Assembly: GCA_030247885.1 (NCBI GenBank)
Contig: JAPDRO010000011.1
Span: 744,001-808,000 of the forward strand
Length of the DNA: 64,000 nt
Direction of reading: 5' to 3'
Source: Taxawa tesnikishii (nom. ined.)
Lineage: Eukaryota > Ascomycota > Dothideomycetes > Dothideales
In this document: positions 1 to 64,000 of the stretch, one piece after another
Numbering within the stretch: position 1 is the stretch's first letter
How the letters are laid out: each line of letters starts with the position of its first letter
The notes under the pieces: model-generated
Seen by the model: only the letters and a program-made list of their open reading frames with translations
What the model was told of the DNA's origin: nothing
Database searches by the model: none
Made by a program: the position numbers and the translations under genes

Positions 1-871
1 CACCGGCAGGAGCGGACTATTACGTGTACTATCCAGAGCGCACACCGAAGCGCTTAACCTTCATCCTAACATACATCGGCGAGAACCTCAGCGAGATCTT
101 CACCTTCCTGATGGGAGCCGGCATCGCATCAGGTGAGTCGCAACACACCACACAAGCCCGTTTTTGTCCCGTGAACAGTGCCGATAACGATGTCTCGTTC
201 AGGAATCATGAACAACCCAACCTGGAGCGCCGCAAACGACATCAGCCCGGGCGCCGTCATCACCGCAGGTTTCAGTCCTCTGGGTTCTTTCGGGTAAGAA
301 CACAGAACCTGCGTATGCTTCTCTAGCGTCAAAATCTAACTCAATTTCTAGCAAGTTCTGCGCCGTCATCATGGCTCTCGGTGTCATCGCAAACAACATT
401 CCCGGCACATACAGCGCAGGTCTTGGCTTCCAGTGTCTCGGCTCATGGCCCCTTCGCGTTCCGCGCATGGTATGGAACACCTTCGGCGTCGCCGTGTACA
501 CTGCTTGCGCAGCCGCCGGGCGCGACCACCTCTTCGAGATCTTTGAGAACTTCCTCGCGCTTATGGGGTACTGGGTGTGCATCTGGATCGTCATAACACT
601 TCAGGAGCAGTGGATCTTCCGCAATGGTGTATACGACTGGAGTCACTGGAACGACCGTACTAAGCTGCCGATCGGACTGGCGGCGCTAGCGGCATTCTGT
701 ATTGGCTGGGTTGGCGCCGTGCTGTGTATGGATCAGATTTACTTTGTCGGCCCTATTTCGAAGATGGTGGGTGAGTTCGGGTCGGATATGGGTATTTTTG
801 TGGGCAGTGCTTGGGCTGGACTTGTATACCCTCCGCTACGGTGGATTGAACTGAAGTTCATTGGGCGTTAA
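1..871 (+). CDS. NCS1 purine-cytosine permease, 3' part (5' end outside window)
   Basis: Last three exons of a permease of the fungal Fcy2 purine-cytosine type (NCS1 family), which imports purines, cytosine or related compounds across the plasma membrane. The coding frame is open from base 3 and enters the window mid-gene. Introns are 133-202 and 294-351, both GT-AG; joined exons read ADYYVYYPERTPKRL, then GENLSEIFTFLMGAGIASG, NNPTWSAAND and several hydrophobic membrane segments, ending WIELKFIGR. The stop is at 869-871. It runs toward the minus-strand regulator gene, whose stop lies 182 bases away. It could supply substrate to the adjacent catabolic cluster, but the Hxn transporters described in Aspergillus are, as I recall, major-facilitator proteins, so its membership is inference. 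Family assignment is firm; substrate is unknown. Confidence 0.85.
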
Positions 872-1053
872 GGGCGCCGTCAGCTGTATGTGTTGGTGGG
901 ACGGATTTGTTGTAGCACTTAGCAGACATCTAGGCGCTGGAGAGCCTTGTATCCTGTCTTTGTCCCTGCCATATTGCATGGGAAAACTCAATGTGCTCGT
1001 CCCTTTACATGGAGTGTATTGTACTCGTTCCATTTCGTCCTCGACAGGAACTG

Positions 1054-4000
1054 CTATACAAGTGTTTCATCCTGATTGATCAGCCTCCAGGGAACCAAGC
1101 CCTTCAACACAATCATGCCTTCATGCACAACCGCCCACCTGACCTTACTCAGATGCTTCGCTACCACCGCCGTCAACCCCGCCGTTCTCGTCTTCCGTTT
1201 GCCAGGAGGTGCCGCCACGAGCTGGTCAGACCTCACACTCGTCATGCTAGAGATTAGAGCGTTCATTTCTGCCTTCGCATCCCAGATCATCTCATCGTCT
1301 TCCTCGTCTGCCGCCGTAGCAGCCTCGCTGACAGTCGGACGTGCGTGGTAGAACGACCAAATAGTCGTGGTAGCCAGGAAAAGACACCAGGGGTAGTGCA
1401 ACAGGCCGCCGGCGTCAAAATCCTCAAGGTGCATAACGGCGTCTTTGAGCAGATGGGCCGCGTGCCATGCCGCCTTGGATGCCGCTTGGCTGTCCCCTTT
1501 GCCCAGCGCTTGACCACCTTCTGTGATCGCGTGTAATCCGCGCGCGACACGGGCCGGCCGAGGATGTGGCGCGCACCGGCGTAGATCTGAAGATCGAGGA
1601 ATTCGGCGTACAAAATCACGTGCGCAGCGTGGTAAATGGCGATGTAGGACGTCGTGAATATGGCAAATTCCTTCTTAGCTTGCTGCTGCTGTTCGGGATT
1701 GACAGTCGGAGAGGCGTGGGAAAGGGTATGTGCCATAGACATAGTGTAGGCGTCGAAATCGGCTTTCCAGGCATTGTAGGCAGTGGCCATGCGGTGTCGC
1801 CAGTCCCCGAGGACAGTGTCGTTGCCCATAAGACCTACAGAAGGTGAGCATGTAGTCCAGCATATCGGTGAGTCAAATTTTTACCTAACGAGGTCTGATC
1901 CCTCCGCTTCATGTCCCAACTCACAGACATCAACCCATGGAAGAGGATTACCCGCGAGAGCGCGTTCAGGTTTCGTGATGTAGGAGGCGTTTCTGCGGAG
2001 AGATACGACTTGAGGACGGTGAGAAACAGCGGCGGTTGCTTCTGCTTCTTCCGTAATCTCTGCCATTGTTCGGCAGACGGCGCTTCCCACAGAGATTGGC
2101 CGCAGGGCAACGTGGAGCGCAACTCGAACGCGGACATGCAGAGTGATTGGCAGAACAGCACCGCGTGTTGCACGTCCCACGTGAAGCACAAAAGCGCTAG
2201 TCTGCGTAGAAGTCAGGCGTTGTTGTGGGAACGAGTGTAAGAAAGCTCACCTCTTCCTCTGCTCGGCCTCCACCCACGCTTTCCAGTCGTCCTCTAAATC
2301 GCCAGTGCCTTCTTCCAGGGTCTCTGGCCTGATTGTTTGACAGTCGCTCCGTCTGATCAGATTTATCAACAAGCCGTGAAACAGGTGGCTCATGTCATGC
2401 TGCTTTTGACCAGCACGTGACTTTCCGAAGCACTCAACAAGCAGTATAGTCTGAAGTACCCAGAGCTCAGGTCGAGCGCTAAATCCAGCATTCGCAAAAA
2501 CTTGCGGTCGTAAAACGTCATGAATGCAGACCTAAGAAGAATTAGCAACTGACGTCCCGTGCGAACCCTTCAAGTGTGTCCTCGACGCAGGTGATGGCAA
2601 CAAACGTGTACACTCACCGCCAATTGATGTGCATCTTTTTCGCAGTAGGTGGCGCCTAAGAGAAGTACGGCCGCCAACAGCAACGTTTCCGTCTGCGCAG
2701 GTTCAAAGGTTGCTTGATGAATGAGTGGATATGCGGCGTTGAAACGCGAGAAATAGAGATCCGAGTAAGTTTGTAGCGACGAAAGGGACAAGCGAGGATC
2801 GTCTGTTGCGATGTAGTGTCCATCGGGAGTGATTGGTTGGGAAATCTCGATCAAGTCGAGTATCTGAGCTCTGGCTATTTCATCAATGCTGGGCAGGCCT
2901 GTTGACTGATCGAGAAGCGTCATCGGGCGTTCTGTGTCAGCCTCGCTGGCGGCAGTGCCGCCATCACTGATCTTACGAACCGCCTGGCCATCGCCGTTGC
3001 TGACCGATGTCGCTTCAGTCGATACCTCGGTTCTCGAAGACGATGCTCTGCTCGCATGTGACGAGCTTGATGCGTTGCTAAAGTCGATTCCATGGTCACC
3101 AGGAACCTCGCTTACAGGAGTGCGCAGTGGCACTGGTTGCGGTGACGCTGCAGCGGGCTTCCTTTGCACCTCCGGAGAACTCGTAGCAACAGCAGGACGC
3201 TGCTCAAAGCCAGGTATGTCGTCAAAGCTCAAACTCAAGGGATTGCCGCTCGTGTTGGCGGTAGAGATATCTGGAAAGGTGTCCAGCCGACCTTGTCGTC
3301 CCTGACCAAAAGCTTCCATGCCATCCATTTGTTGATACGGATTTAGGTTAATGTCGAATAACCAGTTATAATTGTTCATAGTGGTAAAAGGCATGTTGAA
3401 TGAGCTCGCTGTAGGCGGTCAGACATTGCTACGACTGGAGGATATGTTGAAGCACTATACCTGTATCCGGATTGAAGACATCCTCATACGGAGCACTCTC
3501 CTGGGGGACCCTCACGTCCTGGTTTGCTTTAACGGATGTTTCCCAAAACCGTCGGCTGCCTGGATAGGGTCGAACGAGGTTTCCATGAGGTCAATCTCGG
3601 TTGGAGCAAAGACCCATGGATCGTTGGCCACGCGAGGCACATTCTGATTGTCGGTTTGCATGTTTGCGGAAGAAGATCCCAGCGATGTCGGCGGCGACAT
3701 GAGCGCGGGGTCGATGTCAATGGAGTGTGCAGACTCTAAACCGATTGCTGCTGCTGTTGTTGCATCTTCTTGTCCGCTTACGTTTGGCTTCTTGGATACG
3801 ATGTTACCATCCACATCCTTCCACATACGCTTGCGGGTCATTAAAGCTCCTCCTTCGGCATCCTTTTGTCGATGACGGGCAAGATGCCTCTCTATCCAGG
3901 ATGTCAGTCAGATTTGTCCCATGCTACGAGCGATTGGTAGGCTCGAGAGTGGTACCAGTCGTGGTTGTGATCACACAAACCGGGAATGCTCGCTGTGCAC

Positions 4001-4224
4001 CCAGTATACATGGGCAGGTAACAGGTATGAACCGGATATCTTCGTGACATACCTAGAAGATCTCGCCGCTTGAAATGCGCCCGACATCTTTCGCATGTAT
4101 TGTCACCGTCAGTATGATTGAGCACATGCCTCTGCAAATGTTCTTGACGAGTAAAAGTTCTACCACATTCGTCGAATGAGCAGGCAAACCTCTTGTCTGC
4201 AGTCTTGACTTTGTGGGAGACCAT
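1054..4224 (-). CDS. hxnR: C2H2 zinc-finger / Fungal_trans transcription factor, HxnR-like
   Basis: Predicted specific activator of the neighbouring catabolic genes, about 924 residues. ATG at 4224 opens MVSHKVKTADKR, then two C2H2 fingers (CSFDECGRTFTRQEHLQRH and CERCRAHFKRRDLLERHLAR), a Ser-rich linker, NMPFTTMNNYNWLF, and a C-terminal fungal-specific regulatory domain. Introns: 3892-4052, 3409-3460, 2532-2617, 2202-2250, 1835-1884. Two one-base shifts are needed: near 3542-3548 (C3A4 run), where GFGKHPLK must pass into ANQDVRVPQESAPY, and at 1494-1497 (C4 run), where VVKRWAKG must pass into DSQAASKAAWHAAH. Both look like missing bases. The upstream 671 bases hold a TTATCA (GATA-type) site at 4284. 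The assignment to HxnR rests on finger architecture plus the neighbours; many fungal regulators share this layout. Confidence 0.8.
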
Positions 4225-4895
4225 TGTTATCACGGTACACTGGGGAACAATGATCTAGGTTACGACTTGGAGGACGAAGAAGATTATCAGGTAGAGGGTC
4301 GAGAGCTGCGAGTCGGTTCAGCACCCCAACTGTAGTTAGGCTGGTTCACGGATGTGGCAGCCGTGTTCCAACAGCGCCGATGTTCGCAGGCTAAGCTATG
4401 GCTTGCCTACAATGGTTCTGCCGGGTCTTGATATGTAGCCGTATTCCATCGTTCCATCGCCCGCGGCTAGCAGCTACCGATTGTCTTCGCCGCAAAGCAG
4501 GGCGACGCCGCCCAACGACTCATGTCGCACAGTTAGAGAATTCTGATGGCCATGTTTTCCCCAGCATAAGCTGTTCATGGCGGTTTGAGTCAGGAGAAGA
4601 ATTGATGTTTCTGAATAACGCAACTGTGAAGAAGAGACGCCGAAAGCAGCAGGTTGCGGCTGGCGCTAGGACCTTCTTTCGGGGAGGACCCTGAAGCACC
4701 CATGACTCGCTCCGCCGGATATAAGGCCAGAGCTCTGTTGCACTTATCAAGCAAGAGTGGGGGTGAATCTGGAACAATTGACTCTCTGCAAGCATGGAGA
4801 TGAACAATGACAATCGCAAATTGCATTCTGAATCTTATGACTCAGGGTATGTACAGAAGGAACCCCAGCATCAACTTCCTCACCCCGGCCGGCCA
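4225..4895. promoter_or_regulatory. Intergenic: upstream of hxnR-like gene, downstream of hxnT-like gene
   Basis: No coding frame with fungal codon character or splice structure is visible. It should hold the minus-strand regulator's promoter. Weak candidate sites are TTATCA at 4284-4289 and at 4227-4232, matching the HGATAR nitrogen (GATA-factor) consensus on the minus strand. Such sites are common by chance. Confidence 0.4.
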
Positions 4896-6192
4896 TCACG
4901 CGGTGCCATTGGTCTGTCCGTTGAAGAAAGGGTAGTCTGTGTAGCCCTTGGATGGCGGGCTTGCGCCGTAGAAAGTGCTGCGGTCGTATGGGTTCAATGG
5001 TAGGCCGTCTGCCAGTCTTCGTGGCAAATCCGGGTTTGCAATGAACCATCTTCCCATAATGATCGCGTCCGCATCATCTGCGTCGAGTTTCGGTACAGCG
5101 TTGTCGCGGTTGAAACTTCCGGCGGCCAGGAACTTGACCCCGCCCTTCTGCAGGATGCGGCGGAGTGGCACGAGAGAGTTGGCCATCTTCCTTGTCGCCT
5201 CAGCCTCCACTCCGTCGTTCTTTGTGTATGCTGCGAGAGCGTCCATCTTTGCATTCTCGTCCAGGACTTCATCGAATCTCGGCTCCACGCAGTGTACGTA
5301 GGTAGGCCTCTGCTCTTCGGGAAGGGAAGCGATCTGCTCGCACAGGTATGCCCAGTGTGCACTTGGGTTGGAGTCGCGGGTATCTTGGAAGTAGTTGTAG
5401 GGAGACAGTCTGATTCCAGTGCGGTCGGCTCCGATTGCGGCGCAAACAGCTTTGATCACTTCGATTGGGAAGCGGGAACGATTCTCGACGGAACCACCGT
5501 AGCTGTCTGTTCTTTGGTTGACATTGTCGTGAAGGAATTGGTCAAGGAGGTAACCGTTTGCGCCTGACGAGGTTATCAGCTGGCTGTGCCGTCACTGTGT
5601 CGTCCCCAATGACCGTACCATGAATCTCTACTCCGTCAAAACCCGCTTCGATCGCCTTCTTAGCAGCCTCCGCAAAGTCGTTCGTGGTCTCGTGGATCTC
5701 CTCCACTGTCATTGGCTTTGGTGGTGCATCGCCATATTCGGTTCCGTCAAGTGCCTTGCCAGAGATGGGATTATCACTGGCACTGATCGATTGCTTTCCA
5801 CCCCGGAGACCTGGTGGGGACGCCCGACCGGTATGCCACAGCTGACAATAGATGAAACCTCCCTTGGCGTGCACAGCGTCCGTCACACGCTTCCAGCCTG
5901 CAATCTGTGACTGGGTGAAGACACCCGGAGTACCTGGGTAACCGCTTGCATAGTGGCAGATATCCGTGGCTTCGGCAAGTTGGAGGCCGCCTTTACTCGC
6001 TCTTTGCGAGTAATACTCTACGGCAAGATCGCCTGGCACATAAACACCGTCGCTTTCCTTCTCAGCTCGCATGCGAGTCAAAGGAGCCTGGACGAGACGG
6101 TGCTCAAGACTCAACCTGCCAAGCTTCAACGGCTTAAACAGGATGCTGTCCCTCAGAGGGGTGAACGCAGGAGGAGAGATTGCGGCAGGCAT
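4896..6192 (-). CDS. hxnT: NADH:flavin oxidoreductase / old yellow enzyme, HxnT-like
   Basis: FMN-dependent ene-reductase of about 413 residues, a TIM barrel of the OYE family. ATG at 6192 (MPAAISPPAFTPLRDS) is the first ATG that gives a normal OYE N-terminus. Visible motifs: LGRLSLEHRLVQAPLTRMR, QLWHTGR, GFDGVEIHGANGYLLDQF (substrate-binding His-x-x-Asn) and QRTDSYGGSVENRSRF; the end has the FMN-phosphate region AAGSFNRDN and IIMGRWFIANPDLP. One intron, 5564-5618. In Aspergillus nidulans the OYE-type HxnT acts on a hydroxylated pyridine-derived intermediate in nicotinate breakdown; the same ring-reducing role is inferred here from the cluster. Alone, it could be any OYE. Confidence 0.9.
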
Positions 6193-7140
6193 GTTGAAAT
6201 CTCTACTTAACAAGAAAAAAAACCGAGCAGTATGGACAGAGTGCAATAACACAGGGAAAAAGGAACGCCTTGGAAGGAGTTTTATTGACCTGCCTGCACG
6301 TGTTTTTCGCGATGCCGAGTACGAAGTTAACCCTTCCTGTCACTCTTGACCCGAGTTCACTATCTCCGCACGTCTTCATATCCTGACGGATAGCAAAAGT
6401 CAAGAGTTCGGAGACGTGAGTGGCTCTAGAGTGGGGTGGAAAGTCCGGTGGGTAGATCCAGCATTAGCGTGTATGAAGCCGAACTGTGGTTCAGAAAGAA
6501 AGTGGGATTGCATACTGTCGGGTCAGTTGGGATAGCAGCATGCTTTTTCATCCTAGCGAGGGGTAGTGTGCGGGCTGGTGGTATGCAGTACGGCACATCG
6601 CCCATCTGGGGCGGAAAAGTACGGCGCCTTGAGAATGGCATCCGCACACATCGAATGGTTGTACCGAACGCTGTACAGGAGTTCAACGGACGAGCGTAGA
6701 AAATTCATGCAAGTGGACTGTGAGGGAGTGTTCAACCCGCTGCTCGACACAGATCGAACGCACACATGAGTACGTCAGGTTCGCCGCAAAGTCACAAAGC
6801 GTGCCGCGTTGCTAAACTCAAGCCATGATCACGAATCATGAAGGAGAACACAATTGCCATCCGCCTGATGCATAGCGCTGGAGGTGGTAGACTGCATTCT
6901 GATGATGACTAAGCGTAGTACGGAAACATTCGCGTCCGGATCGCGTCAACACCTCCAACACATCGACGCGAAGATCATCAACGTGCCCCTAAAATGCCTA
7001 CCAAACATCAAGAATCGTATGTTTGTTCGACAAAGATGGGCTGATCAAGATGGTTGTCCTCTTGAACAATCACCGCCGCGACTGATGAGGCCATGCATGT
7101 TCGCCGCATACGCGTGCAAGCAATCTCTTCATCTGCTCTT
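6193..7140. other. Intergenic, upstream of hxnT-like gene
   Basis: About 950 bases without a convincing gene. Open frames here are short, lack splice partners and have no recognisable domain. It should contain the promoter of the minus-strand OYE gene and the 3' end of the dehydrogenase transcript. Confidence 0.4.
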
Positions 7141-8063
7141 CTACCACTTGGTAACTCCTCCATCAACACAGATGTCCTGTCCGGTCATGTAGCTACTTGC
7201 ATCGGAAGCCAAGAAAACACAAGCGCCACGTATGTCGTCCGGTTCTGCCACTCTTCCGTTCATGATTTCATCCTTCCAGCTTTCGAGGAGGTGTGGAAAC
7301 GGCGCGGTCATTTCAGTCCTTACGTATCCGGGCGAGACCGAGTTGCATCTGATACCGTACTTGACCAATTCGGCCGCTGGTCATGTCAACCTGGAGCCAA
7401 TTTTGCCAACAACGCTGCGGACGTACCTATCGCTGGGCACATGGCTCTCACAGCACCCTTGGTCCCGCAGTATGCTGAGGAGAGCTGAGATCGGATAGCC
7501 ATGTATGACGCGATCGAGGCGACGAGGACTATTGAACCCTTCGTGGTCTTGTTGGCAATCATCGCTTTCGCCGCCAGTTGTGCCGTGTAATACAGTCCCT
7601 TGATGTTGACGCCCACCAGCCTGTCAAATCTCTCCGGAGTAGTGTCGAGGAAGCCGACGTTATCGTTGACGCCAGCGGTAGGGACACAAACATCGAGCTT
7701 CCCATCGAAATCTCTCCTGAATGCTTCAAAGCCTTCTTCTAGACTGGACATCGACCTGACATCGACTTTGTAATGCGCCGTCTTCACGCCAAACTTCTTT
7801 TCGATCTCGAAAAAGGCTGGTACAGGATCGATCACTGCCGAACGTGAGCATGTGCGCAGTGCCTTGCCGCACCGGGAATATCGCAACTCACCGTCGAAGA
7901 TGGCAACATCAGCGCCGGCCTCCGCGAGGCCCTCGGCGAAAGCAAGACCACAGCCGCGAGCTCCGCCTGTAACGAGGGCTGTCCTGCCTTTGAGAGAGAA
8001 CTATACATTTGAAGATCAGTCCATCATCCATCAACGCCATAGAGCGCAACGTACTCTACTCAT
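7141..8063 (-). CDS. hxnW: Short-chain dehydrogenase/reductase, HxnW-like
   Basis: Classical SDR of 253 residues with a Rossmann NAD(P)-binding fold. The first exon is only nine bases (ATG AGT AGA, 8055-8063). Introns 8001-8054, 7835-7891 and 7377-7426 give an unbroken frame: MSRFSLKGRTALVTGGARG (TGGxxxGxG cofactor motif), PTAGVND in place of NNAG, catalytic SSAYCGTKGA (YxxxK with preceding Ser), and NSVSPGYVRTEM. The end is ICVDGGVTKW. It resembles sorbose reductase/polyol dehydrogenase-like SDRs. In the A. nidulans nicotinate pathway HxnW is the dehydrogenase that leads toward 3-hydroxypiperidine-2,6-dione; that role is inferred from context. It is divergent from the hxnM-like gene, sharing 555 bases of promoter. 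Confidence 0.85.
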
Positions 8064-8618
8064 CGTGGTTGTTGAGGGCACAGAAAACAACGATAGGTAA
8101 AGCTATTCAGACTAAACTCCGTTCGAGAAGAGGACTGTGCTGTTTTGTTGAACAATGAATCACGAAGATGGGGTATCAAAACACTCGTTTGGTGTTCCCT
8201 ACTCTCCATGATCGTTTATACGATTCTGCGATTGTTCCACTTCTGTGACACCAGTCGCATCCCACTTCCACCAATTCGTTCACCGGGATTCAGACACCCT
8301 CGTACACTTTTCTCGGATCGCGTCACGAACGATGTACCTGCATCGCGTGCCGGCGCTGCTGCAGGGCGCCGCGATAACAGTAGCGCGGTTTGCTGGGAAT
8401 CCCCCACCTTTCATTCTCCATGCAGCATTACCGCGTGCCCCACCGAGGGCTTTCTACGCTTTGTATGCATGTGTAAACACTGTAAAAAATAATCGCTTGT
8501 ACGTGAGGACATCTTTTCTCTTTTGAAACCACTTTTCGCAACTCAATCGCATCGCTGCGTCCAAAGAAATATCTACATTCCTTTCTCTTCCATATTCTGA
8601 CAAGGACTTGTCAAAAAC
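8064..8618. promoter_or_regulatory. Shared divergent promoter, hxnW-like / hxnM-like
   Basis: 555 bases between the two start codons (8063 minus, 8619 plus). A CGATAG (HGATAR) site is at 8091 and a CCAAT box at 8271-8275; pyrimidine-rich sequence precedes the plus-strand ATG. The arrangement would allow co-regulation of two consecutive pathway steps. The sites are weak matches only. Confidence 0.5.
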
Positions 8619-9780
8619 ATGGGCAAGAAGCGTGTGCTAGTTTCTTACGGTGTGGACATCGACGCTGTAAGACAAACTTGGTCGCCTGCTCGGAAGAAAA
8701 TGTCGCTAACGTGTTCTAGGTGGCTGGCTGGTTGGGCTCATACGGAGGCGAAGATTCGACCAGTGACATTAGCAGAGGTACATTACACTCTGAGTGGGAG
8801 ACGTCTTGTGGAACACGCAGCTGAGGGGTTACCAGGCATATGGGCTGGCACCCACGGTACGAGGAGGTTGCTGCAATTATTCAAGAAGTACGACATCAAG
8901 GCGACATGGTTCATACCAGGCCACTCGCTCGAATCTTTCCCGGAAGACTGCGCTGCCGTACGCGACGCTGGACACGAGATCGGCCTGCACGGTTACTCGC
9001 ACGAGAATCCCGCAGACATGACCTTTGAGCAACAGCGTGACGTTCTCGACAAGACATACAAGCTGCTTGTGGACTTCTGCGGCGGCAAGCCTCCACGTGG
9101 AAGCGTAGCACCTTGGTGGGAGACCAGCAAGGAAGGAACCGAGTTGCTGCTTTCGTACGGTATCGAGTACGATCACTCTATGAGCCACGAGGACTGCCAG
9201 ATGTACTGGTTGAGGACAGGTGATACATGGACAAAAATCGATTACTCGAAGAAGGCGGAGGAATGGATGAAGCCGCTGGTCAAGGGCGAGACTACAGGAC
9301 TTGTTGAGATCCCCGGAAGCTGGTATATCGATGTGCGTGCGCGAAACGGATGAGGTTGTCGGAGATGTAGGCTGACATTCATGGCAGGACCTGCCTCCGA
9401 TGATGTTCATCAAGAACAGCGCCAACAGTCACGGCTGGGTCAACCCCGAGACGTCGAAGCTATCTGGATGGACCACTTCGACTACTACTACCGCGAATTT
9501 GATGAGTTCATCTTTCCGATGACTATCCATCCAGGTAGGATAGCGACTCAACAGCAACGGAGATTGAAGCTGATTGGATACAGACGTGAGTGGAAGACCG
9601 CATGTCTTGCTTATGCACGAGCGCATCATCGAGCACATCAACAAGCACGAGGGCGTCGAGTGGGTGACTATGGGAGAGATGTGTGATGACTTCAAGAGCA
9701 GGAACACACCTCCAGCTGGTGCCCGGATGCCAGCCAGCAGGGAGGAGGTGTTGGCGAAGCTGCAGAAGGGTGGACTGTGA
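8619..9780 (+). CDS. hxnM: Polysaccharide-deacetylase-fold (NodB) hydrolase, HxnM-like cyclic imide hydrolase
   Basis: Metal-dependent hydrolase of about 315 residues. Introns 8667-8719, 8778-8835, 9333-9387, 9535-9583. The spliced protein begins [20 protein letters not shown] and carries the NodB metal set: Asp of VDID, then His pairs in [14 protein letters not shown]; further on [24 protein letters not shown] and [12 protein letters not shown]. It matches the H. pylori PgdA-like/allantoinase-like branch that includes cyclic imide hydrolases, and lacks a signal peptide or chitin-binding module, arguing against a secreted chitin deacetylase. HxnM opens the ring of 3-hydroxypiperidine-2,6-dione in A. 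nidulans; the same reaction is inferred. One missing base is implied in the C4 run 9444-9447 (frame passes from HGWVN to [12 protein letters not shown]). Confidence 0.85.
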
Positions 9781-10405
9781 AGGAAATCTTCCTGGTCGAG
9801 GTTTCTATAGTATCTTCAGCGAGAAATCTCTACGTCGTTTTGAGTCTTATCCAAACTGTCATACTGTACCTTGAATCTCAGCAAACCTCTGTATCTATAC
9901 AAGATATGGAACCGCATTGTAACCAGTTGCGAGTCGTTAACAGAAACATACACGTGTACGGACATCCGGTGATCGGCCTGTCTGCTTCGTGCCCCGGACG
10001 CGTTTCAGACGCGTCACACAGATCAAACCCCCGACATTTTCCCCTGGCTCAAGCGCGTCCCAGCATGGTTTCCCTCCCATCTCCCCCACCCTTCTGTCCT
10101 GCTTCCGATTCTTCCCATCCTCCAACTCCTTTCCTCCACCCACGGTGAGGCAGCGTCCGCTTCTCGAACCTCCAGAACGGCGGCCGAATCATCTAAGCCA
10201 ATACGCGAGATAAGCGCGTCCGTAGCTATCGCCTTACAGTAATGTACAGACGTAAATGGAGGTAGGGGTCGTCCTACAGCATGTCACTCGAACCACAAGT
10301 ATCTGCTCTCTCTATCTACTATTCTCTATAACAAAGCTCAAGTATTTTGTTCGTAAATCTTGCCTTCCCTTGTTTGGCTCAGAAAAAGTCATCTGTTATC
10401 GGATC
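9781..10405. other. Intergenic, upstream of hxnX-like gene
   Basis: About 625 bases; C-rich stretch around 10040-10140 and AT-richer sequence before the next ATG. No gene seen. It should hold the promoter of the FAD monooxygenase. Confidence 0.4.
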
Positions 10406-11984
10406 ATGGCTCGCTCTGTACAGGTTCAACAGAAGCTCCACAGGCTGGATGCCGACCAGTTGGACGTAAGCGCAGAACGCTCTCTTGTTTGTCACTAGCA
10501 GTCTAACGTTGTTAGATCATTGTCATCGGCGCCGGTCTGGGCGGCCTTGGAGCGGCAATCTCGCTCCTGTTAGCTGGTCACCGCGTCCACGTGCTAGAGT
10601 CTGCATCTCAAATCGCCGAGATAGGCGCCGGCATCCAAGTGCTACCCAACAGCTCGCGCGTCTTGATCCAATGGGGCCTCGAAGACAAACTCAAGCGCTA
10701 TGCAACATGCCCTAAGCAAGCAAACATGCTAGGTTGGAAAGGAGACAACATCTCGTTCATGGACTTTGTGGGTGCGAGCGCGGAATACGGAACGCCGTTC
10801 TGGGACTTCCATCGCGCAGATCTGCACCGGAGCTTGTTGGAGAGAACGGAGGAGCTGGGAGGCACGTTTCAGATCAATTCAAGGGTAGTGGATGTCGAGT
10901 TCTCGGAAGAGGGTGACGGTTCGGCGACAGTTGTGCTTCAAACAGGAGAGAGGCTACACGCGGACCTAGTGGTGGGAGCGGACGGACTGCACTCGCGTTG
11001 CAGAGAGATATTGCTGGGCAAGCCCAGCCCACCTACCCCGACCGGAGATCTTGGTTAGCTTCATGCAAAACGTCTGCGAAGATATGTTGGAGCTGACAGT
11101 GATCGTGCAGCATACAGACTGCTGCTGAACACCCAGGACATGGCAAAAGACCCGGAACTGGCACCGTTTCTTGACGGCCACGAAGTCAGGTACTGGATGG
11201 GCCCTCAAGCACATGCAGGCAAGTTCAGTGACGTCTGCATCTGCGACAACATCAGCTAATGCCAATGACAGTAAACTACGTGCTCCGCAATGGAGAGCTT
11301 TTCAACATGGTCTTGCTCGTACCGGACGACATGCCGGCCGGTGCTACAACGCTCCAAGGCAACGTCGAAGAGATGCGCGCTTTCTTCAAGGACTGGGATC
11401 CCCGGATTCCCAAATTGCTCAACCTCTGCCAGTCGGTGCAGAAGTGGAAACTGTGCTATAGACCCGGCCTCGAAACCTCATGGTCGCATCCGAGCGGCAC
11501 ATTCGCTCTTCTGGGAGACGCCGTGCACGCCACACTGCCCTACTTGGCGTCTGGTGCAGGCATGAGTCTGGAGGATGGCATGACGCTGGGTCTGTGTTTT
11601 GCACGCCTCCGCAGCCGGTCAGCACAAGAGAAGAAGCTGGCGCTGCGGGTATACGAAGCCTGCAGGCGCGAGCGCACAGAGAGCATTGTCGAGCGGGGAA
11701 ATGTGCAGCAAATGTTGTATCATTTGGACGATGGCAAGGAGCAGAGGGCGCGGGATGAGCGTTTCAAAGCCTTCGGCGAGGTAGAGAAGAAGATTAGGGA
11801 GAGTGGTGGCAGGGCGGAGGACATCTTGCTACCCGAAGGACTGATAGGGGGCACAGATCCGTTGGTCTGGAGGAGGAATGGAGTAGGCAGGTGGTTGCTG
11901 AACTTTGATTGTTTGGCCGACGTGGATGCTCACTGGCCGTTGAGGGAGGAGTTTGGGACTGAGCCAGCGAGGGCTCAGCTGTAG
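10406..11984 (+). CDS. hxnX: FAD-dependent monooxygenase, salicylate-hydroxylase type, HxnX-like
   Basis: Group A flavoprotein hydroxylase, 472 residues, clean frame over four exons. Introns 10466-10515, 11054-11110 and 11219-11271; the last uses a GC donor (GCAAGT). Motifs: GxGxxG in VIGAGLGGLGAAIS, DG motif VVGADGLHSRCR, and GD motif LLGDAVHATLPYLASGAG. It would use NAD(P)H and O2 to hydroxylate, possibly with decarboxylation, an aromatic acid. In the A. nidulans pathway HxnX converts 6-hydroxynicotinate to 2,5-dihydroxypyridine; assigned here by fold and neighbours. It is convergent with the amidase, stops only 56 bases apart. Without the cluster it would be called a salicylate hydroxylase-like enzyme. 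Confidence 0.85.
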
Positions 11985-12040
11985 ATTGGCTTGACGCTAT
12001 TGGCGTAATGGCCTTGTGAAGCCCCTAACAATACAAAATC

Positions 12041-13989
12041 CTATCCTTGCTTCAGTATCTGCTCTACCACTTTCGCCGCCCCTAGCACCTTCTCCTCTTC
12101 TAACCGCTTTCCGACAATCTGCACGCTGATGAACATACCATCCGTAGTCTCGGGATCGTATAGCGCCCAATTCCACCCATCGAGATCGTTCCTCGCCACA
12201 TACCCCTCCACGCTCTCACGCTTCCCCATATCGACTGCCTTGTCCACCCTCCCAGCTGGCAACACACACGCAGAGTAGTCGAGGAAGTTCCACACCTTGG
12301 TGTATCCTACCCATCTGCAACCCCTGTGCGGGACCGCTGGATGCGGCATGGTTGGCGTGAGCAGGATATCCGCTTGGCGCCCGCTAGTGGGTGATCGCAG
12401 ACGTTGCCATTTGTCCAAGTAGGCCTTCTGCGCGGCCTGTTTGGCTCGGTTGAGCTGCCAGTACGCGTAGACCGAGATTGCAGGCCCGCGGTTCACGAGC
12501 GCGGCGACGTGCGGAATGTAGGGCTCACCGCCTGCTGAGACGTCGCGGCGAACGTCTTCGCCACCGTCGGCGGTGTAGTATTGGTCCTGCAGAGTGATAA
12601 GTCTCAACGGCAACAGGTGTGTAACAGGCTATGTGAGGATGGTGGACGAGGTTGGGTGTCGGAGGAACACAACTGACCATGATGTTGATGCACTCCTGAT
12701 GTCCGTTGCTATCCCACTGTACCACTTCATGGCCTGCTTTCTCCAATTTTGCGGCGACTTCTCTGACCACGCGCTCGATGGGCGGATGGACTTTGACGAC
12801 GCCGTCGTCGACGAGCAAACCAATGACCAAAGGCCGAGATTGCACTTGCCGGTACGCTTCTTCCCGCCACGGCAAAGGGTGGACTTTGGGATCTAGATCC
12901 CATGGCGCCGCATCGATTACCGCTTTCGTGACGAGGCGCAGGGAGTTCAGACTTCGCGTCATTGGTCCGACAACCGAGGGAACGTGTTCCTGGCCCTCTG
13001 TCGAGACGGGCACGCCTAGGTAGGGCATGCGACCGCTCTGGAATCCAGAAAGTCAGCGATGTTCTGCGAAGGACAGGTAACGGATGAGATTGGCACTCAC
13101 GCTGGGCTTGAGAGCGTAGAGTCCGAGCATGTGTGACGGGATTCGCACACTACCTCCGATATCCGTCCCCCAGCCCACCAGCGAGCCATGCTGGGCGAGA
13201 AGAGCGCTCTCGCCGCCCGTCGAGCCACCAGGGGTGAAGGCTGGATTCAGTGGGTTCGTCGTCAGGCCCCAGAGCGGATTTTCTGTCTCGCACCTGAGAT
13301 GCGTCAGGATTTCTCCAACGACCCGGCTAAGGTGATACTTGGGCACCGTACTCACCACATGATGCTCTGTGGCAAATTCGTCTTCGCTATAAAGATGGCA
13401 CCCATCCCCTTCAGGAGAGCTACGATCACGGCGTCTTCGTCGGCGGGCTGGAACGTCCGTCCTACATAGCCGAGCGTGGTATCGTAGCCTCTGACGTTGA
13501 ATTGGTCCTTTACTGTCATGACCACGCCGTGGAGAGGTCCGATGGGCTTCCTGTGTTCGGCATAGTAGGCGTCGAGGTCGCGGGCTTGCTTGAGGGCGTC
13601 ATCAAACATGACTTCGGTCAGACAGTTCGTCTACGATTGGTTCAGTAACGCTGTCTCCGTGGCAGTATGATGGACGGCACCACACCTTCTGGTGCGCCTC
13701 TGCAGCTCTGTGCTGGCATTAGATCTACCTTATGGCGCGGCAGATAATCGAGCGAGGCTTACTTTCGTACATAGGCTGAGACTACATCGTACGCCGTCAA
13801 CTCGCCATTAGCGATCCGATCGACCAGCTCCTCTGCATCGTCGACTGCGGTGATGCTCTCATCTGTCTGTCCGGCTTTTTGCAGAATATACGGCTGGAGA
13901 GCAGCCGCTTGAATCTTCCTCTTCCGCAGGACTTTAGTCAGCCAGGCTGGCTCTCCGTTCTGTAGTTCTCCGTTCTGTAAGCCTGTCAT
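12041..13989 (-). CDS. hxnN: Amidase (amidase-signature family), HxnN-like
   Basis: Ser-cisSer-Lys amidase of 540 residues. Six exons; introns 13708-13762, 13631-13685, 13294-13355, 13038-13100, 12587-12677. The second exon is only 22 nt (13686-13707, reading AAEAHQK across its borders). Visible: catalytic Lys in VMTVKDQFNV, Gly/Ser-rich GGSTGGESALLAQHG, nucleophile region GWGTDIGGSVRIPSH, and ILLTPTMPHPAVPH near the C terminus. It resembles fungal acetamidases and fatty-acid amide hydrolases. HxnN deamidates alpha-hydroxyglutaramate in A. nidulans nicotinate breakdown; that role is inferred. It is divergent from the phenol-hydroxylase-type gene across 489 bases. Confidence 0.88.
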
Positions 13990-14478
13990 GGTGTGTTTGA
14001 TGATGCTGAAGGTGGAAGAGCGCCATGGCTGGTTGATCTACACCAAATACTGATCCAGTTGCGTTGGACTGCCGACCTCGGATGAACTCGGTGTCTGCGG
14101 GAGTTGACCTACCCTACGGGGAGTGGTCACGTTGACAAGCTTCCTTAACGGGAAGTCTTATCAAGGGCTCGGTGTGGGGCAACGTGCTCACTCTTCACCC
14201 CCACCTTTCGACTCCTCCGCCTGCTTGGCCGCGGCGAGACACACAACACACGAACATGAACTCCACTATTCTAGTCGCCATCGTGGTGAAGGTCGGCAAC
14301 ATCCACAATGGGGGAGTTGCTCTATGGTCCGATCAATGGCGCCATTTTCGACATGTCTGAATCAACTCAACTTCGAGATATTCTGCTATATCCAGCTGCT
14401 GGCCCTGGAGAGGGTAGCACGCATACTCGACACTCAACTCTCACTGCCTGAAATAACAGAAAGAGCAAAAATACCAGG
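13990..14478. promoter_or_regulatory. Shared divergent promoter, hxnN-like / hxnV-like
   Basis: 489 bases between two start codons. A TTATCA (HGATAR on minus) lies at 14158-14163, and a perfect 12-bp palindrome AATGGCGCCATT at 14335-14346. Neither is shown to be bound by anything; the palindrome is the most symmetric element in the cluster's intergenic DNA that I saw. Confidence 0.5.
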
Positions 14479-16566
14479 ATGTCACCAGGAGTTCTGGCCT
14501 CAGAGCCACAGTCCAACGGGCTGCCCATGAACGATGTTGTTGTTGTGGGTGCCGGTCCCGCAGGATTGATGCTGGGGTGCGTGCCGTATGCTCATCTCGC
14601 GCGCACCAGAAAGCTAACAAAGGCGCGGCTACAGGGCCAACCTCGTGAGGTTTGGCATAAAGACCACAGTCTTGGACGACAGGCCAGACAAGACATCGAC
14701 AGGGAGAGCAGATGGACTGCAGCCGAAGTCGATCGAGACACTACGCCAGATGCGCTTGGCGGATTCACTGCTGCAGCGAGGAGTCAAGATCTACGACATC
14801 TGCTTCTGGGTACCGCTCTCGAGTCTCTGAGTGGTGGTGAGGACACGGCCAAGCTGACGTGAGGCACAGAGTTCGACATCTACCACCCCTTTGCACCGGA
14901 CGGGCCGGGAAGTGCATTACCCTCCAGTTGTCGATGTTCTAGAACCTTATATTCTCCTTGTCCACCAGGGCATGGTAGAGGAGTTGTTCCTGGACGACAT
15001 GAAAGCGCGAGGCGTGGAGGTAACCAGGAACTCACCTTTCGTCAGTTACAATCGAAACGCAAAAGACGGATCTCTCGAAGTGGTTTCTCGAGACACATAC
15101 AGCGAGGCCGAGAAGACCCTGCATACGAAATACCTGGTGGGAACAGACGGTGCACACTCGCAGGTCAGGAAGTGCATACCGGATGCCAGACCTGTAGGCG
15201 CGTCTTCGGACGCTATCTGGGGTGTCTTGGACGGTGTTATTGAGACAGACTTTCCGGACCTCTGGAGCAAGGTTGTCGTTTACTCCGAGGAACACGGCAA
15301 TGTTCTTTGCATCCCTCGCGAGCGCAACATGACAAGATTGTACATTGAGCTCAAGTCCGAGTCTGGTGCACCCGTCTCAAAAGCGGAAGCAACACAGAGC
15401 TTCGTCATGGCGCGGGCCAGGGAGATAATGAAGCCATACAGTTTGAGGTGGGAGAGTGTTGGTAAGTCATGCCGCCCGAGCTGTTGTCGAACCCTCGTTG
15501 ACAGCTTTGCAGAGTGGTTTGGCATCTACGTGATCGGCCAACGTGTTGCAAACCGCTTCACGGATGACGCTCAGCAAGTATTCATTGCTGGAGATGTGGG
15601 TGATGTCCGCGTGGGTTTGGTTGCCATGACTGACAGCCGCAGGCCAGCCACACGCACTCTCCAAAGGCAGCGCAGGGTATGAACACTTCAATGCACGACA
15701 CTTTCAACCTGGCATGGAAGCTCAATCTCGCGGTCCGCGGACTCGCTAAGCCCCACCTTCTCGCGACATACGAGCACGAACGGCGAAAGATTGCCCAAGA
15801 TCTGATCAACTTTGACTACGAGCACGCGAACGCCTTCCACGCCGGAGACGCAGAAGCCCTGGCACAGAACTTCCAAACCAATGTCCGGTTCATCTCCGGC
15901 GTCGGCGCCGAATACGGCCCAAACGTTCTGAACCAACCTCTGCAGAGCCCCAGCACAGGACTTCGACCAGGCTGTCTCCTCACGCCGGCCAGGGTGACCC
16001 GTTACGTCGACGCCAACCCCGTCGACATCCAGCTCGACGTCCCCATGCTTGGACAGTTCCGCGTCTACTTCTTCTGCCGCAACGTGCACGCCGTAGCACC
16101 CTTCCTCAACAGCGTCTGCTCGCACGTCTCAACCTCGTCATCCTCCGTCCTGGCCAGCATCACCGCAGCCGCCAAAGTCTCGTACGCGAGTCAAAGGCCC
16201 GCGCCAACGGAGTCGGACGCCTTCATCCAGCCAGGGCGGTATACTGCCGCGAGCGACGTCTTCACATACGCCCTCGTCACGACAATGCCCAAAGCTGAAC
16301 TCGAGATTGCGCATCTGCCTCCATTGCTGCAGGCTAGTCGCTGGACCGTGTACCTGGACGATGTCCCCAAGCAGGATACCAGGGGCCAGCTGTGCACAGA
16401 GAAGTGGCTGGGCGGTGTGCAAGACGACGAAGTTGCGATTGTAAATGTCAGACCGGATGGGTATGTGGGTAGTGTCGGTCGCTGGAGGGATGCGTGTGGT
16501 GCTGCGAGTGCGGAGGCGGCGGCGAACTGGTTGGATGATTACTATGGCGGGTTCTTAAAGGCGTAG
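14479..16566 (+). CDS. hxnV: FAD-dependent monooxygenase, phenol 2-monooxygenase type, HxnV-like
   Basis: Group A flavoprotein hydroxylase of 623 residues in five exons, no frame break. Introns 14577-14634, 14810-14869, 15462-15512, 15596-15642. Motifs: [37 protein letters not shown] motif [15 protein letters not shown] motif [19 protein letters not shown], and a C-terminal thioredoxin-like domain typical of phenol hydroxylase dimers. HxnV hydroxylates a dihydroxypyridine intermediate in the A. nidulans pathway; the same is inferred. An internal ATG at 14527 ([10 protein letters not shown]) is an alternative start; 14479 adds 16 residues. Last cluster member on the right. Confidence 0.88.
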
Positions 16567-16829
16567 AGACGCTTCGTAGGTACGTGTTCGTGCGACGCGG
16601 GAAGTGGTTGGGTTGGGTTGGGTGTGTCATCGTGGTGCGTAAGGGCATTTCATGGCGCCTTCTGTCAAAATCCTTGGGATTGCGAGATAGCACAGCTGGC
16701 TCTGCAGATGGTCCTATCCAAGGGGCTGCTTTCAGCGCCCGATTGGCTTTCCACCTCATGTAGCCTATAATCGCACTACATGCGGACCTGGGATTGTCAT
16801 TGCTGCCTTGAGATGGAAAAATTCCCGCT

Positions 16830-16873
<44 letters not shown>

Positions 16874-17062
16874 ACTGCTCACATACACGGCTCGGTCTGA
16901 TGCACCCGAGACAATGTATCCGTCTGCGTACGACACGTACAACGGGTTCAGACTGTTCTCATCAAGCGCACAGTAGCTCGTCTAAGGACTGTCTCCTTAA
17001 TCCATCGTTGGTCGTTTGTTCGTTTTGCATTCAAATGATTCATAACTAGGAGCTCGGAAACC
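16567..17062. other. Intergenic between two converging genes, with a TC microsatellite
   Basis: About 500 bases between the stops of the hxnV-like gene and the lipase gene. Contains the (TC)19 tract described separately; nothing else recognised. Confidence 0.5.
16833..16870 (+). repeat. (TC)19 microsatellite
   Basis: Perfect dinucleotide run of 38 bases in the intergenic 3' region, preceded by AT-rich sequence. Confidence 0.97.
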
Positions 17063-18694
17063 TCAGGTCTCCGGTGCTACGTGTATCTCCCAATATTTCA
17101 TGATACCCTTCGGCATGCTTTTCTTTTGCTCCTCGGTCCTCGTGTCCTTCCCATACGCCTCATGCGTGACACCTTGTGCCAGAACACCCTCCCTCGTGCC
17201 ATTTCTCAAGAACTCTATGAAATCCATCGAAATTTTCACATACTCCCTCAATCCCTCATGCACATCGATCGTCGCGCCCGTGGTCCAAGACAGCAGGAGC
17301 GGTTCGATAAGCGGTGCATCGGTGACACTGGGGTGGCTTGTCTTCAGACTGGTCGCGAACCAACTGGATCCCACACGTTTCAACACGTCTTTGACCAAAT
17401 TTCGGACAGTGTCGAAGTGCGGGCTGCCGAAAAAGACGGTGATTGTCTTGGACCACGAGTCAGAGTGTACGACCAGGATTGGGACATCAATGTCGGTGTT
17501 TAGACGACCGCTGCTTTTACCAGGATCGAGGATGATGCCGCCAATCGCTGGATTTGAGTCGGAAGTTGCGCCTTTGAGGGCCTGAAGTGCACCAGTCGCG
17601 CCAAAGGAGTGACCGGCGAGAACGGTTTGCGAGATGTTGAGGCAATTTTCCCATTGAGCAAGGTCACGGCCTTCTTTCCGTGGGTTTGACTTGAAGATTT
17701 CCTCTCCTTTTCCTTCGTTGAGGGAACGCAGAATGGCATACGTCTCCTTGATCTCCGCTTCTCGGAAAGCGAGTTGCTGGAACTTGATGTCTTCTGACTC
17801 GAAAGCCGGATCGAAGCGCACTTCCTTCTCGCTGAGCTTCATGACTTTCTTCTGTTCTCCATCCTTTTTCATGACCACCGACCCGGGCCCGCTACCGTCT
17901 CGATGTTCAATTGCTGCAACAACAACGCCGCGACTGGCCAGCTCACCGCAGTAGGCCGTATAGTCCGTCCGGGAAGTGGTGTCGCCATGCGACATGACAA
18001 CCACCGGGAACTTCTCCCCATCTTTCCCGTCCCCAGACTGATAGAGAGGCACGTCAACCTTCGCTGGGATCTTAATCCCACTCGCCAGAGCCCACAGCGC
18101 AAACGTAAAGACTGATCGCGAAACGAAGTTGTTGAAATGAGCAGCCCTCGCATATCCCTCGGCGGTCACACTAACTGGCTTGGAAATCCAAGGATGGTTC
18201 GCTCTCGCTCTCGCTCCTTTCACAGCGGGATAGTACAACGTGAACAAGACCGTTTCCAGTTCAAATGCCGGCTTGCCGTCCTTCTTGAACACGGTCTCGG
18301 TGATCTTCCGCGGTTCCCGAACCGGCACCTCGACGTCCACCGCCCCGACTTCGTACGGACCTGTATATCGTGGCAGTCTCGACGCAAACAACGGAGATCC
18401 AATTAGGGAGCAGTAGAGGACGTATAATCCGACGAGAGACCAGAATGCGTATCCTATCGTGAGCCTTGGCCGAACTAATACCGCCAGTCGCTGCAGCAGC
18501 GCCTCCCACCGAGGCTGCGTACTCCGTAGCCATTTCGGTCCGCTGTCCATCCTTCTACTACTGCTATCTTCCACTGGCCCAGGGTTCAGCAGTGGTAGAG
18601 GCTCATCCGGGTCTTCCAGATTGTCAGTGTAGTTATCGTCGTCGGTCAGTGATTGAAGTTCTAAACCGTCGTGATAGGGCGATGCCTCTGGCAT
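17063..18694 (-). CDS. Platelet-activating-factor acetylhydrolase-like membrane lipase
   Basis: Intronless, 543 residues. Alpha/beta-hydrolase of the PAF acetylhydrolase isoform II family (removes short sn-2 acyl chains from phospholipids). ATG at 18694 (MPEASPYHDGLEL); the frame extends four codons upstream only via non-ATG codons. A membrane segment near residues 85-105 (AFWSLVGLYVLYCSLIG) follows an acidic N-terminal cytosolic tail. FPVVVMSHGDTTSRTDY gives the oxyanion region and VLAGHSFGATGALQ the nucleophile Ser (about residue 363). Asp/His partners are probably in IILDPG and in the late TSHPSVTD segment. Located just outside the catabolic cluster, on the opposite strand from hxnV; no reason to link it to that pathway. 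Confidence 0.85.
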   Translation of the reverse strand: MPEASPYHDGLELQSLTDDDNYTDNLEDPDEPLPLLNPGPVEDSSSRRMDSGPKWLRSTQPRWEALLQRLAVLVRPRLTIGYAFWSLVGLYVLYCSLIGSPLFASRLPRYTGPYEVGAVDVEVPVREPRKITETVFKKDGKPAFELETVLFTLYYPAVKGARARANHPWISKPVSVTAEGYARAAHFNNFVSRSVFTFALWALASGIKIPAKVDVPLYQSGDGKDGEKFPVVVMSHGDTTSRTDYTAYCGELASRGVVVAAIEHRDGSGPGSVVMKKDGEQKKVMKLSEKEVRFDPAFESEDIKFQQLAFREAEIKETYAILRSLNEGKGEEIFKSNPRKEGRDLAQWENCLNISQTVLAGHSFGATGALQALKGATSDSNPAIGGIILDPGKSSGRLNTDIDVPILVVHSDSWSKTITVFFGSPHFDTVRNLVKDVLKRVGSSWFATSLKTSHPSVTDAPLIEPLLLSWTTGATIDVHEGLREYVKISMDFIEFLRNGTREGVLAQGVTHEAYGKDTRTEEQKKSMPKGIMKYWEIHVAPET

Positions 18695-18940
18695 ATCGCG
18701 GCGCAAGAATTGGAAATAGGAAAATAGAAAAGACCAAAGAAGGAACCCAGAGGCTTATAGATGATGATTAATGATGTGGGTATCTGGTTGATGGGCGTAG
18801 GTTAGTTGAACGTTGTGCTACAGGAACCGCCACCAGATGACGTCAGCTGGTTTCGCCAAGGTTAGAGTGTCACAGACAACAAAGTGAGTGTTGCGTTTCT
18901 TCATAGTCATGTCCGCTTCGTCTTCCGTCTTCAGCAAGTA

Positions 18941-18968
18941 GCAGACAGCAGACAGCAGACAGCAGACA
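18941..18968 (+). repeat. (GCAGACA)4 heptanucleotide repeat
   Basis: Four perfect 7-bp units in the downstream end of the doubtful small gene below, just outside its stop. Confidence 0.9.
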
Positions 18969-18972
18969 GGGC

Positions 18973-19389
18973 TTATAAATCCTGTGCTTCGAGATATACA
19001 GCCATGTCTCCCATTCTCGTTGCATCAAAGCCATCAAAGACATAAAGCCATCTGCTTGCCCAAGATCGTGTACCGTCCACGCCATTCGTGCGCATAAACC
19101 ATGGGGCCTTCCGGGCCATCTGTACCATGCCCGCGGCTACTGTCATTTCAACCGCAGCAACCAGTACACACGGGAGGACCCATTTCCCCAGCTTCGTACC
19201 AAGCTGTCGCTCGCACTCGTCGGCAGCGTTCGACACCGCTGCAGAAGCCGGCTGCCCCAACTCTCACCGCAAGTCTCGGCACCCCGTTACTGTGCGCCAG
19301 TAAGATTTCGGTTTCCTGCATCTACTGCAAACGCTCCTTTCCTCGATCAAGTCCTGAGTGCTGTCCTTCTGCAGTCGAATGGGAGCCAT
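18973..19389 (-). CDS. Doubtful small hypothetical membrane protein
   Basis: Not recognised. ATG at 19389 opens MAPIRLQKDSTQDLIEE with a C-x2-C pair (CSRCRKPK), reaching YWRT; a 39-nt GT-AG intron (19252-19290) would join it in frame to PASAAVSNAADECERQ and one predicted membrane helix (WVLPCVLVAAVEMTVAAG), ending YLEAQDL, 125 residues in all. The intron is shorter than all others in the window and the region is otherwise gene-poor, so this may not be real. A 52-nt alternative acceptor breaks the frame. Confidence 0.3.
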
Positions 19390-19718
19390 GGTAAGGAAGG
19401 ATAGAATAGATCCGAGGTCCTGTCCCCTCGGCAACGAAGCTTTCGACCTCTCCTCGGAAGACACCACCACAAGTCCGCATGAAGTGTGCTGCATTCAAAG
19501 TAGATCAAGCGTCCAAAGTCTTAGCACGCTCGGTGTTTCTGCCCGATGGACTTTTCAGGAACAGAAGCTGGGGACCATGCACGGCCAAGGGAAATCACAA
19601 AACAAGATTTCATACATACAATGAAGTGAAGCAACCCCGTCGCCGTGCTTTTCCCCGCGGTCCTCCAGATTTGTACAATTTTTTCCCGCCAAACATACAC
19701 GACCGGAGCCACGCATGC

Positions 19719-22211
19719 TTACGGCTCGATTTCCCGATCGATGTTGAAGTACAAGTTCGCGTTCTCCGGATTCTTCTCCCTGCCAATCGCTTCCAGCTCT
19801 CTCCACGCCTGCGGGTGAGTCTCTTTCGCCCATGCTTCGATGTCTTCTCTCTTCGACGCCCCGGGCACGGCGTTGTACATACTGCCGATACTGTTCAGGT
19901 TGTCAGTACACTTCCGCCACCACTCGCAGCTAACAACACTTACATGAACGCGTCAACCGCGATTTCCCCTTCGCCTCCGCCTCCTCCAGCACACGAACCG
20001 TAGCATCCACATCGCCGTTCCCGATCAGTGCACCGGCATAGCTGGCCCAGAGATCCCTGTCAAAGTCCATCCCTGTCCTGACCAACCTCTGCCAGATCTC
20101 CTTCGCCGTGACGTCGCCCCACGGACTGTCCTCGCACGCCCTGAAAGCGAGATGTAAGCTGTTGATTGTAGGACCTTCACTGCTCGCCACGATATCGTCC
20201 CAGAAGCCCAGCGCACGGCGCGCACTCCCGCACTTGGCATACGCGAGCATGAGCGCGTTGAGCAGCCTCGTCTCCGGCTCGATGCGGAAATCGAGCTTGA
20301 GCTGGTTGTGCACCACTTCGAGGCTCTCTTCGTCGCGCAGCCGAGCAATGCCGCGGAAACACGTAATGTACGTGTCCACGGTGGGGATCGTGTCGCCGCG
20401 CGTGTGCGTGCGCATGTGGTTGAAGACGTGTGCAGCCATGTCTGGGCGCTCGCGGCGGAAGAACTCGTTCATCACCTTGGTCCGAAGGTCGCGAGGCGTT
20501 TCGTCGAAGACTTGCCGGAAGATGGCGTAAGCGTCCCAGGCCTGGGCCGTCGTGGTTGCGGGATCTAGACAGTACGAAACGAAGGTGTCGCGGACCTGAG
20601 CACGCTCGGCGATGGAGTAGTGGAAGGCGTGAGTGTTGAGGAGGTCGATCACGTCGTGCAGTTCGGCGCGGCGAAGGTGAAGGACTGAGAGCGCAGAGAC
20701 AGTCGCCGGCTCAAACCGCACGCGCCTGTCCGACAGGTCGGCAGCTACGTTCATGATCGAGTCGAAGTCGTGGCGGCCAGAGGTGCACATGGCGCGGAGG
20801 AGGCGATTGGTAGCAGGGACGTCCTCTTCGGCAGAGAGGTCGTGAGCCTGCAGATGCTTGTACGCGATCAATGCGCCATCCACGTCCTTGACGGAGAGTC
20901 GGTAGTCCATCTGCAACACCAGTGTCTTGGCGTTGGGCTGAATGTTGCGCTTCCTGCCCACTTCAATGAAGCGTTCAGCCATATAGGGATCGTTCCGGGA
21001 TATTGCAAACTCGACCAACTTGTTGATCGTGTCGATGTCAGGCACGCGCCAGTCCCGCCGGTCGGCAATCTCCTGGTTTGCCTTCTCCATGACACCGATC
21101 ATCCGATCGATTTCGTCCACTCCTTTGCCTGTTCCGGAGGCCCAGACGAAAACAAGATCCCAAAGCGGTTTCGACGGAGAAGCCGTCATAATTTGTCGAA
21201 TTACTGACTGGCCCCAATCGAGCTGTGATTTCCTAAGGCAAAGCCTCAAAGCGTCCTCACAGAGATCCTCCATCTGTTTGGCAGCAACAACAGCATCGCT
21301 CACTTCTGGCAACCGCACCGCCCGATCAAACCACTCTCTGCATTTTTCCACATCATCCCTTGATGCATAGAACTGGGCCATCTTTATGTGTAGCGGACGA
21401 GTGGTAACCGTGGAGAGTTTCCGGGCCTCTTCAAATGCATGCAGGAGCTCCTGCTCGTTGTTCTCGTGCCTGTATCCGTTCATGACCACAGTCCAGCACT
21501 TTCTGTACAAGGAGGCGGATGCGTTTTGAGAGGAGCCTTCAGAGTCTTCCTCGACACTCTCGGCTCCCAGAGTAGAGGGTGACTGTTGCAGGTCACGGAT
21601 TAGATCGCGTGCAGTGGAGGTTTGACCGTTGTGGCTCAAACATTGAACGTATGGAACCAGCGCTGCTCGCTTTTGTTTGATACTCGAAGAAGTACGCTGC
21701 TGTATTTCGTTGTACACTTCGGTCGCGAATTGAAGATGATTGGCAGAGGGCGGCTCAGGAATCCGGGTCGACACCTGCAGCATCTCCAACATGAGTGTTT
21801 GGCTTAACCCCTCCACTGCTCCCTGCTCTTGCAAATATTTGAAAGCCGGCAGAATGTACTGCATCTGCTCGTCCTCTGCGGGACGTCCGTTTTTACAAGG
21901 TGTTTGAAGAAGGCCTTCAGTGCGCTGGAGATATCTTCCGTCGGCGGTAACCTTGCGTTCAATCTCTTCATCTTCGCGTATCCCATCATCTTCTCGAGTC
22001 CGGGATCATAGTCTGCGTCTCTGACCTCTCTTCGCGGTTTTGAGAAGAGGTTGAAAAAGGTTCGCCTTTGCGGCCTTGACAAACACAACGAAACAGTCCG
22101 CTGAGATGTACAGGTCCTGGTGGATATTGGGCGCCGCAAACATCCTCGACATGCAATGGGTTCGTCGGCCAGCAGCTTGCGGAAGACCACGCGGGTCAGG
22201 TGGGAGCGCAT
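19719..22211 (-). CDS. cia84: Mitochondrial complex I assembly factor CIA84 (PPR-type)
   Basis: Mitochondrial helical-repeat protein needed for membrane-arm assembly of NADH dehydrogenase. ATG at 22211 starts a basic, Arg/Ser-rich targeting sequence (MRSHLTRVVFRKLL). The body is pentatricopeptide-like helices (LHIKMAQFYASRDDVEKC, TINKLVEFAISRNDPYMAER). One intron, 19891-19943, adds a conserved tail (SMYNAVPGASKREDIEAW ... NIDREIEP). About 813 residues, normal for CIA84. Two one-base shifts are needed, both looking like missing bases: the T5 run 21890-21894 (KAFFKHLVK to GRPAEDEQMQYILPAF) and the C4 run 19966-19969 (EEAEAKG to EIAVDAF). Divergent from the bS18m gene over 265 bases. Confidence 0.85.
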
Positions 22212-22476
22212 GGTGGGCTTTCTCGGCCAGAGGTACTCGGCGGGGTTTCCCTATGAAACTCCTCTATATCAGCAAGTCAAAGAAGATCCTGAAGGGAGGG
22301 CGCTCAAACAGTCGATGAAGGTGGAGGTGGAGGCGGAGGTGGTGGCTGTCTTCATGTGCACGATGTATGTGACGATGCTGCGGAGAACGGAAAAAGCCGC
22401 GAGACCTCCGAGCTGCATCTGCATCTATCCGCCAGACATTGGCTTTTCTGGTCGAATATACCACATACGCATCACC
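22212..22476. promoter_or_regulatory. Shared divergent promoter, cia84 / rsm18
   Basis: Only 265 bases between the start codons of two nuclear genes for mitochondrial proteins. No TATA box was recognised. A bidirectional promoter is the simple reading. Confidence 0.55.
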
Positions 22477-23320
22477 ATGTCCCTGTCCAACTCTGCACCG
22501 CGGTTTGCACGGCAGTGTGCACGGCAACTGCGCACATCGTGCCAATATGCCCGTTCCTTCAGCACTACGACGAGGAGAACCGAGGACCGCGCGCCCGCGC
22601 GCACCGCCTTCACTGGTATTAAAGTCCGCTAACGTCTACCACAAGACACGCAGCTAACAACAACGAGATCTCATGAAGACGCTTGACAAGCCTCGGCAAT
22701 CACAACGTACACCACCTCCACGGACCGCCTCGCCGCGCACACTTCCCCCTCGCGCCAGCACACCCGGCGGAGCAGGAGGCCCTGGCAGCCTGACGGACAT
22801 CGTGAAGGGGCAGATTCAAAGCGCCAGCGACGCATCAAGACGGCGAGCCGCATCTCCACAAGTGATGGCAGAGGTGGAGCGAGCCACGATGCGCGCAGAT
22901 CTCGAGAGACAAATGACGCGGAGATGGAAGGCCGGAGACGTGTATGCACCGCACGACCTAAGTGGAGTGGAGATGAGCAAGTGGAGGCAGAACCAGCGGA
23001 AGGGAAGGCCGCAGAAGGACGTTTTTGACCTGCTGGCCATCAACCCGATAGACCAGTACAAAGTACGTAGGATGCTTGGATGTGCTGTCGGACGGCAGAG
23101 CGCAGCGAAGGGGGTGCTGACAGGGACACAGAACTTCGCCATGATGTCCGAGTACATGTCGGAGATGGGCAGGATAAAGCACTCGAACGACACCGGACTG
23201 CGGCCGGTCAACCAGAGGAGGATGGCCAAGGCGGTGCGGAGGGCTATCGGGCTGGGACTGATGCCCAGTGTACACCGACACCCCGAAATCCTGCGGATGG
23301 AGGGCGGAAACAGGCGCTGA
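22477..23320 (+). CDS. rsm18: Mitochondrial small-subunit ribosomal protein bS18m
   Basis: bS18 family component of the mitochondrial 37S ribosomal subunit, 240 residues. ATG at 22477 is in context CACCATGTC and gives a targeting peptide (MSLSNSAPRFARQCARQLR ... RSFSTTTRR). Introns 22616-22667 (acceptor in ACGAG) and 23063-23131. The S18 core is DVFDLLAINPIDQYKNF then EMGRIKHSNDTGLRPVNQ and GLGLMPSVHRHPEI. The second intron is 69 nt and stop-free, so its retention would keep the frame. An alternative acceptor at 22653 for the first intron would put a stop in frame, so it was not chosen. Confidence 0.88.
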
Positions 23321-23956
23321 TGATGAGAGGGCGATGCCCTTTTCGAACGGGCTGGGGCAGCACGGAAGCAACCATGTAAGAACAACGCATCACCGGGCGT
23401 TCGGAGAGTTATCTGGGATGTTCGAAAGGAACAACAAGACAGTGTAGAAAGGTGAATTGTACATCAGGATGGGTCGTACTGTATCGGAACATGGGCAACG
23501 CTGTTTCGTACGGCTCGTCTGTCCGGCTGAGTCTGCCTTTCGCTGATCGATGGCTACACGAATCCAAACCACGCCATTCTGATATCCATTATCCTCGCCG
23601 CTTCATCCATGTCGAAGTCAGAGCCTTCCGAACCACGAGTGGCAGAGGAGAGCGTGGGTAGTAGCGAGTCCCTCTTCGTGTGGGTTGGGAAGTTCAAGAC
23701 ACTGGTCCTTGACTGCGCAAGTCGTTCGCGTGGTCAAATCAGGCCTGAACTCAGAGCCCAGAGATTGTAACAAGTGAAGAGCGCGGCTATTGTCTCGAAT
23801 AGAGACGGACGACTCGCCGGACTTGCTGAAAGTGTAGCACAAGGAGCACAAGGAATACGGGTGGTCGAGTTCATGAGTATGATGCAGTGCTATCCAGACA
23901 CACTAGCTCAACAGCGTGACACCCTACTCAGCATCCGCCACAGCAGCCACGTCTTT
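23321..23956. other. Intergenic between converging genes
   Basis: 636 bases; short open frames only, nothing recognised. Confidence 0.4.
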
Positions 23957-26461
23957 CTAATCCGGGCCTGCATATGGCTCGTCACTCTTTGTTCCCTTTG
24001 AATTCACATCAGAACCGGATCTCCTCTCCTCCTCTTTCTCGTCCCCCTGCTCTATATCTCTGCCCTCTCCTGCTTCCGCTTTCGCCTGCCCGTCATCCGC
24101 ATCCGCATCACCATCACTGAAATACCTTTCTTCAATCATCATCCCACTGCTTCCTCTACTTCCCGGCCTCTCCTCGCTGAGAGAAGCGCTATCCCTGCCT
24201 TCTCTCGTCTTGATGCTTAGCGGCGTAAGACCCGAATACTTGACCACACTGGCCGCAGCATTCGAATCCACCTCCGCAAGCGCCACAGGCGTAGCCAGAG
24301 TGACCAGTTCAGTTAGGGCGCCATTCTCGTTATGGATCCTGATAGCTGCATGGTTCCGGCCTTGCTCAGCGGCATTCGCAGCATTCCTGTCTTGGATGCG
24401 GATCTGGCCCAGCCATCGGCGCAACAGGCTGCGCTTGGCTCTACCCATGACGCCGAGCCCGCCGTCGCCGTCAGGGTCGAGATCCAGTGTCTTGGCGCGG
24501 ATGGTCCGGTCCGGTGCAAACCAGTGCTTCAGGAGTCGCCATTTCGTTCTACTGACGAGACCGGAGGGCTGCACAGACTCGACGGCGCCGGATTCGGACC
24601 AGAGAGTCGGGTGCTCGGCGGAGAGCGTGGAGTACAGACGTTCGTAGATGCCGCGTTGGTATGGGGTTTGCCGACGTTGAGCGATGGAGTGCTTGACGAA
24701 ATACCAAAGAAAGAGAACTACAAGCGGTCAACGGGTGCTATTGGGTCAGATTGAGTAGCTTACCAAGGACCATCAGAACAACGGCGGATACGAAATACCA
24801 TTTGATGGATGGTTGATTTTCGAACGTGTCCACGTTCATACCGAAGAAGCTGCCAAATATGAGCCCGGCCTCATCTCTCGCGAGGAAATCGAGACTTACC
24901 CTACAATAAAGGTCAGGGGCAAGAAGATGAAAGTGATCCAACTCAAACGCCACATGCTGGTGCCCAGCTGTAAGGAATGCCGTGAATCTCGAATTCCTAC
25001 AGATTTATATAGCAAGTCGTTGAGCGTTGTTGTAGGATTGACGAGGTCTTCTTGTACACTGTGCATCAACTTGTCGAACTCGGTAATATTGCCAGTCAGC
25101 CACCCGCCTTGGGGCTCTGACAAATCAGTCAGACTTCGCAGGTGTCCTTGCATTTCCTTGAGAATGTCCTGATGGATCCACATGACCTTTTCAACCTTGA
25201 GCCACTGGCTGGTGTTCGCCCATATCTCCGGGGCCCGGGACTCGTCTGCTGGGTTTTCGAAGATCTTGTCTTGGAGGATATCGACGTGCGCTTCGGCCGC
25301 ATTGAGGAACTCCTCCCAGCGGATTGCTAAAGCACGGAAGATGTCGTTCATGATGAGGCTGGTGCATTCCAATGCCATGCGTCCATCGTCCTGCGCTTCT
25401 TCCCTTTTCAGATAGAACGGGAGTCTGCGCCATCGCCTCTCAAGTTCGTTCCGGGCTTGTATGAGTGTGTCATCCGGATGACCAGACGGCGAGGCTTCGA
25501 AGATGATGATGGTATTGCTGTTGTCCAGGTCTGCGTCGCTCCTTCGCCGAGCTTTCCTCTTCTCGGAGTCCGCATCCATCAGTCCTTCCGACGGTAGAGA
25601 CATTGCTCTTCCCGGCGGTTTCGCTATGCTGTCCACCGACCGCGGCTGAAGCTGAGAAGGGCGCCGTGCATCTGGCACCACCGGCTCATCCGGTGTTCCT
25701 TCGTTCAGCTGGACGTGAACGGAGAATCGCTGGACGTAAACATCATAACCACATCTTTCGACATCTTCCTCGTAGCATTTGAGCTCCATAATCTTAGCGT
25801 CTCGCACGCCGTTGGACGTGTTGGCGTGGGTAGTCTTCTCCCGTGTCATGGGTTCTGCCTTCAGGAAGTCCAAGCTGAACGATGTGTACGCCACGCTGCG
25901 CTCCTGAGCTCTAGTCGGTCGCCATGATTTACCATTCGGGAATGGCTTCCCATTCCTTCGTCTGGGCTTCTCATACTTGGCGAATTTCGCAAACGAGGTT
26001 CCGGTCAACTCATCGCCATGGGCTATCTTGAACTTGTGCAGCAGGAAGTCTGTCGCCCAGAAAGCGTTTTGCACGTGTATTATCCTGAGAGCCGCCTGTT
26101 TCGCGAGCTCCGGCCTGGAGTAGAAGTGCCTGAGGCCTTCAAGATCTTCGAACTCCTGAGCATTGACTTTTGTTCTACCACCATGGGGAATCCGGTTGCT
26201 GATGTAATCTATTATAAGAACCCGTCCATTCTTGAACGTAGTCTTTGTCCACGGGAGATGCCAGTGCAGATCAGGGCTCCTGTCGCGATGTCTCCAGGAA
26301 TCTGTATGGGGATAGCGTGAGGTCATCGACGGTGCAAGACTAACACGTCTTGGTCTGGATGAATGGTCGTGCTGCGACTCCAGACTGCTCCTCGATAGCT
26401 GCGCTTGTGTTTCCTGAGAAGCTTTTTGGGAAGCTGTTTGGGAAGATGCGTTCGACGCCAT
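23957..26461 (-). CDS. CorA-like metal ion transporter (fungal long form)
   Basis: 802 residues, three exons (introns 24850-24899 and 24718-24763). A Ser/Gln-rich N terminus is followed by a large soluble domain (KTTFKNGRVLIIDYISNRIP, VQNAFWATDFLLHKF), a helical stalk (MWIHQDILKEMQGHLRSL ... NDLLYKSVGIRDSRHSLQLG), then two C-terminal membrane helices. The first is SWITFIFLPLTFIVGFFGMN, holding the CorA signature GMN; the second is SIKWYFVSAVVLMVLVLFLW. A 250-residue charged cytosolic tail rich in Glu/Asp follows. The layout is that of the fungal CorA/ZntB relatives rather than Alr1; the transported metal cannot be told. Start ATG 26461 (MASNASSQTASQ). Divergent from the UGGT gene. Confidence 0.85.
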
Positions 26462-27190
26462 GAGGTTGACAGTTGCTTGCTACTGTAGTGGCGAGTTTTC
26501 ACGGACTTGATTCCACCTTGACTCGAACGCTTTTCCCCAAAGAAGAGGACAGAGCCTCTGCTTATGTACTGCAGTCATTCGGCGGGCTGGCTGGCTGGCT
26601 GCCTTGTATATTGCTGATGCGGAGAGGCAACAGATCAGCTGTGCGGTGTGGCGCCTGCCTGCCTGCGTGCCGGCCTAGTCTCATCCTTCCGCATCGGAGT
26701 CGTGTACGGAGTGTGTGACTCGAGCACCACACCCACCTGCACACCGGGCAACCTCCTCCTCTTTACGAGATGGATGCCTTCCATGAGGCAGGCGATGAGA
26801 AACAAGACGAGTCAGATGAGTGGAATGACTGATGTAGCCGGCGGAGGTGCAAACACGCGGCAAACACGGGTTCCTGGATCGTGTCGCGACTTGGACTTTA
26901 TTCCACGTTCAATACCTACTCGACTCCCGCGCCGTCTCGACCATTGTCGGCCGCTCTTGCTGTGGCCGTCTCGTCGTACTTTGTCAGTGCGCCTTTGCTT
27001 GGATGGTCGGGTTGACGAGTGGAAGCAGTTATCTATTATGCACGTAATTTAAAACACGTATCATCTTCCAGTCGCGTCTCAGCCTTCCTCCTCTGACTTC
27101 ATACGTGTGAAATTCCACCCGAGCCTTGAGCTTGATCCCAACTCTCATCCAGTGCACATCAAGCGGTACCCGGTACTGGTGACCAACAGC
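26462..27190. promoter_or_regulatory. Shared divergent upstream region, CorA-like / UGGT
   Basis: 729 bases. Contains short GGCTGGCTG and GCCTGCCTGC-type tandem bits around 26584-26668. No unfolded-protein-response element was recognised with confidence. Confidence 0.4.
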
Positions 27191-30100
27191 ATGAAGGGTA
27201 AAGGGCCAAGCGGGCTGAGTGTCGCCCTTGTTGTCGGCCTATGCGCTCTCTGCGCCTGTGCTGCCTCTTCCATCAATGTAGCGCTGAGAGCATCCTTTAA
27301 TTCCGCACCCTACTTGGTAGAGCTATTGTAAGATCCCACCTCCCAGTGTGTTGGCTATGGCTAACTCCTCCCCTTAGAGAAACTGCAGCACAAGAGAACT
27401 CGTCGGCCTACTTCCCTCTCCTCGACCGTATTGCTGACGGTGCTTTCGATGAAGCAACCACCGATAAGGAGCTTTATGAGAGATTCCTCCAAGTTGTGCA
27501 AGACGACGGACACATCACCGATGCAGAAGGCCTGTCTTCGTTCCAGTTTGCCTTGGCTATCCACTCTGCAGCCCCAAGGGTCGAAGCCCACTTCCAATAC
27601 TACAACACATCGGTCCAGACACTCCTATCGGGCGCAGAGGAAGGATGTGAGAACTGGGTCCACTTCAATGGCAAGCGGTATTGCTCGCCCGACCTGGCTG
27701 CACCGTCTGAGGCTGCTGTGAGGGATGGGTACGTCACGGAAATGTGGATGGGCGCTGCTGAGGGACTACAGCTGATTGCTGCTGAACAGGATACTTGACC
27801 TGCCCTTCGACCGTATCCTTGGGGACACGGGCAGCGGAACGCCTTCAGTGGTCTACGCAGACATCACGTCTAAAGACTTTCGCAAGTTCCACAAAACCAT
27901 CAGCCTGACCGCCAAAAGCGGAAAGACAACGTACAGAGTACGATACCGTCCGTCCCCTCCGCACACGGCCGAACCGCTCGCAGTCAGCGGATATGGCGTG
28001 GAATTGGCTTTGAAGCGGACAGATTACATTGTCATCGATGACCGCGAAGCCGGAGAAGTGATCTCAAAGGTTGAGGAAAGGACTAGTGCTTCCACGCTAC
28101 TGGACGAGGACGTAGCAGACCTGAAGCCTCTGTCATCATCTGAGCTGCTCAAGCTTGACATGAAGGCGGCGAGCTTCGTAATGAACAGTGCCGATCCCCT
28201 TGAAACCTTGCTGAAACTCACTGGCGATTTCCCCAAGCACTCCGCAGCCATCGCAGCTACCAACATATCCGATGGGTTTCGGAACGAACACGTGGCCAAC
28301 CGCGAGGTCTTTCTGCCTCACGGGTACAACGTCATCTGGATCAACGGTGTTCAGGTTCTTGCAAGGGACTTTGACGGATTCGCGCTGTTGGAGCGCCTTC
28401 GCCACGAACGAGAACTCATCAATGGAGCCAAGGGCTTGGGTCTGACAGGAGAGGACGCGATTAGTTTCCTGTCCCATGAGGCAGTGTCGTCTGCTTTTGC
28501 TGACCAAGAACCCCAGCGCTACGACTGGAGAGATGAAATTGAAGGTGGGAATGCTATCATGTGGCTCAATGATATCGAGAAAGATAGCCGCTACGATTCA
28601 TGGCCTAGCAGCATCCGTGCTGTGAGTGAAAGTTCATGCATGGGGTTTGCACTCGCTAAACTTTGCAGCTGCTCCAACGGACATATCCCGGACAGTTGCC
28701 TCCTGTCAAGAAGGAAGTTCACAACCTGATCCTGCCCATCGACTTCTCCGACTACAAGGACGTAGAGCTTGTTGTGGAGAACGTGCAAAGCTTCGTCAAG
28801 CGCCAGGTCCCTGTCAGGTTTGGTTTGGTGCCGATAACACAAACCGATGCAGCTCGCGAGCAAGCGAAGGTTATGTACCACCTGTTCGACACGTATGGTC
28901 TGGCCGCTGGACTTGGTTATCTAGAGAAGGTGAGTTGGCCTTTTTGTGGTTTGAAACCGGGTTGATTTTGACAGGCGACAAGGGCTTGAAAGGACTAGGG
29001 AGAAAGCTATCAGGACCGTCTCAATCCTATTTTGACCAAGCGATCAAGGATCGGCACGTCCGCAAAGACCGCGCTGCGTCCCCTTTAGAAAACGTCTTAC
29101 AGTCCCGGGATATTGACGAACACATAACTGCAGCACGTAAATACCTTGCAAGGCTTGTCGCTGCGGACGAGGCGGCTCCATTCTTCGCAAACGGGATTGC
29201 TATCCCGCGCACCGATGAGTGGCTTCAAGCCATGTCTAACAGGCTCAGCGTCGACTCACGTGCAATCCAGCAGGCCGTCTTCTATGAGCAGTTCACTGAA
29301 GACAGCTATCTGCCGGACCTCTTCCTAACTGGTTCTTCCCCACGGCGCAATCCATTAGTCATCCCAGAGGAAGACAAGGATGCTAAGCATATCAATCTAG
29401 CAGCAATCCCCGGGGTAGCAGAAGGATTTATAGGATCCGTGCCTTCGTTACACGCAGAAAACGACACAGTGGAGAGTGAGCTGGTCCACCTCGTACTCAT
29501 CGCAGACTTAAACACAGAGCTAGGAGAGCAACTCTCATTGGACGTGATGGCTTTCCAGAAGGATCATGATAACATCGAAGTCTTTCGCTTGCACAACCCC
29601 GGAGCGACAGCTCCCCCTGAGCTGGCAGACCCCCGTACTCAGACCTACTGTCCGTCCTGCTTGAGCGGGATCCTTCTGCGGAATGTGGGACAGGTGCTGG
29701 CGGAGATGCCCGACAATTCTGGGCTTCTGCAAAACCATTGCTTGAAGCTTCCGGCATCGGTGCAGGCCAAGCTGGTATACTACTCAACGGCAGGGTCGTT
29801 GGACCTATCCCATCTCACTCAGCCTTTCAAAAGGATGACCTGGAAACACTGCTGGCTTACGAGAGGAGGAAACGCTTAGTTGCAACCGCGGCGGCGATCA
29901 AGGAACTCGGTCTTTCGGACAAGGCCGCTACGCCATTGGCGTTTGCCAAGTTGTCCAACTTGATCGCTCTTTCAACAGTATCGGACGTGCCCGAGGGAAT
30001 CTTTGACGCGGCACCGACACGGCGGGTTTCTATCTTCAACGACTGGAACACCACTTATACGGCGATTGAGACTGGTGATATCCGTACCGCCACCGTCCAG

Positions 30101-31930
30101 GTCGTTGCCTCCATCGACCCAGCAACGGAATTGGCCCAACGTTGGGTACCGATCCTCAAGGTTCTCTCCGAGCTGTCCGGCGTGCATATGCGCCTCTTTC
30201 TCAATCCCCGCGACAGACTCGAGGATCTTCCAGTCAAGCGCTTCTATCGGCACGTCCTGGCATCCAAGCCGTCGTTCGATGCAAACGGGGCTCTGGAGAG
30301 CCAACAAGCTCGGTTCACTGGCCTACCGGCCGACGCTTTGCTGACCATGGCTATGGACACGCCACCCTCCTGGCTAGTCGCTCCGTCGGAATGTGTGCAT
30401 GACTTGGACAACATCAAGCTGAGCTCCCTGAAGGGCAAAGATATCGATGCTGTCTACGAACTCGAACACATCCTCATTGAGGGTCATTCACGGGACATCA
30501 CGGTGGGACCCCCGCCGCGAGGCGCACAGCTTGTTCTGGGAACAGAGGGAGACCCGCACATTGCCGATACCATCATCATGGCGAACCTGGGTTACTTCCA
30601 GTTCAAGGCGAACCCAGGCTTCTACAACTTGACTCTGCAGAAGGGCCGCAGTGAGGAGATCTTCCACATCGACAGTGCCGGGTCGAAGGGTTACAACGCA
30701 CAGCCGGGCGATGAAACCACGGAGATTGCATTAACGAGCTTCCGCGGTCTCACCCTGTTCCCTCGGGTGTCTCGGAACCCGGGTATGGAGGAAGAGGAAG
30801 TGCTCGAAGGCCACAGATCGGCTGTCGATGAGCTTGCCGCCAAGACCGACAAGGTACTCTCCAAGGTCGGCTTGGGTGGCGTCAAGACCGGAGACGTCCT
30901 TTCGAAAGCGCAGAAACTGGGCTCGAAACTCTTCGACGGCAAAGGCACCGACCTGCAGGCGTTGCCACACGCAGACATCAACATCTTCTCTGTGGCGAGC
31001 GGTCACCTGTACGAGCGAATGCTGAACATCATGATGGTATCCGTGATGCGAAACACCAAGCATACCGTCAAATTCTGGTTTATTGAACAATTCCTCTCGC
31101 CGTCCTTCAAGGCCTTCCTGCCCACGCTGGCCGAAGAATACGGCTTCCGCTACGAGATGGTGACGTACAAATGGCCGCACTGGCTGCGCGCTCAGAAGGA
31201 AAAACAGCGTGAGATCTGGGGCTACAAGATACTCTTCCTCGACGTTCTCTTCCCGCTCGACCTCGACAAGGTTATATTCGTGGATGCCGATCAAATCGTG
31301 CGCACAGATATGTACGACCTCGTCTCTCTAGATCTCGAGGGCGCGCCATACGGCTTCACACCCATGTGCGATTCCCGCGAAGAGATGGAAGGCTTCCGTT
31401 TCTGGAAGCAAGGATACTGGAAGAACTTCCTGCGCGGCCTACCTTACCACATCTCGGCGCTGTACGTCGTCGACCTGGCGCGCTTCCGGCAGATGGCGGC
31501 GGGTGATCGTCTGCGCCAGCAGTACCACCAGCTCAGCGCCGATCCGGCCAGCCTGAGCAATCTGGATCAGGACCTGCCGAACCACATGCAGCACATGTTG
31601 CCCATCCACAGCCTGCCTCAGGAGTGGCTGTGGTGCGAGACCTGGTGCAGTGACGAGAGTCTGGCTGCAGCCAGGACCATCGATCTGTGCAACAATCCCT
31701 TGACGAAGGAACCCAAGCTCGAGAGGGCGAGGAGGCAAGTTCCGGAGTGGACCATTTACGATGATGAGATTGCGGCTGTTGCGAAGAGGAAGTCGGCCGA
31801 GGGCACAGGCGTGGCTGCCGGCGCGCCCATTGCGGGAGACGCTAGGGACACCGGTGCGCAGGCGGAAGCGCAAGTGGAAGATGCGGAGAAGAGAAAAGCG
31901 GAAGCGAAGAGGGAAAGGGATGAGTTGTAG
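27191..31930 (+). CDS. UDP-glucose:glycoprotein glucosyltransferase (UGGT/Kre5 family)
   Basis: ER-lumen folding sensor that re-glucosylates misfolded N-glycoproteins; about 1509 residues. A signal peptide (LSVALVVGLCALCACA) follows ATG 27191. Introns 27328-27377, 27729-27789, 28622-28668, 28930-28982. Tandem thioredoxin-like domains fill residues about 40-1150 and the GT24 catalytic domain ends the protein: VSVMRNTKHTVKFWFIE, TYKWPHWLRAQKEKQREIWG, DxD-type FVDADQIVR, and LDQDLPNHMQ. The last residues are KRERDEL, an ER-retrieval signal of HDEL/KDEL type. One base appears missing in the C5 run 29630-29634, where ELADP must pass into PYSDLLSVLLERD. The fourth intron's acceptor (AAG, 28982) was chosen because the nearer CAG breaks the frame. 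Confidence 0.9.
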
Positions 31931-32434
31931 TCTGGTCGATAGAGGTAGAGATTTGATGTGTGTACGATCGCTTCGATGTTTTCGACTGGAAACAGCCCTT
32001 CTGGTCGTCTTTGCGGTGTAGCAACAAGTACAGGCACGGAGACGGTCTGCATCTTGCCTTGTCTTTGGCGTACACGCTTTCCCTCGTCTCACTCTACTCT
32101 AGACTGGGTGTCGACTCACTTTGAGAACTCGTCGTTACTAATACGAATCTACCGGCCCTTTGACAGACTCTTGTTTGCATCACCGATTAGGAGCAGTGGC
32201 AGCTACGGCATCTTCCTGTCGAATCCGTCTGCAGACACTTTTACAACTGTCCAATCGCGTCACAACAGCGGGAGAGGATCCTCGGTATCAGGAAAGACGA
32301 AGGCATCATACTGAGCCGTGTATGCCCTTTCTCGACGACATCCCGTACATCTAGTCGTAATTTCTTAGCCCATGCTTTTTCCCATGTCAACGCCGCAACG
32401 CCTTGCTATGCACCGTCCCGCCCCCCCCCCCCCA
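31931..32434. other. Intergenic between converging UGGT and coatomer zeta genes
   Basis: 504 bases with a C13 homopolymer at its right end (32421-32433); no gene seen. Confidence 0.5.
32421..32433 (+). repeat. C13 homopolymer
   Basis: Thirteen or more C in a row just after the stop codon of the coatomer zeta gene. Its true length is uncertain given the indel pattern seen in this window. Confidence 0.9.
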
Positions 32435-33110
32435 TCACAGTCCCTGACGTAACCGCTCTCCCAGCTTCATCTTGCCAAACTGCCATGCCTTCATCAAGCC
32501 TTCCTCGGAGAGGTCAATGCCCTGAACGCTGGTCATGTCCTGCACGGGCGGTCTGCTGACTCTCGAAGCCACGATGACCGGGTCAGTTTCCAAGATGATA
32601 CCATCATCCACAATCTCGTCGATGGCGAGCGAGACGAGGTCGTAGTTCTCGATAATGGTCCGCTTGTCCACGGAGTTCCTGCTCGATGCTCGCATCAGCC
32701 ACGACCGCATCCACCATTCACCATCCATCCACTCCGGGTTACGGCAAGCACTCACTTCAGCAGGATGTTCAACGAGTCCCGGAGCGCCAGAATGACAGAG
32801 TAGAGCAGAATCTCGTTCTCGTCGGCGCCGGCGACCAAGTACAGCATCACGTCGCTCTCCGTCTTGAACATGACGACCCGGTTGTCGTATAGTATGACAT
32901 CGGTCGTCTGCTTGGACGTCTTCTCGAGCAGTCCCTTCTCGAATGCCTTTTGGTCCTTCAGGGAGGGGTACGGATTCGCGCCTGGGTAATTGTTGCCCTG
33001 GTTCGCAGGGGGTGCGGGGGTGAATAGTACTTTGCGAGGATGCGCGAGGAGTCGTCGGTGGAGAGGATCAGAATCGCGTTGACGGAGAAGAGCGACATGT
33101 TTGGCGACAT
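32435..33110 (-). CDS. RET3: Coatomer subunit zeta (COPI)
   Basis: Small longin-like subunit of the COPI coat (Golgi-to-ER vesicles), about 199 residues. ATG 33110: MSPNMSLFSVNAILILSTDD, RILAKYYS, then VVMFKTESDVMLYLVAGADE NEILLYSVILALRDSLNILL, and after the intron (32679-32755) KRTIIENYDLVSLAIDEIVD. One base is missing in the G5 run 33016-33020 or 33008-33012, between KYYSPP and PANQGNNYPGANPYPS. Divergent from the mitochondrial gene at 33309 over 198 bases. Confidence 0.88.
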
Positions 33111-33308
33111 GATGGCGGTGTTTGGTTCCCGGTACTGCTGAGCGGATCACGGCAACGAAACAGTGGTGGTCGTTGTTCTAATGTTCTCCCTGTGCTCGGG
33201 GGTCAGACGCGGTGTGGATTGCTGTCTTCCTTGGCACCGACCGAGCTCCAAATTGCGGAGCGTTCGTTCACCTCCGAGCCCATCGCAAAAGTTCCATACA
33301 GTATCGGA

Positions 33309-35852
33309 ATGTTGCGCTCATGCTCGTCCAGCGCATCATCTCTAGCCCGCTGCAACAGCCTTCATTGCGTCGAGAACATCTATGGCCGGACCTTAGCTCA
33401 GTTGTTCTCCGGGGCAGCAGTTTCCGCGCCGCTCTACCATCCATCTCCCATCCTCTCACGAGCTGCCCGGCTCTCACACCATGTAGAGCCCATCCGGCGC
33501 ACACGGTGCTTTGCAACCAAAAGCAAGAAGTCAAAGAGGCGGGGGCCCTGACAAGCGGGTCAGTATCCTCAGCGTCAACGCCGAAATCTACGTGAAAGCT
33601 CATCGTGCGACAGCCTGTCCCAGCATACGTGGAGGTGCTGTTGGCTCTGCGCACAGCGCTCGACAACGAGGACATCCAAGGAGTCATCGAGGCATACGGC
33701 GTACTTCGGACATCATTCAAGCTCGGCGCGGACGATGCGGCAGCACTAGCACAAGCCGTCCACACGGCATCCCGAGGGAGAGGAGAAGGGGAGAAGAAGA
33801 AGCGAGGCGCACCGGAACTGGTGGCTTTTGCGACACTGCTGGCTGAAGACATACAAAGCAGGCTCCTACCCCCAGCCATACAGCCCATCTACATCTTCTG
33901 GCCTTCTTCAAGGAAGCGGAACAGTTTGACAAGGGCAACAATTTCTGGTCGTGGCTCGTACGCCAGAGCGACGACTACGTCGATCCTTCGGTATATGGAG
34001 CCGCGATCGAACTATGTGCGGCAATGGGCATGTCAGCAGAGACAACGGAAGACATGTACATGCAGGCCCTGAAACGATTTCCTGGAAGCTTCAACGAGTA
34101 TCATCTCGCTCCCGATGCGATCGTGGCCGACCGTAGCCTGGCAACAAACATCAAGGGGATTCCCATGACGCTCCTCCAGGGGATCCTGACGGCACGACTC
34201 CTGCGCGGCGACACTAGGGACGCGTATCTCGCCCTCGACACTGCATTGCGCCTCTATCCGACACAGGCTCCTCCGAGGTTCATCACGCTGTTCATCACGG
34301 AACGGCCCCTCCCAGAATCCTACAAAGTGTTCATGATGGCTTGTCGGTCGGGAATCGTCGTCGGTCACGACGGACTCAAGATGCTCCTCACCAGACTCCG
34401 CACTGCGGCCTCCTCGTCTCCGGTGGAAAACGCAACATTACTGCGAGCCATCCTGACGAGCACATACGCCTACGCAGCTGCAGGCGGTACCTTGTCAAGC
34501 AGTCCTCTTACGGAAGTGGTGACAGGGCTGAGTCGTGTTCTGCAAGATCCCGCGTTCGCGACGTGTTCACCTGAAGAGGCCAAGGAAGCCGCCGACAAGC
34601 TCTTGACAACCGTACAGCAGACATTCGAAATCTGGAACCTGCATGGCTCGCAGCCCGGCATCGGAGCATTCAACTCAATCATCGCCAACATCGCAGGAAA
34701 GGGCAAACGGATGGATGTCATATCAACTTCACTCGACAACATCGAAACACTGGGACTGGAACCGACTGCTGTCACCCGCCGTTCAATCCTGACTGCGGCT
34801 GGACATCTGCAAGATCGAAGCCTGATAAAGAACGCTTGGCTGGACCTTGTCGACCTGCGCGAACGAGCCGGTACCCCGGTCGAGCCTGGGGACTGGAACA
34901 TGCTGGTAAAAGCTGCGAAGAAGGCCGGCTGTCTGGACCTCGTAAAGCAGCAAATGGCAGAGCTGGACCACGCTTTGACATCCACGGTCAGAAAGCGCAT
35001 TTCCGGCCAGCTGGAAGAAAACGAAGGCGACACCAACGAGAAAGCAGCGGAGAAGACCAAGGCCGACTCTGCTCAACTTGTCGGTTTCATCAATCTTTTG
35101 CACACGGACGTCCATCTGATGAATGAGGAGTTGAGGGCACGGCCCGTGCGGGACTTCTTCCTGAACCCTCTGCCTTTGTCGTTGGGCGTATCCGTCGACA
35201 GCATGCCCGAAGCCGTGGAAGAGGAGTTGCGCAGGGTATACGACGAGCTCACCACCGATCCTCAAGCGCGTGAGGCCCCTGCATCAATCTCGTCGACCAA
35301 TACCGCCCCGTCGACCGATACTGCCACGTCCATACTCTCCGACGTCCCCGGCTCGACCTCCGGACCCTCCGTGCGCTCAGACCAAGATTCCCCAGACGAC
35401 GACAACGACCCCGTCAAGCAATCTCCCGAGCACGAGCATCCTCCGCCACCTCCGCCTCCCGCAATCTCATCCACCGGCTTCCCTTCGACGAACTGCGCTA
35501 CCGGAACTGGCAAACCGTCAATGAACTCTTAGCGGAGGCTGAAAGGCATGATGATGCGTACCGTCGTGCGGTGGACGAAGCGATTCAGAAGGGCGACGCG
35601 CCACCCAAGAGGGATTTGAGGTGGAAGGGTCCGGCGAGGAATGCGCTGGAGACGGTCGGGTTGGCCGATTTCCTCAGAGGCGGTGTCACAGAGCAGGGTG
35701 ACGGTCTTGACGCAGGCAGGGATGGTGCGGTTGCTGCGATGGGGAGGGAAGAGGTTTTGAGGTTGCGTGGTCGGGGGCGTGAGAGGGGGCGTGAGAGGGG
35801 GCGTGAGAGGACGCGCATGTGTACTAGTGTGCTGTACGATAACTTGCACTGA
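33309..35852 (+). CDS. Putative mitochondrial helical-repeat (PPR-like) protein
   Basis: About 829 residues, not identified to a named protein. MLRSCSSSASSLARCNSL to RRTRCFATKSKKSKRRGPDK looks like a mitochondrial presequence. One intron, 33559-33613 (GTCAGT donor). The body has repeated helical pairs (GAFNSIIANIAGKGKRMDVI, DWNMLVKAAKKAGCLDLVKQ) of pentatricopeptide style, then a Ser/Thr/Pro-rich acidic linker and a conserved-looking end (NLIHRLPFDELRYRNWQTVN, RWKGPARNALETVGLADFL). Three one-base shifts are implied: an extra G in 33541-33545, a missing C in 33869-33873 and a missing C near 35458-35460. A likely role is mitochondrial RNA or translation, by analogy only. Confidence 0.65.
35773..35808 (+). 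repeat. Three 12-bp tandem units inside coding sequence
   Basis: Unit GGGGGCGTGAGA three times, encoding repeated Gly-Arg-Glu-Arg near the C terminus of the gene at 33309. Confidence 0.95.
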
Positions 35853-35990
35853 GACGGCTGCTGCTGTTGTGATGTAGCAAGCCCCAACTCAGTTTGTGTC
35901 CTGTCCTCTGCGCTTGAGAAGGGCCATGTGCCAGCCACTGAGTAGGGTTTGGTTTAGTTGTCGGATCATCGTCTGATGCTTTTGCAAAGC

Positions 35991-36009
35991 TATATATACG
36001 TTATAAAAA
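35991..36009 (+). promoter_or_regulatory. TATA-like element upstream of tRNA-Asn
   Basis: TATATATACG followed by TTATAAAAAT, 23 to 41 bases before the tRNA 5' end, the place where fungal Pol III genes often carry a TATA-like box. Confidence 0.55.
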
Positions 36010-36031
36010 TCTGCCACAATCCATCTTAGTA

Positions 36032-36119
36032 TCTCTCGTGGCGCAATTGGCTAGCGCGTTCGACTGTTATTTCCGGCAGTGCAATCGAGAGGTTGGTGGT
36101 TCGAGCCCACCCGAGAGAG
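36032..36119 (+). tRNA. tRNA-Asn (GTT) with a 14-nt intron
   Basis: Cloverleaf checked by eye: acceptor TCTCTCG pairs fully with CGAGAGA (36112-36118), discriminator G 36119. D-arm GCGC...GCGC, anticodon stem TTCGA/TCGAG, loop CTGTTAA with anticodon GTT at 36066-36068, T-arm GGTGG TTCGAGC CCACC. The loop is split after position 37 by a 14-nt intron (36070-36083), the canonical site. The mature sequence is close to eukaryotic tRNA-Asn. A short T4 run at 36126-36129 may end transcription. Confidence 0.95.
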
Positions 36120-36453
36120 ATATGCTTTTGTGTCGTCGGGTGTTTGCGCGACATGTTTTTGCATCTCCTAGAATCAACCTGAGCTGGACTGACAATCTCA
36201 TTTGCTGAAGGAACGACAGGAAAGTGACAGTGTGAAGCACGTGAAAGCCACGAACCTACGGTGATACCGAGCGCAGCCCCGACATGCAGCTAAACTAGGT
36301 CCCGCTACATGCTTGCTTCATCGAGCATGCCTTTCAGATTGGCGTCAACTTTTCAGAGTCGCAAAGAGAACATCTACAAACACCAACCGTATACTTTACT
36401 CCACCCCTCCATGAACCACCGGCGCATCCAGTGACCCCTTCATCTGCGTCGCC
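36120..36453. other. Intergenic, upstream of RRP6
   Basis: 334 bases between the tRNA and the RRP6 start codon; contains the tRNA's short T run and the RRP6 promoter. Nothing else seen. Confidence 0.4.
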
Positions 36454-39036
36454 ATGGAGCTTTCCTCCCACTTCAAAACTCTACAGGACTCTATATCGTC
36501 TTCGCTGGTGGCAGCCACCCGAACCGCTACCCAGATATCCTCAGAAGACCTCAGCTTTCACCGATCGCTCGACCCGTCAGTAGGCACAGCACTAGACCAG
36601 CAAAATGCGCGGCTTCTTGCGCTTGCGGAACGCCTTCTCAGCAATGCGGCTTCGAATACGGAAGTTGTATGTCCACAGCTACCAGACGCCGACGCCGTCG
36701 ATGGCAATTGGAGGGAATCGTTGATGTGGTCGACAGCTTGCTTGAGAAGGCCGACATCAGCTTGGATGAATACACTGGTGCTGTCAAGAGGTTGAGCCCG
36801 TCAAGAGAGCAGGTACGTCTCGGCCCAGCGCAGGATGCCGTTTGGTCCAAGCTAACCTGTCAGACGCCTACAAGCACTGCCAAGCCACTCAAACAGTCCA
36901 GGATAGCGGCCGCACTACGATCACAGGATGTACCCAAGCCGCAGCTTCAGTTCAGCCATGTGCCTACGAACGCTGAGAAGGAACCTTTCAAGCCGCTCCT
37001 CACCAGCAAGCCGCATGCAACCGTGCCATACGAGGAGAGTATGCAGATACGAGAGAGCGAGGACACGACTCCCCAATACCCTCATCCTTACGAGACCGAG
37101 ATTCAGCAGTACGAGTATCCTTTTCATGTCTACACCCAAGCGGAGCCCATTCCTTACCGGCCGTACGAATCCACAACAGCGACTTTCGTGGACACGGAAG
37201 AGGCGGTTGAGCAGATGCTGCAGGAGCTGAAAGACGCAAGGGAGATTGCCATAGATCTGGAGCACCACGACTTGCGGTCATACATCGGTATCGTGTCACT
37301 GATGCAGATCAGCACGCGCAACAAAGACTGGATAGTGGACACGCTGAAACCGTGGAGACGGAAGCTGTCCTGCCTGAACGAGGTCTTTGCGGATCCGAAA
37401 ATCTTGAAGGTGCTTCACGGAGCGTTCATGGACATCATGTGGCTGCAGCGGGACCTTGGCTTGTACATTGTCGGCCTTTTCGACACCCATTACGCGGCCA
37501 GAGCACTGGGATATACGGGCGGGAGCTTAGCTTTCTTACTGAAGAAGTTTGTCGACTTTGACGCGCAGAAGCAGTACCAAACTGCTGACTGGAGGATACG
37601 GTGAGTCAGCAAACGAGGGATCGTGGGTCGTGGGTCGCGGGTCGTGGGTCGCGAAACTGACAAGGCACAGACCGTTGCCTGCTGAGATGTTCGATTACGC
37701 CCGTTCGGATACCCATTTCCTGCTCTACATTTACGACAACATGCGCAACGAGCTCATCGAGAAGTCGGACTTTTCGGCGCCGAACCACGAAAAGGACAAG
37801 ATCAACGACGTGCTGGTGCGGTCCAAGGACACCGCATTGCAGACCTACCAGCACCCTGTTTACGACGCAGAGCATGGCTTGGGGCCTGCGGGATGGTACA
37901 AGATGCTGAGCAGGACGCCAGCTCTCCTTTCCAGGGAGCAGTTTTCGGTCTTCAAGGCGGTCCACCAGTGGAGAGACCAAGTGGCAAGGCAGCAAGACGA
38001 CAGCCTTACCTATGTCATGGCGAACCACAACATCTTCAGCATTGCCAAGGAGATGCCCGTGGAGAAGCCGGCACTGTTCAGTATCGCGCAGCCACTGACG
38101 CAGACTGTGCGCCTGCGAGCCGACGAATTGCTCGCCGTCATCCGCAAGGCCAAGGAAGAAGGGGCCAATGGGCCCGAGATGCACAAGGTGCTCGGCGAGG
38201 TGGATGCTCGCCTTCACGGAATCGCACCCGTGCAAGTTCCCGACAAGCCAGTCACTCCTGCCACGGCAGCGACAGCCGCCACCGCCGCCCGGCCAGCAGG
38301 CGCAGGAACCGTGGTCAACCGGGCCACGGCAACAGACGCCCAGCCGCTTCGAACCACCAGCTCACTATTTTGGGGCTCTACCTTTGACGGCAGCGCCTGG
38401 CGGCAACAACGATCCATGTCCAGCGCCACCAGCATCCGACTCCCGGTCCCTCTGCCGCCACTCACGGCCTCCATCTTCGCCGACGTGTCAGAGGCCGCAA
38501 CACCCATCAAGCCGACCAGCCAACCGACCAGTCAACCTCCTACGCCGCGTTTGGATGCTCACGCGCAGCCTGCCAAAACATCCAACGGTGTCGCAGACGG
38601 AGACGACACAGTCTTCACGCTCAAGCAGGCCGGGCGCAAGCGCAAGAGCGACGTCCTCACCCACTCCACCCCCGCTTCGCCTGCCGTGGCGGACACGCTG
38701 GCGACGCAGGACGACGAAGTCGACATCAGTTTCGAAGGCGAAGAGGAAGCGCTCCGGGCGGCGAGGCGGGAAGAGAAGAAGGCCGCGAAGAAGGCGCGCA
38801 AAGCGGCCGCCGCCGCCGCTGCTCACGAGGACGAAACGCCGTTCGACTATGCTGCCGCGCCTAGTTTGCTGAACGCGGGCGGTGCGGCGAGGGAACACGA
38901 TAGGCGTGGCAAGGGCAAGGGAAGGGATAAGGAGAAGAAGACGTTCAATCCGTACGCCAAGGCGTTGGATGCACCCAAGGGGTTGCCGAGGGCGCAGAAG
39001 GAGAGGGCGGGGAGGAGCATGACCTTTAAGCAGTGA
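36454..39036 (+). CDS. RRP6: Nuclear exosome 3'-5' exonuclease Rrp6
   Basis: DEDD-Y exonuclease of the nuclear RNA exosome, about 820 residues. Introns 36813-36863 and 37601-37670. PMC2NT-type N-terminal region (VDVVDSLLEKADISLDEYTG), exonuclease domain with IAIDLEHHDLRSYIG (D, E), HGAFMDIMWLQRDLG (D) and FDYARSDTHFLLYIYD (Y, D), then an HRDC domain (LSREQFSVFKAVHQWRDQVA) and a basic low-complexity tail (EEKKAAKKARKAAAAAAA). One base appears missing in the G3 run 36713-36715 (DGNWR to GIVDVVDSL). The first intron is 51 nt and stop-free, so it reads through in frame. Confidence 0.92.
37621..37652 (+). repeat. TCGTGGG-type minisatellite inside an RRP6 intron
   Basis: About four and a half 7-bp units (TCGTGGG/TCGCGGG) fill the middle of the 70-nt second intron of RRP6. 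Confidence 0.9.
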
Positions 39037-40171
39037 GGGCAGTGAGCGTGGGGGACGAGGAAAGGGGGACGTTGGGAGTGTGTAGGTGGGAGCTTGAGAG
39101 GGGTCCGTTCTCGCCCGTTGCCTGTTGAAAGAAAATCCAGCCTAGTGAAGAAAATGCATTCCTGTGCCGTGACCTACTTTTCGTCACGTGTTGTTGTTTG
39201 ATGATGTGTTGTAGATTCATCAACCACGTGCATCGTCGTGGATCGCTACATCGGTGAAGTGTGTTCCTCACCGTTTCGCCAAGGCACAAAGTCTCGTCCG
39301 ACGGGTCTTCCCAACACCGGAGGACTATTCGGGTTGCCTTTGGCATGACTTGTAGATAACTAACGTGTCTGTCGCTGCTGTATGCAGAGGCGTCGCTCAC
39401 ATACAAGAGACAGAGCGTAAATTGGCAAAGAAGGTGGGGGATGGTGGTGTTGCTCTGTCAAGTGACCATAGCACGACTGCATCGGGTGGATTCCGTTAAG
39501 GGAGAGCGTGTTGTATAGATATGAGCACATAGGAGGAGGAGGAGGAGGAGGAGGAGGAGGAGTAAGAATCAGGGGCAACGTAATCTGTATGGAGCGGAGC
39601 ACGTGTGCGGCACGCGATTGAACGGTTTCACACGCGCATGCATGCCCCTTCGCTCCGTCCTTCCCTCGGGTTGCGGGGAAACACCGGCAAAGCTGTTCAT
39701 CTGTTGGTAGGGGAGCATGAGTAGGAGCAAGGAGGTGCGAGAGTTGATGGGATTGTGGGATCATGGGGAATTATGGCATCATGGGGCATCTGTCGAAATC
39801 GCATACTGATGTCACTGTGCATATCGGACCGAAGCCAGCCCAGCACGTTAATACGGGGGTTGAAGTCGTCGGGGTCTAGTGCGTTTTGCGCAGGACCCGA
39901 CTCCGGAAATGAAATGGAACCGCACACTACAGCAGTGCACGGGTACGGCCAGTCTTCCTGCGTGGCCGTGTAGGACCGTAAGCGGTATAAGCCAAGGGAG
40001 ACTTTTCAAGTCGGTGTGGCGAGCGACCGTATCTCGTCTCCTCGTACAAAAGTCTTGATTCTCACCTCGTCCACTTTCCCTCTGCATCCAATCGACTCGC
40101 CCAGAGCGGTAATACCGGCGGGTGCGGACATCCGACCGATACGCATCGTCGATATTGATCCTCCGTGCGAC
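39037..40171. other. Intergenic, 1.1 kb, with an (AGG)n tract
   Basis: No gene seen. Frames over the AGG tract and flanks lack domain signal. It should hold the promoter of the Zn2Cys6 gene. Confidence 0.4.
39531..39562 (+). repeat. (AGG)10 microsatellite
   Basis: Uninterrupted trinucleotide run, 32 bases, intergenic. Confidence 0.95.
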
Positions 40172-42580
40172 ATGGATCATAGTGTCACAAAGCAAGAGAT
40201 GGCCTCGTCCCTCGCTCCCGCAAGCAGCAGCAGCAGCAGCAACGGCAACGGCAACGGCGCCAGCAACAACGACAACAACAGCAACAACAGCAGTGGCGTT
40301 CGATCCAGACGAAAGGGCGCGAGAACCCAAGTTCTTCACGGCGTTGCATGTCTACCATGTCAGAGGCGCAAGACGAGGGTATGCCACCCCCGTCAACGTA
40401 AGCGAACGCCGTGCACGTACTGTACTGACTGCTGCCCCGCTAGTGTGACGGCAAGAGACCCGTCTGCGATGCATGCCTGTGCCGTAACGACGCAGGATGC
40501 GTGTTTGAGACGTGAGTTCAGGACATGACTCCCACTGCTGTTTTTTTTTTGCTGAGAACCGTCGCAGAGAGCCGGGTCAGACGAGACTGGACGCCTTGCG
40601 AATCCAAAACAGCAACCAAAGCAACGCCATCAGTGAACTTAACGAGGTTCTTCACAGACTGCAACACTCGCCATACGAAGAGGCACTAGACGTGCTCTCC
40701 GGCATCAGGTCAGGAAAGACTGCCATCGCGGGCAACCAGCCGCATCCTTCCGCCGCCTCCTCCGCCACATTGGATGTCAGCCTCCACGGTGGCCAACCTT
40801 TGCATACAACATCGAGGTCTGCATCCGAGTCGACGCCGACACGGTTCAGACCTGTCCTGGCATATACGCCAAGCCCACAGGTACAGAACAAAGAGATCGC
40901 CGAGGCCCTGGCGTACGTGCGCTCCAACTCCCGCATCCTACGACACGCCGTGAGCGTGCTTCTCAACTGTGCCAATCCAATATGTCAAGTCATGTGCGAA
41001 GGCGAAGGCGACGCCCTGCTGACGCTTGCCTCTCGCCCAGACATCACCGGTCTGCCGCTTGAAACCGTCTGTGCAATCTGCAGCCTTGTCGCGGTTGCAT
41101 CACGATACTCGCAGCGAGCGGTGCCGTCGGAGATTGGCCAGCAGTTCTTCAGTGTTGCAAAGTCCATGTTTGAGAATCCGCCCGTGACAGAGAGTCGCGA
41201 TGCACCCACGATATGCTTCCTTCTGGCCTTGTATTGCCTGATCGTCAAGGCTGACATGAGCGCTTCCATCTACATCCGTACGCAAATCTTCGCGCCTTTG
41301 TTCCGGTGGAGATGAAGACCTTCGCTGACAGATGGGCAGGCGTTGGATTGGATCGAGTGAGACGCACGGCATCGCATAGCACCGGCCCGGTACCAGATCC
41401 TGCAGCGTCCCGGAACGCCAGGAAGATCTACTTGATGCTGCGGTTCTGCGAAGTGTAAGCCAGTCTGTGTGTTTGTCCGCGGTGTCACACGCTCACAGAA
41501 CGTATAGATGGTTCGAAATGATCACCGGTATCACACCCGAGCTCGACTTCCCAGACGATGCAAAGCTACAGGTCTGCCGCATCCGTCTCGGCTTCCCACA
41601 CTGATAGCTGACAAGATCACAGTGGCAGTCCTTTGATCTAGAGGGTTTCCAACTCGAAGACGAGTCGGTCGATGACGAGTCCGACGTCTTCCGTATGGAA
41701 ATCACGAGGGCCTGCGCAGAGCAGGTCTCCGCCCTCCGCATGTTTCGTCGGAAAGGTCTCTCATCGTCTTCGATCCGTCAGTTTGTCGCCGCTTCCGAAC
41801 ACTGGCATTCGTCGCTTCCGGAACAGCAACAGCTAGGCTATCTGCTCGAACCACAGACCGCACCTCTCGACCGAATGAGGGCATATTACATGCAGCTCTT
41901 TCACTGGAGCGCAAAGATACGTCTGTACGGCTTCGTTCTCTCGCACTGTTTCGAGCAGCAGGAACAAGACAACACCCCTTTTTACAGACACGCCGGAGGC
42001 GGTCGCGTGCGTCAGCGAGGGTGCCCTCACCGCAGAAACGGCAGCCAGGATCTTGCACCTGATGTATTCCGAGCAAACGCCCGGATGGTCATGCTTCATC
42101 TGCCTGTACGTTCCCCCTTCAGCCGATGTGCACCTATTTCAAGCTGACCGAGTCTACCCCTGCTACAGTTTCCAAGTCATTGCCACCGCCCGCATACTCC
42201 TCTACATCACCGTGCAGAAACAGCTTCACGGCGTCACGTGCGGAGAGTGGAGCGTACCGCTCGATCTGGCATCCAAGCTCGTCGACATGCTGGCCGAATG
42301 GGCCAAGCTCAACCCCATCGCCCAGGAAGCCTATGACGATCTGAAACTCTACGTGCCGCTGCTGAACGCCGTCCAGCCGGCTCCTGCCGACGACAGATCG
42401 GCCTCGTCGCCGAGTCCCGCTAAGCAGAAGGAGCCTGCAACGGTCGCAAACGTAATGTATCTTTTCACGCTCGTCAGGGGTGATGACTTGCTGCACCATG
42501 CTGCGAGAAAGCTTGCCAAGATGGCCTGCAATCCCTACGAGCGAAGACTGAGCTCTGACGACGCTGTGATGCCCTCGTGA
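40172..42580 (+). CDS. Zn2Cys6 fungal transcription factor
   Basis: About 688 residues. The binuclear zinc cluster spans introns: ACLPCQRRKTR, then CDGKRPVCDACLCRNDAGC. A Ser/Asn/Gly repeat (CAG/AAC codons) precedes it, a Fungal_trans middle homology region follows. Introns 40379-40443, 40512-40567, 41278-41331, 41455-41507, 41572-41622 and 42106-42168 (63 nt, stop-free). Two shifts are implied: a missing G near 41334-41336 (MSASIYI to AGVGLDRVRRTAS) and an extra base in the C4T5 run 41975-41983 (EQQEQDNT to DTPEAVACVSE). Start ATG 40172 (MDHSVTKQEMASS); 40199 is an alternative. Target genes unknown. Confidence 0.8.
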
Positions 42581-43257
42581 AGTCGGGAATGGTGTTGGGT
42601 TGCCGGTGTTCGAAGGAGCTAACGCAATACTCCGGCGCATGGCAGCCGCCACCTCGGGATCCAAAAGTACAATTCATGCGCGTATTCCGTTTTTGTCACG
42701 CAGTACGACTCCGGACTTTCTTGCAGCCCGGCATTGGAACATGCGCGTGTGTGGTCCGAAAGAATGGCGAGGATGCAATCGGCGTTACAGAGCAACCCGT
42801 CACCGCCGCTCGTAACGACATCACCCCGGGAAAGCTCAAGGAACAGAACCAGCCTGATATGATATATGGAGGGGAGATACTGCGGACATCGACGGACCCT
42901 GCCCTGCCCTGCCCTGCCCTGCCCTGCCCTTCCGTCGAGTGATGAGGTTCCGGTCACGACGTACACGCATCTGTAGCCGCCAGGCGATGGGGTATGATTT
43001 ACAGCACGCAAGACGGATATTTACGTATACAGCGGTACATCAAAAGGCAATGGATTTGAACAGTACGTATAGAGAGTTGAGGAGGTGACAGCGCGAGGGA
43101 AAAAAGGTGTGTCTGGAGGGAAGAGTACTCTGCAGTTTAGCAATGCACGTTGATGCACATGGTTGATGAATCCACAGCCCATCATTTGATGAAGCCGTAG
43201 CCCCGAGGACTCCGTCACGTCTTGTAGCCTGAACCTGTTCCGTCGCCGTGACCGCGA
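42581..43257. other. Intergenic between converging genes, with a GCCCT repeat
   Basis: 677 bases; only the pentanucleotide repeat at 42897-42930 stands out. Confidence 0.5.
42897..42930 (+). repeat. (GCCCT)n pentanucleotide repeat, about 7 units
   Basis: Perfect period-5 run of 34 bases in intergenic DNA. Confidence 0.95.
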
Positions 43258-45340
43258 TCACAGTTCTTCGGATTTCTCGCTCGACCGCCGCTGAACCTGT
43301 TCGATCGCCCTGATCTTCGCCAACGCTGTGCTGTACACGTCCAGCATCGCATGTATCTGCTTTGCCTTCTCGATGGCGTCCAGCTTCTTTTCGACCTTGG
43401 CCTGCAATCGTGGCAGCGCTTCCTCGAACCTCTGCAGCGCCAGGCGGTGTCGGTCTTCCGCGTCGTGCAGCTTCTTTTCCGAGGCGCGCACCTCCTGGCG
43501 CAGCTCCTCCGCTCTCTTCTTCTTCTCATCCCACTGCTTTGCGAGTCTCATCGCTCTCAAAGCCTCTTCAGCCAGCTGCTGCTCCCGCTCGCACGTGGGC
43601 AGGAAGACGCCCGCATAAGCGGCCTCTTCTTTCACCTTGTCGTAGATCCCGACGGTAAGATACCTATTACTGTAGTTGCTGAGGCCGGCGATGTGACTGT
43701 TGAAGCCCGGCAGAGCATCGCCGTGGAAGTTGTACGAGAAGCAAAGGCGCGAGATGATGTGCTCGGCCATCCTCGGGAGCGTCGGATCGAGGCAGCGATA
43801 CACGACGCGGAACCGCATGGCTATGCCGGCGCAGAACGCCCTGCACACGCTGTCGAAGAGGGACATGATCTCTACCGAGCTGATGTGGTTTTGTATTGCC
43901 AACCACGGTAAGCACTGTCGATCGTCCATCCTACCTCTGTCGGCCCCCAAGGAAGGGGTCTCTGGACATTCGGATCCAATTGGAGGGCTTTCTTGATTGC
44001 TGCACGCCATCCAGCGACGAACGATTCGAGATGTAGCACGTCCCCCAGCTTGTAAGGTATCTTCGCACGGAATTCTTGAGCTTCATGGAGGCCGAGACGT
44101 TCTTGGGCGTGTTTGAGACTTGCACTCCGTCTACGCGACCGATAAAGTCCGCCGTAGCCTGGTCCTGGTCTGGACGGGAGGGGGATCGTTCGGGCCGTTG
44201 TCCACCAGTTGGTCTTTGTATCGTTCCAGACAGTCCAGAACGTGCTGCATCTGTGAGACGAGCATGGGGCGGCCGTCCGCGTGGCAGAAGACGTGGGCGT
44301 AGATGTCGGGGCTGTATTCGTGAACGCCACTCATTCCAGACTGTTTCTTCGTCTCAACACTGCTCGAGGACAGTTCAGGAGTCGTGGGCAGGATGGAGGA
44401 CCCTTGACGTGGGAAAGCCAGTTCTGTGGTGAGCAAGAATGGTCAGCCGTACTCTTGAAAGGGCAGCAAACTCGAAGGGTTGGCCACTCCTCAACAACCC
44501 AACAGGACGGATTAAGAGCTTACCTCCGAGCGTGCCCAATATCATCGCTTGTTTGACCTCGTGTGGCAAGCCGTTGAGCACGCCGAGACCCAGCTTCATG
44601 GCGGTCGCTCGGTCGACCTGGATGCCTCCCTGGTCGTAGCGTGTGGGGGCTTTGGCCGCGTTGTTGTCGCCGATATCTGTTCCTGGGTTAGCTGATCTGC
44701 TGTTGAAGAGCTGGGTTCGAGAAGTAGTCGGTCGATCGACCGACTGCCATCTCAAGGCGACGACCCTGCCATGTAGGCATCAGGGAACCCAACCACTGGC
44801 CCTCATGAGCTTCTCATGGCTTCCACTGAGCCGTGCGGTCAAGCATGCGCCCTGTCTGTCGTCCGCGGGTTGAATCTAGGCGGCCTTCGTGGTATTGCTG
44901 CTGCCTTACGATAGTGGCCGTTCAGTTCAAGACGACCAGCTCCCGAGAGTGCTGTGGAGTGCTGGATCAGCTGTCCGGCAGGCGGGCTGGCCTTTTGAAC
45001 AGTGATGGATCGCGTGACTGCTGGAGATGTGCTCGCACAGTCGCTGCAGGGGTGCGTTTCGGCAAGCAGCATACCACGAAGCGTACAGGCTGTTGGAAAC
45101 GACGAGGGGTTGTCAGTTTGCGGGCTTACCTAGCTTATAGATGACATCCATGAGCTTGTAGTTGCTGGTATGCAGTGCTACCAGCATCTCTTTCTGCAGG
45201 TCGGAATGGAAACATTTGTTCTGGCAGACGAAGTCTTCATACTGCTTCTGCAGTGCTTCGAGGCGCTGCTCTGCCTTTGCAGACTCATCGCTCCCTTGAC
45301 TACTGCCGCTCGACGATCGTGAGTGTGCGGATGCCGACAT
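43258..45340 (-). CDS. Unknown protein with C-terminal coiled coil
   Basis: Not recognised. About 493 residues in four exons; introns 44683-45129 (447 nt, the longest in the window), 44424-44523 and 43880-43934. ATG 45340: MSASAHSRSSSGSSQGSDES, a helical stretch (EQRLEALQKQYEDFVCQNKC), then GIQVDRATAMKLGLGVLNGL, MSGVHEYSPDIYAHVFCH, a middle region (DFIGRVDGVQVSNTPKNVSA), MRFRVVYRCLDPTLPRMAEH, and a long charged helix at the end (KKKRAEELRQEVRASEKKL). One base appears missing in the G5 run 44180-44184. Divergent from another unknown coiled-coil gene at 45692. No catalytic motif seen. Confidence 0.55.
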
Positions 45341-45691
45341 GGCGCTGGGGGTGTTGGTGATTGTTGGACGGGAAATGTAGAAGCACTCACGCATCCAGCT
45401 CCAGGACGCCAATGACAAAGGATACAAGGAGATTGTGCTGGCCGCATGCCAACGTCAGATGACGCAAAGAAATTGATTAGACAAAGGTGAACACATACCA
45501 TCAGTGACGACAACAAGCGGCGACGTCACCATCATTCAAACGCAGTGAATTTCACTTCCGATCTTCTATGACCTTCTCTTGCGGTCCACCTGCAATCCTT
45601 CATTTCCTACCGCAACACACCTTTCTCTACTCCTTCCCAACCACATCGCGGGTTGTACCTCCATCTCTCTAAACAACCAAACCCTTCCACC
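45341..45691. promoter_or_regulatory. Shared divergent promoter of two unknown genes
   Basis: 351 bases between the start codons of the genes at 45340 (minus) and 45692 (plus); pyrimidine-rich before the plus-strand ATG (CCACCATGTC context). Confidence 0.45.
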
Positions 45692-47412
45692 ATGTCGCAC
45701 ATCACGCCATTCGACGACATCAACCTCTGGCATACTTTAGAAGATGTTGGTCAACGCCTACAAAACCTCCTGCCTGAAGACCCCAATCAAACGCGGTTGT
45801 CGGAAGAAGAACTGGTCCTGGTCAGAGACCACCTTGGCCTGGTCAGCGAGGCGACGAGGTTGGCTGGAGTGCTTGGTGCAAGATATGATGAAGCTGCAAA
45901 GAGGCACCGATCAGAGATAAAGAAATTCACCAACAACGACACTCTGCGCACGCAAGAGATGGATAGAGTGAATCGCACCATGGAAACTCTCTCGAACGAT
46001 GTCAGAGAGCTCAAGGATATGGTCCGTTCGCACGGCCGTCTCTTGACTGAGATGTTGGGATCTACCACGAGGCCGGGCCCTGGCTCTGGAGGCATGCCTG
46101 ACATGACGAACACCACCCGTCGCCGCAGTCCACAAACCCACGCCAAGGGCGCAACGGAGTCGGAGAAGATCGAGGAGCTGAACACGCAGCTCGAGGCGGC
46201 CGCGAGGACCACGCGTGAAAGGGAGATCCAAGTGGAGAGCCTGCAGGCGGAGAAGATCACATCCGACCAGGCGTGGTTCGACCTCGTAGTGGCGGTTCTC
46301 AACGCCTCTTTCGCCAAGACTCCGATCGAGCTGTCCCTCGTGGAGAAGATGTTCGATTTTCTGGTTATCCCCGAGGCCAACTTGCAGACGAACCCCTATT
46401 GGAATGGGCAGATCAGGTTCGCAACGACATACCGGCCCTCTCAGCCTCCTGTCGAGCAAGCTGGGCATGGAAAGAGCTTGCTGTTGCTCCACTTGGCCTG
46501 CTCAGAGCCCCCGTCCCCGGACCAACTGTTCGGCCAGTTGCAGTGGATAGAGCGAGACGTCATGCCTGAAATCCATGCCCACGGGGACGCGCAGGGCATG
46601 AGATACGTAGCAATCGTGTACGCTTACTTGAAGCGTGTGCTGCCCCGGGTAAGGGGCGTCGTCTTCGCTTTCGCCTGCAACATCCTGATGGACCTTCACC
46701 ATCACTTCCCGTTCGTATCGTCCAAGACCTGGTCGGACTTCCTTCGCAGCGCTCTGCCTTTGATGCGACAAACGACAACACGAAAATCCATCGGCAAACT
46801 GGAATGGGCCGCTGTAGCTCGCCTGATCACCACGTTACCAGATCCAGCGTCCGACGGAAAGTTCTTCTCTGTCAGATACCATCATTTGGAACAGATGCTG
46901 ACCAAAGGGATCACGCAGTTCATGCCGCTGCCTCTGGTCCTCCTCGAGCTCTTCGACCAAGGACAAGACACCAACCCCGGCTCTCACTTCGAGAATCAGT
47001 GGTCCTTCGAGGTCCGCCAGGAGACGCGCGGTGGGTGATCTGTTGGGATCCGAACAAGGCAGACGGCCACGAGCGGCACGTCATCTTCATCGGCAAAGAA
47101 GACGACGGCGATTGGCGTTGGCACTGCGTCACGGAGACGCCGGAGTTCACTGAGCAGGACGGTGTAGTGCTCCTTACTGTCGGAGGAGAAGCGGAAGTGG
47201 AGGAAACGCTGCGGTCTCCGTTGCCGATGGACCGCACATATCTTGCGTGCTACATTGCACAGCGGTACCCGAGACAGTCTACCAGTGCGAAGATATCTAA
47301 TGTGGTCAATGAGCTTGGGGAGTGTCTCAGGAAGGCAAGATCGGCGGCTCTAGGTGGAGGCCAGGAAATGTGGAAAAGGAGGTCCGGGTCATTTTCCGAG
47401 CACACGGAGTGA
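45692..47412 (+). CDS. Unknown protein with N-terminal coiled coil
   Basis: Not recognised. About 573 residues, no intron. MSHITPFDDINLWHTLEDVG leads into helical sequence with heptad character (RTQEMDRVNRTMETLSNDVR; EKIEELNTQLEAAARTTRER), then a globular part (WFDLVVAVLNASFAKTPIEL, FFSVRYHHLEQMLTKGITQF) and a Trp-rich segment (WVICWDPNKADGHERHVIFI, DGDWRWHCVTETPEF). One base appears missing near 47015-47033, where the first frame ends at a stop (FENQWSFEVRQ) and a second continues for 125 codons. A coiled-coil plus beta domain may mean a scaffold role; that is a guess. Confidence 0.6.
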
Positions 47413-48192
47413 GACACTCACCTCCAGCAGCGAGATGGCAAGTCACATCAATGCAATGCAATCCAGTTCAGTTCAATCCAATCCAATTCAGTTCAATCCA
47501 ATCCAATAGATCGTGTGCTGCAGCAGTACGAGTTCTTCTCATCTTTCTTCTACGTCAAAGAGACACGCTTCGCCCTGGCCCTCTGCCCCTCGGCCTCTTT
47601 ATCCGCCTTCCTAGCCTGCTTCATACTGACAAGCTTGTTCGTCACGGCTCTCGGTCCCCGGTCAATTGTATGAGTCGCAGTATCCGTTGGCGTTGGATTT
47701 TCTCAAGCGTTGTCGTTTTGTCCGGACGAGTTTCGCCGGATCAACGGTAAAAGTTTCCCCACAAATGTTTGATGATGACCGGCGACCCTGCCAAGAAAGG
47801 CTTTCCATCCTTTTACGAACTCTCCCGCGACGCGCAGGAGCTCAGCCACGCTCTCAGCGGGCCTTATATGACGAACAAGCTACCAACACACGACTGTCAG
47901 CGATTGCTTCGCTGTTCTATTTTCGCAACACGAGCAAGGCTCATCACAGACGACGAGTGCTGATCGCAGGCGATACACTTTTCGATCCTACCACGTACCG
48001 GCACAATAACACGTACCGCGACACGCACAAACAAAGGAGTCCCTGGATTGAGACTCAAGCCTCGTCAAGCAACAGCAAGACCTGCGCCGAGCCCTGTGGA
48101 AACCCTTGGAAACTGCATGTTGCGACCGAGTGTTGCGAAAACCATAAGAGCTTGGGAAGCGCCAGAGCGCGCTGGTAGATTATATACGCGGC
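47413..48192. other. Intergenic, with a short tandem repeat
   Basis: 780 bases before the DUF300 gene. Contains the CAATC/TTCAG repeat at 47448-47507; otherwise nothing recognised. Confidence 0.4.
47448..47507 (+). repeat. Imperfect CCAAT/GTTCA-rich tandem repeat
   Basis: Two adjacent 20-bp copies (47463-47482 and 47483-47502) differ at one base and consist of CCAAT and GTTCA 5-mers, flanked by further CAAT units. Confidence 0.85.
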
Positions 48193-49979
48193 ATGCCGAC
48201 CTGCAATAATACCCTCACTGAGGAGAAGAGCAAGTGCTACACATAGCCACGCCGCCAGGCCGTTTGCTGACGACACTCTCTAGTCGTGGAAACGCCGTTG
48301 TGGAAAGAACTTACGTTCCACCACTTCGGCTTGATCCTCTCCGCTGTCTTCGGACTGATCTCTGTCGTGGTAGCCTTCTTCCTGATCTTCAAGCACGCGA
48401 CACATTATCTCAAGCCATGGGAGCAAAAACACATAATCCGGATCCTCCTCATGATACCCATTTACAGCGTGGTTTCGTTCCTTTCGTACCTCTATTACCG
48501 ACATGCCATATACTTTGAGGTATTGCGCGATTGTTACGAGGCTTTCGCGATATCGGCCTTCTTCACCCTGCTGTGCCATTACATCGCGCCCAACCTACAC
48601 GAACAGAAAGATTACTTCCGCACCTTGGATCCGATCAAGAACTGGTTCTGGGGGTGTTTGGATTGCAGAGGATCTTCGGCAATGAGAACAAGGGCATCCT
48701 GAGGAAGCCTAGAAGTGGGCTGACCTGGTTCAATGTACGATTTGGAACGCCGGAAGGGGACCGATCGGCGCACGAAGGCCGCCGAAACACCGAGAACAGC
48801 GCTAATGTTCGGCATAGGTCATCTGGTTTGGTGTTTTCCAGTACTGCTTCATCCGCGTCTTGTTCACGATCGTGTCGGTCGTGTCACAAGTATTCGATCG
48901 GTACTGCGAATCGTCGCTCAACCCGGCGTTCGCGCACGTATGGGTAATGTGCTTCGAAGGTGCTTCGGTCACCGTGGCCATGTTTTGCTTGATCCAGTTT
49001 TACCTGCAACTCAAAGAAGATCTTGCGGAACACAAGCCGTTCTTCAAGGTCCTTTGCATCAAGCTGGTCATTTTCTTCTCGTTTTGGCAAACAGTGAGTC
49101 ATGTCGCAGGAACGTGGATCAACACCTAATAACATTCCGTAGATTCTCATCTCCTTCTTGACATCTGCCGGAGTCCTGAAGGCGTCCGATAAAATCGACT
49201 CTCCAGACATCAAGATTGGCATTCCGTCAATGCTTCTCTGTATCGAGATGGCTATATTCGCCGTGATGCACTTGTTCGCTTTTCCATGGAAGGAGTACGA
49301 CCTTTCTCGCAATGCAGACCCACTCACCGCATCTGGAACGGGATACAGCGGTCAGGCGAAATACAGGGGCGGTCCTCTTGGAATCAAGGCACTCCTCGAC
49401 GCTTTCAATCCTTGGGACATCATAAAAGCCAGCGCCAGAGGTACGAGATGGGTGGTTATAGGACGCAAGCACCGATTCACCGACGCCAGCTACAGCGGCA
49501 AAGTTGGTGGAGGCGTCCAACCGTCGCCTAATGGGTACGCGGGCCCGACGTATGCCGGTAACGGCGAGGCAGCTACAGAGCTTGATGGTGGAAGGAGAGG
49601 ACGAGCAGACACGTTCGGACCAGAAGAAGACACGGCAGGTCTGCTCGGCCATGCGCAACTACACGGCCTGTCACCTAGTCCAGACCGGAGAGGAAACTAC
49701 AGGTCCAGGGCTGAAGAGCAAGGCGACCTGAGCATGCAACATCCGGTGCCCACGCCGAGGCCGGGACACTCTGGCGGCTTGGATGTTGAAGATCCAGGGT
49801 ACCACATGTCGCCGCATATTCCACCTTCACCTGGCGGGTCGGATACAGGATATCATGCTCCGCCACAAGCGCTGAGCCAGACAGCCAATCCGGAGTGGGA
49901 TCATTGGGCGGGAGCGAACAGGGACGATGCGGATAGCATGCGGCCGCCGCCCAGCTACCGGACGACGGAGGAGAGGTGA
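48193..49979 (+). CDS. DUF300 / TMEM184-OSTalpha family membrane protein
   Basis: About 534 residues. Conserved N terminus (MPTCNNTLTEEKSK, then VETPLWKELTFHHFGLILS), seven hydrophobic helices, and family signatures HATHYLKPWEQKHIIRIL, RDCYEAFAISAFFTLLCH, APNLHEQKDYF, then SGLTWFNVIWFGVFQYCFIR. The C-terminal 230 residues are polar, Gly/Pro-rich and probably cytosolic. Introns 48234-48283, 48735-48817, 49094-49142. One G appears missing in 48650-48654 (NWFWG to VFGLQRIFGNEN). The short first exon also does not join in phase with the second (one extra base implied). DUF300 proteins include transporters and vacuolar-membrane proteins; function here is unknown. Confidence 0.82.
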
Positions 49980-51558
49980 TGAGAGTGCGCACTGGGCAAT
50001 GTTGGGTTCGTCGGAGTCGGGCGGACTTGGCTGTTGCAATATCGGACACGGGTTGTTTAGGGTGTCTTTTGTTGTTCTTGTGATATCCCCACGAGCATTG
50101 CAGGAATGTGAAGCCTTTCTGTAGTCTCTCAATCTGCATTTCTCGCCACCCCTCTGTTGATCGCGTTGGCTAGAAATGTCCACCTCCAAACACCATGACA
50201 GATGTGCCTTGGCGTCCGCTGAGGTCCAGATTGGTTTCTGCCCAAAGTTCAGCTGGCATCGTCCTGCGCCTCTTCCGCCACTCCACATCGCCCTCTCGTC
50301 TGTTTGCCATCGATCATCTCCGCCCGACTTAGCGAGCTGGACCGACCCATCTGGCCCCATTGGAAACGTATAGTGATCGACCCCAGGATATCCGGTTCTG
50401 GACCAGTGCCATGCATGTCATTTCGCGATGAACGGCAAGGATGCGGACGATATCCTTGCTTGCGTGCAGCATTCTTGCGCTGTGCGACTCAATCGAGTGG
50501 TTCGGCGTCACCTGGCCACGTCGAGGCGACACCGTAATGCACGACTGCACTCACAGAACCTACTTGGTAGGGTTGCTTTCCTTTGTCAATCACCAACAAT
50601 GGATCCCGATCTCGATCGCATTGCTGCCCTTCGAAGGAGTGTCCGGCCGGCTCGGGCAGCGACGACGCGCGCGCTTGTCCACGAATCCTTCTGCGCGACA
50701 TCTTCCAGCGAGAGTAGAGAAGAGAGAGATCCCTGTTGGCGACCGAGGGGACGACCTTGCGCGACTCGCGGGTGGCGAGGCTTGTGAGTGCGCCGCAAGG
50801 GCGGGTTGGGTTGGGTTGGGTTCGCGTGAGCAGCTTCATGGCAGCTGGACCGCCATCGGTGCTGCAACGCCTCTAGCTCGACTGCTTATATCTACCGTAA
50901 TCGCCTGTCACTTGCTGACACCGCACTCGTCACTACGGCGTTGCCTATCTATAGTACTGGTCTTGTGTTTCCGTCTCTCACATCACAGATCATCTGGCCA
51001 TCGGTCCGAACTGTGACCTCTTCTGGTCAATCCCGCCTGAGCAACGCAACCTCCTTACGCTCTGGGAAATCAAACCTGACCTTCAACAACTCAACCTGTC
51101 GAATCGGAACCGCTGGCGAGAACAGGGGAAGGGCCATCGTGTGGTCCCACGGTAAGATCCAAGAGGCCTGAGAAGACTCGGCAAGCCGCCAAGGGAACGA
51201 TAACAGGGGCGTTCGAAGGACAAGCATAGATCACAAGCTCAAACACCCCGCAATACAGATTGCGAAACCACAAAGTCGTTCTCTCGTGACTCTGGTCGAC
51301 CGGTTTGGCGCCTGTCAGCTTACGGTCGTATCGCATTGGCGGGGCGACGAAGAGGGGAAGCAGTGCGAACGAAGCAGTGTATACAATACCATAAACACGG
51401 CAGCGGGCTCCTGGGACTATACTGATCGGCGCTGCTTGGATTCCGCCAGCTGGATGACCATCGCCTCTACGAGGATCTTCTCGACATCGAGCATTTTCGT
51501 CAACGGACAGGATCGGCGAACCTGATCACCTAACACAAACCACAAACCACAAACCACC
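49980..51558. other. Intergenic, 1.6 kb
   Basis: The longest gene-free stretch. A plus-strand open frame at 50441-51016 has no domain, start context or splice logic, so I do not call it. Only a (GGGTT)4 run (50803-50822) stands out. Confidence 0.4.
50803..50822 (+). repeat. (GGGTT)4 repeat
   Basis: Four perfect 5-bp units, interstitial. Not the fungal telomere unit TTAGGG. Confidence 0.9.
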
Positions 51559-52524
51559 ATGCCGCCATCGTCGTCCTCGTTCACCCCGCTCAATCTTCCC
51601 GCATCTCAGATTCCGGAGTCCATGTCCTCATTTACTCTCTCCGCGCCCCCAAACACAGATCTCTGGCGCAAACCTCCGAGCTCCGACACTTCAACCGCAC
51701 CCATCCTGTTCACAGCCCTCCGCTTCCCGTTCTGCGCAGCCGAAGTCACCGTCAGTGCGGATTTCGAATACGAATGGGACCAAGCTGGGCTCTGCATCTT
51801 CGCCGGCGTACCCCCAGGCGCGTCTTCGTTCCCCGGGTTGGAGCACCCGAATCTCGGTCCCGAGGTCGGCGGTGAAAGGAACCCGGCGAGGTCCAGGCAA
51901 CAGTCGTCGAACGCAAGCGGTGAGGCGGGTACAGGAGCGCAGGATGGCGGGGAATGGAGCATCCTGCCGGCGTATACGCCGCCGGCAGGCGGGACGAAGT
52001 GGGTCAAAGCATCTCTCGAACTCACGTCCAGCCAGCTGGCCGCCACGTCCGTCTTCGCCTCCGGTTCCGGTTCGGATTGGTCACTCACACGCTTGCCCTC
52101 TTACCACAGCGATCCGTCTTTCTCCCGATCTCCGTCGTCCCCTTCTTCTCTCCTTTTCCCTTACCCTTCGGATTCCGGTATACCGTCCCTGCGTCTCAAG
52201 CTCGAACGCATCGGCTATGCGCTCTGGATCTACTACTTTGACCTACAGCACGGCTGGACCAAGATTCGAGAAGTCTCGTCCTTTTTCTGGGGGATCGAGG
52301 ACAAGTCCGTGCGCGTGGGGGTGTATGCGAGTAGACCGGCTACACTGAACAGCAGCTGGAGTAGCGTGGGATTGGGAGCAGCACCAGGATTGGGGATCGG
52401 TGGTGGAGTGAGGAGCTGGGATGGTCGGGGAGGAGGTGGCGGCGGCGGCGGTGGTGGTGGGGAAATTGGAAGGAACGGCGGAGGAAGATTAGAGGTTGGG
52501 TTTGAGGGATTGGAAATCTTTTGA
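51559..52524 (+). CDS. DUF1349 (concanavalin-like fold) protein
   Basis: Intronless, 321 residues, ATG 51559 in ACCACCATGCC context. The DUF1349 pattern is visible: FTLSAPPNTDLWRKP, ALRFPFCAAEVTVSADFEYE WDQAGLCIFAG, KWVKASLELTSSQLAATSVF, LKLERIGYALWIYYFD, and WGIEDKSVRVGVYASRP. Members adopt a beta-jelly-roll lectin/glucanase-like fold, and some are linked to sugar metabolism; no activity can be assigned. No signal peptide, so probably cytosolic. Insertions of Ser/Pro and a run of eleven Gly (52432-52463 area) near the end are low complexity. Confidence 0.8.
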   Translation: MPPSSSSFTPLNLPASQIPESMSSFTLSAPPNTDLWRKPPSSDTSTAPILFTALRFPFCAAEVTVSADFEYEWDQAGLCIFAGVPPGASSFPGLEHPNLGPEVGGERNPARSRQQSSNASGEAGTGAQDGGEWSILPAYTPPAGGTKWVKASLELTSSQLAATSVFASGSGSDWSLTRLPSYHSDPSFSRSPSSPSSLLFPYPSDSGIPSLRLKLERIGYALWIYYFDLQHGWTKIREVSSFFWGIEDKSVRVGVYASRPATLNSSWSSVGLGAAPGLGIGGGVRSWDGRGGGGGGGGGGGEIGRNGGGRLEVGFEGLEIF

Positions 52525-53694
52525 AGGAGTTGGCGAGAAGGGACAGCAATGTCCCCGAAGGAACGACGACCGGGCTCGTGTTTATGAAGGGATTCTGGGT
52601 ACCTCGGGTTGAGCGTGGCTTCGATTTGACAGACAGGTGGGCGTTTTGCCTACGTCGAATCTTCCTCGTGGCTGTTGCCGAAGCGAACACAACTAGTGGA
52701 TCGATGCCACGACGAGTGCTGATGCTCTTGAAAAATCTTGCTTGGCATGGTTTGTTGCTTGCATTCCGCGCACGCTTTCCAGATCGCAAACACTGCGATT
52801 GCTTCAGTACAGTGTGAAAGGAGACCTGATGGCGAAAAAGCACTCGACGAAATGTTGGGATGCCACACTGTGTGCTATCCCCTGTTTGGAACTGAAAAGT
52901 CATGGTTGTGCTTGTGCCAATCTCACTGTTCTGCTGCCCGCTCGGGTCGATATGTGATCCCATCTTTACGCCATGAACCTCAACCTAACGAAGATCTGTT
53001 ATCCGCGGGCATTGGAGCTTTCGTCGGGCGAAACAGCTACCATCGGGACGAGGATGGGATGGCCGCTGGGCTCGCAACCTCATGTCGGCGAGCGTACTGT
53101 ACGTGTAGCCAAACACGCTACGGCGACATTCGGTCTGCCTCGCCGTATCTGAGCTAGTGAACAGCTTCAACCTTTATCAACACCCTGTACAGGTAGCTCG
53201 AACCGCAGGCAGATGTCAGCATTCAATTCTTCTCACCGGAGAGCAACGTATAAGGCTTGGGTACAACCGTGGTTGATGATTGGTTCCATTCTCTTCTGTC
53301 TCGAGAGTAACAACGCCATCCATCTTCGTATTCTTCTTCACGACACTTCGCACCTGCCACCAAGCGACCACATCAACCCATGCACTCCTCCACTCGCAGT
53401 CTGAGACGAGTGAATCCTACGAATGCTGATCAGAACCCAAACGCCGCCCTTTTGTCTCCCGAGGATCCATACAGATACGGTATTAATGCAAGTCAGAGTA
53501 ACAGAGAAGAAGGGCATAAAAAGAAGGGGGATCGGATCCAGGGCTCGGTGAGGTGAATTAATCTAGATGGTGTCAAGACAAGAGGAAATTGCCACTGAAA
53601 TGAGAAAAGAAAAAGAAAAGAGATCAAAAGAGCGTAAAGCACCGAAGACGGCTTCTCCAGCACGAGAATGCATCTTCTTCGGATGAACGTCATC
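52525..53694. other. Intergenic between converging genes, 1.2 kb
   Basis: Open frames on both strands are short and without domain signal; likely 3' UTRs of the DUF1349 and RRM genes. Confidence 0.4.
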
Positions 53695-56206
53695 TCAAGC
53701 AGTACCCTCGCCCTCCTCCGCCCAGCCCGGAAGTCCTCCCTCAGTCTGCACGCCAAGTCCAAGCCCGAAGTTGCCCGGTCTGAACCCTGTCAGCCCGGCT
53801 CCGAGTCCGACAAACGCTTGCTGCTGGCCCTGTTGCTGCGCAAACGGACCGTGCGAGAAGACGGGCATGCTCACTGTCCTGGCGTGCGCGCCACCCCGCG
53901 AAGTCGGGGGTTCAGATGGTTGTTGGACGAGGCGGAAGCAAAACCGTTGGCGTTATAACCGTTAGTGTTGGTCAGGGAGACAGAGTGAGTGGCGCCGTGG
54001 CCGAAATGCTGAGGCTGGGACGAGGGGATGTCAGAGCGCGTGATATTGTCGGAGCTGTAGAAGGCTTGTTGGGCGCTCATGGGCTGCTGCTGCTGCTGCT
54101 GCTGCTGCGCAGGCTGGCTGGAGAACGATGTCGGGCTCAGGTCAAGGCCCGGGGCTTGCTGCTGTGTCTGTTGCTGCTGTGCTTGCTGCGTCGCGGCCAA
54201 GTACATTGTCAGCGGGTTGTTCTGGCCGGCATTCAGGATTGTTGATGCCGTGGGGCCTTGCAGCGGGTTGAAGCCGTTGTTGCTGTTTCCGGACGCAGGA
54301 CTGATGGAGTTCTGGTTGCGATTTGGCTGCAGTCCGTTGATCTCGTTCACGCTCATCCCACCGTCCTGCTGCGACTGTGGGTTGCCCTGTTGCTGTTGCT
54401 GTTGCATCTGGCTGGCGGTGATGATCTGACGTGGTGGGTTACCGCAGCGGTCTTTGCCAAAGTTGACCTTGAAGCGCTTGTACTCCTCGCGGCCACGCAC
54501 GGCTTCGATCGCCTTGATGGCGTTGGCGATGTTGGTGAAGTTGACGAATGCGCAACTCTTCTCGCGCAGCGCGTTCACCAGCTCGATCTCACCGTATTCC
54601 GAAAAGTCCTGTCGCAGACGCTCCTCACTCCAAGTCTCGTCGAGGTTACCAATGTAGACGTTGCGCGAAGCACCGCCACTGACCGCAAGGGCGATGGCGG
54701 GTGGCAAAGCGCCAGAGTGCTTGCCCCAACCAATCTTCAGGCGACGGTTGTGGATCATCAGGCCTTGGAGGTTGGACAGAGCAAAGAAGGCAGCGGCTGA
54801 TGTGGGGTCGATAAAGGTGACGAAGCAGATGTGCTTGTCAGGAATGTAGCGGATGTGATGCAGGAGACCGCCACGGACGACATTGCAGATCTCTTCGATG
54901 GTCGTCTCCGGGTGAATGTTACCCAGGTAGACGGTGCGGTTGCCCAGGTTGTTGACGCCACCAGCAGTGGTAGCGACGGCGGCAGCAGCGACGGATTGTT
55001 GGGCGAGCGCGTTGGAGATGAGGTCCCTGTCGGCGCCGTTGAGAACATGTGCGTACCCAGGTGCGATGCCAAGGTACTGAGCAGCGTTCTGTTGCTGGGT
55101 CTTGGAGACGTATGCACAACGGTCCTTACCGTAGTACACACGACGCGGGGCCTGCCACTTTGGTTCTTGTGGGAGCTGAGCCACAGCCTTGACAGCGTTG
55201 CCGATGGAGAGGAAATGAACAAAACCGATAGCCTTTTCCCTGACAATCTTGACAGTGTCAATGGGGCCAAACTTGCTCAGATCTTCCCTGAGCTCTTCCT
55301 CAGTGACCTCTTCCGGAAGGTTTCCGAGGTACACGTTCCGGGAAGCGCCAGACTGCTGAACCGCGAGTGCGACGGATGTCGGAACGGAAGAGGGCTTGCC
55401 CCAGCCAATCTTGATATCCTGTCCCCTGATGCAGAGCTTCTTCAAGATGGCATCAGAGTGGAAGTGGGTGGCCGAACTGCCGTCGAGGAAAGAGATGAAA
55501 GCACAGTTCTTGTCGGGAAGCAGGCGGACGGACTCGATCTGGCCGCTCCGCACGTGACTAAGGATCTCTTCTGCAGAAGTGTCTGGAGGAATGTTGCCCA
55601 AGTAGACCGTGCGACTGGATGTAGACATTAAGCCAGGAGCGAGACCCATGGCAGCTGGGCCAAGACCGAGCCCCTGAGCTCCCAGAGCGCTGAAGGTACC
55701 AGTCGGTGACTGGGGACCAGCATAGTACGAACCGGTAGCGAGATTGGAAGGAATGACATTTTGGTACATCTGAGGGGACATTGGGTTCTGTTGGCCGAGG
55801 AAAGTGTTGCTGTACTGATTCTGCTGGCCGTGTTGTCGCTGATTGGCGCCTTGCTGAAAGCTACCGAAGCTCTGGAACTGGGATTGTCCGAAAGCACCAG
55901 GCGACTGTGGTTGGAAAGGACTGCCGATCAGGAGGTTGGATGGAAGAAGGGGCGTGAAGTTCATATCCAGGGCGGTACCTGGGGTCTGCATGTCGGCGGC
56001 GGTAGCCTGGGGAAGGCGGTTGGTGTTGATGGACATGTTGTTCGCCCGCTCAGGGTGCCTCTGTGCGTATCCACCAACGGAGGGCTGGTTCGCGTTGAAG
56101 GCGTTGTTGGAGAAGCCAAAGTTGTCGTTGCCCAGGTTCAAGCCGGAGAAGGATTGCGACAAGCGATTGAACTTGTGCGCAGAGGGGCGTGTTCAGTGGT
56201 CTGCAT
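53695..56206 (-). CDS. Four-RRM RNA-binding protein, Mrn1/Nrd1 family
   Basis: About 837 residues. Four RRMs with clear RNP motifs: RTVYLGNIPPDTSAEEI, RNVYLGNLPEEVTEEEL, RTVYLGNIHPETTIEEI and RNVYIGNLDETWSEERL, each followed by an RNP1-like segment (CAFISF, IGFVHF, CFVTF, CAFVNF). N terminus is Gln/Asn/Phe-rich; after RRM4 there are three polyQ tracts. Mrn1 (budding yeast) and Nrd1 (fission yeast) bind mRNAs post-transcriptionally. A one-base loss in the G5 run 53906-53910 hides the true tail (NPPTSRGGAHARTVSMPVFS ... EEGEGTA). The start is uncertain: ATG 56206 (MQTTEHAPLRTS) needs one more base near 56170; the next in-frame ATG is MSINTNRLP at about 56036. Confidence 0.85.
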
Positions 56207-57780
56207 ACCGAGCAGATGAGGCGGGAAGGGGTCCCGCGCGGATGGTGATAGCACAGCCGTGGTGACGTTGGAGTGGTGTCCGGGTATCAACAGACCGGAC
56301 ACTGAACGATTGATCCGAGTTGGAGAAGCGTGACGGAAGCCAGATACGATCACAGCAGCAAACGTGTAGTTCCTGAGCCGTCAACGAAGTGTCCTCGATC
56401 GCAAGATGTAGCTGTTGCACAATTTCCCTGACAAGGTGGATGGTAGTCGTCCACGAGAATGCGCAAGTCCGGCTCGAACAATTGTCCTGCAACAAGAGCA
56501 AGCTGAGTAGCCTGCCGATGTAGTTTTGATCCGACTCTTGTATCTACAGTATAATTATGCCGGATTAGGACGATGTATCCAATGGCAGTTGATGGAGATG
56601 TCGAAGGGATTTGATGGGTAGGGGTATCTTCAAAGGGCCGCAATTAAAGGCAGTATTCTCGGATAGGGGGATTGTAGAATAACAAAGTAACGAAGAAACG
56701 TTGGCAGAGCCAAGTTGGACACGAACAGCAAGAAATGAACGAGCGACGAAGTGGGCGAGCAAGGCAGCAGCGCTTGGGGTAGGGAAGAAGGAGAAGGTGA
56801 AGCAGAAGAGGAGTAGCGGATCGAGAGAGGACGGTCGGATAGAGTAGCGAGGGCGCTCGGGAGATTGATGGTATGGACGTCCTAATTCGGGAAATGAGCT
56901 CCTCGATTCTGCTAACCTTCCAGTTCCAGAAGGCCCGCGCTAGGCTGCTTTCCGCCGGTAATCGACTGCGCGTCATCTCAACAGTTTGTATAGAACAAGT
57001 CGACGAGCGCGCCGGCCGCAGCATCTAAATAATCGTATACTGAACGAGGCCTCGTCACGCGACTGGTCTGCATGCAGCAACGGTGCGACTCGTCCTGTCA
57101 AGTGCTACCGGCGTTACCTGGAGGCCATGACTGGGCCGAGTATCTGCTGCGCAACGCCCTGTTCCTGACGATCCCTGCACACTGCACACTGCACACCACT
57201 GTCACACTGGGTTCGCTCCGAGGCCAAAGTCTCCGACTCCGAGTCCGTCCCCACGCTAGCGGATACAAGCTCTTGCACGTGAAAGCAAAAGTCCGGCGCG
57301 GATGCTGCTGCTGCTGCTGCCGCTTTTCTCTCCTCTCCTCCGCACAGCGTGTTGAGGAACTAACGTATGTGTTTTTGTCTGTCTGTCTGGGTGAACGACG
57401 GAAATAGCTGGCTGGATCGTTTCCTAGTCCCGTATTGTTCCAATCGTAGCTGATGGAAAAGCGCAGTGTGCTGGCGGCCCGGACTGGTATGAAGCATCGA
57501 ATCCTGGAACCGACTCGTCTCGTCTGCGGCATTTTGAGCCGGGCTGATCTGCACCAACCGACTATCGATTCGTCCTCATCTGATATCACCCTTTCCGACC
57601 AACGTCCGGAAACAAACGCGTCAAGTGAAGCTGCCGTTCCCTGTGTCAAGCCCTAGTGTATAGTTTACATTGTTGCCCGTGTGCAAAACACGTCCCTCCG
57701 TGTCCAATCTATACCCTTTCCCATCCTGCACGTCTGCGATGCTTCGCTAACGTCTATGAAAAAACCCCCCGTCCAACCAT
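56207..57780. other. Intergenic, 1.6 kb, upstream of the RRM gene
   Basis: Probably a long 5' leader and promoter of the RRM gene plus the 3' end of the GH47 gene. A short (CTG)n tract lies near 57303-57318. No gene recognised; a 5' UTR intron cannot be excluded. Confidence 0.35.
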
Positions 57781-59636
57781 CTAATCCCTGGGCCTCCTCA
57801 GCGGGTGCGCCTCAGTGTTTCTGTCACGGATATCAGCAAGACGTTCAGCGACACGAGGTTCAGGACGTCGACTTACAGTACAAACTCATCCAGACTAACC
57901 ACGTCCGGCTCGCTGAAGATGAGGTAAAAGTACTTCAGCGTTTCCGCTGTCCAGAACGACTCCATGCTATCCGATAAAGAGGACTTCTGCACAGACACGT
58001 CGTCAATGGATGCATATGCGATCTTCGTCCTCGCTTGCGTCTCAATAGCTTGGAACATATTCCACGCCTTCTCCTGGAGAGTCCTATCGCCGGTGATACG
58101 GTAGAGAATAAACAGCGACTCGATGGCTTCGGGGCGCAACAGGAACCTTGAATCGTTGATCTTGATGATACCAGGCGGAAGATTGTTTTTCTGGATGACT
58201 GTCTGAGCGTGTTCCTCGACGCTCATATGGCGGTACTCGTGCATCTTGTAGTTGTCCGCGACAGCTTGGAACCATCTCTCATCGCTCCACGTGCAGTTTT
58301 CGAATTCGGTGTTCTTGCACGGTAGAGCAGTGAAGATCTCCGGCATGATACCGCTCGGCATCGACTCGTAAGCCCAGATGCAGCCATCCACGAGCTGACG
58401 TGCAGTCGCTAGCTCCTGTGGTTCGTCAAACACTCTCGCTGCGAGGCCCACCATACCACCAACAAAGCACGTCAAGTGTTGCCCTTCCGGCTGAAGACGG
58501 AGGTTGTCGGCAGAATTGCGCTTTACCGAACCGGATATCAGCATTTCTTGGTTCTTCGGGTTCAACGGACGGAAGAAGAGATGTTCTTTGGCCGTTTCCA
58601 ACGCGATCTCGTACATCCTCCGGTACTGTTGCGTTCTCCCCGCAAGCATGAGATGCTGTTTTGGGAAGTATTCGTACAGTGAGTCGGCCATGCCACCGAA
58701 GGTAAAGGTGCGGTCCTTGGTGAAGTCTTGGCTCAAGGTGTTCACGCGTACAGGCCACAACCCCGGAAGTTTGGTGTCGTTCTGCTGCTTCTCGAAGACG
58801 TCCGTAATTCGTTGAATTGCATCGTAGTACTTTAGATCTCCAGACAGCTGAGTGAGCCTCGTAAACTCCAGTGACAGGGACCCGACCTCGGCCAGCAAAA
58901 CGCTGCCCAGTGCTTCTTGACGGCCATCCATAGCCGCGTTTCTCCAGTCCCAGCGGGTGATTGGCATGTGGTTAGGTGTATCGAAAGCCACGTACAGCAT
59001 ATCGCCTAATTCAATGGCTTTCTCCAGCAATTGAGGATATTGTCCCTCGCTGACGTCATATGCACTCAGGAGGCCGCCCAGGTACCTTATAGTAGTCTCG
59101 AACACGTTGATAGTATCCAAGGGAGAGGACGTGAAGTCAACCTTCTTCAGCGAAGCAACTGCCACGGCAAAGTCCTTCTTCAAACCCATAATCCAAAGAG
59201 TATCCAGGGAGTCGACCAGCGTTGCTCCCCATGCTCCATATCCGTTCTTGTATGTCCCAGTCAATGGGGTGACTTCATCTTGTAACCATGCATGCTTCTT
59301 ATATCCCTCCCACGAGTGCTCAAAACTCCTCTTCACGGCTCTCAACCTCATTTCTCGTCTCGCTCTTTGAGCCACCGTCTCCGGAGATTGTTCAAACGCA
59401 TATTGAATCCTCGGAATAGCAGCAGCCGGGCCAGTGGGCAACGGGATGATTTGTTCCACGGGGAAGCGTTTGCGGGCATTCTTCCATCGGAAGTTGTAGG
59501 GTAGAGTGAAGGGTGGTGGAACCCCGTCCCTGTGTGGTCTATGCGGTCTATCGTCTAGTCCGAGTGTGTTAAGAATTGTGAAGAGAAGGACAATGGCCAG
59601 GATGCAGAAAATAATCCATCGTCGAAGAAAAGCCAT
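57781..59636 (-). CDS. GH47 mannosyl-oligosaccharide alpha-1,2-mannosidase
   Basis: Class I alpha-mannosidase trimming Man9GlcNAc2 in the ER or Golgi, 599 residues. ATG 59636: MAFLRRWIIFCILAIVLLFT, a type II signal anchor. Family motifs: FEHSWEGYKKHAW, GYGAWGATLVDSLDTLWIMG, RWDWRNAAMDGRQEALGSVL, FTFGGMADSLYEYFPKQHLM, LRPEAIESLFILYRITGD, SDSMESFWTAETLKYFYLIF. The last exon is tiny (57781-57820) after intron 57821-57876 and restores the conserved end DEFVLNTEAHPLRRPRD with the calcium-binding Thr. It is divergent from ALG8 over 574 bases. The length and anchor fit ER/Golgi-type enzymes rather than the larger EDEM-like forms. Confidence 0.92.
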
Positions 59637-60210
59637 GATATGAGAGCAGGAAGGGAAAGACAGACTACTACATGAACAACAAATGATGGAAGGAGGGATC
59701 GAACAGCAAGAGACAAGAGACTCGACCAAGGCCGTCAGGAGACAAGCCTCAGCATCATATGTCAACTATGCAACAAACCGCGACTGCACGGTTGGCTCTC
59801 ATCCCTGAAGCTTGAATGTTGAGCTAGCGCACCACCTTTTCTCCAGTCGTCTTGGCGCACGTAGAGGGATGGATTGGTTGAGCTGGGGGCCATCGTAAAC
59901 AAATCATATCTAGAACACTCGACAGGAGACAACATGCTGAAGGAGTCGCTCTATACAGGTACAGACAGGCTGAAGAATACACGACCGTTTGGAGCACAGA
60001 AGATGGAGTGCGACGCGTTCCTTTTTGGTTGCCTTTGCATTTAGCCGCTTGCTTGACGCGCGTGCAAGAAACCCGGCACTTTGGTTCTCGGAGCGAGCCT
60101 GCCGAACCGTTGCCGATTAGACCTAGCGTTTCTACTCGCCTTCCTCCTGACACGTTATGTAGATATTGACATGTGGGTTGCAGATATAGGTCAATTCCTA
60201 CTATATCACC
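59637..60210. promoter_or_regulatory. Shared divergent promoter, GH47 mannosidase / ALG8
   Basis: 574 bases between the start codons of two N-glycan genes. No element named with confidence. Confidence 0.5.
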
Positions 60211-61966
<1,756 letters not shown>

Positions 61967-63475
61967 ACAGAGTCTCCAATAAGATAGTTTTGTATAGATT
62001 CGCAGGCTCAACCCGATCTCTCACGCTCTTTCCCTTACACTCCGTTCATCGAACACCACACTCAGTACACTTCTAACGGCTCCGTCCAGCATCGCCGACG
62101 ACTTCTCACCCAACCCGTCTCCTTGCTCAAGATGCCTGTATAGAAGCAAAGGTGAGCATCCCTTCGACAAACACGTCAGCCGGATGCATCAGGGGAGTCG
62201 GAAGACGACCACAAATGCGAGCATCATCAGACAAGGTTCGCTTCGAGTGAGAAGATCCAGAACTACATTCATCAGATGTCCAGACACATCCCAAAACTAC
62301 ATTCGTCAGATGTCCAGACATATGGGCGCGCTACCCTTGCCGCACAGATGTTTGTTGCAAGGCAACAACAGCGCCATAGCAGTGTCATGTCTATCTTGAA
62401 CCTGGAGACGATTCCTAGCTTGCCGCCCTCCTGTGTTCGAGGGACGTTTGATATCTGAGGGGATGGTGTTCTGCTGCACGGCTCGCGAGCATAGTCAGGG
62501 CCAACATTTGTGTGGCAGACGATATTGCTCCACGGTTCCAGGCACACGCGAGCTACACATATCTGCAGCGCCTCATGATCGCACCTTGGTTTGCGCGATC
62601 ACAACGAGTATAAACAGTCGTGGGGCGCGCGGAAAAGCATCAACAGAGGCGCTGGTGGACGATAGGGGAGAAAGGTGTTGGGCAGGGTTCTCGGGATTTC
62701 AAGAGGAGGAGCGGAACTTCGAACATTGAAACGGACCTCGATTTAGGCTCGGGTGCTCCCGAGCGAGTGGACTCCGAGCACCGTTCCTCAGTCAAAGAGA
62801 ATCGGACAGAGACAAGTGAAACGTGAGCATTTGAGTATATTGCCATGTCCTCTCCGTGAGTACCGCGTAGGATGGAGCACTTTACCACTGAGGAGGTTGT
62901 GGAAAGAGAATGGCGTACTGAACATCCGTGTCGGCCAAGTGCCCTTGTCGCGCTAATCATTTAAGTATCTGAGGCGCGTTTGCAAACCGTCATTCGCGCG
63001 GCTCTGCACTCCAGGTGGCTCCCATTCCACCACCAGAGCACCCCCATCATGGCTAGTCCCGCGAAGCTTTGCTTCGTGATCACCTCCTCTCCGGAGACAT
63101 TCTTTTCACCTTCGCCAACTCACATTCACCCTCTACTCACCTTGACAACAACCACCACCATCTCCAATGAGCATCTAACGGCCGTCCTCACCCTCCCGCG
63201 TTGTCACCTCGACCCTGGATAGCTACCTCTTTCCCGCATCCTCCCACCCATTGCGCCCAGCCTCGCACCTCGCACGACACACCACATCGAGCGCGAGATA
63301 CCTACGCGACCATCGACGCGAACATCGACGTGACCAAGAAAAGTATCATTAGTCCATACGACAAACCGGCTCTGGCTGTATATACATAGAAAATTGCCGG
63401 TTGCAGAGGCTAGAGGGTCTCGCCTCACCGCTCGACCTCTGAAGAAGCTAGGAGGCTCTCTGGCCAACAGGAAGG
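61967..63475. other. Intergenic, 1.5 kb, with a 34-bp tandem duplication
   Basis: No gene recognised on either strand; short frames are without domain signal. Contains the duplication at 62261-62326 and the promoter of the WAC-domain gene. Confidence 0.4.
62261..62326 (+). repeat. Imperfect 34-bp tandem duplication
   Basis: Copies at 62261-62294 and from 62295; the first 26 bases of each (AACTACATTC then R, TCAGATGTCCAGACA) differ at one position, with drift after that. Confidence 0.85.
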
Positions 63476-64000
63476 ATGGTACGCGTTTCGACCGTCAACA
63501 ACGTCTCTGGTACCTTGAGTGCTGAACGAGTGCAGGTCCTCTACAAGCGGAAACCGGTGCCGCCAGCAGCTACGCCAGAGAACATTCCCAACAATGCAGA
63601 GGTAGCTGGGACCCTTAAGGTAAAGCAAGAGACAGGAGGCTGATACGGTTGTCGCAGGTGTGGGTAATGCCAAAAACCAACGAGGTCTTTAAGGATTACG
63701 AGAGCTATCTCCAGCGGTGAGTCCGACTGCAGACGTATCCCGCTAGAGTCATACTGATATCTGCAGATACGACTTCCTCAGTCAGGTTCGCGCCGTTCTC
63801 CTCCGTGATCAAGTTGTTACTCACTAGGACTGCAGAAAAAGTTCGTCGACGCCGTCAACGGCAAGTCTGGTCTGACCTACTTTGCGGCTCTCGCTTCAGA
63901 GGTAGGCCCGCCTTGAACAGACACGCCCGACGACCCATTAACATATCCTAGAACAACAGCTCCAGTGACGTTGAAAAGACGTTTCCAGATGCTTTGAGGG
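63476..64000 (+). CDS. Itc1/ACF1-like ISWI-complex subunit, WAC domain, 5' part
   Basis: N-terminal part of a chromatin-remodelling subunit; runs off the window. The first coding exon is the ATG alone (63476-63478),  followed by a 57-nt stop-free intron (63479-63535); joined, the start reads MVLYKRKPV, the usual N terminus of Itc1-type proteins. Further introns: 63602-63657, 63717-63766, 63786-63835, 63902-63951. The WAC DNA-binding domain is visible: VWVMPKTNEVFKDYESYLQR, YDFLSQKKFVDAVNGKSGLT, YFAALASE. Reading the first intron as coding would add MVRVSTVNN... and is less like the family. Confidence 0.8.

Follow-up and report, generated by a model that had tools for sequence, protein, structure and literature searches.

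The locus described here raises two questions, namely whether seven adjacent genes of Taxawa tesnikishii (nom. ined.) form an hxn cluster of the kind known from Aspergillus nidulans, and which compound such a cluster would serve. The window, meaning the whole stretch of 64,000 nucleotides that was analysed, carries hxnR-, hxnT-, hxnW-, hxnM-, hxnX-, hxnN- and hxnV-like genes as one block of 15.5 kb (1054-16566) in the order R-T-W-M-X-N-V (Table 1). Both the gene set and its order had been proposed in a preliminary description, and Pfam families, structures and residues agree with the former and our gene models with the latter. The frame from ATG to stop is open in five of the seven genes (hxnT, hxnW, hxnX, hxnN and hxnV). 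Since seven members of the published hxn gene set are adjacent within so short a distance, their grouping is not due to chance, and the families, structures and residues found make it very probable that the block is a reduced hydroxynicotinate-breakdown (hxn-type) cluster of an ascomycete, without hxnS. Base composition gave no sign of a foreign origin when the block (G+C 0.544) was compared with the rest of the window (0.555) and 20 other 10-kb pieces (0.481-0.576).

Table 1 Features of the hxn-like block and its left neighbour (window positions)
Feature	Position	Strand	Model	Pfam match
NCS1-type permease gene, 3' part	1..871 (start L002:8858, ~1.1 kb left of window)	+		Transp_cyt_pur
hxnR-like regulator	1054..4224	-	one firm and one less certain frame break	zf-C2H2 1.9e-8, Fungal_trans 8.4e-50
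hxnT-like old yellow enzyme (alkene reductase)	6192-4896	-	413 aa, 1 intron	Oxidored_FMN 1.9e-85
hxnW-like short-chain dehydrogenase	8063-7141	-	253 aa, 3 introns	adh_short_C2 1.3e-56
Common upstream region, divergent couple hxnW-hxnM	8064..8618		555 bp	
hxnM-like NodB-fold cyclic-imide hydrolase	8619-9780	+		Polysacc_deac_1 1.6e-17
hxnX-like FAD monooxygenase	10406-11984	+	472 aa, 3 introns (one GC-AG)	FAD_binding_3
hxnN-like amidase	13989-12041	-	540 aa, 5 introns	Amidase 7.2e-102
Common upstream region, divergent couple hxnN-hxnV	13990..14526		537 bp	
hxnV-like phenol-hydroxylase-type monooxygenase	14527-16566	+	607 aa, 4 introns	FAD_binding_3 4.9e-70, Phe_hydrox_dim 7.9e-21

The proteins of the block fit those of the A. 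nidulans Hxn set in their domains, in the solved structures nearest to them and in the active-site residues that have been published, and together these features indirectly suggest orthology. The six enzymes of A. nidulans (PMC8478523, PMC9304392) are alike in family, length and active-site residues. The closest-homologue structures named in PMC9304392 are 1oya (HxnT), 3awd (HxnW), 3qbu (HxnM), 5eow (HxnX), 2vya (HxnN) and 1pn0 and 2dkh (HxnV), and at least one of these recurs in the match list of each of our six enzymes. The hxnT-like protein matched OYE/OPR structures including 1oya and keeps the His, Asn and Tyr ligands (3/3 published residues), and the hxnW-like protein has the TG(X)3GXG motif at 14, all four published N/S/Y/K residues and 3awd among its structure matches. 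For the hxnM-like protein the best match was 3qbu (E 9.7e-91), and for the hxnN-like protein the matches include 6kvr and 2vya; catalytic residues of these two were read by eye only. The hxnV-like protein matched 8r2u, 1pn0 and 2dkh and carries the five published residues (Asp, Lys, Leu, Ile and Tyr), as counted on the structure alignment. The hxnX-like protein, whose gene is convergent with hxnN (56 bp between them), matched 8gsm, 8x38 and 5eow and retains all eight active-site residues published for HxnX, each shifted by +2 and with the NicC-like His and Tyr among them, a pattern of weak specificity given that two paralogues keep seven (L041) and six (L042) of them. When the PTS-1 consensus given in PMC12316961 was applied to the C-termini, the AQL end of the hxnX-like protein fitted, and the other five enzymes of the block did not.

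The hxnR-like protein contains two C2H2 zinc fingers followed by the Fungal_trans domain; Pfam called the latter and the first finger, and the second (C..C..H..H) was read by eye without a Pfam call. Its paralogues in the same genome are only 27-34% identical. From the gene coordinates, both divergent couples, hxnW-hxnM and hxnN-hxnV, are present, and HxnR would activate the cluster genes in part through these two shared promoters. In the five promoter regions of the block, GHGGGG sites (8 vs 5.6 expected) and HGATAR sites (11 vs 9.5 expected) were near chance.

Compared with A. nidulans, where eleven genes lie in three clusters, the present seven genes form one block, and this contrast had been drawn correctly beforehand. 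The novelty that had been attached to the single block does not stand: Bokor et al. 2021 (PMC8478523) already described single 11-gene hxn clusters, reported that the clusters of Pezizomycotina outside Aspergillus include hxnM and hxnN, and called the two divergent couples conserved. The one-block arrangement is thus not new, and among the hxn clusters described there A. nidulans is the odd one. The clusters of Cyphellophora europaea, Hymenoscyphus repandus and Monascus ruber share with ours the seven gene types, the single block and both divergent couples, but hxnS, hxnY, hxnP and hxnZ lie outside the block here, and in the text on C. europaea five genes stand between hxnP and hxnR and hxnM stands between hxnX and hxnV, unlike the order found here. 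As in the hxnS-less Penicillium, Talaromyces and Aspergillus section Flavi clusters, the regulator and downstream enzymes are kept and use of 6-hydroxynicotinate, not nicotinate, is predicted; those clusters are described with nine hxn genes and pfdB, whereas we found seven hxn genes and an adjoining NCS1 permease gene. As hxnS-less clusters have already been described in other fungi in the same source, the present find is fairly ordinary.

The substrate depends mainly on hxnS. HxnS is recognised by FATAL and a His in place of the FTALF of xanthine dehydrogenase (XDH). Only one XDH-like gene was found in the assembly (one MoCoBD_1 and one MoCoBD_2 match, both in the same gene, on contig C17), and it reads FTALF, the XDH form; two family searches of the assembly found no nicotinate hydroxylase of XDH type that carries FATAL and the His. 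Therefore, hxnS appears to be missing from the assembly, and 6-hydroxynicotinate, a relative of vitamin B3, rather than nicotinate is the predicted substrate and the likelier entry point, as PMC8478523 argues for other hxnS-less species. The locus had been described as a nicotinate cluster; its hxn identity stands, but with hxnS apparently missing it is no nicotinate cluster in the narrow sense. It had also been stated that the window contains no HxnS, HxnY or MFS transporter, and we found none of them linked either. None of the 11 assembly matches to DIOX_N, the HxnY family, is on the contig of the window, and the membrane-type ORFs of C3:704001-828000 (at least 100 aa and at least two hydrophobic stretches) included no MFS-like gene, where an MFS gene with short exons could escape. 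In the genome-wide MFS search 9 of the 454 candidates were scored, and the absence applies to the linked region only. With hxnY, hxnP and hxnZ not linked to the block, the regulon known from A. nidulans is incomplete at this locus.

We infer each reaction, the regulation, the substrate and the nitrogen use of the cluster from the A. nidulans pathway, as follows. HxnX, peroxisomal by its C-terminus, would replace the carboxyl of 6-hydroxynicotinate by a hydroxyl to give 2,5-dihydroxypyridine, which HxnV would hydroxylate to 2,3,6-trihydroxypyridine. HxnT would then reduce the ring, and HxnW would oxidize the reduced compound, yielding a cyclic imide. Opening of this imide by HxnM would give hydroxyglutaramate, from which HxnN would release ammonium. 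A cell that lacks HxnS should be able to use 6-hydroxynicotinate, for example of bacterial origin, but not nicotinate.

The role of the NCS1-type permease gene, which is convergent with hxnR and ends 182 bp from it, was also considered. Its joined exons matched Transp_cyt_pur (1.9e-15), two single exons had no Pfam match, TIGR00800 scored 126.5 bits (cut-off 353.1), and no solved structure matched at E up to 1. It probably is, perhaps together with a P450 gene, an unrelated neighbour outside the regulon: NCS1 permeases are usually nucleobase carriers, the tail-to-tail adjacency leaves no common promoter, and this gene was not among the 17 matches of the genome search with PF02133. However, no other transporter-like gene was found from ~30 kb left to ~40 kb right, and its upstream region holds 7 HGATAR sites (2.75 expected) and 4 GHGGGG sites (1.67 expected), as judged against single-base shuffles. 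It is a possible cluster-linked transporter, and we consider it rather unlikely that the block is a minimal 6-hydroxynicotinate cluster in which this permease replaces the MFS proteins HxnP and HxnZ and which is fed by 6-hydroxynicotinate from other microbes.

A further question is whether the cluster is decaying, in which case the pathway would be unregulated and the imide ring would not be opened. The frame of the hxnR-like gene is firmly broken near 1497 and, with less certainty, near 3550, and the hxnM-like gene has one firm break near 9443; both are recognisable end to end. These breaks, the apparent absence of hxnS, and a relative of hxnM (70-74% identical) on the same contig that could substitute for it, speak for decay. 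On the other hand, the firm breaks are each at a short homopolymer, the frame remains open and conserved downstream of each break, and five enzyme genes are fully open. The XDH gene shows a break of the same kind, as does a TCP-1 chaperonin gene, the latter being one of ten chaperonin-family loci read by eye. The TCP-1 chaperonin gene is essential. From these two controls we take the broken frames of hxnR and hxnM for assembly errors, and decay, which we regard as improbable, is rejected for now. Against this reading, a codon-usage gene model, run at two frame-shift costs, placed introns and no frame shifts in the seven genes; it also differed from the adopted models in hxnN and hxnV. Its hxnM intron (9333-9419) was rejected as it would remove a stretch conserved in 3qbu, and its hxnR intron (1576-1521) as it would remove one conserved in the paralogues L036 and L037. 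Its intron 3515-3405 could still be real, which makes the break near 3550 uncertain.

Finally, we regard it as very unlikely that the block is a related cluster whose enzymes, though of these types, serve a different hydroxylated aromatic or pyridine carboxylic acid. In favour of such a cluster, the solved structures nearest to the hxnX-like protein are those of the decarboxylating 1-hydroxylases of 4-hydroxybenzoate and vanillate (E 3e-96 and 4.5e-93), ahead of NicC (4.4e-45), and hxnS, hxnY, hxnP and hxnZ are unlinked. Against it, the eight residues of the hxnX-like protein are complete, the separate gene L042 on C16 resembles the 4-hydroxybenzoate enzyme more closely in its sequence motifs, and HxnT, HxnW, HxnM and HxnN jointly fit only an N-heterocycle that is reduced, imide-opened and deamidated.

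In conclusion, under the hxn-type reading this fungus joins the species that keep a tightly clustered lower hxn pathway though hxnS is apparently lost. In sequence, HxnX groups with more recent structures of decarboxylating 1-hydroxylases, enzymes that carry out the same kind of chemistry. If the NCS1 neighbour is co-regulated, it would represent a kind of transporter that the hxn papers examined do not mention. The species may also serve as a natural test of whether, as has been published, hxnS-less fungi use 6-hydroxynicotinate, not nicotinate.

Using a stop-to-stop reading of the window, which spans C3:744001-808000 of the assembly, followed by exon-by-exon modelling, we found that the seven hxn-type genes proposed in the preliminary description, in the order R-T-W-M-X-N-V, were borne out by the exon models and by Pfam, which agreed one-for-one with the expected families. 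The lengths of HxnT, HxnW, HxnX, HxnN and HxnV (413, 253, 472, 540 and 607) are close to those in Aspergillus nidulans (388, 254, 461, 543 and 620, respectively; PMC8478523). A GC-AG intron lies within hxnX (11219-11271).

The hxn genes and their left-hand neighbours (window positions; L002, stretch left of the window)
Feature	Position	Strand	Remark
hxnR	4224-1054	-	exon model
hxnT	6192-4896	-	exon model
hxnW	8063-7141	-	exon model
hxnM	8619-9780	+	exon model
hxnX	10406-11984	+	exon model
hxnN	13989-12041	-	exon model
hxnV	14527-16566	+	exon model
NCS1-type permease gene	L002:8858 to 871	+	Transp_cyt_pur; tail to tail with hxnR
Cytochrome P450 gene	L002:6144-8049	-	left of permease, divergent from it
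HET-domain and SLATT_fungal ORFs, adjacent	L002:1959-5668		beyond P450

The enzyme identities were compared with PMC9304392, whose text gives the closest solved homologues and active-site residues of the A. nidulans enzymes. First, solved-structure searches recovered at least one structure named there for all six enzymes: 3qbu was the top match of HxnM (E 9.7e-91), 2vya ranked third for HxnN, 1pn0 second and 2dkh fourth for HxnV, 5eow sixth for HxnX and 3awd seventh for HxnW, and 1oya stood lower in the HxnT list. Second, 8/8 listed residues occur in HxnX, each shifted by the same 2 positions. This supports its identity only mildly, because, counted by eye, the two nearest genome paralogues reach 7/8 and 6/8, and the 4-hydroxybenzoate and vanillate enzymes of known structure 6/8 each. 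In HxnV, five listed ring-contact and Lys residues are present and the sixth position is ambiguous on the structure-search alignment. HxnT has the His, Asn and Tyr, and HxnW the Asn, Ser, Tyr and Lys with the TG(X)3GXG motif; the HxnN and HxnM catalytic motifs were read by eye only. One hxnX paralogue (C16:158200-159600) is more like 4-hydroxybenzoate 1-hydroxylase 8gsm than hxnX is, and a second HxnM-like gene on the window's contig (C3:311193-312006) shows 70-74% identity to the clustered hxnM over two pieces.

In HxnR, Pfam detected Fungal_trans and the first of two C2H2 fingers; the other finger could be recognized by eye. In A. nidulans HxnR, constitutive mutations hit aromatic residues two apart, 226 and 228 (PMC5746545), to which a Tyr-x-Trp pair at about residue 215 may correspond.

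Two genes of the block have frame breaks at homopolymers. The break in hxnM (near 9443) leaves no space for an intron, and conservation with 3qbu continues up to it; at that in hxnR (near 1497) the sequence of two paralogues (L036, L037) is uninterrupted. Another possible break in hxnR, near 3550, is harder to call, because an intron could lie there. As controls, the frame of the xanthine dehydrogenase (XDH) gene is disrupted at a run of G (L001 about 625), and, among 10 chaperonin-family loci judged by eye, one TCP-1 gene (C1:528261; L038 about 260) shifts frame without intron space, as confirmed on the DNA, and another has three stops inside the match. A TCP-1 gene should be essential; since it is also broken, we take the breaks in all these genes as homopolymer errors of the assembly (29.4 Mb, 34 contigs). 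The controls lower the chance of real decay of the cluster, of which some remains.

The permease gene ends 182 bp from the hxnR stop. Its product matches Transp_cyt_pur at 57.1 bits (cut-off 23.5), with the NCS1 family match below threshold; it was not among 17 matches of the PF02133 genome search, and is thus a divergent or exon-poor match. The P450-permease intergenic region holds 7 HGATAR motifs (2.75 expected) and 4 GHGGGG (1.67 expected), and numbers in the hxn promoters are near chance. The HET-domain and SLATT_fungal ORFs are possibly a heterokaryon-incompatibility locus; PAF-acetylhydrolase-like and PPR-repeat ORFs lie right of the cluster.

The preliminary description noted no HxnS, HxnY or MFS transporter gene inside the window. 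In family searches of the genome, MoCoBD_1 and MoCoBD_2 matched once each, in the same C17 gene. Its motif is FTALF; HxnS orthologues have FATAL (or FSTAL) then His, and HxA orthologues FTAL then Phe (PMC5746545). The gene is therefore the XDH, and hxnS appears to be missing, within the limits of the assembly. None of the 11 genome matches to DIOX_N (HxnY family) is on C3, and no MFS-like ORF was seen among membrane-type ORFs in 124 kb around the cluster, although MFS genes split into short exons could escape. The hxnS-less state is already known, since a 2017 survey reports hxnR without hxnS in 40/139 species (PMC5746545). Single-block clusters with hxnM/hxnN inside and two divergent couples are likewise described in PMC8478523. 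Relative to its main text, what remains specific to this cluster is its reduction to seven genes and the presence of an NCS1 neighbour; a word search of three hxn papers found no mention of NCS1, and "permease" has 0 occurrences in the PMC8478523 text searched.

The same paper predicts hxnS-less species to be users of 6-hydroxynicotinate. Using the pathway order in PMC9304392, we infer every reaction for this fungus: HxnX would convert 6-hydroxynicotinate to 2,5-dihydroxypyridine in the peroxisome and HxnV would yield 2,3,6-trihydroxypyridine, after which HxnT may reduce the ring, HxnW oxidize the product to the imide, HxnM open the imide ring and HxnN release ammonium, with HxnR as the putative activator of the pathway genes.
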